46,068 bases of DNA from Candidatus Hydrogenedentota bacterium (lineage in GTDB: Bacteria; Hydrogenedentota; Hydrogenedentia; Hydrogenedentales; SLHB01). The notes beneath the pieces were generated by a model. That model did not search any database. It had not been told where the DNA came from and worked only from the letters and a program-made list of their open reading frames with translations. The translations under genes and the position numbers were made by a program. Below, piece after piece: positions 1 through 46,068 of the stretch (the stretch's first letter is position 1; the number at the start of each line of letters is the position of its first letter). The stretch lies in NCBI GenBank assembly GCA_016215105.1, contig JACRLJ010000004.1, positions 7,728 through 53,795 on the forward strand. Direction: 5' to 3'.

Positions 1-366
1 CTGCTGCACCCACTCCCAGTGTCCGCCAGGCGGCCTGCACGAGGGACCGTGGCAGTGCCTCGGCGGCGGGGTTGGCGCGGGCGGAAGCGGATGGCTGTAG
101 ACGGTCTTGTTATCGCCGAAAGCCCAAGCTGAAGGCGATGGATTCACGTTGTTGCGGCCGTAGGCCCAGGCATAGGAGGAAGGATCCACGGCGGGGTACG
201 TCCGTTGCGGCGCGGTTGGAACTTGCGCGGGCTGCGGCGCCACGGCGTTGCTCGTGTTCGGCGTGGAGGAGGATCGATCCCCCGGTACGGCTCCAGCGGC
301 ACAGGCGTTTGAAACCGTCAGGAATGTGGCGAGCAACGTAGCAACTACTGCAATGGCGATTCTCAT
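1..366 (-). CDS. Secreted Pro/Ala-rich protein, C-terminus cut by window edge
   Basis: An open minus-strand frame of 122 codons runs from an ATG at 366 to the window edge without a stop. The start is supported by a GGGAGG ribosome-binding site about ten bases upstream. The first ~25 residues (MRIAIAVVATLLATFLTVSNA) form a typical signal peptide ending near Ala-Cys-Ala-Ala. The rest is low in charge and rich in Pro, Ala, Ser and Tyr, with a repeated Ala-Trp-Ala-Tyr/Phe-Gly motif (AWAYG, AWAFG), and ends in a Pro/His/Cys-rich stretch. It is probably exported. No family was recognised. The downstream neighbour is outside the window, so operon membership is unknown. Confidence 0.6.
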   Translation of the reverse strand, partial: MRIAIAVVATLLATFLTVSNACAAGAVPGDRSSSTPNTSNAVAPQPAQVPTAPQRTYPAVDPSSYAWAYGRNNVNPSPSAWAFGDNKTVYSHPLPPAPTPPPRHCHGPSCRPPGGHWEWVQQ

Positions 367-476
367 TCTTGCGCACCCTCCCCACTCTGCGAATTCAGCC
401 CGAGCGCAGGCCTGCTGCCTATACGAACGCGCCTGTCAGCCGCGGAGCGAAACACGCTGTAAACCGAGCTACCTAT

Positions 477-506
477 CTTATACCATTCAATAGTCTAGAC
501 GCACAA
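477..506 (-). promoter_or_regulatory. Candidate sigma70-type promoter for the secreted protein at 1-366
   Basis: On the minus strand TTGTGC (506-501) and TATAAG (482-477) are separated by 18 bases, giving 3/6 and 5/6 matches to -35 and -10. It would leave a leader of about 105 bases. This rests on consensus similarity only. Confidence 0.3.
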
Positions 507-562
507 TCGCGACCTGCTATTCATGGAGACAGGAAGGCCATAATCTCTTTAAGGACAGTAGT

Positions 563-1474
563 TTAGGAGATAAGACGACGCAATTTGCTCAGCAGGCCGG
601 GGGGCGGCAGGCTGATCTCGGTGGGACCGGGGTCGAACTTTGCCTTCGGGGGGGTCTCAGAGACGCGCACCAGGACGGCGGTAATGTTATCGGATCCGCC
701 CTCTTCGAGCGCACGTCCAACAAGAACGCGCGCCGCCGCTTGAAGACTGTCGCGGGTCAGCAGACGCGCGATTTCGTCGTCCTTGATGAGATTGGACATT
801 CCGTCGGAGCAAATCAGGAGGGTATCGCCCTTGCGCAGACGCGTAGCAAACAGGTCGACTTTGACAGAGTCTTTGATTCCAACGGCCCGCGTAATGAGGT
901 TCTTGAGGGAATGCGTACGGGCCTCTTCTTCCGAAATATACCCGTTGCGGACCTGCTCGGCGACCAGGGAATGGTCGTCGGTGATCTGCTTGAAGCTGCC
1001 GTCATTGCGGGCAAGGTAAACACGGCTGTCGCCGACTTGGGCGACATAGGCGCAATCGCCCATGACCAGCACGGCGGAAACCGTCGTCCCCATCCCATGG
1101 TATTCCGGGTTATTCTCGGCTTCCTCGAAAATACGCCGATTCGCGTACTCCAGTGCGGAGCGCAGGCTTTCGGGAATGTTGCTTTCGACGCTGCTGTAGT
1201 GGCGCTCTGTCAGGATCTGGAGGGCCAGACGGCTCGCAAATTCGCCGGCGCTGGCGCCGCCCATGCCATCGGCGACGGCAAACAGAATTCCCCGTTCACG
1301 CCCGAGCTCTTCGACCTCTGGCGCGCAAAATATGCACGAATCTTCGTTATGTGAACGCTTCTTCCCGACGTCGGACAAGAAGTGAGCCACCAGAAACTTA
1401 CCGGTCCACTGATGCTCATAATTGCCCCCGTCTTCAGGCCCGAAGCGGGTTACAGGAATACCTGCCATTTGCAT
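563..1474 (-). CDS. PP2C-family Ser/Thr protein phosphatase
   Basis: This 303-residue soluble protein dephosphorylates Ser/Thr-phosphorylated proteins using two bound metal ions, as in bacterial Stp/PrpC/PphA enzymes. The PP2C motifs are in order: VGKKRSHNED (residues 36-45), FAVADGMGG (65-73, Asp69 and Gly70 metal region), GTTVSAVLV, VAQVGDSRVYL, LITRAVG, DTLLICSDGMSNLI and GSDNITAVLV near the C-terminus. The catalytic Asp residues all appear present. The length is slightly above the usual ~245 because of a 30-residue N-terminal tail. Two in-frame ATGs lie six bases apart; the outer (1474) is reported, but the spacing from a GGGGA motif favours the inner one at 1468. The usual partner kinase (PknB-like) is not next to it. 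Confidence 0.93.
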   Translation of the reverse strand: MQMAGIPVTRFGPEDGGNYEHQWTGKFLVAHFLSDVGKKRSHNEDSCIFCAPEVEELGRERGILFAVADGMGGASAGEFASRLALQILTERHYSSVESNIPESLRSALEYANRRIFEEAENNPEYHGMGTTVSAVLVMGDCAYVAQVGDSRVYLARNDGSFKQITDDHSLVAEQVRNGYISEEEARTHSLKNLITRAVGIKDSVKVDLFATRLRKGDTLLICSDGMSNLIKDDEIARLLTRDSLQAAARVLVGRALEEGGSDNITAVLVRVSETPPKAKFDPGPTEISLPPPGLLSKLRRLIS

Positions 1475-1616
1475 CTTTCCCCGTGTTCAAGGAATCTCGG
1501 GCGCGGGGCCGTAACTTGATCCACGTCATGCCCTCTCTCTAGCAGGGCGTCACCTAATTGTAGTGTCCCGGCTCAGGCATTTGCAAACCTTCACGCACCG
1601 TCCCGGTTTCGCCAAG

Positions 1617-1645
1617 TGTACACGGCCGCTCGGACACTCTATAAT
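1617..1645 (+). promoter_or_regulatory. Candidate sigma70-type promoter of the SNF2 helicase gene
   Basis: TGTACA (1617-1622) and a perfect TATAAT (1640-1645) are separated by 17 bases, in the 245-base gap between the divergent PP2C and helicase genes. Transcription would start about 65 bases before the TTG start at 1720. The rest of the gap shows no other structure. Confidence 0.5.
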
Positions 1646-1719
1646 AGATCCTCCTCGCGCAGGCGAGAAAAAGCATTTTTCCTGGCCCGCCGCGGCTGTG
1701 CCTCCTGGGAGCGTTAGAG

Positions 1720-4700
1720 TTGAGCATTGCGAATTTTGAGAATACATGGCTGGAACCGTTGCTGTTTTTTCTGGAGAACGCCCTTCAGGTCGAGAGCGGC
1801 AGGCGGGGGAAATCGTACTGGTCATCCGGCCGGGTAATCCGGCTTACCCTCGAGGACCACAACGGGATCATCGCGGCAACCGTTCAAGGGAACGCGGTGA
1901 AACCGTATACGGTGACCTTGTCGCAGCAGCGCGGGGTCGTGGTATCGACCTGCACCTGCCCCGTCGGAATGTACTGCAAGCACGGAGTCGCGGCGGCGCT
2001 GGCGGTCGTTGACATCGGGTGGCGTCTCGAAACCAGTTGGGCGGATGAATTGCCGATCCTATTGCCGATGTTTCGCAGGGGTATGCGAGGCCCATCGCTA
2101 CCCGCGGTGACTCAAGAAGTCCTGACGTACGTAGGTGGCGATTCCCCTCCGGGCGAACCCGTTGATTCGGGGGGACGAGCGGCTCAGAAAACCCGTGGAA
2201 CAACGAAGCAAGCGGCGCGTCTGACTCCCTGGTGGGAAGCCTACTTGGCGTCGAAGAACGCCGAGGAAGCCCGGGTGGCCTTAACCCGAGGCGTGATGGC
2301 GCGCTTGGTGGTTTCGCCGCATTCGTGGATGGTTTCCGATCTGGTGGGGCGACTCACGAACGCGGACAATCCCATCGAGACGATTCAGTACTTCGACCAG
2401 AGCGTCGAGCGCTTCGCGCAACGAATGCGCCTCCAGACACGGCCCCGCGATCCGGCGCTCGATGAATTCCTGCAAACGCCGGAGGCCCTCGAGCTGGCGG
2501 CGCGATATGACCGGCAAATGGCGCACGATCAATTGCTGCGGTGGTTGGAGGGATCGGCGCCAAACGCGTCGGCGGAGAACTGGGGTCGCCTCGACATGGT
2601 GTGGCTCCCGGTAACCGAGTCCGGCCGCATCGCGCGGCTGCATTTTCAGATGTTGCTGACGGCACGGAAACTTCGGCGCAGTCCGCGCAATCCTCAGGCG
2701 ATTGTTCAGTTGGAAAAGGACGTTCAGAGCGGGAAACGTCAGTTTTCCAGCGACGATACGCGGATGGTCCGGTGGGTCGTCCGGCATAATTGCTACAGCG
2801 CCTTAGGCTACTCGTACTACTCGACATCCCCAGATCCGGCGCGCGCCGCCACGATACCCGTGTACGGCGCACTGGGCTGGCTAAGCATGTGGGGAGATTC
2901 GGGACGCATCTCGTGGCCCAACGGAGAGGCGTTGATCTACAATCCTCGACCCGCCCATCTTCGGCTCTCCGCGGACGCGGAGACTCCGCCGGTTTGGGCT
3001 GTGGCGTTTCCCAATAACGCTGAGGACCGGCCCGTGCCGCTAAATGCGCTGGAGTTGTTGGCCGATCACGGAAACCCCGGCGAGAACGAGGCGGAAGTTG
3101 TCATTTTCGCAATGCGGGAAGGCGTGTTGTACCGCGTAGAAAACGGCGGAATGCCGTTCCAGGTTTTCGAGGGGTTGTTGCGCGTGCCGGAAGCGCCGAT
3201 TGCGCGGCTGCGCGAATCGAGGGCAGGCGCCATTCTGGCCAGCCGGTTGTTCTCGTCCGGCTCGCGGACACAGGAAGTATCCTTCGTAGAAACGGTTGCG
3301 GCACGGCCGATTGTCGAATGCCGGCTGGACGACGAATCCAATCTGTCCATCGTGGCAAGGGCCGTCGCAGAAGACGGGACGGTGTTTTGCTGGACGCGGT
3401 CCGCCACATGGGAACGCGTGAACGACACCGTTACAGATGATTCGAAAGCGGCCCTTGACGAATTGCCATCTGCAACGGATAGGGCTACCGACGGCGAACC
3501 GTCTACCGACACCGAAGCGCGCCAGGCGTCTCCACACGCGATCGTAGTGGCGCCGCGCCTTGCGGATGTCGCGCCTCTCGAAGAGTGGATACGGCTGGTC
3601 GTGCCTCCGCACGCCGCGCACAAAACCACTGCGTCAGGTGCGCCTTCCCGAGACTGGCGGATGAAGGGGAGCGAAACGGTTGAATTCCTACGCGGCTGGA
3701 CGGTCCGTCCGCCAGTTGTGAAGTATCTGGGCAATAAAGCGTTTCAGAGCTTCGTCGCGCTGCGCCGGCCTCCCCGCGTGACGGTCCGCGTCGAGCCGAG
3801 CGGCGTGGATTGGCTGCAGGTCTCTGTCGAGATGGAAAAGGACATCGAGAGCCTGACCCTGAACGAGGTGATGTCGGCGCTGCAATCGTCGGAAGACGCG
3901 CTGATCACGCTTTCCGGCGGACGGAATTACCGCAGGGACGAGCTCGAGGAGTACCAGCGCCAGCTCAAGACATTGAACGAATTGGGCCTCGATACGGGGA
4001 GCGAGACCCAGCGTGTCCACGCGATGCAGCTCGCGGGCGCGTCCGCCGATACCCTCGAAGAGATGGACCGGTCGGGCGGACGGCTTGGCGAACTTGTAAC
4101 GCGCGCGCGGGAGATTATCGCGTCGTTCAAGGGCGTTCCGGCGGCGTCCGTTCCCAAAAAGACCGCGAATCATCTTCGGCCCTACCAGCGGGTTGGGGTG
4201 GACTTCCTGGTTTGGGCCGCGAAGACGTTTGGCGGGGCGCTGCTGGCCGATGACATGGGTTTGGGTAAGACCTTGCAGGTTCTCGCGGCGCTGACGGCGC
4301 TTCGAAGACTCGATAAGACCCATCGTCCGTCGCTCGTTGTGTGTCCCGCGAGCGTAGCTCACAATTGGCTGCGTGAAGCGGAACGTTTTGCGCCATCGCT
4401 GCGTGTGGTGGTGATCGAACGCGGGCCGGAGCGGCACGCCATTCTCGAGCGCCTCAATGAGTACGACCTTGTGGTGAAGAATTACGCGCTGACCCGCCGC
4501 GACGCGCACGTGCTACGTGATCAGGAATGGCTCATGGTGTGTGTGGATGAGGCGCAAGCGATCAAGAACGCCGACGCGGATATTTCGCGGACGGTCAAGA
4601 CGCTTTCGGCGCAGTACCGGTTTGCGCTGACCGGGACTCCCATCGAGAACCGGCTCGCAGATCTGTGGTCAATCATGGACTTTGCCGCGCCCGGCCACTT

Positions 4701-5550
4701 GGAGGCCCTGAAGCGGTTCGAACAGCGGTCCAAGGGCCCCGAAGCCGAGTCCGCCGGCGTGGTATTGCGTGCGCGGCTGCGTCCGGTGGTATTGCGGCGG
4801 CTTAAGAAGGACGTGGCTCCGGAGTTGCCGCCGCGGATCGAGGAGCGGCGTGATTGTGAAATGACCGCGCCACAACGCAAGGCGTACCTCGCGGAGGTCC
4901 ACCGGACGCGGGTGCTCCTGGATGGACTGAAAACGAAACAGGTGGTGGGCAAGGAACGGATTCAGATTCTCGCGGCTCTAACACGGTTGCGGCAGCTTTG
5001 TTGCGATCCGGCGTTGGTCAATCTGCCGGATAAGGGGTCCGGAAAGACTGATGAGTTGATGGAATTGCTGCCGCCGCTCTTGGAATCGGGACAGAAAGTG
5101 CTGCTGTTCTCGCAGTTTGTGCGGATGTTGAAGCGTCTGGAGACGCCGCTGCACGCGCGCGGCATCACCACCTACATGCTCACCGGCGAGACGACGAAAC
5201 GTCAAGCCTTGGTGGATCGCTTCGAGGCTGACCCGAATCCGAGCGTGTTCCTGATTTCACTGAAAGCGGGCGGCACGGGCCTGAATCTGGTGTCCGCATC
5301 TCACGTCGTCCTGTTTGATCCGTGGTGGAATCCCGCTGTCGAAGCGCAGGCGATCGATAGGACGCACCGCATCGGTCAAGACAAGACCGTGGTGGCGTTC
5401 CGTCTGGTGGCGATGGGCACGGTCGAGGAGCGAATTCTCGAATTGCAGGAGCGCAAGCGCAACATCGTGAAAGACGTCCTCGAAGAGGGCACCTTTAACC
5501 GCAGCTTGACGCGAGAGGACTTCGAGTTCATCCTGGGAGGCGGCGCGTAG
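1720..5550 (+). CDS. SWIM zinc-finger SNF2-family helicase (DEAD/DEAH-like ATPase)
   Basis: This 1276-residue protein is an SNF2/HepA-type double-stranded-DNA translocase. The N-terminus has a SWIM zinc finger (Cys78-x-Cys80-x5-Cys86-x-His88), a nucleic-acid or protein-binding module. A ~700-residue poorly conserved middle follows. The C-terminal ATPase starts near residue 815 (LRPYQRVGVDFLVW), with Walker A DDMGLGKT (844-851), the Walker B box DEAQ (943-946), TGTPIENRLADLWS, then helicase C with LLFSQFVRML, KAGGTGLNL, DPWWNPAVE and the motif VI segment QAIDRTHRIGQ (1210-1220). All ATPase motifs look intact. The start is TTG, chosen because GGGAG lies eight bases upstream and no in-frame ATG precedes the SWIM domain. 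The aminotransferase gene begins two bases after its stop. Bacterial SWIM-SNF2 proteins are linked to transcription or chromosome upkeep, but the role here is not known. Confidence 0.93.
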   Translation: MSIANFENTWLEPLLFFLENALQVESGRRGKSYWSSGRVIRLTLEDHNGIIAATVQGNAVKPYTVTLSQQRGVVVSTCTCPVGMYCKHGVAAALAVVDIGWRLETSWADELPILLPMFRRGMRGPSLPAVTQEVLTYVGGDSPPGEPVDSGGRAAQKTRGTTKQAARLTPWWEAYLASKNAEEARVALTRGVMARLVVSPHSWMVSDLVGRLTNADNPIETIQYFDQSVERFAQRMRLQTRPRDPALDEFLQTPEALELAARYDRQMAHDQLLRWLEGSAPNASAENWGRLDMVWLPVTESGRIARLHFQMLLTARKLRRSPRNPQAIVQLEKDVQSGKRQFSSDDTRMVRWVVRHNCYSALGYSYYSTSPDPARAATIPVYGALGWLSMWGDSGRISWPNGEALIYNPRPAHLRLSADAETPPVWAVAFPNNAEDRPVPLNALELLADHGNPGENEAEVVIFAMREGVLYRVENGGMPFQVFEGLLRVPEAPIARLRESRAGAILASRLFSSGSRTQEVSFVETVAARPIVECRLDDESNLSIVARAVAEDGTVFCWTRSATWERVNDTVTDDSKAALDELPSATDRATDGEPSTDTEARQASPHAIVVAPRLADVAPLEEWIRLVVPPHAAHKTTASGAPSRDWRMKGSETVEFLRGWTVRPPVVKYLGNKAFQSFVALRRPPRVTVRVEPSGVDWLQVSVEMEKDIESLTLNEVMSALQSSEDALITLSGGRNYRRDELEEYQRQLKTLNELGLDTGSETQRVHAMQLAGASADTLEEMDRSGGRLGELVTRAREIIASFKGVPAASVPKKTANHLRPYQRVGVDFLVWAAKTFGGALLADDMGLGKTLQVLAALTALRRLDKTHRPSLVVCPASVAHNWLREAERFAPSLRVVVIERGPERHAILERLNEYDLVVKNYALTRRDAHVLRDQEWLMVCVDEAQAIKNADADISRTVKTLSAQYRFALTGTPIENRLADLWSIMDFAAPGHLEALKRFEQRSKGPEAESAGVVLRARLRPVVLRRLKKDVAPELPPRIEERRDCEMTAPQRKAYLAEVHRTRVLLDGLKTKQVVGKERIQILAALTRLRQLCCDPALVNLPDKGSGKTDELMELLPPLLESGQKVLLFSQFVRMLKRLETPLHARGITTYMLTGETTKRQALVDRFEADPNPSVFLISLKAGGTGLNLVSASHVVLFDPWWNPAVEAQAIDRTHRIGQDKTVVAFRLVAMGTVEERILELQERKRNIVKDVLEEGTFNRSLTREDFEFILGGGA

Positions 5551-5552
5551 AC

Positions 5553-6794
5553 ATGTCCTCATCAGCGGCGCCGAATCGACGGGCTATCGTGCCACGGTTT
5601 TCACATAGACTGCACGACTATGTTCACGGCATCAATTCTCTCGCCGCCGCTCTGGCGGCGAAGCAGAATCTGGGCGAGCCGATACTCGACCTAACCGTAT
5701 CGAATCCCACGCTCGCGGGATTCGATTATCCGGAAACGGAGATCCGGGCCGCTCTGGGCGGACGTGGAGGCCTCGAGTACCATCCGTCTGCGCGCGGATT
5801 GCCCCAGGCGCGCGAGGCGATTTGCGGCTACTACGCGGAGCGCGGTGAGCGTGTGTCTCCAGACGATCTCCTGCTCACAAGCAGCACTTCCGAAGCCTAT
5901 TCGTTCTTGATCAAGTTACTGTGCGACCCGGGCGACAGCGTGTGCGCGCCGGCGCCGAGCTATCCGCTCTTGGAGTATCTCGCGGACCTGGAATGCTGCG
6001 AACTGACCACCTATCCGCTGCGCCGCCAAGGCTCTCAGGACGGTGGCGCGAACACAGCCCGCTGGGCGGTGGATTTCGCCGCGCTGGAGCGCGCGCTGAC
6101 GGCCACAACGCGAGCCATCATTCTCATCAATCCCAACAATCCGACGGGTAATCTGCTAACCCAAGACGAAGTGGAGCAGTGCATGGGCTTGGCGCGGGAC
6201 CGGGGCATCGCGGTGATTGTGGACGAGGTGTTTGCGGACTACTGCCTGGGAGGCGCTGCGTACTATCCGGCGCATTCGGACCAGGCGCTTGTATTCCGAT
6301 TGAACGGGTTTTCCAAAGTCCTGGCGCTGCCACAGGTGAAGCTCGGCTGGATACATGTGAGTGGAGAACCCGGCCTCAAAGCGCGGGCGCTGGACCTCCT
6401 CGAAATCATCGCTGACACCTTCCTTTCGGTGAACACGCCCGTTCAAGCGTCCTGCGCCGCGTTGCTCGAATTGCGCGACGGCGTCCAGAAGCAGATTCGC
6501 GCGCGTCTCCATCGGAATCTGCTGCGCATCACGGAACTGACGGAAGGCCGTGACGAATTGACGCTGCTCCGTCCCGAAGCCGGGTGGTATGCGGTTATTC
6601 AATTGCACACCGTCGAGCCCGAGGACACCGTCGTGGTGACGCTGCTGCGGGACGCCGGGGTCTACATTCATCCGGGGCAGTTCTTCGGATTCGAGGGTGG
6701 TTGCCATTTGGTGGTCAGCCTGTTGACGCCCGAACAGGACTTTGCGGAAGGGTGCGCGCGGGTGGTTCAATACGCGGCACACCGGATGCTGTAG
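5553..6794 (+). CDS. Class I/II pyridoxal-phosphate aminotransferase
   Basis: This 413-residue cytosolic protein has the fold-type I aminotransferase pattern. It has SNPT near the N-terminus, the PLP-phosphate/ring region SSTSEAY, the segment ILINPNNPTGN, VIVDEVFADY with the Asp that pairs with the pyridine nitrogen, and FSK with Lys255 as the Schiff-base lysine. It probably transfers amino groups from an amino acid to a 2-oxo acid, but the substrate cannot be read from the sequence; the Arg usually contacting the substrate carboxylate was not located with certainty. The ATG is two bases after the helicase stop, so the two are very likely cotranscribed. The functional link to a helicase is not obvious. 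Confidence 0.9.
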   Translation: MSSSAAPNRRAIVPRFSHRLHDYVHGINSLAAALAAKQNLGEPILDLTVSNPTLAGFDYPETEIRAALGGRGGLEYHPSARGLPQAREAICGYYAERGERVSPDDLLLTSSTSEAYSFLIKLLCDPGDSVCAPAPSYPLLEYLADLECCELTTYPLRRQGSQDGGANTARWAVDFAALERALTATTRAIILINPNNPTGNLLTQDEVEQCMGLARDRGIAVIVDEVFADYCLGGAAYYPAHSDQALVFRLNGFSKVLALPQVKLGWIHVSGEPGLKARALDLLEIIADTFLSVNTPVQASCAALLELRDGVQKQIRARLHRNLLRITELTEGRDELTLLRPEAGWYAVIQLHTVEPEDTVVVTLLRDAGVYIHPGQFFGFEGGCHLVVSLLTPEQDFAEGCARVVQYAAHRML

Positions 6795-6816
6795 TGGGAT
6801 TCCGGCGCGACGCAAG

Positions 6817-6845
6817 TTGACATCGCAGATCCCGTTCTCTAGTGT
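6817..6845 (+). promoter_or_regulatory. Candidate promoter of the MBOAT operon
   Basis: A perfect TTGACA at 6817-6822 is followed after 17 bases by TAGTGT (6840-6845), a weak 3/6 match to -10. It lies in the 161-base gap before the MBOAT gene. Confidence 0.35.
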
Positions 6846-6955
6846 ATGCGCTCGAACAACAGATACCGTGTGTGATTCGGGAATTCGGACGCCTCCGTGC
6901 AGAAGGCCGTGCGCGAAATTGACGGACCACGGCTTACGATTCCAGGACGGGTAGG

Positions 6956-8380
6956 ATGAGTTTTTCCAGTTTACAGTTTGGCGTCTTCATACTCATTGTC
7001 TATCCGCTTTATTTGCTCCTTCCTTTTCGCTGGCAGAACCGCATGCTTCTCGTGGCGAGCTACATCTTCGACGGGGCATGGGACTGGCGATTTCTCGGTT
7101 TGCTTTGGTTCACAACGCTGCTGGACTATCTCGTGGGCCTGCTTCTCGGCCGAATCGAGGAGCCGGGACAGCGGCGACTGTGTATCATGGCGTCCGTGGT
7201 GGCCAACTTAGGGGTTCTCGGATTCTTCAAGTACTTTAACTTCTTCGCGGGCTCGCTGGATGCGCTGAGCGCGAAGTTCGGAATTCATCTGGGGTGGACG
7301 ACGCTTAACATCATTCTTCCCGTGGGCGTCTCGTTCTACACGTTCCAGTCGATGAGCTACACGATCGACGTGTATTTCAAACATATGAAACCGACGAAGA
7401 GTCTGCAGAATTTCGCTCTCTACGTCGTGTTCTTCCCGCAATTGGTCGCGGGTCCCATCGAACGAGCGGTGGACTTGGTGCCGCGGGTGGAACGACCGCG
7501 CACCGTAACATTGGACGGTTTTGCGCGCGGCGTCTACTTGATCCTGTTCGGGCTGTTCAAGAAGATCGCGATATCGGACGGTGTCGCGGCTTCGGTGAAT
7601 GCCTTTTACGGCACATCCGGCGCGGTCTCGGGTTTGGACGTCGTTTTGGCGACTTATCTGTTCGCGGTCCAGATCTACTGTGACTTTTCAGGCTACTCCG
7701 ATATTGCGCGCGGCTTGGCGAAGATCATGGGGTTTGAACTCATGACAAACTTCAACTTGCCGTACTTCGCGGTGAATCCAAGTGAGTTCTGGCGCCGGTG
7801 GCATATCAGCTTGTCTACCTGGCTTCGTGACTACTTGTACATTGTGCTCGGGGGAAATCGCTTTGGTGAGCTCAAGACCTATCGGAATCTGATGACGACC
7901 ATGGTTCTCGGCGGTCTATGGCATGGGGCCGCGTGGAATTTCGTGCTTTGGGGCGCGTACCAGGGCGCCATTCTGTGTGTCCATCGGTTGATTATGGGCG
8001 CGAAGAGCGCCGTGCGTAAGCCCCGATCGATCTGGACGGTCGCGATCTACTCAATTCAGTTAATCTTGTTCTTCCAGGTGGTTTGCTATGGATGGCTTCT
8101 CTTTCGCGCCCGGTCGTTCGACCAGATCGAACTCTACACGCGGGCGCTATTTCAGGGCTACGATCTGACCAGCATCACGGTTCCGCGCCCCCCGTTTTCG
8201 GCGTTGGTGGGCCTCGCGATCCTGGTCGTCCTCGAAGTGTTTCAGTACGCGAGTGGCGACGCGCAATTCTACCGGCAGTGGCCCCGTCCGGTGCGGGGCG
8301 CGCTGTACGCATGTGTGACGTTTATACTTCTCATGGGATTGAGCAATGCCCCAACCCAATTCATCTATTTCCAGTTCTGA
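6956..8380 (+). CDS. MBOAT-family membrane O-acyltransferase (AlgI/DltB-like)
   Basis: This 474-residue polytopic membrane protein moves acyl groups, usually acetyl, across the inner membrane for modification of exported polymers such as alginate, cellulose or teichoic acid. It begins with the AlgI signature (hydrophobic start, then LLLPFRWQNRMLL and a segment with DYLVG), has about ten hydrophobic segments, and carries both conserved histidines: His283 in FWRRWHISLS and the catalytic-type His323 in GGLWHGAAWNF. The length matches AlgI (~470-520). The next gene starts 35 bases before its stop in another frame, so the pair is translationally coupled. The acceptor polymer is unknown because no glycosyltransferase or polymerase is nearby. 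Confidence 0.93.
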   Translation: MSFSSLQFGVFILIVYPLYLLLPFRWQNRMLLVASYIFDGAWDWRFLGLLWFTTLLDYLVGLLLGRIEEPGQRRLCIMASVVANLGVLGFFKYFNFFAGSLDALSAKFGIHLGWTTLNIILPVGVSFYTFQSMSYTIDVYFKHMKPTKSLQNFALYVVFFPQLVAGPIERAVDLVPRVERPRTVTLDGFARGVYLILFGLFKKIAISDGVAASVNAFYGTSGAVSGLDVVLATYLFAVQIYCDFSGYSDIARGLAKIMGFELMTNFNLPYFAVNPSEFWRRWHISLSTWLRDYLYIVLGGNRFGELKTYRNLMTTMVLGGLWHGAAWNFVLWGAYQGAILCVHRLIMGAKSAVRKPRSIWTVAIYSIQLILFFQVVCYGWLLFRARSFDQIELYTRALFQGYDLTSITVPRPPFSALVGLAILVVLEVFQYASGDAQFYRQWPRPVRGALYACVTFILLMGLSNAPTQFIYFQF

Positions 8381-9503
8381 GCCTAAGCGTCCGCTTGGAG
8401 TGCGGATACGCGAAATGGCGCGTACCGGCTGCTGGACGCTGCTCTTCTTGGCCGCGCTCGACATCGCGGTCAACGTTGCGTTTCGGTATCCGGAACGTAC
8501 CGGCTCAGTTCCGCCAGGCTTCCTGACGCGGTACTTCGAGTACGGCCGCTCAATCGAAGGAAAGCTATCGCGAATGGTGGGTCCAGACGACGCGTCATCC
8601 GATCCGGTAGCGCTGGCCGGATGGCTGGACCCCGAATCGTGGAAGGACCTCCCCAGTGCGCCAAGCACGGCCACCAACGTCCTAATTGCGAACTATGGAA
8701 TGTCATTTTCCTTCGACGTGGGCCGGACACTCCAGAAGATCAATCCGCGCTACGAAATGCGTTGCATCGGCGGCCCCACGGCGCCGGTCAGCCACTCGTA
8801 CGCGGCGTTCACCTTGGACCGGACTCGGCATCAGGCCAAGATCGTCCTGATCGGCATTCTCGCGTCCAGCGTGCGGGGGCTGGTAACTATGACCGGGCAG
8901 ACCTGGGCCTTCGAGAGTCCATACCCGTACACCTACCCGCGATACCGGGTGACGGCGGATGGCAAGCTGGACGCTATGTGGCCCATGATCACGTCCATGA
9001 ACGGACTTAGGGAGGCGTTGGCGCAACCGGAGAAATGGGCTGCGTTCGTTCAGCAGTTGCGCGAAAACGACGACTACTATAATCCATTCCTGTTTCGCCA
9101 CAACGTCCTCGACGCTCCCGTAACGGTCCGGTTGCTGCGGCGGGGATGGGGACAACACCAGAATTCAGCGGTTCTGGACACTATTCACACCGATAAGGGC
9201 TTCAGGCCCGATTCGCCGGCCCTCCCAGTCCTGAAGGCGATCGTGAGGCAATTCGCCGAAACTGCGCGGACGGATGGGCGTCTGCCAATCGTGTTGCTGC
9301 TTAATGATCAGGGATACAGCGACCACCTATACAAGGCGCTCGAACCGACGTTGCGGGATGGACAAATCCCCTACGTGAGCACGCACGAAGTCGCGCCCGC
9401 GGCGGACCTCGCGAATTTCGTCGCGGACGGGCATTTCACCGACGCAGCCTATCAACGCATCGCTCAACTCCTGGAAAAGGTGATACAGGAAAACTTGAAG
9501 TAG
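8346..9503 (+). CDS. SGNH-hydrolase-like membrane-anchored protein, MBOAT partner
   Basis: This 385-residue protein has one hydrophobic segment (about residues 28-48, LLFLAALDIAVNVAF), so it is probably anchored in the inner membrane with the rest in the periplasm. The body looks like an SGNH/AlgX-AlgJ-type fold: a beta-strand ending in NYGMSFS (116-122) where SGNH enzymes carry the nucleophile-containing block I, IVLIGILASS in the middle, LPIVLLLNDQGYSD, and DGHFTDAAY (Asp361, His363) near the C-terminus as the block V Asp/His. Such proteins complete O-acetylation by receiving the acyl group from the MBOAT channel. The ATG lies inside the MBOAT gene (35-base overlap), with GGGATTGAG upstream. 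The call rests on context and fold impression, not on a close family match. Confidence 0.7.
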   Translation: MPQPNSSISSSEPKRPLGVRIREMARTGCWTLLFLAALDIAVNVAFRYPERTGSVPPGFLTRYFEYGRSIEGKLSRMVGPDDASSDPVALAGWLDPESWKDLPSAPSTATNVLIANYGMSFSFDVGRTLQKINPRYEMRCIGGPTAPVSHSYAAFTLDRTRHQAKIVLIGILASSVRGLVTMTGQTWAFESPYPYTYPRYRVTADGKLDAMWPMITSMNGLREALAQPEKWAAFVQQLRENDDYYNPFLFRHNVLDAPVTVRLLRRGWGQHQNSAVLDTIHTDKGFRPDSPALPVLKAIVRQFAETARTDGRLPIVLLLNDQGYSDHLYKALEPTLRDGQIPYVSTHEVAPAADLANFVADGHFTDAAYQRIAQLLEKVIQENLK

Positions 9504-9520
9504 GCCCTCTATGCAGTTCT

Positions 9521-9554
9521 GTCCGACCTGTCGGACTTGTCGGACCTGGCAGAC
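9521..9554. repeat. Short 9-base tandem repeat / GTCCGAC palindrome
   Basis: GTCCGAC (9521-9527) pairs perfectly with GTCGGAC (9530-9536). The unit CTGTCGGAC recurs as TTGTCGGAC (9537-9545) and degenerately as CTGGCAGAC (9546-9554). It lies 17 bases after the stop of the SGNH-like gene, but no T-tract follows, so a classic terminator is unlikely. Confidence 0.55.
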
Positions 9555-9634
9555 CGTAGCTCCACCCGGCTCATTCCCCTAACTCGGCAACCGCAGAATC
9601 TAGGAATCCAGCCAAAAAGTTGGCTTCTTGACGC

Positions 9635-9721
9635 GGCGCGGCCAGAAAGCGTCTGTACGTTGTTCAATACCGGCGATGGCTTGTGCGGAGCCTTGCTGTG
9701 CGGAGGCTTTCTGGCCGCGCC
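9635..9721. repeat. Long inverted repeat, 16-bp perfect outer stem
   Basis: GGCGCGGCCAGAAAGC (9635-9650) is perfectly complementary to 9706-9721. After one mismatch, eight more pairs form between 9652-9659 and 9697-9704 (three are G-T), leaving a 37-base loop. The structure is too large and lacks the U-tract for a normal terminator. It could be a structured RNA, an insertion remnant or a recombination hairpin. Confidence 0.6.
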
Positions 9722-9895
9722 TCTAGACTCCACGTTCGCAGTTTCCGCCACGTCTTGTCTTCTCGGTTCTTCGGACGTGATAAAGAAATTGTCAAAAACT
9801 CGCCATTACGACAGCCAGTCACGGGAAAATGCCATCAAGATGGGTCCGAAATCGGCGTTCGTTGACCGAACGACACGCGCCGCAACCAATTGATG

Positions 9896-9901
9896 TATAA
9901 T
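9896..9901 (+). promoter_or_regulatory. TATAAT -10 element, possible promoter of the giant repeat protein gene
   Basis: A perfect TATAAT lies about 225 bases before the chosen start at 10125. No good -35 sits 16-18 bases upstream (TTGACC at 9862-9867 is 28 bases away), so the call is weak. Confidence 0.3.
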
Positions 9902-10124
9902 GGGTTAATCACGCTTTCGGGAGATCGGCAACGGTGTGAAAACGGGATGGCATGCGCTATGCGCCGATGTTGACGAATAAGAATGCCGGAAGACCATGTC
10001 TCTGCGGGCATTAACCGGCCTGGATATCTGGTTTTGCGCTACCGTCAAGTCCGGGAGAGAAGATAGAATGATGGATACGCGAGTGCGGCAGTGCTCGGCA
10101 AGATACGTCGGAGGCGAACGAACG

Positions 10125-13100
10125 ATGAAAAGACTGAGGCGGACCAGCCGCAATCACGTAGACGGTGGTGTGACTTCTTTGTCTGCAGCATCTACGCCAC
10201 CCATGCGGAAGTTGCGGACAAAGAAGCTATTGGCTGCGGCGGCGCTGGGGCTCTTATCCGTGCTGTCATCCGGCATCGCCCTGGCGGCGCCGGCGGCAGT
10301 GCTCGAGGTCAACGAAGAGCAGTGGTACACGGACAACCGGGACACCGCCCTCGGCGGCGCCAGGCTCACCCGGTGGTTCGCGCCGTTGCCAGTGTTCTTC
10401 GAAGGCTGGAAATCCACGCCTCGGGACCAAATCGTCGATTACCAGTGGGATTTTGGCGATGGTTCGACGCAGTTTCACGGATTCAACGCCGCGCACGTCT
10501 ACGAGACACCGGGCAGCTACACCTGCACGCTGACGGTTACGGACAGCGCCAGCGCGACCAGCACGGCGACGATAGCCATTACGGTCTTGCCGCGAACGGG
10601 AACGACCTATTACGTGGATTCGCAACTCGGAAATGACGCCAATCCCGGCACGAGCCCCGGGGCCGGCGCGTGGAAGACCGCGGACAAAGCCTTCTCCGGC
10701 CTGACAACGAATTCGTATTCTCCGGGTACCACAATACTGTTCACACGCGGTCAATCATTTGACGTGACGGCAGGCCTTGTCGAGGTCGCCCATTGGAAGA
10801 CAAATTCGGGCTGGATGTTCGGGGCCTATGGCGCGGGCGCCAAACCGATAATCAAGCTCAAGAGCATCGCGGGCAGTTTGAACAGCATCTTCTACGTGAC
10901 CGGCGTGGGAATGGCTCATACCACGTTCCAGGACTTGGTTTTCGATTTGATGACCACTGCCGGACAACGCTGCGATTTCTTCACCCACCTCGCCGAAGCC
11001 TACGACGTGCTTTTCCTTCGTGTGGACCTCAAGAACATGTCGCAAGGCATTACGTTCTCCGGCGGCCTGACGGATCGCCGGCAAAGCGGCATTTTCATCG
11101 TGAACAGCACGATGTACGATTCGACTATGGTCGAGAATTTCGCCACCTCGGCGCGCATCGCCTTGCTGGGAAACCACTTTGACTACTCCGGAAACCACGT
11201 GAACTATTTGGCCTACTGCGACAAGGGCGTGATCGCGGGCAACATTTTCTCGAGGGCGGCGTTTGGCCGGGCCGCGTTGCGAATCGATGGCGAGCCGGAA
11301 AACACGCCGACCAACAATGTGCAAGTTAGCGACAACCACATCGTGGGATGGATCGACCCGATAAATGGGTACCCGACGGTGGGCTGGGACAATCCCGCAA
11401 GTCCCAATTACGATCCCAAGCAAGCGCACAATGGTGGAGGAACGCGGTACAACTTCTACTTGCTCTATCTCGCTCCAAACGCCCGGCTCCCGCAATTCAT
11501 GCAGGATGTGGTGGTCGAACGAAACACGATCATAAACGGTGAGCGGTTCATCTGGATGGGGGACTATTCGAACCTGACGATCCGCAACAACACGTTCTAT
11601 ACTCCCGACACCTCGCCTGACGCCTACCGATTCATCATCGGGCACGAATTCGAACTTCGCGCCGTACAGAACATCTACTTCCTCAACAACGTGGTTATTT
11701 CTAACGAGAACCGGAACGGCGGAACCCCCGGGCTCTTTGCGATCAATCATTTCACGGCGCCGACCAGCTACACCTTGATGGATGGCACGGTGGTTCCAAT
11801 GACCTATACCGGTCCACCAACGCACACCAACATCAACATCAAGGGCAACAAGTTCGTGATGCTGGGTCAGTCGGGCGGTTCTCGTTACCTCTATTTCAAT
11901 CAGGATGACGCGGCGCTGCGGGCGCAAGTCTTCACGGACAACAACACCATTTACACAAATACCGACCTGAATATGGTCCAGATCGGCGGTAATTGGCAGT
12001 CCGGCGGAACGTTGTCCACGCTCGCCGAGTGGAAGGCCGCCAGCGGACAAGACGCCACCACGAATACGAATCTATTCTCGCAAACGCCGCTGGCCGGCAC
12101 GCCTACCGTTCCGGCGAGTTCGACGGCCACCCCGATTGCCGTAAGTTACACCGGAGCGCAGGATCAGAGCGGATCGGGCCTCAAAGGGGTGTACCTGTGG
12201 GCGAAGAAGGGAACATCCGCCTGGGCGAAGACGGCCTTGTCGAGCACGACCGCTTCGGGCTCGTTCGATTTCATGGACACCACCGGCAATGACACGTATT
12301 ACTTCGCGCTGCAAGCCGAGGATAACGCCGGTCACCTATCAGCGCCGCCCGCGGGACTTGGCCAGGCCAGCACCGTGTTTGGGGTACCCGACACGACGGC
12401 CCCGAATCCGGGAACGGCCATCTCACCGGCGTCCATCAGCGGAGACATTACCGTGAGCTATTCCGGCGCGGCGGACGACGCGAACGGCTCCGGGCTGGCC
12501 GAGGTGCGCCTGTGGGTCAAGAAAGGCGCCGGAGGAACGTGGCTGGAAACAGCACAGGCTCAGGCCGGCGGCTCAGGCACGTTCAAATACACCGAGATGC
12601 AGGGAAATGACACGTACTACTTTGCAACGCGCGCCGCGGACATCGCGGGCAACTACTCGCCTGTCCCCACAGGGGACGGACTTTGCAGCACGTTGTACAC
12701 CGCCCCGACCACGGACCTCATTCTGTACGCAATGTTTGATGACACCCCGTCCGACGGCGTTCTGGATAGTTCGGCGTTCGGAAACAACGGAGTCTGCCCC
12801 GGGGGAACTTTCCCCACATTGACGACTGGCAAAGCCGGGAGCGCCTACAGCTTTGATGGCGTCGCCAACTATGCCGCTTTCAACAGTATCGCGCCCGCCA
12901 TCGCCACAAGCCAGAAGATTTCCATCTGCGTGTGGATCAACGCTCCCGCGATCTACACCAGTACCACCCGGCGCGGGATGATTCTTTCCGCGAATACGAA
13001 CGCGGGCGGAAACGTCATGACGATGTCGCTGGCAACGGCGACGGCCGGTGACAACAACACGCTGGCAATTGTCGACGGCGTTTCGTCGGCCTACGAGGGA

Positions 13101-16100
13101 ATGACGGGCACAATCGTCGCGGATGGCGCATGGCATCATGTCGCATATACGTCGGATGGCACGACCGGCAAAATCTATGTCGATGGCGTTATGAAGTCCA
13201 CGCACCACGTTGATTTCGTGTTCTCCGCCAACGATCAGTGGTCAGCGGGGCAAGAGTTCGACGGCGCCACCATCAGTGACATGTACCAAGGGCTGATGGA
13301 CGAACTGAAGGTGTGGAATGGCGTGTTGAGCGATGCGGACATCACGACGGTCTTCAATGGGGGCACGCCCGCGGGCGGCGGAACGCCACCCGCCGACACG
13401 ACCGCCCCGACGCCGGGCGCGCTGACTGCGCCCGCGGCAGCCGGAGCGAGTCCGATCACGATCTCGTATTCGGGCGCAGCGGACGCCGGGGGCAGCGGAT
13501 TGAAGGAAGTCCACCTCTGGGCGAAGAAAGGCGCAGGCGCGTGGGCGGACACGGGGTTGCTATCCACGGCCGCGTCCGGTTCATTCGACTATACCGGTAT
13601 GTCCGGAAACGCGGTCTATTCGTTTGACGTGCAGGCGTTTGACGTTGCGGGGAATTCATCGGCGACTCCCAGCGGGGCCGGCCAAGGGTCCACCATTTAC
13701 GACACCACGGCGCCGACGGCGCCGACCATCTCCGCGCCCGCGACATCAACATCCACGCCGATCACCGTTACCTATACGGGGGCCGCCGACACTGGCGGCA
13801 GCGGTCTGAATAGTGTGAGCTTGTGGGTGAAGAAAGAGACGGCCGGAACTTGGGCCAATACGGGTTTCTCTCAAACTACGGCCTCAGGCTCATTCAGCTT
13901 GCCCATCATCGCCGGTGACGGAACATACTTCTTCGCCACCGTTGCGCTGGACAACGCGGGCAACAGTTCCGCCGCAGCCTCGGGTGGCGGACAGGACTCC
14001 ACCATTTACAGCGGCACAGTCCCGACCGCCGCGACGATATCGGCGCCCGCGGCCGCGAAAGCGGCTCCCATCGCGCTGACATATTCGGGCGCGTCCACGG
14101 GCGCGAGCGGATTGAAGAAGGTAAGTCTGTGGGTCAAGAAAGCCACCGGAGGGACATGGGGCGATAGCGGCCTGTCGCAGACCACGGCTTCCGGTTCGTT
14201 CAACTACACCGGAATGACCGGCGAGGCCACCTACTTCTTCGCGACGCGCGTTCAAGACAACGGCGACAATCTTTCGCCAGCGCCCATTGGAGGCGGGTCG
14301 GCAAACACGATGTACGACACCACCGCGCCGGCGATCGGAACGATGACGTCCAAGACGAGCACGCGGACTTCACCAATATCGGTCAGCTACTCCGGTGTAA
14401 CCGATTCCGGCAGCGGACTTAAGCAAGCCAATTTGTGGGTGAAGATGGACGCCGGCGCGTGGGCGGACAGCGGTATGACCTTGACCACGGGGTCGGGCAC
14501 GTTCAGCTACGCGGTTACTACGGGCGTAGGGACGTATGCGTTCTCCGTCGTAGCGCAGGACAATAGCGGTAACGTGTCGGCCACGCCTACTGGCCTGGGT
14601 CTTACAAAAACCATTTACGACACGGTGAAACCCACAAAGGGGTCCACGACGACCGCAGCGCCAAAATCGTTGAACGGAACCGTCTACGTATCGGCCAGTC
14701 CAATTGCGGTTTCGTATAGCGGCGCGTCCGATAGCCTCAGTGGCCTGAAGCTGGTTCATCTTTGGGTGAAGAAGGCGCCCGGTACCTGGGTGGACACGGG
14801 ACAATCGTTGGGCACGGGCTCGGGAACATTTGATTACGCCGGGCTTACCACCGACGGAACGTATTCCTTCGCGACCGTCGCTGAAGACGACGCGGGGAAC
14901 CTCAATGACCCGCCGGTCGGTGACGGCGACCTAACCGTGATCTACGATTCCTCCGCTCCGGCGGCGCCGACGGCGTCATCCGCAGCGTCCGCCAACACCT
15001 CACCCATTGCAGTGACATACGCCGGGGTTGACGACCCGGGCAGCGGCACCAAGTCGGTCAAACTTTGGACGCGCAAGAACGCGGGCGCGTGGGCCGCTAC
15101 CTCGCAAACCGCCTCCACCGTAACAGGGTCGTTCTCGTACGCCCCGGCCGGGGACGGGACCTATTACTTCGCCGTCCAGGCGGCGAACAACGCCGGACTG
15201 AGTTCCACGGCCCCGTCAGGTAGTGGTGACACCAGCACGATCTACGACACGACCGCGCCTTCGGCAGGAACATTGACCGCTCCCGCCAAGGAGGATGGCC
15301 CGCCAATTTCGGTTACATACGCGGGCGCAGCGGACGGATCGGGTTCCGGGTTGAAGTCCGTGTATCTCTGGTTCAAGAAGGGAACGGGCGGGGTGTGGGC
15401 CAACACGGGCCTGACCAGTGCGGGCGCTTCAGGGTCGTTCTTCTTCAATGGTATGACCGGAAACGACACCTATTTCTTCGCGCTGCAGGCCGAAGATAAC
15501 GTGGGCAATATCTCCGCGGCGCCAACCGGCGCGGGTGGCGGAAGCACGGCGTTCGACACGAGCTTTACGCCCGGCAGCGCCAGCTCCCCGGCATACGCCA
15601 CGGCGGGCCCGCTTACGGTGAGCTATTCCGGCGCGCAGGACACGGCCAATGGCGGCCTAAAACTGGTACACTTGTGGTTCAAGAAAGGCGCCGCCGGGAC
15701 ATGGACCGATTCGGGCCTGACGGCGACAGGTGGAAGCGGTTCATTCCAGTTCAACACATTCACCGGTGATGACTGGTACTACTTCGCCACTCAGGCGGAG
15801 GCCAACAACGGCGCCACGACCTTGGCGGTTCAGGGTAATGGCGACACGGGAACGATTTTCGACACCACGCGGCCGCGGCCGGCCACCATATTCCCGCCCT
15901 ACCAATTCGCCAAAGGCGTCCCTGTCAAAATCACTTACCTTGGAGCGACGGACGACGGCAGCGGCTTGAAGACCTTGACGCTGTGGGTGAAACGCGGGCT
16001 GAGTGGCGTGTGGGAGAAGACGGCGCTGACGAGCACAACGCCGGACGGGACCTTTGATTTCACCGATGTGACCGGGAATAACCAATACTTTTTCTTCATT

Positions 16101-16181
16101 CAGGCGGAAGACAACGCCGGACTGAAGACGCCCGACCCAACCGACATGATTGTGTTCGGGACAACGACGCCCGGGACATAG
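10125..16181 (+). CDS. Giant secreted PKD / beta-helix / LamG protein with 11 tandem repeats
   Basis: This 2018-residue protein is exported: a long basic n-region precedes the hydrophobic core LLAAAALGLLSVLSSGIALA (about residues 35-54). ATG 10125 is chosen because GGAGG lies ten bases upstream; the inner ATG at 10203 has no such site. In order come a PKD-like domain (about 64-155, with YQWDFGDGS and TVTDSASA), a right-handed parallel beta-helix (about 160-645, with repeated N-N-turn motifs such as IRNNTFY and FLNNVVI), two ~100-residue repeats, a LamG/concanavalin-like domain (about 864-1087, with AWHHVAYTSDG and GLMDELKVWNG), then nine more repeats. Repeat hallmarks are DTTAP, PI-V-Y-SGA-D, GSGLK, LWVKKG, ASGSF, TYYFA-DNAGN and STIYDTTAP. 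No PEP-CTERM, LPXTG or T9SS tail is visible. It is probably a surface adhesin or carbohydrate-binding protein. Confidence 0.9.
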   Translation: MKRLRRTSRNHVDGGVTSLSAASTPPMRKLRTKKLLAAAALGLLSVLSSGIALAAPAAVLEVNEEQWYTDNRDTALGGARLTRWFAPLPVFFEGWKSTPRDQIVDYQWDFGDGSTQFHGFNAAHVYETPGSYTCTLTVTDSASATSTATIAITVLPRTGTTYYVDSQLGNDANPGTSPGAGAWKTADKAFSGLTTNSYSPGTTILFTRGQSFDVTAGLVEVAHWKTNSGWMFGAYGAGAKPIIKLKSIAGSLNSIFYVTGVGMAHTTFQDLVFDLMTTAGQRCDFFTHLAEAYDVLFLRVDLKNMSQGITFSGGLTDRRQSGIFIVNSTMYDSTMVENFATSARIALLGNHFDYSGNHVNYLAYCDKGVIAGNIFSRAAFGRAALRIDGEPENTPTNNVQVSDNHIVGWIDPINGYPTVGWDNPASPNYDPKQAHNGGGTRYNFYLLYLAPNARLPQFMQDVVVERNTIINGERFIWMGDYSNLTIRNNTFYTPDTSPDAYRFIIGHEFELRAVQNIYFLNNVVISNENRNGGTPGLFAINHFTAPTSYTLMDGTVVPMTYTGPPTHTNINIKGNKFVMLGQSGGSRYLYFNQDDAALRAQVFTDNNTIYTNTDLNMVQIGGNWQSGGTLSTLAEWKAASGQDATTNTNLFSQTPLAGTPTVPASSTATPIAVSYTGAQDQSGSGLKGVYLWAKKGTSAWAKTALSSTTASGSFDFMDTTGNDTYYFALQAEDNAGHLSAPPAGLGQASTVFGVPDTTAPNPGTAISPASISGDITVSYSGAADDANGSGLAEVRLWVKKGAGGTWLETAQAQAGGSGTFKYTEMQGNDTYYFATRAADIAGNYSPVPTGDGLCSTLYTAPTTDLILYAMFDDTPSDGVLDSSAFGNNGVCPGGTFPTLTTGKAGSAYSFDGVANYAAFNSIAPAIATSQKISICVWINAPAIYTSTTRRGMILSANTNAGGNVMTMSLATATAGDNNTLAIVDGVSSAYEGMTGTIVADGAWHHVAYTSDGTTGKIYVDGVMKSTHHVDFVFSANDQWSAGQEFDGATISDMYQGLMDELKVWNGVLSDADITTVFNGGTPAGGGTPPADTTAPTPGALTAPAAAGASPITISYSGAADAGGSGLKEVHLWAKKGAGAWADTGLLSTAASGSFDYTGMSGNAVYSFDVQAFDVAGNSSATPSGAGQGSTIYDTTAPTAPTISAPATSTSTPITVTYTGAADTGGSGLNSVSLWVKKETAGTWANTGFSQTTASGSFSLPIIAGDGTYFFATVALDNAGNSSAAASGGGQDSTIYSGTVPTAATISAPAAAKAAPIALTYSGASTGASGLKKVSLWVKKATGGTWGDSGLSQTTASGSFNYTGMTGEATYFFATRVQDNGDNLSPAPIGGGSANTMYDTTAPAIGTMTSKTSTRTSPISVSYSGVTDSGSGLKQANLWVKMDAGAWADSGMTLTTGSGTFSYAVTTGVGTYAFSVVAQDNSGNVSATPTGLGLTKTIYDTVKPTKGSTTTAAPKSLNGTVYVSASPIAVSYSGASDSLSGLKLVHLWVKKAPGTWVDTGQSLGTGSGTFDYAGLTTDGTYSFATVAEDDAGNLNDPPVGDGDLTVIYDSSAPAAPTASSAASANTSPIAVTYAGVDDPGSGTKSVKLWTRKNAGAWAATSQTASTVTGSFSYAPAGDGTYYFAVQAANNAGLSSTAPSGSGDTSTIYDTTAPSAGTLTAPAKEDGPPISVTYAGAADGSGSGLKSVYLWFKKGTGGVWANTGLTSAGASGSFFFNGMTGNDTYFFALQAEDNVGNISAAPTGAGGGSTAFDTSFTPGSASSPAYATAGPLTVSYSGAQDTANGGLKLVHLWFKKGAAGTWTDSGLTATGGSGSFQFNTFTGDDWYYFATQAEANNGATTLAVQGNGDTGTIFDTTRPRPATIFPPYQFAKGVPVKITYLGATDDGSGLKTLTLWVKRGLSGVWEKTALTSTTPDGTFDFTDVTGNNQYFFFIQAEDNAGLKTPDPTDMIVFGTTTPGT
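12073..16181 (+). repeat. Eleven ~305-bp in-frame repeats interrupted by a LamG insert
   Basis: Repeat units begin near 12073, 12391, then after the LamG domain at 13395, 13701, 14010, 14315, 14619, 14946, 15246, 15555 and 15861. Spacing is 300-327 bases, always in frame. Units share the protein pattern DTTAP...SGLK-V-LW-KK...SGSF...YYFA-AEDNAGN but have diverged at DNA level, so they are not recent copies. Confidence 0.85.
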
Positions 16182-16208
16182 ACGAACGCCAAGATTCGAA
16201 TCGCGATT

Positions 16209-16249
16209 CCGCCGTGCTTGAACCTTGAACGCTGAGTCGAGCACGGCGG
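16209..16249 (+). terminator. Ten-pair hairpin after the giant protein gene
   Basis: CCGCCGTGCT pairs perfectly with AGCACGGCGG across a 21-base loop, 27 bases after the stop. No T-run follows (TCCTCCT), so it may be a transcript-stabilising hairpin rather than an intrinsic terminator. Confidence 0.4.
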
Positions 16250-16311
16250 TCCTCCTAATGTGTTGGCGCCTGCGAATGGGGTTATGGTGGCGCCCGCACG
16301 CGTCGAGGTGA

Positions 16312-16366
16312 GGGACAGACCCCGAGTTTCGCGCAAAACTACCGTGCGAAAGTCGGGGTCAGTCCC
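16312..16366. repeat. REP-like imperfect palindrome
   Basis: The 21-base arm at 16312-16332 (starting GGGACAGACCCCGA) pairs with 16346-16366 with only two mismatches around a 13-base loop. The form resembles REP elements. No RAYT transposase gene is in the window. Confidence 0.6.
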
Positions 16367-16714
16367 AGCCAGCTGCCGAATTTAGGTTCATAGCTCCCGC
16401 GCTACTCACGTTCAAGTTCATGACTTTTCTTTGATTCCTTCTTCGTCACTTTGCGAAAGACCGTGAAATCTATGGATACCCGATCCTCTCTTTTCATATC
16501 GTCCAGATTCGGCCGCCACTGAGAGCCATCGCCCCGGGACGTTCCTCTCCGAGCTCCGCCGCGTTCTCTGCGCCTCCGCGTTAAGGGACTGTTTTCGAGC
16601 ATTGGCCTGGTTGTGGCTTCGCCGTGCGGTGGACTCCACGCCTCGATTTGAGTATTCTTACGCCTCGCCAGTGCGCAAATGCGCATATCCCCCGGTTCAT
16701 AGAAAGGTGTTCTA

Positions 16715-17731
16715 ATGCAGGAAAAGCGTGGAATCATACTGTCAGGCATACGTCCGACGGGCCGTCTCCATTACGGCAATTACTTCGGCGCCATCGCGAA
16801 GTTCATCGAGCTTCAGGAGCAGGGACACTGCTGTTACTACTTCATCGCCGACTACCACGCCCTCACCACGATCACGGATCGTCAGGATTATCTGCGCCAG
16901 ACCATCGACATGCTCCGGACCTACGTGGCCTGCGGACTCGACCCGGCGAAATCGGTGATCTACCGGCAAAGCGATCTGCCGTGTACCGCGGAATTGAGCC
17001 TGCTGCTGGGGATGATCACGAATATCGGCCACCTCGAGCGCGGGACGACCTATAAAGACAAGATGGGCAAGATCCCCGCCACCAAGGGCCCTGAAGGCAA
17101 TCCCCTATCGTACGGATTGCTCGGCTATCCGGTCCTGATGGCCGCGGACATTCTGATCGTGCGCGCTGACAAGGTGCCCGTCGGCGACGATCAGCGCCAG
17201 CACGTGGAGATGGCGATTGATATCGCGCAGAAGTTCAATTACCGGTTTGGGGAAGTACTGAACGTTCCCGAGGCTGTCTCGCGCAATGCGCTGCGCCTGC
17301 CCGGTCTGGATGGCTCGGCCAAGATGGGCAAGAGCGACAACAACACGTTGGATCTGCTCGACGACCCGAAGACGGTGCTGCAAAAAATCAAAGGCGTGCA
17401 GACTACGACCGATCCCCTGCCCCTGGACACCGATAGCGACGACCCGGAAGTGGTCATTCCCAAAATGCCACCCAGTCTGGGCGTGCTGTACCGGCTTCTA
17501 TCCCTTCTCGCGCCCATTGAGGTCTATCAGGATTTCCTGGGCAAGTACCGCCGCGGCGAGAAGTTCTACGGCATGTTGAAAACGACGTTGGCGGAGCACG
17601 TGTCGAAGTTCAATGCGCCTATCATTGAACGGTTCAATGCGCCCGGAAACGACGATCAATCGGTCCGGGATTTCCTGCGCGCCAACGTCGCGAAGGTCAC
17701 CCCGGTCGCGTTGGATACTGTGGAATCGTGA
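16715..17731 (+). CDS. trpS: Tryptophanyl-tRNA synthetase
   Basis: This 338-residue cytosolic class I synthetase charges tRNA-Trp with tryptophan. The HIGH-type motif is RPTGRLHYGNY (His19 to Asn22 region) and the KMSKS-type loop is KMGKS (203-207). Other TrpRS hallmarks are FIADYHALTT, SDLPCTAEL, LGYPVLMAADIL and VGDDQRQHVE. Length matches the bacterial norm (~330-340). AGAAAGG lies about nine bases upstream of the ATG. Its last 35 bases overlap the convergent MATE transporter gene. Confidence 0.97.
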   Translation: MQEKRGIILSGIRPTGRLHYGNYFGAIAKFIELQEQGHCCYYFIADYHALTTITDRQDYLRQTIDMLRTYVACGLDPAKSVIYRQSDLPCTAELSLLLGMITNIGHLERGTTYKDKMGKIPATKGPEGNPLSYGLLGYPVLMAADILIVRADKVPVGDDQRQHVEMAIDIAQKFNYRFGEVLNVPEAVSRNALRLPGLDGSAKMGKSDNNTLDLLDDPKTVLQKIKGVQTTTDPLPLDTDSDDPEVVIPKMPPSLGVLYRLLSLLAPIEVYQDFLGKYRRGEKFYGMLKTTLAEHVSKFNAPIIERFNAPGNDDQSVRDFLRANVAKVTPVALDTVES

Positions 17732-19025
17732 TGATATAAATCGTGGCGCCGATCCACGCGCCGAACGCGCCAAGGCCGCGTGGATACGCGAAGTAGTAGG
17801 CCAGGGGAAGAAACACTACGTACGCGGCGAGCACGGTCACGACCGCCATCCAGCGTGTATCTCCCGCGCCGCGCAACGCTCCCGAGACCACGATGTTGAT
17901 GGCGTCGAAGGTCTGAAAGATAGCGGCGCAAATCAGGAGCAGTCCCCCCAAATCAATCACCTCTGGGTCATTGGAGAATACGCGCTGCATGAGAGTCCTT
18001 CCGTAGAAGCCCATCAGCAGCCCCATAAGAAACATGTACCCCATGGCAAGGCGCATGGCGGTATAGGTTCGCGCTTTCGCAATGGCCGTGTTTCCGCGGC
18101 CAATCCACTGCCCGACGATGGGGGCAATGCCGTGGTGAAGTCCAAGAGCGGGCATGAAGGAGAGGGACATGAAACTGATGGCCGCGTTATGGGCAGCCAA
18201 CTGAGCCGTCCCGAACGCGCCCACGACAAAGCTGGTGAAGATGGCCCAGTTGAATATGTCCATAAAGAACTGAACGCCCACGGGCCAGCCAATTCGACAG
18301 AGCTCGATTATTTTCGTCCGGTCGATGCGGTAGGATCCGCGCGTTCCGAATCGCAGATTCATCCTTCTTGATAAGAAGATCACCTGCAACAGGAAGGCCT
18401 GGATGAACAGCGAAAATACCGTTGCCGTCGCGGCGCCTGCGACGCCCCAGCGCGGCGCCCCGAGACGGCCAAAGATGAGCGCGTAAGCGAGTACCAAATT
18501 GACGACGTTCGCGGCGATGCCGGCGTACATGGGGATCTTTGAGAGATTGACGGATTGAAAAAACGCGGTCAGTGAGGCCTGCCACGCAATAAAGAGGTAG
18601 CCGATCAGGCGGATGCGAAAGTAGATGATTTCCAGCCGCGCGGTTTCCGGGGCATGCCGCATCGCCCAGAACAAGGCGTCTGTCCACGGCCAAAGGACTA
18701 TCGCGAGAGCGCCGACCAAAATGGAGATGTAAATCCCCTGCCACGCGTACTGGGCGCACTGTTCGAGGTTGCCGCGCCCGAGGCTCTGCGACACGAACGT
18801 CGCGACGCAACTGACGATTCCGAGAAAGAATGTCGAGAGCGTGAACGACCATAGGCCCGCCGTGCCGACGGCTGCCAGGGCCTCCGGACCGAGTTGGGAC
18901 ACCATGACTTGGTCGACAAATTGCATGATCGTAAACGACAGCGAACCCAAAATGATGGGACCGGACATGCGGACGACTTCGGACAGGCCGGTCCAGCGGG
19001 TTTCAATATGTTCGGGGGATTTCAT
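17697..19025 (-). CDS. MATE-family multidrug/Na+ antiporter
   Basis: This 442-residue protein has about twelve hydrophobic segments in two related halves, the layout of NorM-type MATE efflux carriers, which export cationic compounds in exchange for Na+ or H+. Recognisable parts are EVVRMSGPIILGSLSFTIMQFVDQVMVSQLG at the N-terminus (first half start), SLGRGN, and in the second half GWPVGVQFFMDIF and APIVGQWIGRGN. The stop lies inside trpS on the other strand, giving a 35-base tail-to-tail overlap. The C-terminus (PQYPTRPG) is therefore encoded by the antisense of the trpS end and may be a recent extension. The substrate is unknown. Confidence 0.9.
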   Translation of the reverse strand: MKSPEHIETRWTGLSEVVRMSGPIILGSLSFTIMQFVDQVMVSQLGPEALAAVGTAGLWSFTLSTFFLGIVSCVATFVSQSLGRGNLEQCAQYAWQGIYISILVGALAIVLWPWTDALFWAMRHAPETARLEIIYFRIRLIGYLFIAWQASLTAFFQSVNLSKIPMYAGIAANVVNLVLAYALIFGRLGAPRWGVAGAATATVFSLFIQAFLLQVIFLSRRMNLRFGTRGSYRIDRTKIIELCRIGWPVGVQFFMDIFNWAIFTSFVVGAFGTAQLAAHNAAISFMSLSFMPALGLHHGIAPIVGQWIGRGNTAIAKARTYTAMRLAMGYMFLMGLLMGFYGRTLMQRVFSNDPEVIDLGGLLLICAAIFQTFDAINIVVSGALRGAGDTRWMAVVTVLAAYVVFLPLAYYFAYPRGLGAFGAWIGATIYIITIPQYPTRPG

Positions 19026-19188
19026 TTGGACACCACGTCAGTCGAAGGCTCACTTGGGTAGAGCTTACCACAGAAGATTGTCCGCCGCGAACCACGCGGG
19101 CACAAGGGCTACACCCCAATTACTCTGTCACTATGCGCATTCCTGCCGGCGGCTATGAGTAGCCGTCAACAAGAGCGTGCATGGCGCG

Positions 19189-19890
19189 TTATTCGGTGAT
19201 AAAGCCGTGGTAGAGTCCCATGTAGTACGGCAAGAGGAAGGACGCGCCGTCCGCCAATTCGCGGCCGTTGCCGCCGGTATCGAGAGACCAGGGGTCATGG
19301 TTCCATTTGTCGACAAAGCGTTCGTCGATGGGGAGCACTTTACCTGAGCGGAGCCACCCTCGGGCGCCACGTCTTGCGGATACTTGTGCGGCAAGGGACA
19401 GCGGCGCAATGTCCTTGCGGTGGCTGTTCTTCATCGCCCAGCGCACCCGGTCGAGCGGATAGCGCTGCAGGGTGTCGACGGAATCTTCGAGCCAGCTTCC
19501 GTAGGGCCCCATTCTGAACATGCCTCGGCCACCTGTTTCATTGCAGCGCGCCGCGAAGAGGAAGTCGAATAGCGGATTCCGTTCCGGCTCTTCGGACATC
19601 CAGTAGTACATCCAAGCGCGTGTGTAGAGTTGGCGTTGCAAAGGATCGGTTTCGTAATGCAGCAGGTTGTAGAAACACATAAAGGCCATTTCATCATCGG
19701 ATTGGTTCCCGAGTCCCGGACCGAGTACCGGTTTAGGATTCATGACGTTTAGGGTGTAATTGTGTTTCTTACTAAGTAGGTCATAGGCCTGTGTGTATTT
19801 CGCGTCTCCACCACTGAGGTGTTCCGCGACCTTGAGATATGAGAGGATCTCCACGGCGTTGAGGCCGCGCTGTTCCCACCAGTGTTCTAC
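19189..19890 (-). pseudogene. 3' part of broken propeller-protein gene (alpha-helical C-terminal domain)
   Basis: This frame continues the protein started at 21374 but in a different phase. It opens at the junction with VEHWWEQRGLNAVEILSYLKV and holds YTLNVMNPKPVLGPG, GNQSDDEMAFMCFYNLLHYETDP and WYYWMSEEPERNP-type sequence, ending at 19189. An internal codon could mimic a start at 19854, but there is no ribosome-binding site. In family members as I remember them, DELDGH is followed by roughly 60 residues before WWE-RGLN, so a piece appears to be missing here as well as the frame being lost. Confidence 0.7.
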
Positions 19891-21374
19891 ATCATCTGAC
19901 CATCGAGTTCGTCAGAACTGGTGTCGCTCTTCCAGTACCATTGTCCGTCGGCGCTCTTGGGCCAACGCGGGTCTAGTATCTTCCAGATTGGATCGCGCTG
20001 TTGTTTCCGCTGATCTTCATCGGCTTTGCCTTCGTTTGGGTTGGGACCGCTGGCCGGGAGGATGCTGCGTGCGACGAAACCCGGTTGGGCTGCCGGTGTA
20101 CCACCCTGGGTCACGGCGCCGAGGAAGCGCGAGGCCTCAAACACGGCTTTGGCGCGGGATTTGGCTACAGGACTCTTCGTGGCGGCGTAGGCAAAGCACT
20201 CACCGGCGCCGTACATCCCGGTCCAAAGCCCGTCGTTGTCGCTGTCGTGTTGCGTCCAATGGCTCTTGTCATTCGGGGCATCGAGGGAAACCGAGTCCAC
20301 ATACCCGTAGGGCGTGCGGCGATGGTACTTATCAATTTCTTGTTCGAAGAATTGGGCCTTTTCGGCCAAAGTCATTGTCTTGCGTTCAATGACACCGGCG
20401 CCTTTCGCGGTGGCAAACCAAGCGTGCCCTTCGGGTGTTACCGCAATGGACCGCACGTCGTCATCGGGGAGCCAGCGAAGACCTTGACGGTATTCCCAAT
20501 TCGATCCGTTGTAACGGATGGCGCCAAGGCGCGTGCCGAACCAAACAACACCGTCTTCACCGGGCGCGATCATGGTAAAGTCGTCATAGGGCAAGCCTTC
20601 GTAACCGGTATAGAGCTTCCATTCCTTATCCAAACATCCCACGCCTTGTGGGCTGGCAAACCACAGGCGTCCCGCACGGTCGAATGCGACCCCGCGGACA
20701 TCTCGAGGCGCCCAACTCCGCACGCCTTCGCTGGGGTAGACGGCTTCCCAGGCGGCGCCAGGCTTCTGCATGAAAAGGCCAGCGGCGGCGGCAACGGCGA
20801 TTACACCTTCGCGCCCCGTCGCTACCTGGTTGACTTGCTTGCTGGCGCCTAACAGCGTGTCGAGTTGACCATCCAAGACAAATGCCTGACCGTCGAGACG
20901 AAACAATCCCGCTCCGGAAGCGACCAGCGTCGACCTATCCGCCGAAAGACCCCGGATCGAGGTCGGCTCTGTGAGTGCGGCCGGCCAAGACGCGATTCTG
21001 TGTGAGCCGCTGGCGTCTGCGGCGAAGAGTCCGTCACTGGTTGCCACAAGGACTTTAGCGCCGTTCGAGGTTAGGGCGATAACCGGGGCGGATTCGAGGC
21101 CATTGACAGGAGTCCATTTGCTTTCGGAGAAGCGAAGTAAGCCTTTCGCCGTGCCAGCGTAGACGTGACCGCCTTCGGCGACGGCAACGGTTCTAACGTC
21201 CGGTTCGGTAATGCCTTCCGCGGCAGTGTAAATGATTCGGACTTCCTGCTGGTACAGACCGGATTTCATAGTCTTCAATGGCGCAGCAGCGGCGGCGGGT
21301 CTATCGTCAGGAGCCGCGTGTGCGCAGGCCATCAATACGGTCGCCGAAAACGCCATCGCGAAGGTACGTCGCAT
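19887..21374 (-). pseudogene. 5' part of broken secreted two-component-propeller protein gene
   Basis: The frame encodes a signal peptide (MRRTFAMAFSATVLMACAHA) followed by a beta-propeller of Reg_prop-type blades (VYAGTAKGLLRFSESKW, LWFASPQGVGCLDKEWKLYTG, VWFGTRLGAIRYNGSNW, AWFATAKGAGVIE) and then the start of a helical domain with DGLWTGMYGAGECFAYAAT and SDTSSDELDGQMM before TAG at 19887. Such proteins act outside the cytoplasm and sense or bind extracellular ligands. The ATG at 21374 has GGAAGGAG upstream. The reading frame is lost exactly where the conserved helical domain continues in another phase, so this is either a real pseudogene or an assembly error. Confidence 0.8.
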
Positions 21375-21574
21375 ATTCCGGAATCTCCTTCCGTTGGACG
21401 AAGGGCGGCAGGAGCCGCGCCTGAGGTAAGAATTGCCACGTCGCGCCGCCAGGACTCACAAACTGGCTTTCCCAAAGCCATTCATCCGGCGCGAATGAAT
21501 AGACTCGTCGAACATCCCGGGAGTTTCGCGCACGGACGCTGGATTTCCGTTCCCGGAACATGTAGCCTCTTTCC

Positions 21575-21986
21575 ATGGCGCGCGTACAACTATCCATAGA
21601 TGACCCAGCGAACTTGATGACGCTTCGGGCGTTGCTCGAAGCGGATGGACATACGATTGACAACGTCAACCCGCAGGTGTTCATCACCGACGACACTTTC
21701 AAGTCAATCGAACGCGCGAAGTCACTTCCCACGCTGGTCCTCGCCCGTGCGACGGAGATTCGCGAGGCGGTTACGGCCATGCGCCAAGGCGTGTACGGGT
21801 ACCTGTTTGTACCGTTCCAACCGGGCGAGGCGGGACTAGTTGCGACACATCCGCTCCGTGTTACGTCAATGCAAGAACAATCAGGGCAAGGCCGCACAAG
21901 TTCTGGGCATTGGCCGCAATACCCTTTGGCGGAAACTGAAGCGCGCAAAATCATCGGGGAAGCATGACGAAACTGGGTTGGAGTAG
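21575..21986 (+). pseudogene. Broken receiver-like / Fis-type HTH response regulator
   Basis: The first frame (from ATG 21575) encodes a degenerate receiver-like domain: VQLSIDDP, TLRALLEADGHT, then PTLVLAR and AMRQGVYGYLFVPFQPGE, matching beta4-alpha4-beta5 of NtrC receivers. It leaves its frame near 21841. The other frame continues with HIRSVLRQCKNNQGKAAQ, LGIGRNTLWRKLKR and a stop at 21986, a clear Fis-type HTH (NtrC C-terminal helix-turn-helix). The linker, or an AAA+ domain, appears lost. A phospho-acceptor Asp is not clear. Overlap of the second frame with the following gene (ATG 21964) suggests an operon. No strong ribosome-binding site precedes 21575. Confidence 0.75.
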
Positions 21987-22776
21987 TCTCGGTACCTCGT
22001 TTGCATGCGCGTGCGGCCTCACGCACCGGCTTCCCATCGAGCAGTGCCATATCGGACCCGACGCCGCATCGCGGCTCGCCCTCTTCGCTCGTAACCGATG
22101 CGGCCAACGCTGTCTTATCGTATCCGATGAAAACACACGGCAGGCCGGCGGCGAACCGGTTCTCTCTGCGTTAACAAACGCCGGCAAGAACGTGATGGAG
22201 AAGGTCTACGGCGCCAAACCCATCGACGCGACGGACGCGCTCGGCGAGGAAGTCGCCGAGGCCGGACGTGAAGCGGATTTCTACGTCGCCATTGGCTCGG
22301 GCAGCATTTGCGACCTTGCGAAGTACGCCGGCGACAAACAGGGGAAGCCGGCGCTGCTCTTCGCGACGGCGGCCTCGATGAACGGATACACCTCGGCAAT
22401 CGTCGCGCTGAAGGTGAAGGGACTGAAGCGCACAGCCCCGTGCGCGCCCGCGTTGGGAGTGTTCGCCGACCCGGACGTCGTGGCGACTGCGCCGGCGCGG
22501 ATGGCGGCGGCCGGGGTTGGCGATTTCCTTTCGAAATGCTCGTCCTCATCGGATTGGCGCGCCGCTCACTTCCTGCGCGGCGGATACTACTGCGAGCGCC
22601 CCCGCGAATTCTTCGAAGGCACACAGGAAAAGCTATTGGCCGCGGCGCCGCGTGTGGGCAAGGGGGAATCCGGCGCCATCGCAGACGTTCTCGAGGCCTT
22701 GTTGCTTTCAGGCTTGTCTATGGTGGTGGCGGGATCTTCGGCGCCGGCACGCGTTGCTAACCACTCAACCCTCTGA
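21964..22776 (+). pseudogene. 5' part of broken sn-glycerol-1-phosphate dehydrogenase-like gene
   Basis: The frame encodes the NAD(P)-binding N-terminal half of a glycerol-dehydrogenase-superfamily enzyme (EgsA/AraM type), which reduces dihydroxyacetone phosphate. Visible parts are FYVAIGSGSICDLAKYAG (nucleotide-binding region), FATAASMNGYTS and AGVGDFLSK with the first metal-ligand Asp, then SGLSMVVAGSSAPA. Shortly after this the frame degenerates (RVANHSTL, stop at 22776). The residues that normally follow (S-G-E-H-x-x-S-H and HG-Q-VG), which carry the metal-binding histidines, are absent from both frames. Confidence 0.75.
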
Positions 22777-23107
22777 AGAACAAATCCACACGTGGATTCG
22801 GGACGACTGGGGAGCTGTCGCGGACGAAGTCGAAAAGCAGTGGCGAGAGAAAGCTTTGACGCACGACGCGTTGCGGGCGGAAATCGAGCGTTTCCGCGCG
22901 GGGCTGCCCGAACTGCGCAAGTCGCTGCAGCGCGATCTGCTTCCAAGCGCGGTGGTCGCGAAGGCAATCCGTGAGGCGGGCGGCCCTACGGCGCCGGAGC
23001 AAATGGAAGCCAGCGTGGACGAGTACTACAACGCATTGCGCCGGGCTCGCTTTCTTCGGAACCGCTTTACGATATTGGATCTCGCGGCGGAACTGGGTGT
23101 CGCATGA
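22751..23107 (+). pseudogene. 3' part of broken sn-glycerol-1-phosphate dehydrogenase-like gene
   Basis: In a frame shifted by one base, the C-terminal helical domain continues: LLTTQPSEEQIHTW, WREKALTHDALRAEI, AIREAGGPTAPEQ and FLRNRFTILDLAAELGVA, with stop at 23107. Together the two parts total about 380 residues, shorter than EgsA/AraM (~390-440). The missing piece contains the metal-ligand region, so enzyme function is expected to be lost if the sequence is right. The following gene starts inside the stop (ATGA, 23104). Confidence 0.7.
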
Positions 23108-24156
23108 ACTGGATCGTGATAGCCGCGTTGGTTGGCGGTGTAGCCGCTGCAACGCCGCCGGGCCACGGCGCGGCAGACGTCCTGGCGGTGACAACCGCGT
23201 TGCAGTCGGACTCCGAACTTCTTAAGCTGCATCGAGGCTATACTGCGTACCTCGACGCGCATCCGGACGTAGCACAGCTTGAATCCGCATACGCAACGCT
23301 ATCCCGGACCGCGGGATTTGGCGTGGTTGCACAGGCGTTTGATGAAGCGCTCGGGAATGATTCCGAGTCGGAGCGCGCCTACTCGAAGTACTCGGCATTT
23401 CTCTCGGCGAATACGGTGGCGCGGTCGCTTGTCGAAGGCCTCAATAGCGTGAACATTGGGGGGGACGCAGAATCCGGCGTGGCCAACGAGGCGCTGGGGT
23501 TCCTGCGCGCGAATCCGGATGCGGCGTTGTCGGCGTTGACGAGTCCCGAGGCGATCAAGAAAGCCCCGGAGGCGCTGCGTCCACTGCTGGCGAAGATTCA
23601 AGCCGATCCGCGCGCGCAACAGCAATTGCTTCAGGGATTCCAGGGTCTGCAACAAATACCCGGAGCCAAGGAGAACGTGTATCCGTGGTGGCAAACGGCG
23701 CAGGCCAATCCCTCCGTTGGGCCGCGTTCGCAGGAGTTGGAGCGGTACTTGGCCGGGCACGCGGAGCGCGACAACCTCTGGCACACGCGAAACGCGGCGC
23801 TGGCGGCGACGCCGGATGTGCGGACGTGGATACGGTACTGGCACGGGCGTGTGCAGCGCCAGCCGGTCCTGGCGCGTCACTATTGGGACTACCTTGACTA
23901 CATGAAGACCCACGCGGAAGAGATGAAAGAGATCACGGCAGGTTGGGAGCAACGCTATGGACCGGCGCCCAAGTGGCCGCCCGAGGGAACGCCTCCCGCG
24001 ATGAAACCGTTGCGCGTCAATTCGGATAGACAAGTGCCGGACGCGGCCCCGCGCGCGAAATCGTCACACGCGCATCAAGTTCAGCGGCCCACGGTACCAC
24101 GTCCGGCGCGTCCGCAACGGCCAGAATTGCGAACAGCGCCGGTGAAGGAAAAATGA
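23104..24156 (+). CDS. Secreted protein of unknown function, coupled to the gene before
   Basis: This 350-residue protein begins with a short hydrophobic signal-like segment (MNWIVIAALVGGVAAA) and is otherwise helix-rich, with repeated Leu/Ala patterns (ALSALTSPEAIKKAPEALRP, QGFQGLQQIPG) and paired Trp/Tyr-rich stretches around residues 220-270 (WIRYWHGRVQ, HYWDYLDYM). The C-terminus (from about 300) is Pro/Arg/Lys-rich and probably disordered. The ATG overlaps the stop of the broken dehydrogenase by four bases (ATGA), so it is translationally coupled to it. No known domain was recognised. The signal suggests a periplasmic or surface location. Confidence 0.7.
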   Translation: MNWIVIAALVGGVAAATPPGHGAADVLAVTTALQSDSELLKLHRGYTAYLDAHPDVAQLESAYATLSRTAGFGVVAQAFDEALGNDSESERAYSKYSAFLSANTVARSLVEGLNSVNIGGDAESGVANEALGFLRANPDAALSALTSPEAIKKAPEALRPLLAKIQADPRAQQQLLQGFQGLQQIPGAKENVYPWWQTAQANPSVGPRSQELERYLAGHAERDNLWHTRNAALAATPDVRTWIRYWHGRVQRQPVLARHYWDYLDYMKTHAEEMKEITAGWEQRYGPAPKWPPEGTPPAMKPLRVNSDRQVPDAAPRAKSSHAHQVQRPTVPRPARPQRPELRTAPVKEK

Positions 24157-24183
24157 GTGGACGAGGTCTGTACCATTCGGGAG

Positions 24184-24203
24184 GGCGGATGTCCGCATCC
24201 GCC
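24184..24203. repeat. Perfect 8-bp stem hairpin
   Basis: GGCGGATG and CATCCGCC pair perfectly around the loop TCCG, 28 bases after the stop of the unknown secreted protein. No T-tract follows. It may be a REP-type palindrome or an mRNA-stabilising hairpin. Confidence 0.5.
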
Positions 24204-24294
24204 GGTCGGAGCGCGCAGATCGCCACCTACGCAAGTGCGTCCCTGGGTTCGTGCATGAGAGATTCGCCACAACCAACCGAAAGGATTCAACAGC

Positions 24295-25026
24295 ATGCAC
24301 CGCAAACGTATTAGCGCCGTAGTCCTTATGCTCGTCGCAAGCGTTATTGGAGTTCAGGGAATGCTAAAGTCGTACGCCGAATCGGCGCCGGGAGGTAAAC
24401 AGAAGATGCCCGCTGACGCAAAGCGCGAGAACATTGAATGGCTCGATACGTGGGTCATGGCGGCAAATGGGACGAAGTTACCCCGTGTATTGCTGATCGG
24501 AGATTCGATAGCACGCTCGTATTATCCAGGGGTCGAGAAGGCGCTCCAAGGCAAGGCGGAGTGCGCGCGGCTGGCTACCTCGAAAAGCCTGTGCGATCCG
24601 GCGTTTCGCAAGGAACTGGCTCTGATGTTGGACGACTATGAATTCGCGGTGATTCATATCAACAACGGGTTGCACGGCTGGGACTACACGGAGGCCGACT
24701 ACGCAAAGCGTCTGCCGGAAGTCCTGGAGTTCATTCACGAGCACGCCAAAGGGGCGAAAATAATCTGGGCCAGCACGACGCCCGTCCGCAAAGCAAAAGC
24801 GGTCACCGAATTGGACCCGCGCACAGACCGCGTCCGCGAGCGCAATCGCATCGCCGAATCCGTTGCGAAAGCCCACAGCTATCCGATTGATGATCTTTTC
24901 ACTCCGGTGATTGACCATCCCGAATACTTCAGCGACGACGGCGTTCACTTCAAGGCGGAAGGCGTGGACGTTCTTGCGCGGCTAGTCGTGGGAGAAATCA
25001 CGAAGGCATTACCGCCCACCCGATAG
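24295..25026 (+). CDS. Exported SGNH/GDSL hydrolase
   Basis: This 243-residue protein has an N-terminal hydrophobic stretch (about residues 8-22) for export. The SGNH blocks are seen: VLLIGDS (65-71, Ser71 nucleophile), HINNGLHGW (Asn124/Gly125 region, oxyanion hole) and the C-terminal DDGVHF with Asp215 and His218 as catalytic partners. Such enzymes are esterases or lipases that deacylate sugars, lipids or polymers; the substrate is not known. A 155-bp segment of its 3' end and trailer recurs at 28198-28352. ATG is preceded by GAAAGGA. Confidence 0.88.
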   Translation: MHRKRISAVVLMLVASVIGVQGMLKSYAESAPGGKQKMPADAKRENIEWLDTWVMAANGTKLPRVLLIGDSIARSYYPGVEKALQGKAECARLATSKSLCDPAFRKELALMLDDYEFAVIHINNGLHGWDYTEADYAKRLPEVLEFIHEHAKGAKIIWASTTPVRKAKAVTELDPRTDRVRERNRIAESVAKAHSYPIDDLFTPVIDHPEYFSDDGVHFKAEGVDVLARLVVGEITKALPPTR

Positions 25027-25074
25027 AGTTCTGCCACAAATACTCCTTCGCGTGCCCCTCAAGACATCCGGCTT
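24920..25074 (+). repeat. Diverged 155-bp direct repeat, copy 1 (SGNH 3' end and trailer)
   Basis: Bases 24920-25074 align without gaps to 28198-28352, with about 24 differences by hand count (~85% identity). The copy covers the last 35 codons of the SGNH hydrolase plus 48 trailing bases. Confidence 0.85.
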
Positions 25075-25164
25075 TTGTGATACGTCATTGGAGAAGTAAA
25101 GACGGCACTTTGCGTGAGGTGAAATGAAAAGCTTCGAGATTGCATCTATGGCGGGAGCAGGCTA

Positions 25165-27891
25165 ATGCGGCAGATAACGCTACTTTCCGCGCTCGCGGTT
25201 GTGAGTGTGGTGTGCGCCGTACAGGCGCTGGCTAGGGAGAATGGTGTGGCTATGCTAGACCAAATGGCGGGACAACCGGTGGAGATTTCTCCTTGGGCCT
25301 ATGATTGGCGTGCGGACCGGGCGGTGCAGGGGAAGCCGGAAGCATACTTCGTTCCGCGGCGGCTGGAGCGCATCGACACGGTGTATAGGACGGCTATTCA
25401 GGCTCTGCCCGAGAAGGAACTTAAGAGCCTTTATTACGAACAGCCGGACCTATTGAACCCCTTGGCGCCAAAGCCGAAAGGCAAGCTTCTGGCCGGCTTG
25501 CTGTGGACTGGCGGACTGGTGGACTACCAGGTGGATTTGTGCTGGCCAGTCAGCGCCGGTGGCGTGCCCGCGCCCGAAACGGTGGAAGTACGCGTATATC
25601 CCACCTCGTGGGGCTGGTTTGGCTGGACGGTCGACAAGATCATGACTAGCCCCCGGATATCCGCTGATGGAAAGACGTGGACGTACAAGAGCACGCCGGG
25701 CGAGAAGATGGACTACGCCTACAGTCGCCGGGTGGACGCTGCGACGGAGATGGTTGCGGTTTTCTGCGAAGCCGGTCCGTCGGGCGGCGAACCGGCTGTT
25801 CCGAGTATCCGGATTTCGGGCCCAAGCCTGGGCCAGTGGAAACGGACGGACGTGGAGATTGAATGGGGATTCCAGGCGGGGGCGGAAGGTTCGGATTTCG
25901 ATGGCCGGTTGGAGACTAACGTGGCCATGACTGGACCGGTGTCCGCGCTGGTCGAGGACAAGGGGACGACCGTGACAGGCGCAGGCCTGTGGCGATCAAA
26001 ATCCGCTGGCGCCGGTCGGCGCGGCATCGTTATTCCCGTACTGTACGCCCCCTCCAGCCGACTCGGTTTGGACAGCCGCATTACTGTCTGGACAGGCGCC
26101 GACGGTTTCACGTTTCGCGTTAGCGATCTGGATAAAGGGCCGATTCTGATGCCGGAGCACGGCGTCTTCGTAACGAAAGCCGGCAGTGGGCAGACTGCCC
26201 GGCGGTACGCCGAAGCGTTGGCCGCAAAGGGTAATAAGAGCATTCGACAAATGACCCGTGAGCGCCGGGAGACAGCCTCGTGGGAAGAGACCATGAAGGA
26301 GGTGCGCCTATGGACCTGCCCGGCCGGAACGACTCTGGCGCCGTTTCCGGAGGTCGAGGCGCCCCCCATGGATGTGGATTTGCCAGATCCGGGCTGGACG
26401 AGCGCATGGCGCGCGGGCTCGGCCCAACTTAAGGGCCCGAATATGTGGGGCGGACTGGCCCATGAGGTGGGCCGGGTGGTGCATGCGATGGACCTGGTTG
26501 GCCTGCACGCCGAGGCCGATAAGGTGTACAACCACTTTCTGACGTCGCCGGGTATCAAGTCAGACGGCGATTTCACGGACGGCAGCGGCTCGCTGGAGTG
26601 GGCCGCCAGCATGAGGCACGACATGGGCTACAGCCATGACGGCACCCACGCGTCGACGGGTCGGCTCCTGTTTGCCATGGCGGAGCGATATTTCCTGACC
26701 GGCGACAAGGCGTGGTTCGAGAAGAACCGATCTCGGCTGCAGTCGGCCGCCGACTGGATCATACGCCAGCGAAAGCTCTACATGATGAATATCCCCTGCC
26801 GGGAAGACCTGTTCGTGTCCGGGCTCATGCCCCCGTGCATGCTCGGTGATTACGCGCTTCCCGCAAGTGACTGGCACTGGTATTACTCTGACAACACTTT
26901 CGCGCTGCAGGGCATTCAACGATTTGCCGATGCGCTGGCGGAATTCGATGAGGAAGCTGGGCGTAAGTACCGTCTGGAAGCGGAAGCCTTTCGCCAGGAC
27001 ATCCACCGCGTCGCGAAGAAAGACGCGGCGCTGTCGCCGGTTCGTCTGGGCCGCGACGGCATGTACCACAGCTACATTCCGCGAATGGCTTATGCGCGAG
27101 GTCTGACGGGGCAGGAGTTGGGCGCTCCGCAGTACGCGGATAGCGAACTAGACTCTTATGTGGGAGCGCTCCCGTTGGCCGAATACTTTAGCGCGTTGGA
27201 CGCCAATGATACGGCGATGGCCGGCACACTGGACGTGATGACCGAAATGACTACTTCGGACAAGGCGGTGCAAGCGCTCGAGGAGCAGCGCAAGGCGAAG
27301 GGCCTTTCCGCGGACGACGCGTGGTATTGGCTGAGCTACGTAAGCTTGCCCAAGATCTCGCACAATGCCAACATTTTCTTGCTGCAGGATGATGTGCCTA
27401 ACTTTCTGCGGTTCTGGACTAACGGATATGCAACGATGGTGGGCGCCGACGGGAAGTTGTGGGAACACTGGCATCTGGGCAACTATGCGAATTGCGAAGC
27501 CCCTGATAACGGCACTGCGGGCTGGTTTATGGAAAACTTCCGGAACCTACTGGTGATGGAAGAGGGGTCGTCCCTCTGGGTGGCCCGGGCCACGCCTCGC
27601 GCGTGGTTGGAGCAGGGCAAAAGGATTTCCGTCAAGAGTGCGCCCACCTATTTTGGGGACTTGGCGTACGAGATAAAATCGGATGTGGATCACGGCAAGA
27701 TCGTCGCGACAGTCGATATCCCGAGCCGCAAGGAGCTTCAGAGCGTCATCTTGCGCTTGCGCCATCCGAAGACGTCTCCGATCCGCAACGTTAGCGTGAA
27801 CGGCGAGCCGTGGGCCGATTTCGATGCCGCGAAAGAAATCATACGGTTACGCGGTAAGCATGGCTCTGTCAGCGTGGAGGCCCGATATTAA
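25165..27891 (+). CDS. Secreted six-hairpin-glycosidase-like protein
   Basis: This 908-residue protein has a signal peptide (MRQITLLSALAVVSVVCAVQALA). Residues about 100-330 look beta-rich. The middle (about 400-700) is helical with aromatic-acid clusters typical of (alpha/alpha)6 barrels: WAASMRHDMGYSHDGTHAS, ERYFLTGDKAWFEKN, AADWIIRQRKLYMMN, DWHWYYSDNTFALQGIQRFADALAEF. The C-terminal ~90 residues form a beta-sandwich-like end (VNGEPWADFD). This layout fits polysaccharide-degrading glycosidases or related lyases, but I could not name a GH family. It sits alone between the two copies of the 155-bp repeat. The catalytic acids cannot be assigned from sequence. Confidence 0.72.
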   Translation: MRQITLLSALAVVSVVCAVQALARENGVAMLDQMAGQPVEISPWAYDWRADRAVQGKPEAYFVPRRLERIDTVYRTAIQALPEKELKSLYYEQPDLLNPLAPKPKGKLLAGLLWTGGLVDYQVDLCWPVSAGGVPAPETVEVRVYPTSWGWFGWTVDKIMTSPRISADGKTWTYKSTPGEKMDYAYSRRVDAATEMVAVFCEAGPSGGEPAVPSIRISGPSLGQWKRTDVEIEWGFQAGAEGSDFDGRLETNVAMTGPVSALVEDKGTTVTGAGLWRSKSAGAGRRGIVIPVLYAPSSRLGLDSRITVWTGADGFTFRVSDLDKGPILMPEHGVFVTKAGSGQTARRYAEALAAKGNKSIRQMTRERRETASWEETMKEVRLWTCPAGTTLAPFPEVEAPPMDVDLPDPGWTSAWRAGSAQLKGPNMWGGLAHEVGRVVHAMDLVGLHAEADKVYNHFLTSPGIKSDGDFTDGSGSLEWAASMRHDMGYSHDGTHASTGRLLFAMAERYFLTGDKAWFEKNRSRLQSAADWIIRQRKLYMMNIPCREDLFVSGLMPPCMLGDYALPASDWHWYYSDNTFALQGIQRFADALAEFDEEAGRKYRLEAEAFRQDIHRVAKKDAALSPVRLGRDGMYHSYIPRMAYARGLTGQELGAPQYADSELDSYVGALPLAEYFSALDANDTAMAGTLDVMTEMTTSDKAVQALEEQRKAKGLSADDAWYWLSYVSLPKISHNANIFLLQDDVPNFLRFWTNGYATMVGADGKLWEHWHLGNYANCEAPDNGTAGWFMENFRNLLVMEEGSSLWVARATPRAWLEQGKRISVKSAPTYFGDLAYEIKSDVDHGKIVATVDIPSRKELQSVILRLRHPKTSPIRNVSVNGEPWADFDAAKEIIRLRGKHGSVSVEARY

Positions 27892-28109
27892 GGCGGGCTA
27901 TCCGTGTTTTTCTTCACGAGTTCGTTGAAGTGCCTGATGAGAGCGGCAGGGTAGTCCTTCGGTGGAGATTTCCTCCTGGCCTACAAGCTGGATGACGGTG
28001 TGAAAAATGGTTTGGTTGTTTCTGTGCGCACCGGCACGCACGCTGACCTGTTCGAGTAGCGAGGGAGGATACACGAGATTGAATCCTTCGACCGCACGCC
28101 GCACGCGCG

Positions 28110-28304
28110 GTGCTATCACTTCGGTCGCCACTAGTATCCTCACTGGTGTTATTGCTACTACGTATTGGTTTGTGCGAGAGAAGTCCGAGGTACATGTCCG
28201 AATACTTCAGCGAAGACGGCGTTCACTTTAAGGCGGAAGGCGTGGACGTTCTCACGCGGCTGGTCGCGACGGAAATCACAAAGGCGTTGCCGCCTACCCC
28301 ATAG
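28110..28304 (+). pseudogene. Remnant of a second SGNH hydrolase gene copy (3' end)
   Basis: This short frame ends with EYFSEDGVHFKAEG, VDVLTRLVATEITKALPPTP, nearly the same as the last 35 residues of the SGNH hydrolase ending at 25026 and including its Asp-x-x-His. Upstream of about 28198 the similarity stops, so the nucleophile block and middle are missing and the protein cannot be active. Confidence 0.8.
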
Positions 28305-28352
28305 AGCTCGGGTACGTATAACCCTTGGCGTGCCCCTCAAAACATCCGGCTT
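28198..28352 (+). repeat. Diverged 155-bp direct repeat, copy 2
   Basis: Gap-free copy of 24920-25074 (~85% identity by hand count). Most changes in the coding part are synonymous or conservative, which suggests it diverged while under selection and decayed later. Confidence 0.85.
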
Positions 28353-28678
28353 CGTGCCGGGCACCACGGAAATACGGGTAGCGTCCCCTATTTGCTATGG
28401 ATTCCCTCGTACGCGGTCTTGGCGATTGGGCTATAAGGTCGACTATATTGGGCACATCTACCTCAACTATCGGTCTTCTTTGTTACTGGAGAGTACCGAG
28501 TTCTCGGCTTAAGACTTCTCCTCTCGTCCCGTCTTGAGTTTACACAACTCTGCGCCGAGGTTCACCCATTCGAGTGTGAGGTCTTGGAACTTTTTATAGC
28601 TTGCGAGTTGAGCGAGAAAGGAGACGCTTCCCGTATTTGTCTCGTGAACCGAGATCCGCTAGCGGCCGGATCGAAGCG

Positions 28679-30370
28679 CTACAGATATCCGAGGCCCATG
28701 AGCTTTGCGCGGATTTCCTCTTCTTCTGCTTCACTAAGGCCGTCGTTGTATTCGGCGGAGTCCTCTTGGGCTTCGACGTGCTGCACTGGCGCGGAGTCGA
28801 GGCCTTGGGACTCAATCAGCGCGGTAAGGACTTTTCCGTCCATGTCGCTGGGAACGGGGTGTCCGAGCAGGTGGAGGAGGGTTGGCGCCATGTCCATGAG
28901 GGACGCGCCGGTGACGGTACCTGGGCGTATGCCCTTGCCGTTGGCGATGAGGATGCCTTCCATGCGGTGGTTGCCGTAGAGCGTGACGTTTTCGTAGACC
29001 GGTTCCTTCGATGCGAAACCGAAGAAGCAGACGGGCATGTAGTGCTCGTCCAAGGGCAACGCCATGATGTCCGGCCCGTACTGTGAGAAGGGGCCATTGA
29101 ACATCTCGGAGTTGGTGTGAATCGGGCCGCCAACAAGTTGGCCTGTGCGCGGGTTTTCTAGTTGTTTCCAGCGCTGCACGATGCGGTCACGGATTGATTC
29201 GTAGTCTTTGGGGTCGACGGAACCGTGAGGACGTATTCCTTTGGTGTTGATGTAGATGCCGCTCCAGCCAAAGGGGGCGTAGGCCTGAGTCCGGGTCCAG
29301 TCGACATCGCTGAGGCCTAACATGCCCGGAAGCGAAATGGCGCCGGTGGACTTGCGCAGCGTGGTTTCGGGCGCGGCGGCCTTGACGTAGGACAAGAAGC
29401 GCAGGATTGGCGCAAACACGCGCGTCGCGTTGTGCGGCGTGACTCCCAGGTCGAAAAGGAACTTCTTGAGCTTGACTCTAAACGAACTCTTGAGCGCGAT
29501 GAACCCTTCTCGCAAGAGCCAGCTATTCTGATCGATGAAGTAGTTCGTGCCGCCGAATCCGTGATCGGAAATGACAAACGTGACTCCATCCTCACCGGCC
29601 TTGGCGGCAAGGCGTCCGACGCGCTCGTCAATCATGGTGTAGTAGGCTTCGATGCGCGGTCCAAATTTCTCGGCCATGGCGCGATCGTATTTGGGATGGT
29701 CCGGATTGTACCAGTGCCAAAGCTCGTGCTGAAGTCGGTCCGTGCCCCAGATATGAAGCATGGTGAAATCGGGCTGGTAGCGGTCGAAGAGTTTCTCCGC
29801 CACGTCGAACTTGGCGGTATCCATGCGCTCGAGTTCGTCGAGGAAGATGCCCGCGTTGTATTCCGAACTGGCGCAGACGAAGGACATCGTCTCGAAAAAG
29901 AGCGGGTAGCGGCCCATTTCGCGCTCGAGTTCCGCGGCCAACTCCGGCGGGTACGTATAGTCGCGCGCTCCTGCCGGGGTCAGAAAATCCGAAATGAGCG
30001 CGCCCTGAATCGGCGTCGGCGGATACGTCGTGGGAACGTTGAGCACCAGCGAAGTCTTACCCGCTGCGGTGAGGTAGTCCCAGATGGTTTTGCCTTTGCG
30101 CAGCCGGGCGTTTACGGGGCGCTCCGTACCGGTCTCGGGATCGTACACGAGGAAGTCGAACGCGCCGTGCTTGCCAGGGTTTTTTCCGGTCATGAACGAG
30201 GGCCATGCGGCGGGAGTCTCCGGTGGAAAGATGGAACGGAGGTTGCCGGAGGCGCCTTTCGCCGCCAAACGCTGAAGGTTGGGCATGCTGCCCGACGCCA
30301 TGCGCGGGCCCAAAATGTCCCACGTGGCGCCATCCAGTCCAATAACGATAATCTTGCGGCTATCCGTCAC
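28679..30370 (-). CDS. Alkaline-phosphatase-superfamily phosphodiesterase
   Basis: This 563-residue protein belongs to the type I phosphodiesterase/nucleotide-pyrophosphatase group, which hydrolyses phospho- or sulfo-esters with two metal ions. The signatures are VIGLDGATWD (metal ligand Asp13), ETPAAWPSFMTG with Thr52 as the expected nucleophile, then HIWGTDRLQH and VISDHGFGG with Asp/His metal ligands. The C-terminus ends RAKLMGLGYL, often seen in this family. No signal peptide is present, so a cytosolic location is likely. The start is GTG at 30370, with AGGGG about ten bases upstream. It is the first gene after the decayed zone and runs on the minus strand. The substrate is not known. Confidence 0.88.
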   Translation of the reverse strand: MTDSRKIIVIGLDGATWDILGPRMASGSMPNLQRLAAKGASGNLRSIFPPETPAAWPSFMTGKNPGKHGAFDFLVYDPETGTERPVNARLRKGKTIWDYLTAAGKTSLVLNVPTTYPPTPIQGALISDFLTPAGARDYTYPPELAAELEREMGRYPLFFETMSFVCASSEYNAGIFLDELERMDTAKFDVAEKLFDRYQPDFTMLHIWGTDRLQHELWHWYNPDHPKYDRAMAEKFGPRIEAYYTMIDERVGRLAAKAGEDGVTFVISDHGFGGTNYFIDQNSWLLREGFIALKSSFRVKLKKFLFDLGVTPHNATRVFAPILRFLSYVKAAAPETTLRKSTGAISLPGMLGLSDVDWTRTQAYAPFGWSGIYINTKGIRPHGSVDPKDYESIRDRIVQRWKQLENPRTGQLVGGPIHTNSEMFNGPFSQYGPDIMALPLDEHYMPVCFFGFASKEPVYENVTLYGNHRMEGILIANGKGIRPGTVTGASLMDMAPTLLHLLGHPVPSDMDGKVLTALIESQGLDSAPVQHVEAQEDSAEYNDGLSEAEEEEIRAKLMGLGYL

Positions 30371-30623
30371 GTAATAGTGACCCCTGTCTATGTCACAACG
30401 CGGCGGAAAAGATACACGTCTCTACCATGACGTGAAAAAGAGAAAGGCACTCCGAGCCCGCCGCGTAAACCCTACCATTTGCATCCCCGACAGATGCGGG
30501 CGAATTGTACCATTGATTTTCGAGGATCACAAATCGAAGCCAATGGATGACCGGTCTTGGAGCCTCCGGCGAAGCCGCTCTCGTGCGAACGGGAGGGTCG
30601 GCTAGTGGACATGAGTATGAGAG

Positions 30624-31790
30624 TTAGTTGTCAAGGACTCTGCGAATGGTCTGGCTCAAGAGCGTGACTTGATAGGGCTTCTGGAGAAATCCGCTAACGC
30701 CGGCCTCGAGAAGGGCCTTGGAAATGGCATTAAGCTCGAGACCGCTGCAAATGACGACTTTCATGTTCGGACGAAGGCGCTTCAATTGAGGATACGTCTC
30801 GGCGCCTCCCATGACCGGCATGGCCATATCGAGCAGCGCCAGATCGATCGGGCCAGCGTGGGTCCGCGCAATATCCAGCGCCTCCTGGCCGTTGTGCGCC
30901 ACCAGGGTTCGGTAGCCGAGCTGGTCAAGAAGCTTCTGCGTCACGTCTAGAATAAGACTCTCGTCATCGATAAGCAGGACCGTCTCACTTCCCGAAGGCA
31001 GTGTCGAAGGGCTGGCAGCAACCGCAACGGGCTTCGCCGCCACGGCCGGAAAGTAGACCATGAAAGTGACGCCCTGTCCCTTGTCGCTATACGCCGAGAT
31101 GTGCCCACCCAAATCGGTCACCGCATGGGAGACTTGAGACAGGTCCGACCTTATCCCGAGCCCTGCCGGAGGCGCTGCGTCGAAGAGATGGGCAAGCGCT
31201 TCGGCGCTCATCCCCTGGCCGGTGTCTTCCACGGTCAGACACGCATATCGCCCCGGACGCAGCCCCGGCTTAGTCCGCGCAAAATCACCGTCAATCTCGA
31301 TGTTGCGGGTGACGATAACAATGCGCCCCTCATCTTCGATGGCCTCAACCGCGTTGATCGCCAGTGTCATCACGATCTGACTAAGCTGTGTCGGGTCCGC
31401 CTCGATGTCCCACAGGTCCGGCTCAATATAGCGGACCACGCGCACCCGCGGAGCAAGATCCTGCTCTTCGAGCAACAGGGCCTGGCTGGCAAACGCGTTC
31501 AGACTGAGGATTCGGCGCCGATCGTGCCCCCCTTGCGTGAATGCGAGAAGTTGCTGCGCCAGTTGGCCCGACTTCTCCGCGGCCGATTCGATCTCGCTCA
31601 GAAACTTCAACCCGGGATGCCCCGCGCCCACTGAACCGCGCACCAGCGCCGAGCAGCCCAACACAACGCCCATCAAGTTGTTCACGTCGTGCGCCGTGTT
31701 CCGCGCCATCATGAGCGTTGCTTTGAGATGGGAAACCGCGTTAGCCGGGTCCATTACGGATGGGGTGTTGCCAGATTCTGTGTTTACCAT
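30624..31790 (-). CDS. Soluble hybrid histidine kinase (HisKA-like, ATPase, receiver)
   Basis: This 388-residue protein autophosphorylates on His and passes the phosphate to its own receiver. In order: HisKA-like region with His34 in TAHDVNNLMG; an ATPase domain with the N box (INAVEAIED) and VEDTGQGMS; receiver with VLLIDDE, Asp321 in LLDMAMPVMGG and FLQKPYQ. It has no transmembrane or PAS/sensor domain, so its input is not visible. ATG 31790 is chosen because GGAG sits six bases upstream. An extra in-frame stretch to 31925 lacks a site and reads as low-complexity sequence. It is divergent from the GGDEF gene at 32152, which suggests joint control. Confidence 0.9.
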   Translation of the reverse strand: MVNTESGNTPSVMDPANAVSHLKATLMMARNTAHDVNNLMGVVLGCSALVRGSVGAGHPGLKFLSEIESAAEKSGQLAQQLLAFTQGGHDRRRILSLNAFASQALLLEEQDLAPRVRVVRYIEPDLWDIEADPTQLSQIVMTLAINAVEAIEDEGRIVIVTRNIEIDGDFARTKPGLRPGRYACLTVEDTGQGMSAEALAHLFDAAPPAGLGIRSDLSQVSHAVTDLGGHISAYSDKGQGVTFMVYFPAVAAKPVAVAASPSTLPSGSETVLLIDDESLILDVTQKLLDQLGYRTLVAHNGQEALDIARTHAGPIDLALLDMAMPVMGGAETYPQLKRLRPNMKVVICSGLELNAISKALLEAGVSGFLQKPYQVTLLSQTIRRVLDN

Positions 31791-32151
31791 TGCGGCTCCA
31801 CTGCTGGTCGTACTCCGCACTGCACAACCGTGTGTCCTGCGCCCCAGGATCTTGTAGACACGGCCATCGGACGGCATGTCCCCGCCCCTCTCAGAAAGCC
31901 TAGCGCACCTCGTCCAGCCAGTCAACTGGCGTGACGGCGGAGAGAACTCTCCCTCTCGGCTCGTTTCCCGGGCTGTTCCTGGGCAATCGCCCTCAGCCCC
32001 CGGCGGAGAATATGTCCGCTTCCGTTACCTCGCTGGCGTCCAGCCGATGGCGCGCCCCGAAACATCGCTCTTGACAAAGTGGAACCTCTTGGAGTCAATA
32101 TTAGCAAAATGGCGCTTGTGACGCACGTCCTTATGGAGATACCTCAGTCTC
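31791..32151 (+). other. 361-base divergent promoter region
   Basis: No gene is seen between the minus-strand kinase start and the plus-strand GGDEF start. A perfect TTGACA at 32071-32076 lies in an AT-richer part near the GGDEF gene. The remaining bases show no clear operator. Confidence 0.5.
32071..32099 (+). promoter_or_regulatory. Candidate promoter of the GGDEF gene
   Basis: A perfect TTGACA (32071-32076) is followed after 17 bases by GTCAAT (32094-32099), a 3/6 -10, in an AT-rich stretch. It leaves a leader of about 45-50 bases before the GTG at 32152. Confidence 0.4.
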
Positions 32152-33765
32152 GTGAAACTGCAAACGAAAATACAAGTACTGTGCGTGATGATCATGCTCG
32201 GCTTCACCGCCCTGGCCTACGGCGTACAACGCTACTTGGTCTTCTCCAGCTTCCTAAAGATCGAGTCCAGCCACGCGGAGGCCGACATCCAACGATGCAT
32301 CGAGGCCGTAACGCGCGAACAGGAGCATCTCGCCAATTCCGTCTCCGACTGGGCCATGTGGGATGATACGTATCGGTTTGTATCTGACAACAATCAAGCC
32401 TATATCGATTCCACGCTCGCCGAAAATGCCCTGGACACCGGGGTCAAGGTCGACCTCCTGTTCATTCTGGACCCCGCTGGCAAGGTCGTCTGGAAGCGGC
32501 TAAAGGACTTGAAAAGTAACGAGGCGCTGTCCTTGCCCGAATTTCCCCCCGATCAATGGCCGGCGGATAGCCCCTTACTCGCCCGCAATTCGGCCAAAGG
32601 CGCTGCCGGCGGAATCGTACTCACGGATCACGGCCCCATGATTGTGGCTTCCGGCCAGGTGCTTCCCAGCAACGGGCAGGGCGCGTCCCGGGGGTCGCTG
32701 GTCATGGGCCGCTTCTTGAACGAAGATGCGGTGAAGAAACTATCCGAACAGACTCGCGTGGAATTCTCGGTCTGGCAAATGAACCGGGATACGCTGCCTG
32801 GGCCGGAAGAGCAAATTGCTGACCAGATAGCGGTCGACAAGACTCTCGTTGTCGAGGACTCCGATGGGAAAAAGCTCCGCGTGTACCACACCTATCCTGA
32901 CGCCCAGCAACACGCCGCGCTTCTAGTCTGTGCGCTCGTCCCGCGCGATGTTAGCAATCAGGGCCGTGAGGCCATGTGGGTGTCCGTGGTAACACTGATC
33001 GCTGCGGGCCTTGTCCTAACCGTCATTCTCCTGGCGGTGCTGCAGCGCAACGTTGTGCAGCCCGTGGCGGGGCTTACGCGGAGTCTCGCAGGTATTGTGA
33101 ACAGTCAAGACCTTGCCCGGCGGTTGCCTGCGTCGCGCGCCGACGAAATTGGAATTCTCACGCGCGAACTCAATGGCATGCTGGAACGCCTGGAAAGGGA
33201 CAGCGTCGAACGAGAGCGATTGTCCAGGGAATTGGAGCGTCTCTCGCAGCATGACTCATTGACCGGCCTGGCCAACCGCCGGCAGTTCGACGAGGCAATG
33301 ACTCGAGAGTGGAATCGCGCCATGCGCACCCAGGATTCTCTCGCTTTTCTGATGATCGACGTGGATTGCTTCAAGGACTTCAATGACCACTACGGCCACC
33401 AAGCCGGCGACGCGGTGCTGCAAAAGATTGCGTCCGTGTTAGGGGTGTACACACGCCGGGCCATTGATTTGGCCGCGCGATACGGTGGCGAGGAGTTTGC
33501 CCTCGTCCTGCCCGGAATGAACTGGAAGGACGCGGGCAGACTCGCGGAAAACCTCCGGGCGGATGTCGAAGCGCTGAACATCGAGCACATAAAAAGCCAT
33601 ACCGGTGGCCGGGTAACGATCAGCCTCGGATTTGCCGCGACGATCCCGCGCCAAAGTTCCTCGATGTTCTCGTTCATTTCCGAAGCCGACCAAGCTCTCT
33701 ACCACGCCAAGAAAGCCGGAAGAAACCAGGTACGAGGCGCGGAGGAGCCAAAGGGAGACCTATAA
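32152..33765 (+). CDS. CHASE4-HAMP-GGDEF membrane diguanylate cyclase
   Basis: This 537-residue protein makes cyclic di-GMP from two GTP. It has a first membrane helix (about residues 8-22), a periplasmic CHASE4-type sensor (with DWAMWDDTYRFV), a second helix (about 280-303), HAMP, a short coiled linker and the cyclase domain. The active loop is GGEEF (445-449), the canonical form. The product-inhibition site R-x-x-D (RAID, 436-439) lies five residues before it, so feedback control is likely. The start is GTG; GGAG lies about 13 bases upstream, which is somewhat far. The gene is followed by a degenerate HD-GYP gene. Confidence 0.93.
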   Translation: MKLQTKIQVLCVMIMLGFTALAYGVQRYLVFSSFLKIESSHAEADIQRCIEAVTREQEHLANSVSDWAMWDDTYRFVSDNNQAYIDSTLAENALDTGVKVDLLFILDPAGKVVWKRLKDLKSNEALSLPEFPPDQWPADSPLLARNSAKGAAGGIVLTDHGPMIVASGQVLPSNGQGASRGSLVMGRFLNEDAVKKLSEQTRVEFSVWQMNRDTLPGPEEQIADQIAVDKTLVVEDSDGKKLRVYHTYPDAQQHAALLVCALVPRDVSNQGREAMWVSVVTLIAAGLVLTVILLAVLQRNVVQPVAGLTRSLAGIVNSQDLARRLPASRADEIGILTRELNGMLERLERDSVERERLSRELERLSQHDSLTGLANRRQFDEAMTREWNRAMRTQDSLAFLMIDVDCFKDFNDHYGHQAGDAVLQKIASVLGVYTRRAIDLAARYGGEEFALVLPGMNWKDAGRLAENLRADVEALNIEHIKSHTGGRVTISLGFAATIPRQSSSMFSFISEADQALYHAKKAGRNQVRGAEEPKGDL

Positions 33766-33766
33766 G

Positions 33767-33818
33767 AACGGGCCGCCCCGTTCAATACCCCGCGCCACGC
33801 CGGAGGAAGATTCTCCGG
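33767..33818 (+). other. Two tandem hairpins between GGDEF and HD-GYP genes
   Basis: AACGGG/CCCGTT (33767-33782, loop CCGC) and CCGGAG/CTCCGG (33800-33818, seven-base loop) are perfect six-pair stems right after the GGDEF stop. No T-run follows. They may limit read-through or protect the mRNA end. Confidence 0.4.
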
Positions 33819-33876
33819 TTTGCCCACGCACGGCCGGGTTGATAAGATACCGCCAACAAAACGGAAGGAGTCGAGC

Positions 33877-34641
33877 ATGCTCAAGCGTGTGGCGGTACTA
33901 AGCAAAGATGATGCGTTTCACAAGGACGTCGCCCGCGCCGCAAAAGGCAAGGGAATCGAAGTCTTTGGCACGGCCGCCGCGGCAAAACTCCCCCACGCGA
34001 CCGTTGCGGCGATCGGCGACAAGAACTCCGCCGCGGCATTGATTAGGGCGGCGTCCGTCCTTGGTACGCGCCAAGATCAACTGCTCGAGTTGCTTGCGGA
34101 GGCCATCGACTGCCCAGAAAGACTCCTGCCGGGGAGTTCTCCGCGAATTCGAGACCATGCAACCCGTTTGGCCAAGGCCCTCAAACTCAATGATGATGAC
34201 CAGCTCACGCTCGAACGCGGCGCCCTCCTGCGCGATATCGGCAAACTCAAAATACACAACGAGGTCCTGCTCAAATTCGACGTCCTCACCTACGACGAAT
34301 GGCGGCATCTGCACCAGCACACCTCGTTTGGAGCAGACCTCGCCGCCCAACTGGGCGATCTGAAGGATATCGCCACCATCGTGCAAAGCCACCATGAATG
34401 CTATGACGGAACCGGGTATCCCAAGGGACTGGAAGGCGACTCAATTCCGTTCCTCGCCCGCGCCGTAAAGGTCATCGACGTCTATTGCGCCATGACCAGC
34501 CCGCGCGGCTACCGTAGCGGTAAAACGTCGCACGCGGCGGCCCTGGAGTACATTAAGAGCGAAAGCGGGAAACATTTTGACCCCGAGATCGTCAAGGCCT
34601 TCGTTACGGGCAAAGTCGCCAAACCAAATCGTACGGCGTAG
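33877..34641 (+). CDS. Degenerate HD-GYP domain protein
   Basis: This 254-residue soluble protein has a ~75-residue N-terminal segment (LKRVAVLSKDDAFHKDVARA) of receiver-like size but without a clear phospho-Asp, then an HD-GYP domain. The GYP part is intact: SHHECYDGTGYPKGL (His172, His173, Asp177). The first His of the metal site is present (His94 in RDHATRLA). However, the HD dyad reads LLRDIGK, so the metal-binding His is Arg119, and the DVYDALTS-type box reads DVYCAMTS with Cys204 in place of Asp. Phosphodiesterase activity is therefore doubtful; a binding or sensing role is possible. ATG 33877 follows GGAAGGAG by six bases. Confidence 0.85.
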   Translation: MLKRVAVLSKDDAFHKDVARAAKGKGIEVFGTAAAAKLPHATVAAIGDKNSAAALIRAASVLGTRQDQLLELLAEAIDCPERLLPGSSPRIRDHATRLAKALKLNDDDQLTLERGALLRDIGKLKIHNEVLLKFDVLTYDEWRHLHQHTSFGADLAAQLGDLKDIATIVQSHHECYDGTGYPKGLEGDSIPFLARAVKVIDVYCAMTSPRGYRSGKTSHAAALEYIKSESGKHFDPEIVKAFVTGKVAKPNRTA

Positions 34642-34853
34642 CCGGAGGGGGCCAGGACGGGCCAAACGCTGGACGGCCGGCCGTGAACTCGCGGTATAAT
34701 CCTCCATCGCACCCAGCTTCACCGGGTAATGGACATCTGGGTGAAATCGCGCTAGAATTGATGTCGTCAACGGCATCTGCGCGCAATGCGTGGAAGTGGA
34801 CGGCCAGGAAGTTGGACCTCGAACTCGGTGGTTACGGTCAAACTGCTGTGGGC

Positions 34854-34882
34854 TTGACAGGGGCCGCGTTTTGTGGCACACT
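34854..34882 (+). promoter_or_regulatory. Candidate extended -10 promoter of recA
   Basis: A perfect TTGACA (34854-34859) is followed after 17 bases by CACACT (34877-34882), preceded by TGG in the TGn extended -10 position. It lies 50 bases before the recA start. A convincing LexA box was not found. Confidence 0.45.
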
Positions 34883-34931
34883 ACGCGAAATGGTGAAAAT
34901 AATTTCAGTATAACCAGCGGGGAGACCTTGA

Positions 34932-35993
34932 ATGGCTGCTAAAGTCGAAGATGCAAAAGTAAAAGCGTTGGATATCGCCGTCGCCCAACTTGAGAAACAG
35001 TTCGGGCGGGGTACCTTGCTACGCCTCGGAGATGACCATTTCGAGCAGAAAGTCCGGGCTATCTCGACCGGAAGTCTGTCCTTGGACATTTGCACCGGCG
35101 TCGGCGGGTTCCCTGTTGGCCGCGTGATTGAAGTGTTTGGTCCCGAATCTTCCGGAAAGACGACCTTGGCCCTGCACGTCGTCGCCAACTCCCAGAAAGA
35201 CGGCGGTATCGCCTGCTTTATCGACGCGGAACATGCCCTGGACCCAACCTTTGCGGCCAAAATCGGCGTTGATATTGACAATTTGCTTGTTTCTCAGCCG
35301 GACACCGCCGAACAGGCCCTGGAAATATGCGAAACCCTGGTGCGCAGCAACGCCGTGGACGTCATCGTGATCGACTCCGTGGCGGCGCTGGTGCCCCGCG
35401 CGGAAGTCGAAGGCGAAATGGGTGACTCGCATATGGGCCTCCAGGCCCGCCTGATGTCGCAAGCCCTGCGCAAACTTACCGCCTCGATCAGCCGTTCGCG
35501 CACCTTGGTCATATTCATTAACCAAATCCGCGACAAGATTGGCGTCATGTTCGGCAGTCCGGAAACCACCACGGGCGGGCGCGCCCTGAAGTTCTACGCC
35601 AGCATGCGCATCGACGTCAGGCGTATCGCGAGCATCAAAGAACGCGAGCAAGACGTTGGTAACCGTGTACGCGCCAAGGTGGTCAAGAACAAGGTAAGTC
35701 CGCCGTTCAAACAGGCGGAATTCGACATTCTATTTGGCGAAGGCATCTCCAGAGAAGGCGATATCCTCGATCTCGCGACAGAAGAGAAGATCATCCAGAA
35801 AAGCGGCGCTTGGTTCTCGATGAATGGTGACAATCTCGGCCAGGGCCGGGAAAATACGCGCCAATACCTTAAGGACCATCCCGAACTGATGGACCAGTTG
35901 CGCGCGCAGATCATTAAGAAGCGAGGCCTCGAGTGGTCCACCTCTACCGCGGATCTGGCCGAGCCGGAAGAGAAGAACGCTGCACAAAAATAA
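34932..35993 (+). CDS. recA: Recombinase RecA
   Basis: This 353-residue protein forms filaments on single-stranded DNA and drives homologous recombination and LexA cleavage. Walker A is GPESSGKTT (70-78, Lys76), with further hallmarks [84 protein letters not shown] and an acidic C-terminus. Length and motifs match standard RecA. GGGGAG precedes the ATG by seven bases. The AsmA-like gene starts one base after its stop. Confidence 0.98.
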
Positions 35994-35994
35994 C

Positions 35995-38900
35995 GTGGTT
36001 CAGGGCGGTGCGCCCGCCCGGTACAGCCGGCACACGCGCGCTTGGCTCGTCGGCCTGCTCATCGTGACAGTGCTGTTCTCGGCCGGCGCGCTGTTTATTA
36101 AGTACCAACTGGAATCGTTGCGCGAAATCGTCCTGCGGGAAGCGGAGTCCCGTACCGGCGCCCACATGCGTCTGGGAGCGGTCCTGGTGGAAGGTCTGCG
36201 CGGTCTGCGTATTGACGACCTTTCCTTTACAGTGGAATCGTCTGCCGGGCCGGCCGTATCCGTCAGTGTTCCCGTGGCATACATCTACATCGACTTTGCG
36301 GAAATTGCCTATGGACGCCTCGCCATCAGCCGCATTCAGATCGATAAGGCCGCAATAAATGTTACGCGTCCGCCCGATCAGCGCTGGATTCCCGAGAAGT
36401 CCTTGTTGACGTCGGGTTCCGCCGCGCGGCTGCTCGAACATCCCTTTCGCATTCTCGGACGCCAATGCGCGCTGGACGTAACGAACGTTGTCGGCTCTAC
36501 GCGCTTGTCGGTGGGAGATTTCTCATTCGATGTGTGGCGCCTGCCGGATTCCCCCCACGTGAACGCGCGTCTCGCGGGCGACTTGGGCGGCGCAAGAGAG
36601 AAACACGCCCAGGTCGATCTGCGCTTCGCCTCCACCGAAGATTTTGACCTGAACGCGTTATACGCCGGCCTGACCGCGGAAGACGTCAACGTCTTTCTGC
36701 CCGCCTCGCAACATTTCGTCCAATCCGGCGCCGCCAGCCCAACAATACACGTCGAAGGCCGTGGGGCAAAGCAGTACGCCGTATCCTTCAAGACCCCGTT
36801 CGAAAACCTGGTCATTCGAAACCAACCGGACTTTCTCACGCCCGCGACCGGCACGCTAACGGTACTGGCCACCTACGACTTGGACGGACAGCGGCTGCAA
36901 ATCAGCACGGCCAAAGCCGAGTCGAATCAGCTCGATGGATCTCTCGAGGGCTCCGTCTCGCTCGGCGATCCCTCGCCCGAATTCGACCTGAAACTCACCG
37001 TGACCCGGCTGCCGCTGGTGGACATTTTGAACTATGCGTTTCAAGACCGCATTGAAGAATACGGTCTGTTGGACCTGACACTGGGTGATCCGCACGAGGT
37101 CACGATGATGTTGAGTGGCGACACCGAATCACCCATTATTTCCGCAAACGCCAGGGCCACCGCAGGTAGCGTTTCGTTCAATCCCAAGGACCAGCAATGG
37201 CCCCGCGGCGCGCTCGACCTCGGCGCCATCGAGGCATCGTGGGATTCCGAAACGCGTATTCCAAAAGGCGCCGTAAATGTCACTGGCGGAGACATCACCC
37301 ACCAGCCCTCGGGTACCTCCGCCAAATCCCTCTCCGGATTGGTCAGAATCCAGGATAAGAAAGCCACGGTAGAGGCGCTTAACGCCGAAATCACGGGCAA
37401 CCCGTTCGTGGGCAGCCTTCGTTACGATTTCGACACGAATGAGGCCGAGTTCACCGCCAACGGAACTTTGTCTGGCGTCGAGCATACCCCTATCGCCAAT
37501 TCAATGAAGAACGTGGAAGTCGCCGGCTCGGCCACCGTGCGCGGCAAAGGCGCGAAGAAGGGCCCGCGCTATACATTCGAGGCCGATCTCGATGGCACGC
37601 AAGCAATGATCAACTACGAGTGGTGGTTCAAGAAGCCGCCCGGCGTGGGCGCCAATGGAAAGATCACCGCAACGCTGGTTCCCCGAAAGTCGGCCCATAT
37701 CACGGCTGATATCGTAGTCGCCTCGACTCCGGTCCAGGCCCAGTTGGAATTCGCGTACGCCAAGACCAAGATGCAGATACAGTCCCTCAAGGCATCCTCC
37801 AAAAGGATGGACGTGGCCGGTATTAGCCAATGCCTTGCCTTGCCCTACACCGTAATTGGCACCACCGGAACAGACGGATTCTTCGAGTGGACACGCACTA
37901 ACGGTGACGCGGACAACGACACAATCCACGGAGGTTGTCACATCGATAGCCTGGACTTGGTGGCCTCCAGCGCCACCATTCCGTCGCAGTACCGGCAAGC
38001 TAATCTCGACATTACCACGTCGAAGGGCAATGACCCAAAGGGAAAACTCATCGTTCACGCCAAAAAGGCGGTCATGCCACCCTTCAAGGAGACCTGGTTC
38101 GTCCCCCTGCTGACCGACCCCACCCTAATCGCCAAGTACGGGGACACACAACGCACGTGGTCCTATGAATTCACCGCCGATGCGCTGGAGTTGCCGCCTT
38201 GGAAGGGCCGGAACTTCAAGGGGACCGCCACCAATTCTGACGCGGGCTTCGTATTCGAGCACTACGGAGCAGACATCGAAAAGGGACATCTCGATGGATC
38301 CTACAGCAGCGTCAGGGCGGACAACTCGTATGCGTCATCCGCAACATGGAAGGATGTCCCCGCGTCGTATTTCCTGGACCACATGGAGCTGCCCCACTTC
38401 CTGGACGGCGCGCTTACCGGCGACGTGAAGTATTCCCTCGATCGTGACGACCCGGGCGGCCGTAAAGGCTCAGGCCAATTCTCGATCGAAGGCGGCCAGT
38501 TCAGCGCCGATTTCATCGCGAAACTGTTCGAAGGCCGCAAACAAGAGGAAGCCGACGTATTGCCGCCATCTCTCAAGTTCTCCCATCTGAGCACCGACTT
38601 CGAGTTCGAGCGCGATGTGATCCGAACACCCAATCTTCATTTGGTGTCAAAGGGTATCGACCTCAAGGGAGACGGGCAGTTCGTGCCGGACGGTGACATG
38701 AACTACGAGATCACCGCCTCTATCGAGCCGGAGACGGCAAACAAGATTCCCGCCCTAACCGAGTATTTCAACATCCAAGGCCACCGCATCTCTCAGCAGA
38801 AAATCGACCTCACCTTCCACGTTACCGGTCCCACGTTCAATCCGACTGGACGCGTCGCCAAAATGCCCTCTGCCAGCGTTACTCTCGTAAGCGGCGCGCT

Positions 38901-39006
38901 CCAAGTCACGAACGAGGCCATGAAAGTGATAGAAATCCCTAGAAAAATACTAGTCGACTTGCTTAAGATAGGCGGCGGCATTATGGGTGGAGCGCCCCCC
39001 TCGTGA
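35995..39006 (+). CDS. AsmA-like (DUF3971/DUF748-type) large inner-membrane protein
   Basis: This 1003-residue protein has one N-terminal membrane helix (about residues 16-36, WLVGLLIVTVLFSAGALFIKY) and a long beta-rich periplasmic body. The pattern fits AsmA/TamB-like proteins, which bridge the envelope and help lipid or outer-membrane homeostasis. Family-like features are the early segment SLREIVLREAESRTGAHMRL and IDLKGDGQF, SIEPETANKIPALTEYFN, ISQQKIDLTFHVTG and FNPTGRVAK near the end. The start is GTG, one base after the recA stop, so translational coupling is likely. The link to recA is unexplained. The C-terminal fold assignment is moderate. Confidence 0.75.
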   Translation: MVQGGAPARYSRHTRAWLVGLLIVTVLFSAGALFIKYQLESLREIVLREAESRTGAHMRLGAVLVEGLRGLRIDDLSFTVESSAGPAVSVSVPVAYIYIDFAEIAYGRLAISRIQIDKAAINVTRPPDQRWIPEKSLLTSGSAARLLEHPFRILGRQCALDVTNVVGSTRLSVGDFSFDVWRLPDSPHVNARLAGDLGGAREKHAQVDLRFASTEDFDLNALYAGLTAEDVNVFLPASQHFVQSGAASPTIHVEGRGAKQYAVSFKTPFENLVIRNQPDFLTPATGTLTVLATYDLDGQRLQISTAKAESNQLDGSLEGSVSLGDPSPEFDLKLTVTRLPLVDILNYAFQDRIEEYGLLDLTLGDPHEVTMMLSGDTESPIISANARATAGSVSFNPKDQQWPRGALDLGAIEASWDSETRIPKGAVNVTGGDITHQPSGTSAKSLSGLVRIQDKKATVEALNAEITGNPFVGSLRYDFDTNEAEFTANGTLSGVEHTPIANSMKNVEVAGSATVRGKGAKKGPRYTFEADLDGTQAMINYEWWFKKPPGVGANGKITATLVPRKSAHITADIVVASTPVQAQLEFAYAKTKMQIQSLKASSKRMDVAGISQCLALPYTVIGTTGTDGFFEWTRTNGDADNDTIHGGCHIDSLDLVASSATIPSQYRQANLDITTSKGNDPKGKLIVHAKKAVMPPFKETWFVPLLTDPTLIAKYGDTQRTWSYEFTADALELPPWKGRNFKGTATNSDAGFVFEHYGADIEKGHLDGSYSSVRADNSYASSATWKDVPASYFLDHMELPHFLDGALTGDVKYSLDRDDPGGRKGSGQFSIEGGQFSADFIAKLFEGRKQEEADVLPPSLKFSHLSTDFEFERDVIRTPNLHLVSKGIDLKGDGQFVPDGDMNYEITASIEPETANKIPALTEYFNIQGHRISQQKIDLTFHVTGPTFNPTGRVAKMPSASVTLVSGALQVTNEAMKVIEIPRKILVDLLKIGGGIMGGAPPS

Positions 39007-39118
39007 GGAAACGCCGCCGCGACCCCGAAGTCGCGGGCGTAAATCCTTCGATTACAGTGTAGACGCTACCCTCGCAGGCGCCGGAAACAGGATGTAGACA
39101 AGGAACCAATAGGACGCT

Positions 39119-39682
39119 ATGGAGATAAAGATTAGCAGAAGCGCGCGGAGTTGTGCGGCGTGCGCCCGTGAGTTCGTTCACGAAGAACCGCTGCATTCCG
39201 CGATTCGCATTCAGGACCTGGCTTTTGTGCGCGAGGATTTTTGTGACGCCTGTTGGACCGCCGAGCGGGCAAACGGAACCTTCTCTGCCTGGAAGGCGCG
39301 CTTCTTTGACCCTCGAGTCGCCGAACAGGAGCCGCCGGAGGTCTTCTCGCCGCTGCGGCAAGCGTTCTACGAAGCCGCCGAGTCCGAAGACCGCGAGCAA
39401 ATGGCCAAGGCCTACCTCGCCGCGATGCTACTTCGGCGCCAGAAAGTCTTTCGTCTTATCAAGGAATCGGACGCGCCCGACGGTGAAGCGCGGGTCGCCC
39501 TGTTCGCGGACCGCATCGGCGACCGCCTCATCGAAGTGCGCGATCCCAACCTGACCGCCGGTGAAATGCAGGCCGGCCGCCGGCTATTGATGGAGCGTTT
39601 GAACCAATTGGAGAATCCGGAATCCACGGATTCCCCAGTATCCGCGGAGAGTCATGGGGATGTCGAACTTCAGGAAGCCTAA
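39119..39682 (+). CDS. Zinc-ribbon-like protein of unknown function
   Basis: This 187-residue protein begins with paired Cys motifs, Cys12-x2-Cys15 (SCAACARE) and Cys42-x2-Cys45 (FCDACW), that look like a small zinc-binding fold. Downstream it is charged and helical (DREQMAKAYLAAMLLRRQKVFRLIKE). The end overlaps the SPOR gene by 23 bases. A plausible AGGA site precedes the ATG. I did not recognise a family. The CxxC pairs could bind zinc or form disulfides, and no signal peptide is seen, so a cytosolic zinc-binding protein is the more likely reading. Confidence 0.7.
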   Translation: MEIKISRSARSCAACAREFVHEEPLHSAIRIQDLAFVREDFCDACWTAERANGTFSAWKARFFDPRVAEQEPPEVFSPLRQAFYEAAESEDREQMAKAYLAAMLLRRQKVFRLIKESDAPDGEARVALFADRIGDRLIEVRDPNLTAGEMQAGRRLLMERLNQLENPESTDSPVSAESHGDVELQEA

Positions 39683-40580
39683 TTCACTCTTGGACCAAGA
39701 AAAGCACGTAATCGAATACACCTCCGGACAACTCATCTTTGCCATCTGCATCGCGCTTGTGGTGGCCTTGCTCTGTTTTCTGGGCGGCATGATCGCGAAA
39801 CCACAGACCCAAACCGCCTCCGCGCCGCCCGCGGATACTCCCAAAGCGGCCGCGCCAGCTCAGAAGACGACCGCGGCGCCGGCGATAGGCGCCAAGGAAG
39901 CCGGCGCCCGCAAGGAAGGACAACAGACTTTGCCAAAACCGTCGGTGCTATCGAGTGTCAAGCCGAATACTTCCAAACCGGCGGCCTCGCCATCCGAGGG
40001 AGGACCCCGCGCCGTCGAACTGCCGCCGTTGGACGCCAATCCTGCCTCCAAGGCGACGCCCGCAGCCCCGGCCCCAAAGTCCGCCGCTGAGCCACCGAAG
40101 ACAGTCCCACCCGCGCCTGCGGCTGCCGCTCCCGCGTCGCCGGCCCCCCCCACACAGTCGGAAAAAACGAAAGCCACGGAAAGCCAGAAAAAAGAAGTGG
40201 CATCCCAGCCCCCGGATAAGGCACAATCTCCAATAGCACAGGCAAAGGAAGACACGCCTGCGCCGAAATCGCCGGAAAAGACGGTGGCCCCGAGCGCAGC
40301 GGGCAAGAGCCCGGCCGCTGCTACGGAAAGCACGGCTGCTACGGGATATACGATTCAGTTAGTGGCGTTTTCTCCCGCGGAGGCGGCAAAGGCCGAGGAC
40401 TACAAGAGCCGGTTGGAGAAGAATACGGACCTCAGGCCTGAAGTCATCAAGTCAACGGATGGTAAGTACGTTCGCGTAGTGACGGGCGCCTATCCGGACC
40501 GCGCAACGGCGGAAAAGGCGCGTGAGGCGTTGGCCAAGAGGGCCGAATTTGCCAAGTGCTTCGTGAGAAAACGCAACTAA
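39660..40580 (+). CDS. SPOR-domain membrane protein
   Basis: This 306-residue protein has one membrane helix (about residues 24-44, LIFAICIALVVALLCFLGG), a long Pro/Ala/Lys/Glu linker spanning the periplasm (about 45-225) and a C-terminal SPOR domain (228-306: YTIQLVAFSPAEAAKAEDYK to VRVVTGAYPDRATAEKARE). SPOR domains bind denuded peptidoglycan at the division site, as in FtsN and DamX. ATG 39660 is chosen because GGAGA lies nine bases upstream; the ATG six bases before it has only three. It overlaps the preceding zinc-ribbon gene. The linker and domain suggest a cell-division or wall role. Confidence 0.88.
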   Translation: MSNFRKPNSLLDQEKHVIEYTSGQLIFAICIALVVALLCFLGGMIAKPQTQTASAPPADTPKAAAPAQKTTAAPAIGAKEAGARKEGQQTLPKPSVLSSVKPNTSKPAASPSEGGPRAVELPPLDANPASKATPAAPAPKSAAEPPKTVPPAPAAAAPASPAPPTQSEKTKATESQKKEVASQPPDKAQSPIAQAKEDTPAPKSPEKTVAPSAAGKSPAAATESTAATGYTIQLVAFSPAEAAKAEDYKSRLEKNTDLRPEVIKSTDGKYVRVVTGAYPDRATAEKAREALAKRAEFAKCFVRKRN

Positions 40581-40617
40581 CCGCGACGAAGAACGTGAAC
40601 AACGGCGGGACGATACT

Positions 40618-41493
40618 ATGAAGGTGAGCATTGTTGGGCCTGGAGCGATGGGGTGTCTCTTCGCGGCCAGGCTGGAAAAGGCGGGCATCAATGTAACGCT
40701 CGTAGACTACCGCTCCGATCGGGCAGGAAGACTTCGCTCCGCGGGTATCACGGTGGAGACCTCCGGCGAAATCATCAACGCCAAGCCGGAAATCGCCTTG
40801 CGGGTTCCCGAACGCCAGGACTTGGTCATCACGTTGACGAAGGGTTACTCGTTGCGCGATCTTCGCTTGCCTCCCGACGTGATTGTGCTGACGCTACAGA
40901 ACGGACTGGGTAACGTCGAGGCGCTGTGCTCCGTCATCGGCAGCGCGCGAGTGCTTGCCGGCGTCACTACGGAGGCGTCAACGCTGCTTTCCGAGGGCCA
41001 TGTCCGCCACGTCGCCGGCGGCGTGACGCGTATCGGCTCGTGGACGTCCGCCTCGCCGAAGAACGCGTTGGCGGTTCTCGCCAAGGCGGGCTTCGAAGTC
41101 GAATCAACCGATTCCCCTGGCCAAATGATCTGGGAGAAGGCCGCCATCAACGCCGGAATCAATCCACTGACCGCCATTCTCGGCGTTCCCAACGGCAAGC
41201 TGCTTCAACTCTCCGAAGCGCGCCAGATCATGCGTGATCTCGTAGTCGAGGCCGTCAAGGTCGCCGCCACCGAAGGCTACCGTTTCAATTACAGTATGGT
41301 CGAGAAAGTAGAAGAAGTCTGCAGAGAGACGGGCGAAAACATCTCCTCCATGCTCCAAGACATCCGCGCCGGACGTATGACCGAAAGCGACGCGCTGAGC
41401 GGCGAAATCCTCCGCCGGGGCCAGTTGGCCAATCTCCCCACGCCGCGTACCCGGATGGTCTGGCAACTCATCAAGAGCCTCGAGCAACGTTGA
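40618..41493 (+). CDS. panE: 2-Dehydropantoate 2-reductase (ketopantoate reductase)
   Basis: This 291-residue cytosolic enzyme reduces ketopantoate to pantoate with NADPH for coenzyme A synthesis. The NADPH-binding motif is GPGAMG (7-12). Other family elements are TLQNGLGNVE, LAGVTTEAST and WEKAAINAGINPLTAILGV with catalytic-type Lys174 and Asn178, and LPTPRT near the C-terminus. The ApbA/PanE family also contains enzymes with other substrates, so the exact substrate is inferred. The next gene starts at the TGA (TTGA overlap). Confidence 0.88.
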   Translation: MKVSIVGPGAMGCLFAARLEKAGINVTLVDYRSDRAGRLRSAGITVETSGEIINAKPEIALRVPERQDLVITLTKGYSLRDLRLPPDVIVLTLQNGLGNVEALCSVIGSARVLAGVTTEASTLLSEGHVRHVAGGVTRIGSWTSASPKNALAVLAKAGFEVESTDSPGQMIWEKAAINAGINPLTAILGVPNGKLLQLSEARQIMRDLVVEAVKVAATEGYRFNYSMVEKVEEVCRETGENISSMLQDIRAGRMTESDALSGEILRRGQLANLPTPRTRMVWQLIKSLEQR

Positions 41494-42194
41494 CTCCCGC
41501 GCCCCTCGAGTATTCGAGCCCCGTCAAGTTCACCCCCTCGCAAAAGTGCGTTCTTTGGACCGCGCCACCCCTCATCGCCACGGCCTACAAAGCGCTCGCA
41601 TACACGTGCGCGGTCGAAGTACGAGGCCTCGAACACTGGCACGACTGTCCCCCACAGAGCAGGCCGCTAATCGTAGCGGTCTGGCATGAATGCTTGGGGC
41701 TGGCCGCCTGCTGGCATCGGAACACCGGGTACCACACCCTCACCAGCTATAGTTTCGACGGAGAACTTGCGGCGCGTATTGTGCGCCATTTCGGACTTCG
41801 CGCCGTTCGGGGCTCCTCCTCGCGCGGTGGCTCGAAGGCGCTCAGCCAACTCCTAGCCGCGCTAGACGTGGCGCCGGCCGTCGGCTTTACACTGGACGGC
41901 CCCCGCGGTCCGCGGCGCATCGCCAAGCCCGGTGTGGCAATCCTCGCCGCCCGCGCGCAATGCCCCATCATCCCCAACGCCTTCACGGTCACGCGCTGCT
42001 GGCGGATGAACTCCTGGGATCGCCTCATCATTCCGAAACCGTTCGCCAAGCTGATCTGCGCATTTGGCGCTCCAATTTCCCCGCCCCCGAATTGCTCGCC
42101 CGACGCCATCGAGACGACCCGCCTTGAAGTCGAACGCGCGCTCAATGCGCTACACGATCAAATTGATATCGCCCCTTTAGGCGCCGAGCGATAA
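41490..42194 (+). CDS. DUF374-family lysophospholipid-type acyltransferase
   Basis: This 234-residue protein has the DUF374 pattern of acyltransferases related to the lysophospholipid/lipid A group: AVWHECLG (His66, Glu67) in place of the HX4D motif, SYSFDGELAARIVRHFG, RGSSSRGGSKAL and LDGPRGPRR (135-143). A membrane-associated role in moving fatty acyl groups onto lipids is likely. The start is TTG overlapping the panE stop by four bases; no ATG lies nearby. The last 18 bases overlap rlmN on the opposite strand. Confidence 0.82.
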   Translation: MTPAPLEYSSPVKFTPSQKCVLWTAPPLIATAYKALAYTCAVEVRGLEHWHDCPPQSRPLIVAVWHECLGLAACWHRNTGYHTLTSYSFDGELAARIVRHFGLRAVRGSSSRGGSKALSQLLAALDVAPAVGFTLDGPRGPRRIAKPGVAILAARAQCPIIPNAFTVTRCWRMNSWDRLIIPKPFAKLICAFGAPISPPPNCSPDAIETTRLEVERALNALHDQIDIAPLGAER

Positions 42195-43211
42195 GGCCTG
42201 CCGGCGCAGTTGGCCGCAGGCGGCGTTGATGTCTTGCCCCTTTTCCTTGCGAAGCGTGGTCTTGATGCCGCGCGCCACCAGTGCGTTCCGAAACGATTCG
42301 GACTTGCCGCGCGGCGGCGGCGCATACGGCGTTCCCTGGACCGGATTGAACGGAATCAGATTCACTGTCGCGTCCAGCCCCTCCACGAACCCCGCGATCT
42401 CCCCCACGTCCTTCATGCCGTCGTTCACGCCGTCGAGCAACACCCACTCGAACGTTACATGACGCCCGGTCACCTCCGCATAATATCCAACCGCCTCCCG
42501 AAGGGTCTTCAGCGGGTACCGCTTGTTCAATGGGACCAATTCGTCCCGGAGATCGTCATTCGCCGCGTGCAGTGAGATGCTCAGCCGCACCTGCCACGGC
42601 TCGCCCGCGAACCGGCGTATGCCTTCCGCTTCGCCCGCCGTCGATATTGTAATCCGGCGCGCTCCTACACCCATACCTTCCTTGTCCATCAACAGGCGCA
42701 CGCTGCTGATTACCGCATCGTAGTTCCGAAACGGCTCGCCCATGCCCATGTACACGATATTCGGATGACGCCCCTCGATATTCTCGCCCGACAACAAGTG
42801 AAGCGCCTGTTCCGCAATCTCACCCGCGCTCAGATTGCGCTTGTATCCCGACAGACCCGTCGCGCAAAACGAGCACTTCACCGCGCAGCCCACCTGGGTC
42901 GAAACGCAAACCGTCACCCGTTCACGCTCGCGAATCAGCACCGACTCGACCGTCTCACCATCCTGTAGCCGAAAAAGCAGCTTCTTCGTCGTCGAACGCG
43001 GCGATTCCGACGTATGCGCCAACGAGAGTTGCGCCGGTTCGCACGTCTCCGTCAGCCGCGCCCGCAGCTCCTTCGACAGGTCCGTCATCTTCTCGATATC
43101 GAAGATCTGTTTCTGATGAAGCCAGCGGAACAATTGCCGCGCCTGGAACGGCTTGACCTGCAGCGCCTCGGCCATTTCCGCGGGCGAAAGATTAGTGAGA
43201 AGTGTTTTCAT
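42177..43211 (-). CDS. rlmN: 23S rRNA (adenine-2503) methyltransferase RlmN
   Basis: This 344-residue radical-SAM enzyme methylates C2 of A2503 in 23S rRNA and of A37 in some tRNAs. The 4Fe-4S triad is Cys109-x3-Cys113-x2-Cys116 (GCAVKCSFCATG) and the methyl-carrying Cys is Cys332 in NAACGQL near the end. YMGMGEPFRNYD and SLHAANDDLRDELVPLNKRYP are family signatures. The start codon lies within the end of the upstream lipoprotein gene (20-base overlap), which implies coupling. The site upstream is weak. Confidence 0.96.
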   Translation of the reverse strand: MKTLLTNLSPAEMAEALQVKPFQARQLFRWLHQKQIFDIEKMTDLSKELRARLTETCEPAQLSLAHTSESPRSTTKKLLFRLQDGETVESVLIRERERVTVCVSTQVGCAVKCSFCATGLSGYKRNLSAGEIAEQALHLLSGENIEGRHPNIVYMGMGEPFRNYDAVISSVRLLMDKEGMGVGARRITISTAGEAEGIRRFAGEPWQVRLSISLHAANDDLRDELVPLNKRYPLKTLREAVGYYAEVTGRHVTFEWVLLDGVNDGMKDVGEIAGFVEGLDATVNLIPFNPVQGTPYAPPPRGKSESFRNALVARGIKTTLRKEKGQDINAACGQLRRQALSLGA

Positions 43212-43995
43212 CGAAGGTCTGCTTTTCTATCGTGAACAGCGAGTCATTCAGCTCAGTGTTCGGGTCAATTCTGCTCATGGTAAACTTCAGCCGCGTCTCC
43301 TGTTTCGGGAACGACGCTTCTACAAAGGCCGGAATACGGACACCATCTTTTTCACGGTAGTCTCCTAGCGCCGTGGACGCTGTGACTTCTCCCGTTTCGG
43401 GATCGTACAACTCGTGTTTCGTGACATCCCAGGGCGGGCCGGTGACCTCCACCCTCCGAAGAGGCCGCTTTTCCGAGCCAATCAGCAGGACGGCTTTGTG
43501 CTGACTCGCATCGTACTCCACAAGGCGCGCTTTGCCCTTGCCGGCGGCAATCCAGGTCTTGGGCAAGAACATCTCCTGCGCGATCTCCCGGGGCGCCACT
43601 TGCCAAGTTGTGCCCTCGACGGAGTCTCCCCAGTTGCCAGACCACGTCTGCTTATCGAACGTAACGGTGTACCGGTCGTCCGCATACCGGACCTCGAATA
43701 CCTTCGCGCCGAGCGGGCCGCGCCCAACCACGTACAAATCCGCCGGCTTTCGGAACTGAACAACCCCGGTACACTGTTGAACCGCGGCGGAACTGGGCGC
43801 TTTTACCGTAAAATGGCCGTACGCCTTGAAATTGCGCAGCGCCGCATCGTTCTCCTCGAGGTCGGCAAGGATGTCGGACACCTTCGGGGCATCCGAGGGA
43901 AGGGTCCCCCGTTGCACACGGGCGCCAAGATGGGCGCAGCCAACCAGCCCCAGGAAAGACACCAAGAGGGCGCATGAGACAACACGTATGGACAC
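43192..43995 (-). CDS. Outer-membrane-type lipoprotein (LolA/LolB or DUF4292-like)
   Basis: This 267-residue protein has a lipoprotein signal with lipobox Leu-Val-Gly-Cys20 (LGLVGCAHLG), so it is lipid-modified at Cys20. The body is beta-rich with FKAYGHFTVK, VVQFRKPADLYVVGRGPLG and FEVRYADDRYTVTF, the pattern of LolA/LolB-like or DUF4292 lipoproteins, which bind lipids or chaperone lipoproteins. The start is GTG; no better start is seen. The end overlaps rlmN by 20 bases, making a two-gene unit. Exact function is unknown. Confidence 0.8.
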   Translation of the reverse strand: MSIRVVSCALLVSFLGLVGCAHLGARVQRGTLPSDAPKVSDILADLEENDAALRNFKAYGHFTVKAPSSAAVQQCTGVVQFRKPADLYVVGRGPLGAKVFEVRYADDRYTVTFDKQTWSGNWGDSVEGTTWQVAPREIAQEMFLPKTWIAAGKGKARLVEYDASQHKAVLLIGSEKRPLRRVEVTGPPWDVTKHELYDPETGEVTASTALGDYREKDGVRIPAFVEASFPKQETRLKFTMSRIDPNTELNDSLFTIEKQTFDENTSH

Positions 43996-44029
43996 GGTGA
44001 GAGGGATGCTTGATTCTTTCGTTGTAAAT

Positions 44030-44070
44030 GTGGTATTTTACTGCGTCTTTTTGGAGACGTAGTATACCAC
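44030..44070. repeat. Inverted repeat at the lipoprotein promoter
   Basis: The arm at 44030-44048 pairs with 44055-44070 over 16 pairs, with one three-base bulge (TTT) and one G-T pair, around a six-base loop. On the minus strand it overlaps the -10 of the candidate promoter. It may be an operator or leader hairpin. Confidence 0.5.
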
Positions 44071-44089
44071 ACCTCGGCGCGTTATCCAA
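44061..44089 (-). promoter_or_regulatory. Candidate promoter of the lipoprotein-rlmN unit
   Basis: On the minus strand TTGGAT (44089-44084) and TATACT (44066-44061) are separated by 17 bases (3/6 and 5/6 matches). The -10 lies inside the 41-base palindrome. Confidence 0.4.
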
Positions 44090-44216
44090 CGCTGCGCGCG
44101 GGGAACAGATCGGCTTCCTTGTCTTGCTTCATCGGCGCTTGAAGCATGCTTGGGACGGACAACGAGGTCGTGCTACTGACCATACAATTGCGGCCAGGCC
44201 GCCGCAGGAGAATGCA

Positions 44217-44477
44217 ATGTCCAGAGTTTGTGAGTACAGCGGTAAGCGGCCCCGGATGGGCAAGAAGATTGTCCGCCGTGGTAAAGCCAAGCGCGAAGGC
44301 GGTATCGGTCAAAACGTCACCGGCATCACCAAGCGCAAGTTCCGGCCCAACCTGCAAAAGATCCGGATCATCGACGAAAACGGCACGGTTCGCCGCGTTC
44401 GTGTTTGCGCCCGCTACATCAAGGCCGGCAAGTTCCAAAAGGCCGTCCGAGGCATAAAGACCGCAAGAACCGCCTAA
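44217..44477 (+). CDS. rpmB: Ribosomal protein bL28
   Basis: This 86-residue basic protein is a component of the large ribosomal subunit. It begins MSRVCEYSGKRPRMGKKIV, and continues with TKRKFRPNLQKIRI and VRVCARYIKAGKF, the bL28 pattern. It is slightly longer than the usual ~62-78 residues. AGGAG lies six bases upstream of the ATG. An in-frame stretch back to 44028 lacks such a site and is not coding. It is followed by a clear intrinsic terminator. Confidence 0.95.
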   Translation: MSRVCEYSGKRPRMGKKIVRRGKAKREGGIGQNVTGITKRKFRPNLQKIRIIDENGTVRRVRVCARYIKAGKFQKAVRGIKTARTA

Positions 44478-45014
44478 CACATCACGCATCAGTTGACGCC
44501 CGCGCTGGGTTTCCTTAGATGACCTGGCGCGGGCGTTTTTTATTGCCCGTCCCCGCCAAGTAGAGCGTCTGGCCCCCACATCCACCCTGTCCACCCCGCC
44601 TGAGTGCGCCCGCGCTCGACGCGCGCGGGCCGCCGGAACCAAGGGGAGCTAACCTATAGGCAAGCCGGGAATTAAGTAGTGCTCCAGCAGTGTTGAGGCC
44701 ATTGAGGTGGGCCGGTCTGTAACTCAGGCGACCCGGCCAATTGCAGCGGCAGGCGCATGTACCGTGTCCAGAAAGGTGGTGATACCGGTTCTGAACGGGA
44801 ACTTATTTGTGGCCCCAAGGCCATTTGAGAGCCTTGGATCGTCCGCAGTCCGGGTCGGACACACGGAATAGCGCGATCCACAAGAAACCAATGTAACGGA
44901 ATGCTTCAGGTCGAGTGGACGTTCTTGCCTAATCTTCGCCGTCCCCTGAGGCCACTGCCGTGCGGTAGTATACACTCGTCATAACTATATAACTATAACT
45001 ATGGAGTGAATGCT
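44478..45014 (+). other. Gene-free stretch after rpmB; terminator plus AT-rich pseudopilin leader
   Basis: These 537 bases hold the rpmB terminator and, just before the pseudopilin, an AT-rich repeat ATAACT (44981-45002). TACACT at 44971-44976 could be a weak -10 element, but no good -35 was seen. The middle (44560-44960) shows no gene or structure that I can support. Confidence 0.5.
44496..44541 (+). terminator. Intrinsic terminator of rpmB
   Basis: ACGCCCGCGC (44496-44505) pairs perfectly with GCGCGGGCGT (44527-44536), loop of 21 bases, followed by a run of T (to 44541). It sits 18 bases after the stop codon. Confidence 0.85.
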
Positions 45015-46055
45015 ATGTCCCGAAACAAAGGGTTTACGTTGATTGAATTGCTGGTAGTGATCGCTATCATCGGTATCCTCGCAGCGATACTGCTACCCGC
45101 TCTCGCACGCGCGCGGGAGGCCGCCCGGAGAGCGAGCTGCGCGAACAATCTCAAACAATTTGGCATTGTCTACAAGATGTTCTCAGGCGAGAATAAGGAT
45201 AAGTTCCCGGACCGCGCCGTCAAGGCCTTCGATGGCGCGGCGGCGGCGCCAGCGCTTATCGCGCTGTCATTTGAGTTCGGCGCCGATACGCGCGCAATCT
45301 ACCCGGAATATCTGACCGATCCAAACATAATCGTCTGCCCTTCGGCGTCGGGTAAGTCGAGCGACGCTTTCACGTCCGTGGATGGAAGCAGCCTGTTCGG
45401 CGTGGGCGGGGTGCCGCTAGCGGGCAACTACAGCACCACTCACACCAAGAGCGGGCCTAGCTGTAACCACGGCGGATCCTGCTCGCGCGCTATCGACACC
45501 TGTTACGCGTACACGGGTTATCTCACGGACCGCGCCAATGATACCGACCCGGCCGCGACGGCCGCCGAGCTTACCGCGTTAGCCGTTGCGGAGGCATCCT
45601 TGGGCGTCGCTCTGGTGATTCCGGCGTCCCCGCCAGTTGCGGAACAGTCGATTGTGACCGAGACGGCGCTGGCCAACGCGCTCCACAATGCGGCCAATCC
45701 AATCACTGTGCTGCTCACGCAGGCCGGCCGCGATTCTTTCAATAAAGTTACCGGAAGCGACGTAAGTGTTCCGGCCGGAACCGGTAACGCGGGTGGCAGC
45801 ACCGTCTTTCACCTCAAGGAGGGTATAGAGCGGTTCCTGGTCACCGACATCAACAATCCCGCGGGCAGCGCGCAGGCTCAGAGTACGATTTTTGTCATGT
45901 GGGATCGCGCCTCGACTGTTCCGGGCAATTTCAATCACGTGCCCGGCGGAGAGAACGTCCTGTACATGGATGGGCATGTCGAGTTTGTCAAGTACCCCGG
46001 GAAAGCGCCCGTAAGCAAGGTGTTCGCAACGTTCGACGGAGCAGTTGATCACTAG
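45015..46055 (+). CDS. DUF1559-type prepilin-like secreted protein
   Basis: This 346-residue protein starts with a type IV prepilin leader (MSRNKG, cleavage before FTLIE) and a hydrophobic helix [20 protein letters not shown], then a globular part ending in [19 protein letters not shown]. The family is abundant in Planctomycetes/Hydrogenedentes-like genomes and is thought to be assembled by a type II-secretion or pilus-like machine. The usual H-x9-DG box here has ten residues between His and Asp. ATG 45015 is chosen because GGAG lies eight bases upstream; GTG 45006 lies within that site. No other pilin genes are beside it. Confidence 0.92.
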
Positions 46056-46068
46056 CTCCGGCGCGCGC

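Follow-up and report, generated by a model that had tools for sequence, protein, structure and literature searches.

The window analysed here, a stretch of 46,068 nucleotides from a Candidatus Hydrogenedentota bacterium, encodes a degenerate HD-GYP protein of 254 amino acids (P0001) that stands between a diguanylate cyclase gene and recA (Table 1). Pfam profile PF13487 (HD_5) covers residues 76-238 (E 2.5e-32), and the same profile was found in 34 of 34 members of the family to which the protein belongs. An AlphaFold2 model run on the family alignment (mean pLDDT 92.7) predicted a 50-residue strand-helix-strand-strand unit, followed by a 30-residue helix and then the HD-GYP domain. Foldseek matched this model to 4R8Z, 4MCW and 9RBZ, with PA4781, PmGH and DvhD as the top matches (E 1e-10 against 9RBZ; TM about 0.7 against PmGH). 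The N-terminal 50 residues had no Pfam match and no receiver (REC) match in the window protein or in the family members scanned. A profile of this region searched against the PDB returned response regulators at E 0.02-0.5, making it weakly receiver-like, and the idea of a REC-HD-GYP response regulator was dropped for want of a convincing match. A few family members (L035, L036, L038 and L043) lack the N-terminal unit.

Table 1. Features of the HD-GYP locus and of its surroundings, in window positions; residue numbers refer to the 254-residue protein.
Feature	Positions	Strand	Basis
Degenerate HD-GYP protein, 254 aa (P0001)	33877-34641	+	translation without stop
Shine-Dalgarno-like AAGGAG, 6 nt ahead of ATG 33877	33865-33870	+	read from sequence
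N-terminal mini-domain, residues 1-50, strand-helix-strand-strand	33877-34026	+	AF2 model
Long stalk helix, residues 52-81 (30 residues)	34030-34119	+	AF2 model
Ser87 at the PmGH metal ligand H189 position; His in 0 family members	34135-34137	+	alignment, counts
Arg119-Asp120, HD dyad position (PmGH H221 D222)	34231-34236	+	alignment
His148, retained equivalent of PmGH H250	34318-34320	+	alignment
HHECYDGTGYP, residues 172-182 (PmGH H276, H277, Y285)	34390-34422	+	translation, alignment
DVYCAMTSPRGYR, residues 201-213; ligand D201 kept, Cys204 for second-shell Asp	34477-34515	+	translation, alignment
CHASE4-HAMP-GGDEF diguanylate cyclase, GGEEF motif, 111 nt upstream, same strand	32152-33765	+	Pfam
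recA, downstream neighbour	34932-35993	+	Pfam
HATPase_c with C-terminal receiver, no HisKA by Pfam	30624-31925	-	
2061-aa protein with PKD, LamG-like and beta-helix domains	9996-16181	+	

We mapped the metal site by sequence alignment on PmGH, the trinuclear phosphodiesterase of Persephonella marina, which has the same fold (4MCW/4MDZ; numbering from PMC4159591). Its eight ligands are E185, H189, H221, D222, H250, H276, H277 and D305 (PMC4159591). The window protein keeps the equivalents of D222, K225, H250, H276, H277, D305 and R314 as D120, K123, H148, H172, H173, D201 and R210, and Y285 and K317 correspond to Y181 and R213; the E81/K123 pair matches D183/K225 of PmGH. At E185, H189, H221 and D308, however, it has L83, S87, R119 and C204. 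The translation agrees with the first-pass annotation in that HHE (172-174) and DGTGYP (177-182) are intact, so that the HHExxDGxGYP motif is present, and GYP is invariant across 40 members. Also as annotated, Arg119 (codon CGC, 34231-34233) occupies the position of the HD histidine, which is His in 58 of 60 other HD-GYP domains aligned, with D120 intact, and Cys204 (codon TGC, 34486-34488) stands where most other aligned HD-GYP domains have Asp.

The list of lost metal ligands drawn up from these residues needs correcting at two points. PmGH D308 belongs to the second shell, where it hydrogen bonds to R192 and to ligand H189, and the true ligand, D305, is kept as D201; the PmGH structure and mutagenesis thus reject Cys204 as a lost ligand, leaving it as the replacement of a conserved second-shell Asp (PMC4159591). 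What had been missed is Ser87 at ligand H189, which means that both the HD dyad and the first His ligand have lost their histidine, to R119 and S87, respectively. The lost positions (H189, H221 and the H189-supporting D308) cluster on the HD side of the metal centre, with the GYP side retained. Replacing H189, H221 or D308 by alanine removes essentially all activity of PmGH, and uncleaved c-di-GMP was captured in a PmGH monomer having only the GYP-side (G-site) Fe (PMC4159591). A missing H189 is not by itself proof of inactivity, because RpfG is active despite lacking the equivalents of E185 and H189 (PMC4159591). The loss of E185 was rejected as a diagnostic, Glu being present there in just 9% of other HD-GYPs.

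A protein search of 60 relatives and a profile search over 68 Hydrogenedentota genomes identified an orthologue in 40 of the 68, with a further contig-edge fragment in G022. Family members score 278-380 bits in the profile search and other HD-GYPs no more than 191, and the 40 members are monophyletic (FastTree support 0.999). No close relative from outside the phylum was found among the best 80 of 298 matches in a scan of 84,980 species (one genome per species) based on two short peptide patterns, which suggests a subfamily restricted to Hydrogenedentota, among the matches listed. The Hydrogenedentota gene also occurs in one MAG that bears a Nitrospiraceae label (L079; JAACEL010000059.1); this label is probably wrong, because the locus is the same as that of G011, a genome from the window genome's own GTDB family. 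Spread via plasmids or phages was discarded, since only distant HD-GYPs were found there (<60% identity, mostly <40%). Close pairs of family genes have a dN of 0.10-0.23 against a dS of about 1 or more, and the gene is therefore under purifying selection.

Counts across the family show which of the unusual residues define it. The PmGH H189 position is non-His in all 39 readable members, compared with 97% His in other HD-GYPs, and the H221 position is His in 25% of members, compared with 98%. Position 204 is Cys in 39 of 40 members and Asn in the other, whereas at position 119 there are 27 members with Arg, 10 with His and one apiece with Ser, Met and Ile. By the comparison of homologues that the first-pass annotation had called for, Cys204 is thus conserved and Arg119 only in part; the latter is not itself the defining feature, because ten members have His. 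Parsimony on one FastTree tree puts Arg119 at the family root (7 changes, versus 9 for His), as it does Cys204, with His119 regained in places, so that the standing of Arg119 as a family hallmark is weakened even though the root is Arg. Base errors, which had been considered as a source of these residues, do not explain their recurrence in orthologues from separate assemblies. Nine members retain six of seven core ligands. The GYP-proximal ligands D120, H148, H172 and H173 are kept in most members, and K123, E81 and most G-side ligands are strongly constrained. The early-branching members L047 and L048 have also lost the equivalents of D120, H148 and H173, and they keep all the nucleotide contacts.

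Other variant active sites were seen alongside the family. The window genome has a second, heavily degenerate HD-GYP (L001; G000:C156:5542-6024) with CQ for HD and QN for HH. In HD-GYPs of Obscuribacterales/Melainabacteria (L110, L112, L119, L121, L132 and L139), His occupies the D308 position (DAYHAM) and Leu/Val stands for the Lys of HDxGK with HD intact, another variant active-site class. PA2572, the YN-GYP protein of Pseudomonas aeruginosa, is likewise an HD-GYP variant with an altered HD dyad, likened here by description only; it is receiver-linked and its substitution is different.

The gene neighbourhood of the window copy is a local one. Neither the upstream GGDEF gene nor recA adjoins the family gene in 34 other loci compared, apart from one more GGDEF, and an operon with either was therefore rejected. 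Several Hydrogenedentota families share the order recD2 - DUF2569 - HD-GYP - tlpA-like (opposite strand) - rarA/mgsA (opposite strand), which is not found around the window copy and is apparently ancestral. recD2 lies upstream in 7 of the 34 loci (L064, L078, L081, L083, L084, L088 and L091), and rarA downstream in 9 (L064, L068, L071, L074, L075, L081, L083, L092 and L105). At three loci the family gene is adjoined by a divergent gene for a PilZ-YkuD L,D-transpeptidase fusion (L069:136-1773, L070:2410-3957 and L072:834-2318), possibly a c-di-GMP-controlled cell-wall enzyme.

The nucleotide pocket has been conserved where the metal site has not. Five nucleotide contacts, Y181, M206, R210, Y212 and R213, are invariant in 40 of 40 members, and the last four of them lie inside DVYCAMTSPRGYR (201-213). 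With 22 of 183 domain columns invariant, the chance of all five contacts being invariant is 1.6e-5, a figure to be read knowing that these sites are well conserved in active enzymes too. A similar combination is seen in DvhD of Desulfovibrio vulgaris (9RBZ, 9RC0), which has SQ for HD, MN for HH and the motif CAMVRPRSYR; it shows no metal density, binds c-di-GMP without metal at a Kd of 99 nM and does not hydrolyse it (PMC13090378). Binding of c-di-GMP alters the dimerisation and stalk geometry of DvhD, which also accepts 3'3'-cGAMP (PMC13090378).

Both proteins have lost the HD dyad and kept GYP, and they share CAMxxPRxYR, a helical stalk before the domain and Cys at the PmGH D308 position. 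The canonical-site residues Y621, M646, R650, Y652 and L577 of DvhD correspond to Y181, M206, R210, Y212 and L137, all invariant in the family, whereas its contacts K582 and Y523 are not shared (W142 and L83 in the window protein) and E668 is paired with E229 by one alignment, or with S230 if the gap is shifted by one residue. DvhD is a membrane protein with dCache and PAS domains; the window protein, in contrast, lacks a membrane or PAS part and has its 50-residue N-terminal domain instead. Catalytic metal ligands are missing from both, but not the same ones: in DvhD HH is gone and the first His present, and the reverse holds for the window protein. Because DvhD and the family are not sisters on the FastTree tree, the likeness is probably convergent, or else combines a retained ancestral Met and Arg with a parallel D-to-C change.

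On the basis of these comparisons, we propose, with a probability of roughly 0.6, that the protein is a conserved, catalytically crippled HD-GYP acting as a c-di-GMP receptor in the manner of DvhD. Sensing of c-di-GMP rather than its degradation is most likely, because part of the metal site has been lost. The protein would be missing the portion of the metal centre that hydrolysis requires (H189, mostly H221, with D308 changed to Cys) and would bind c-di-GMP in the canonical cleft without cleaving it, with Y181 contacting a phosphate, R210, R213 and Y212 contacting base and phosphate, and M206 packing on a guanine. Binding may be reported via the stalk helix (52-81) and the small N-terminal domain, with changed dimerisation, as in DvhD, as the probable output. 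A single structural metal may remain on the GYP-proximal side (D120, H148, H172 and H173); nucleotide binding is probably not metal-dependent, because the earliest-branching lineage lost three of the four ligands there and keeps the contacts. Arg119 might supply the positive charge of the missing metal, which is a guess, and one weakened by the occurrence of His, Ser, Met or Ile at this position in other members. A c-di-GMP-binding role had already been suggested from ligand loss and a retained GYP surface; family conservation and the DvhD precedent speak for it, and the part of that argument built on Cys204 falls away, as this is not a ligand position. The window genome has 16 GGDEF, 9 PilZ, 0 EAL and 9 HD-GYP matches, and several of its HD-GYPs have intact motifs, so that c-di-GMP is probably made in this organism and can be degraded by other enzymes.

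We weighed these data against other readings. An altered yet active phosphodiesterase would use a mono- or binuclear G/M centre (D120, H148, H172, H173 and D201) to cut c-di-GMP, pGpG or some other nucleotide, and Arg119 would have newly taken on a catalytic or phosphate-binding role. The strong conservation of the G-side ligands and the E81/K123 pair could mean that some metal chemistry survives, several members revert to His119, and RpfG works without two of the same residues; yet either H221A or D308A is enough to remove essentially all PmGH activity and the earliest-branching members are also without D120, H148 and H173 equivalents, and we regard this reading as unlikely. It is similarly improbable that the protein is a scaffold or partner-binding protein that has given up nucleotide binding and uses the GYP surface for protein contacts: conservation of the GYP loop, and of W142 and E186 within the family, is consistent with such a role, but five invariant nucleotide contacts beside varying metal positions would be unexpected for an unused pocket.

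The same pocket might instead receive another ligand, such as 3'3'-cGAMP or pGpG. The best PDB sequence match of the window protein is the 3'3'-cGAMP-specific phosphodiesterase V-cGAP3 (5Z7C; E 2e-31), which is an active enzyme with the HD motif intact, unlike the window protein, and both V-cGAP3 and DvhD accept 3'3'-cGAMP. Conservation of the guanine-binding R210/R213 and the many GGDEF proteins in the genome (all types, Hypr included, counted together) argue against a switch of ligand, which we consider quite improbable. A sequencing error or decaying pseudogene has a negligible chance of being correct and is refuted by conservation across genomes, with intact ORFs in 40 of them, the same residues in independent assemblies and a dN/dS of about 0.1.

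That degenerate GGDEF and EAL proteins can act as receptors is well established; for HD-GYPs, the single structurally proven case that we found is DvhD. The subfamily described here is real, conserved, phylum-specific and degenerate, and for its likely function there is one close precedent from experiment. If a second, apparently independent family were confirmed, HD-GYP receptors would be seen to arise repeatedly, and the signature of CAMxxPRxYR with a lost first His would find candidate receptors that are now annotated as phosphodiesterases. A more far-reaching version, which we hold to be a long shot, is a soluble phylum-specific c-di-GMP receptor with Arg in place of a catalytic metal, which evolved out of a phosphodiesterase separately from DvhD and is tied to genome maintenance through the apparently ancestral recD2/rarA order; if this were true, DNA repair in Hydrogenedentota would receive input from c-di-GMP.
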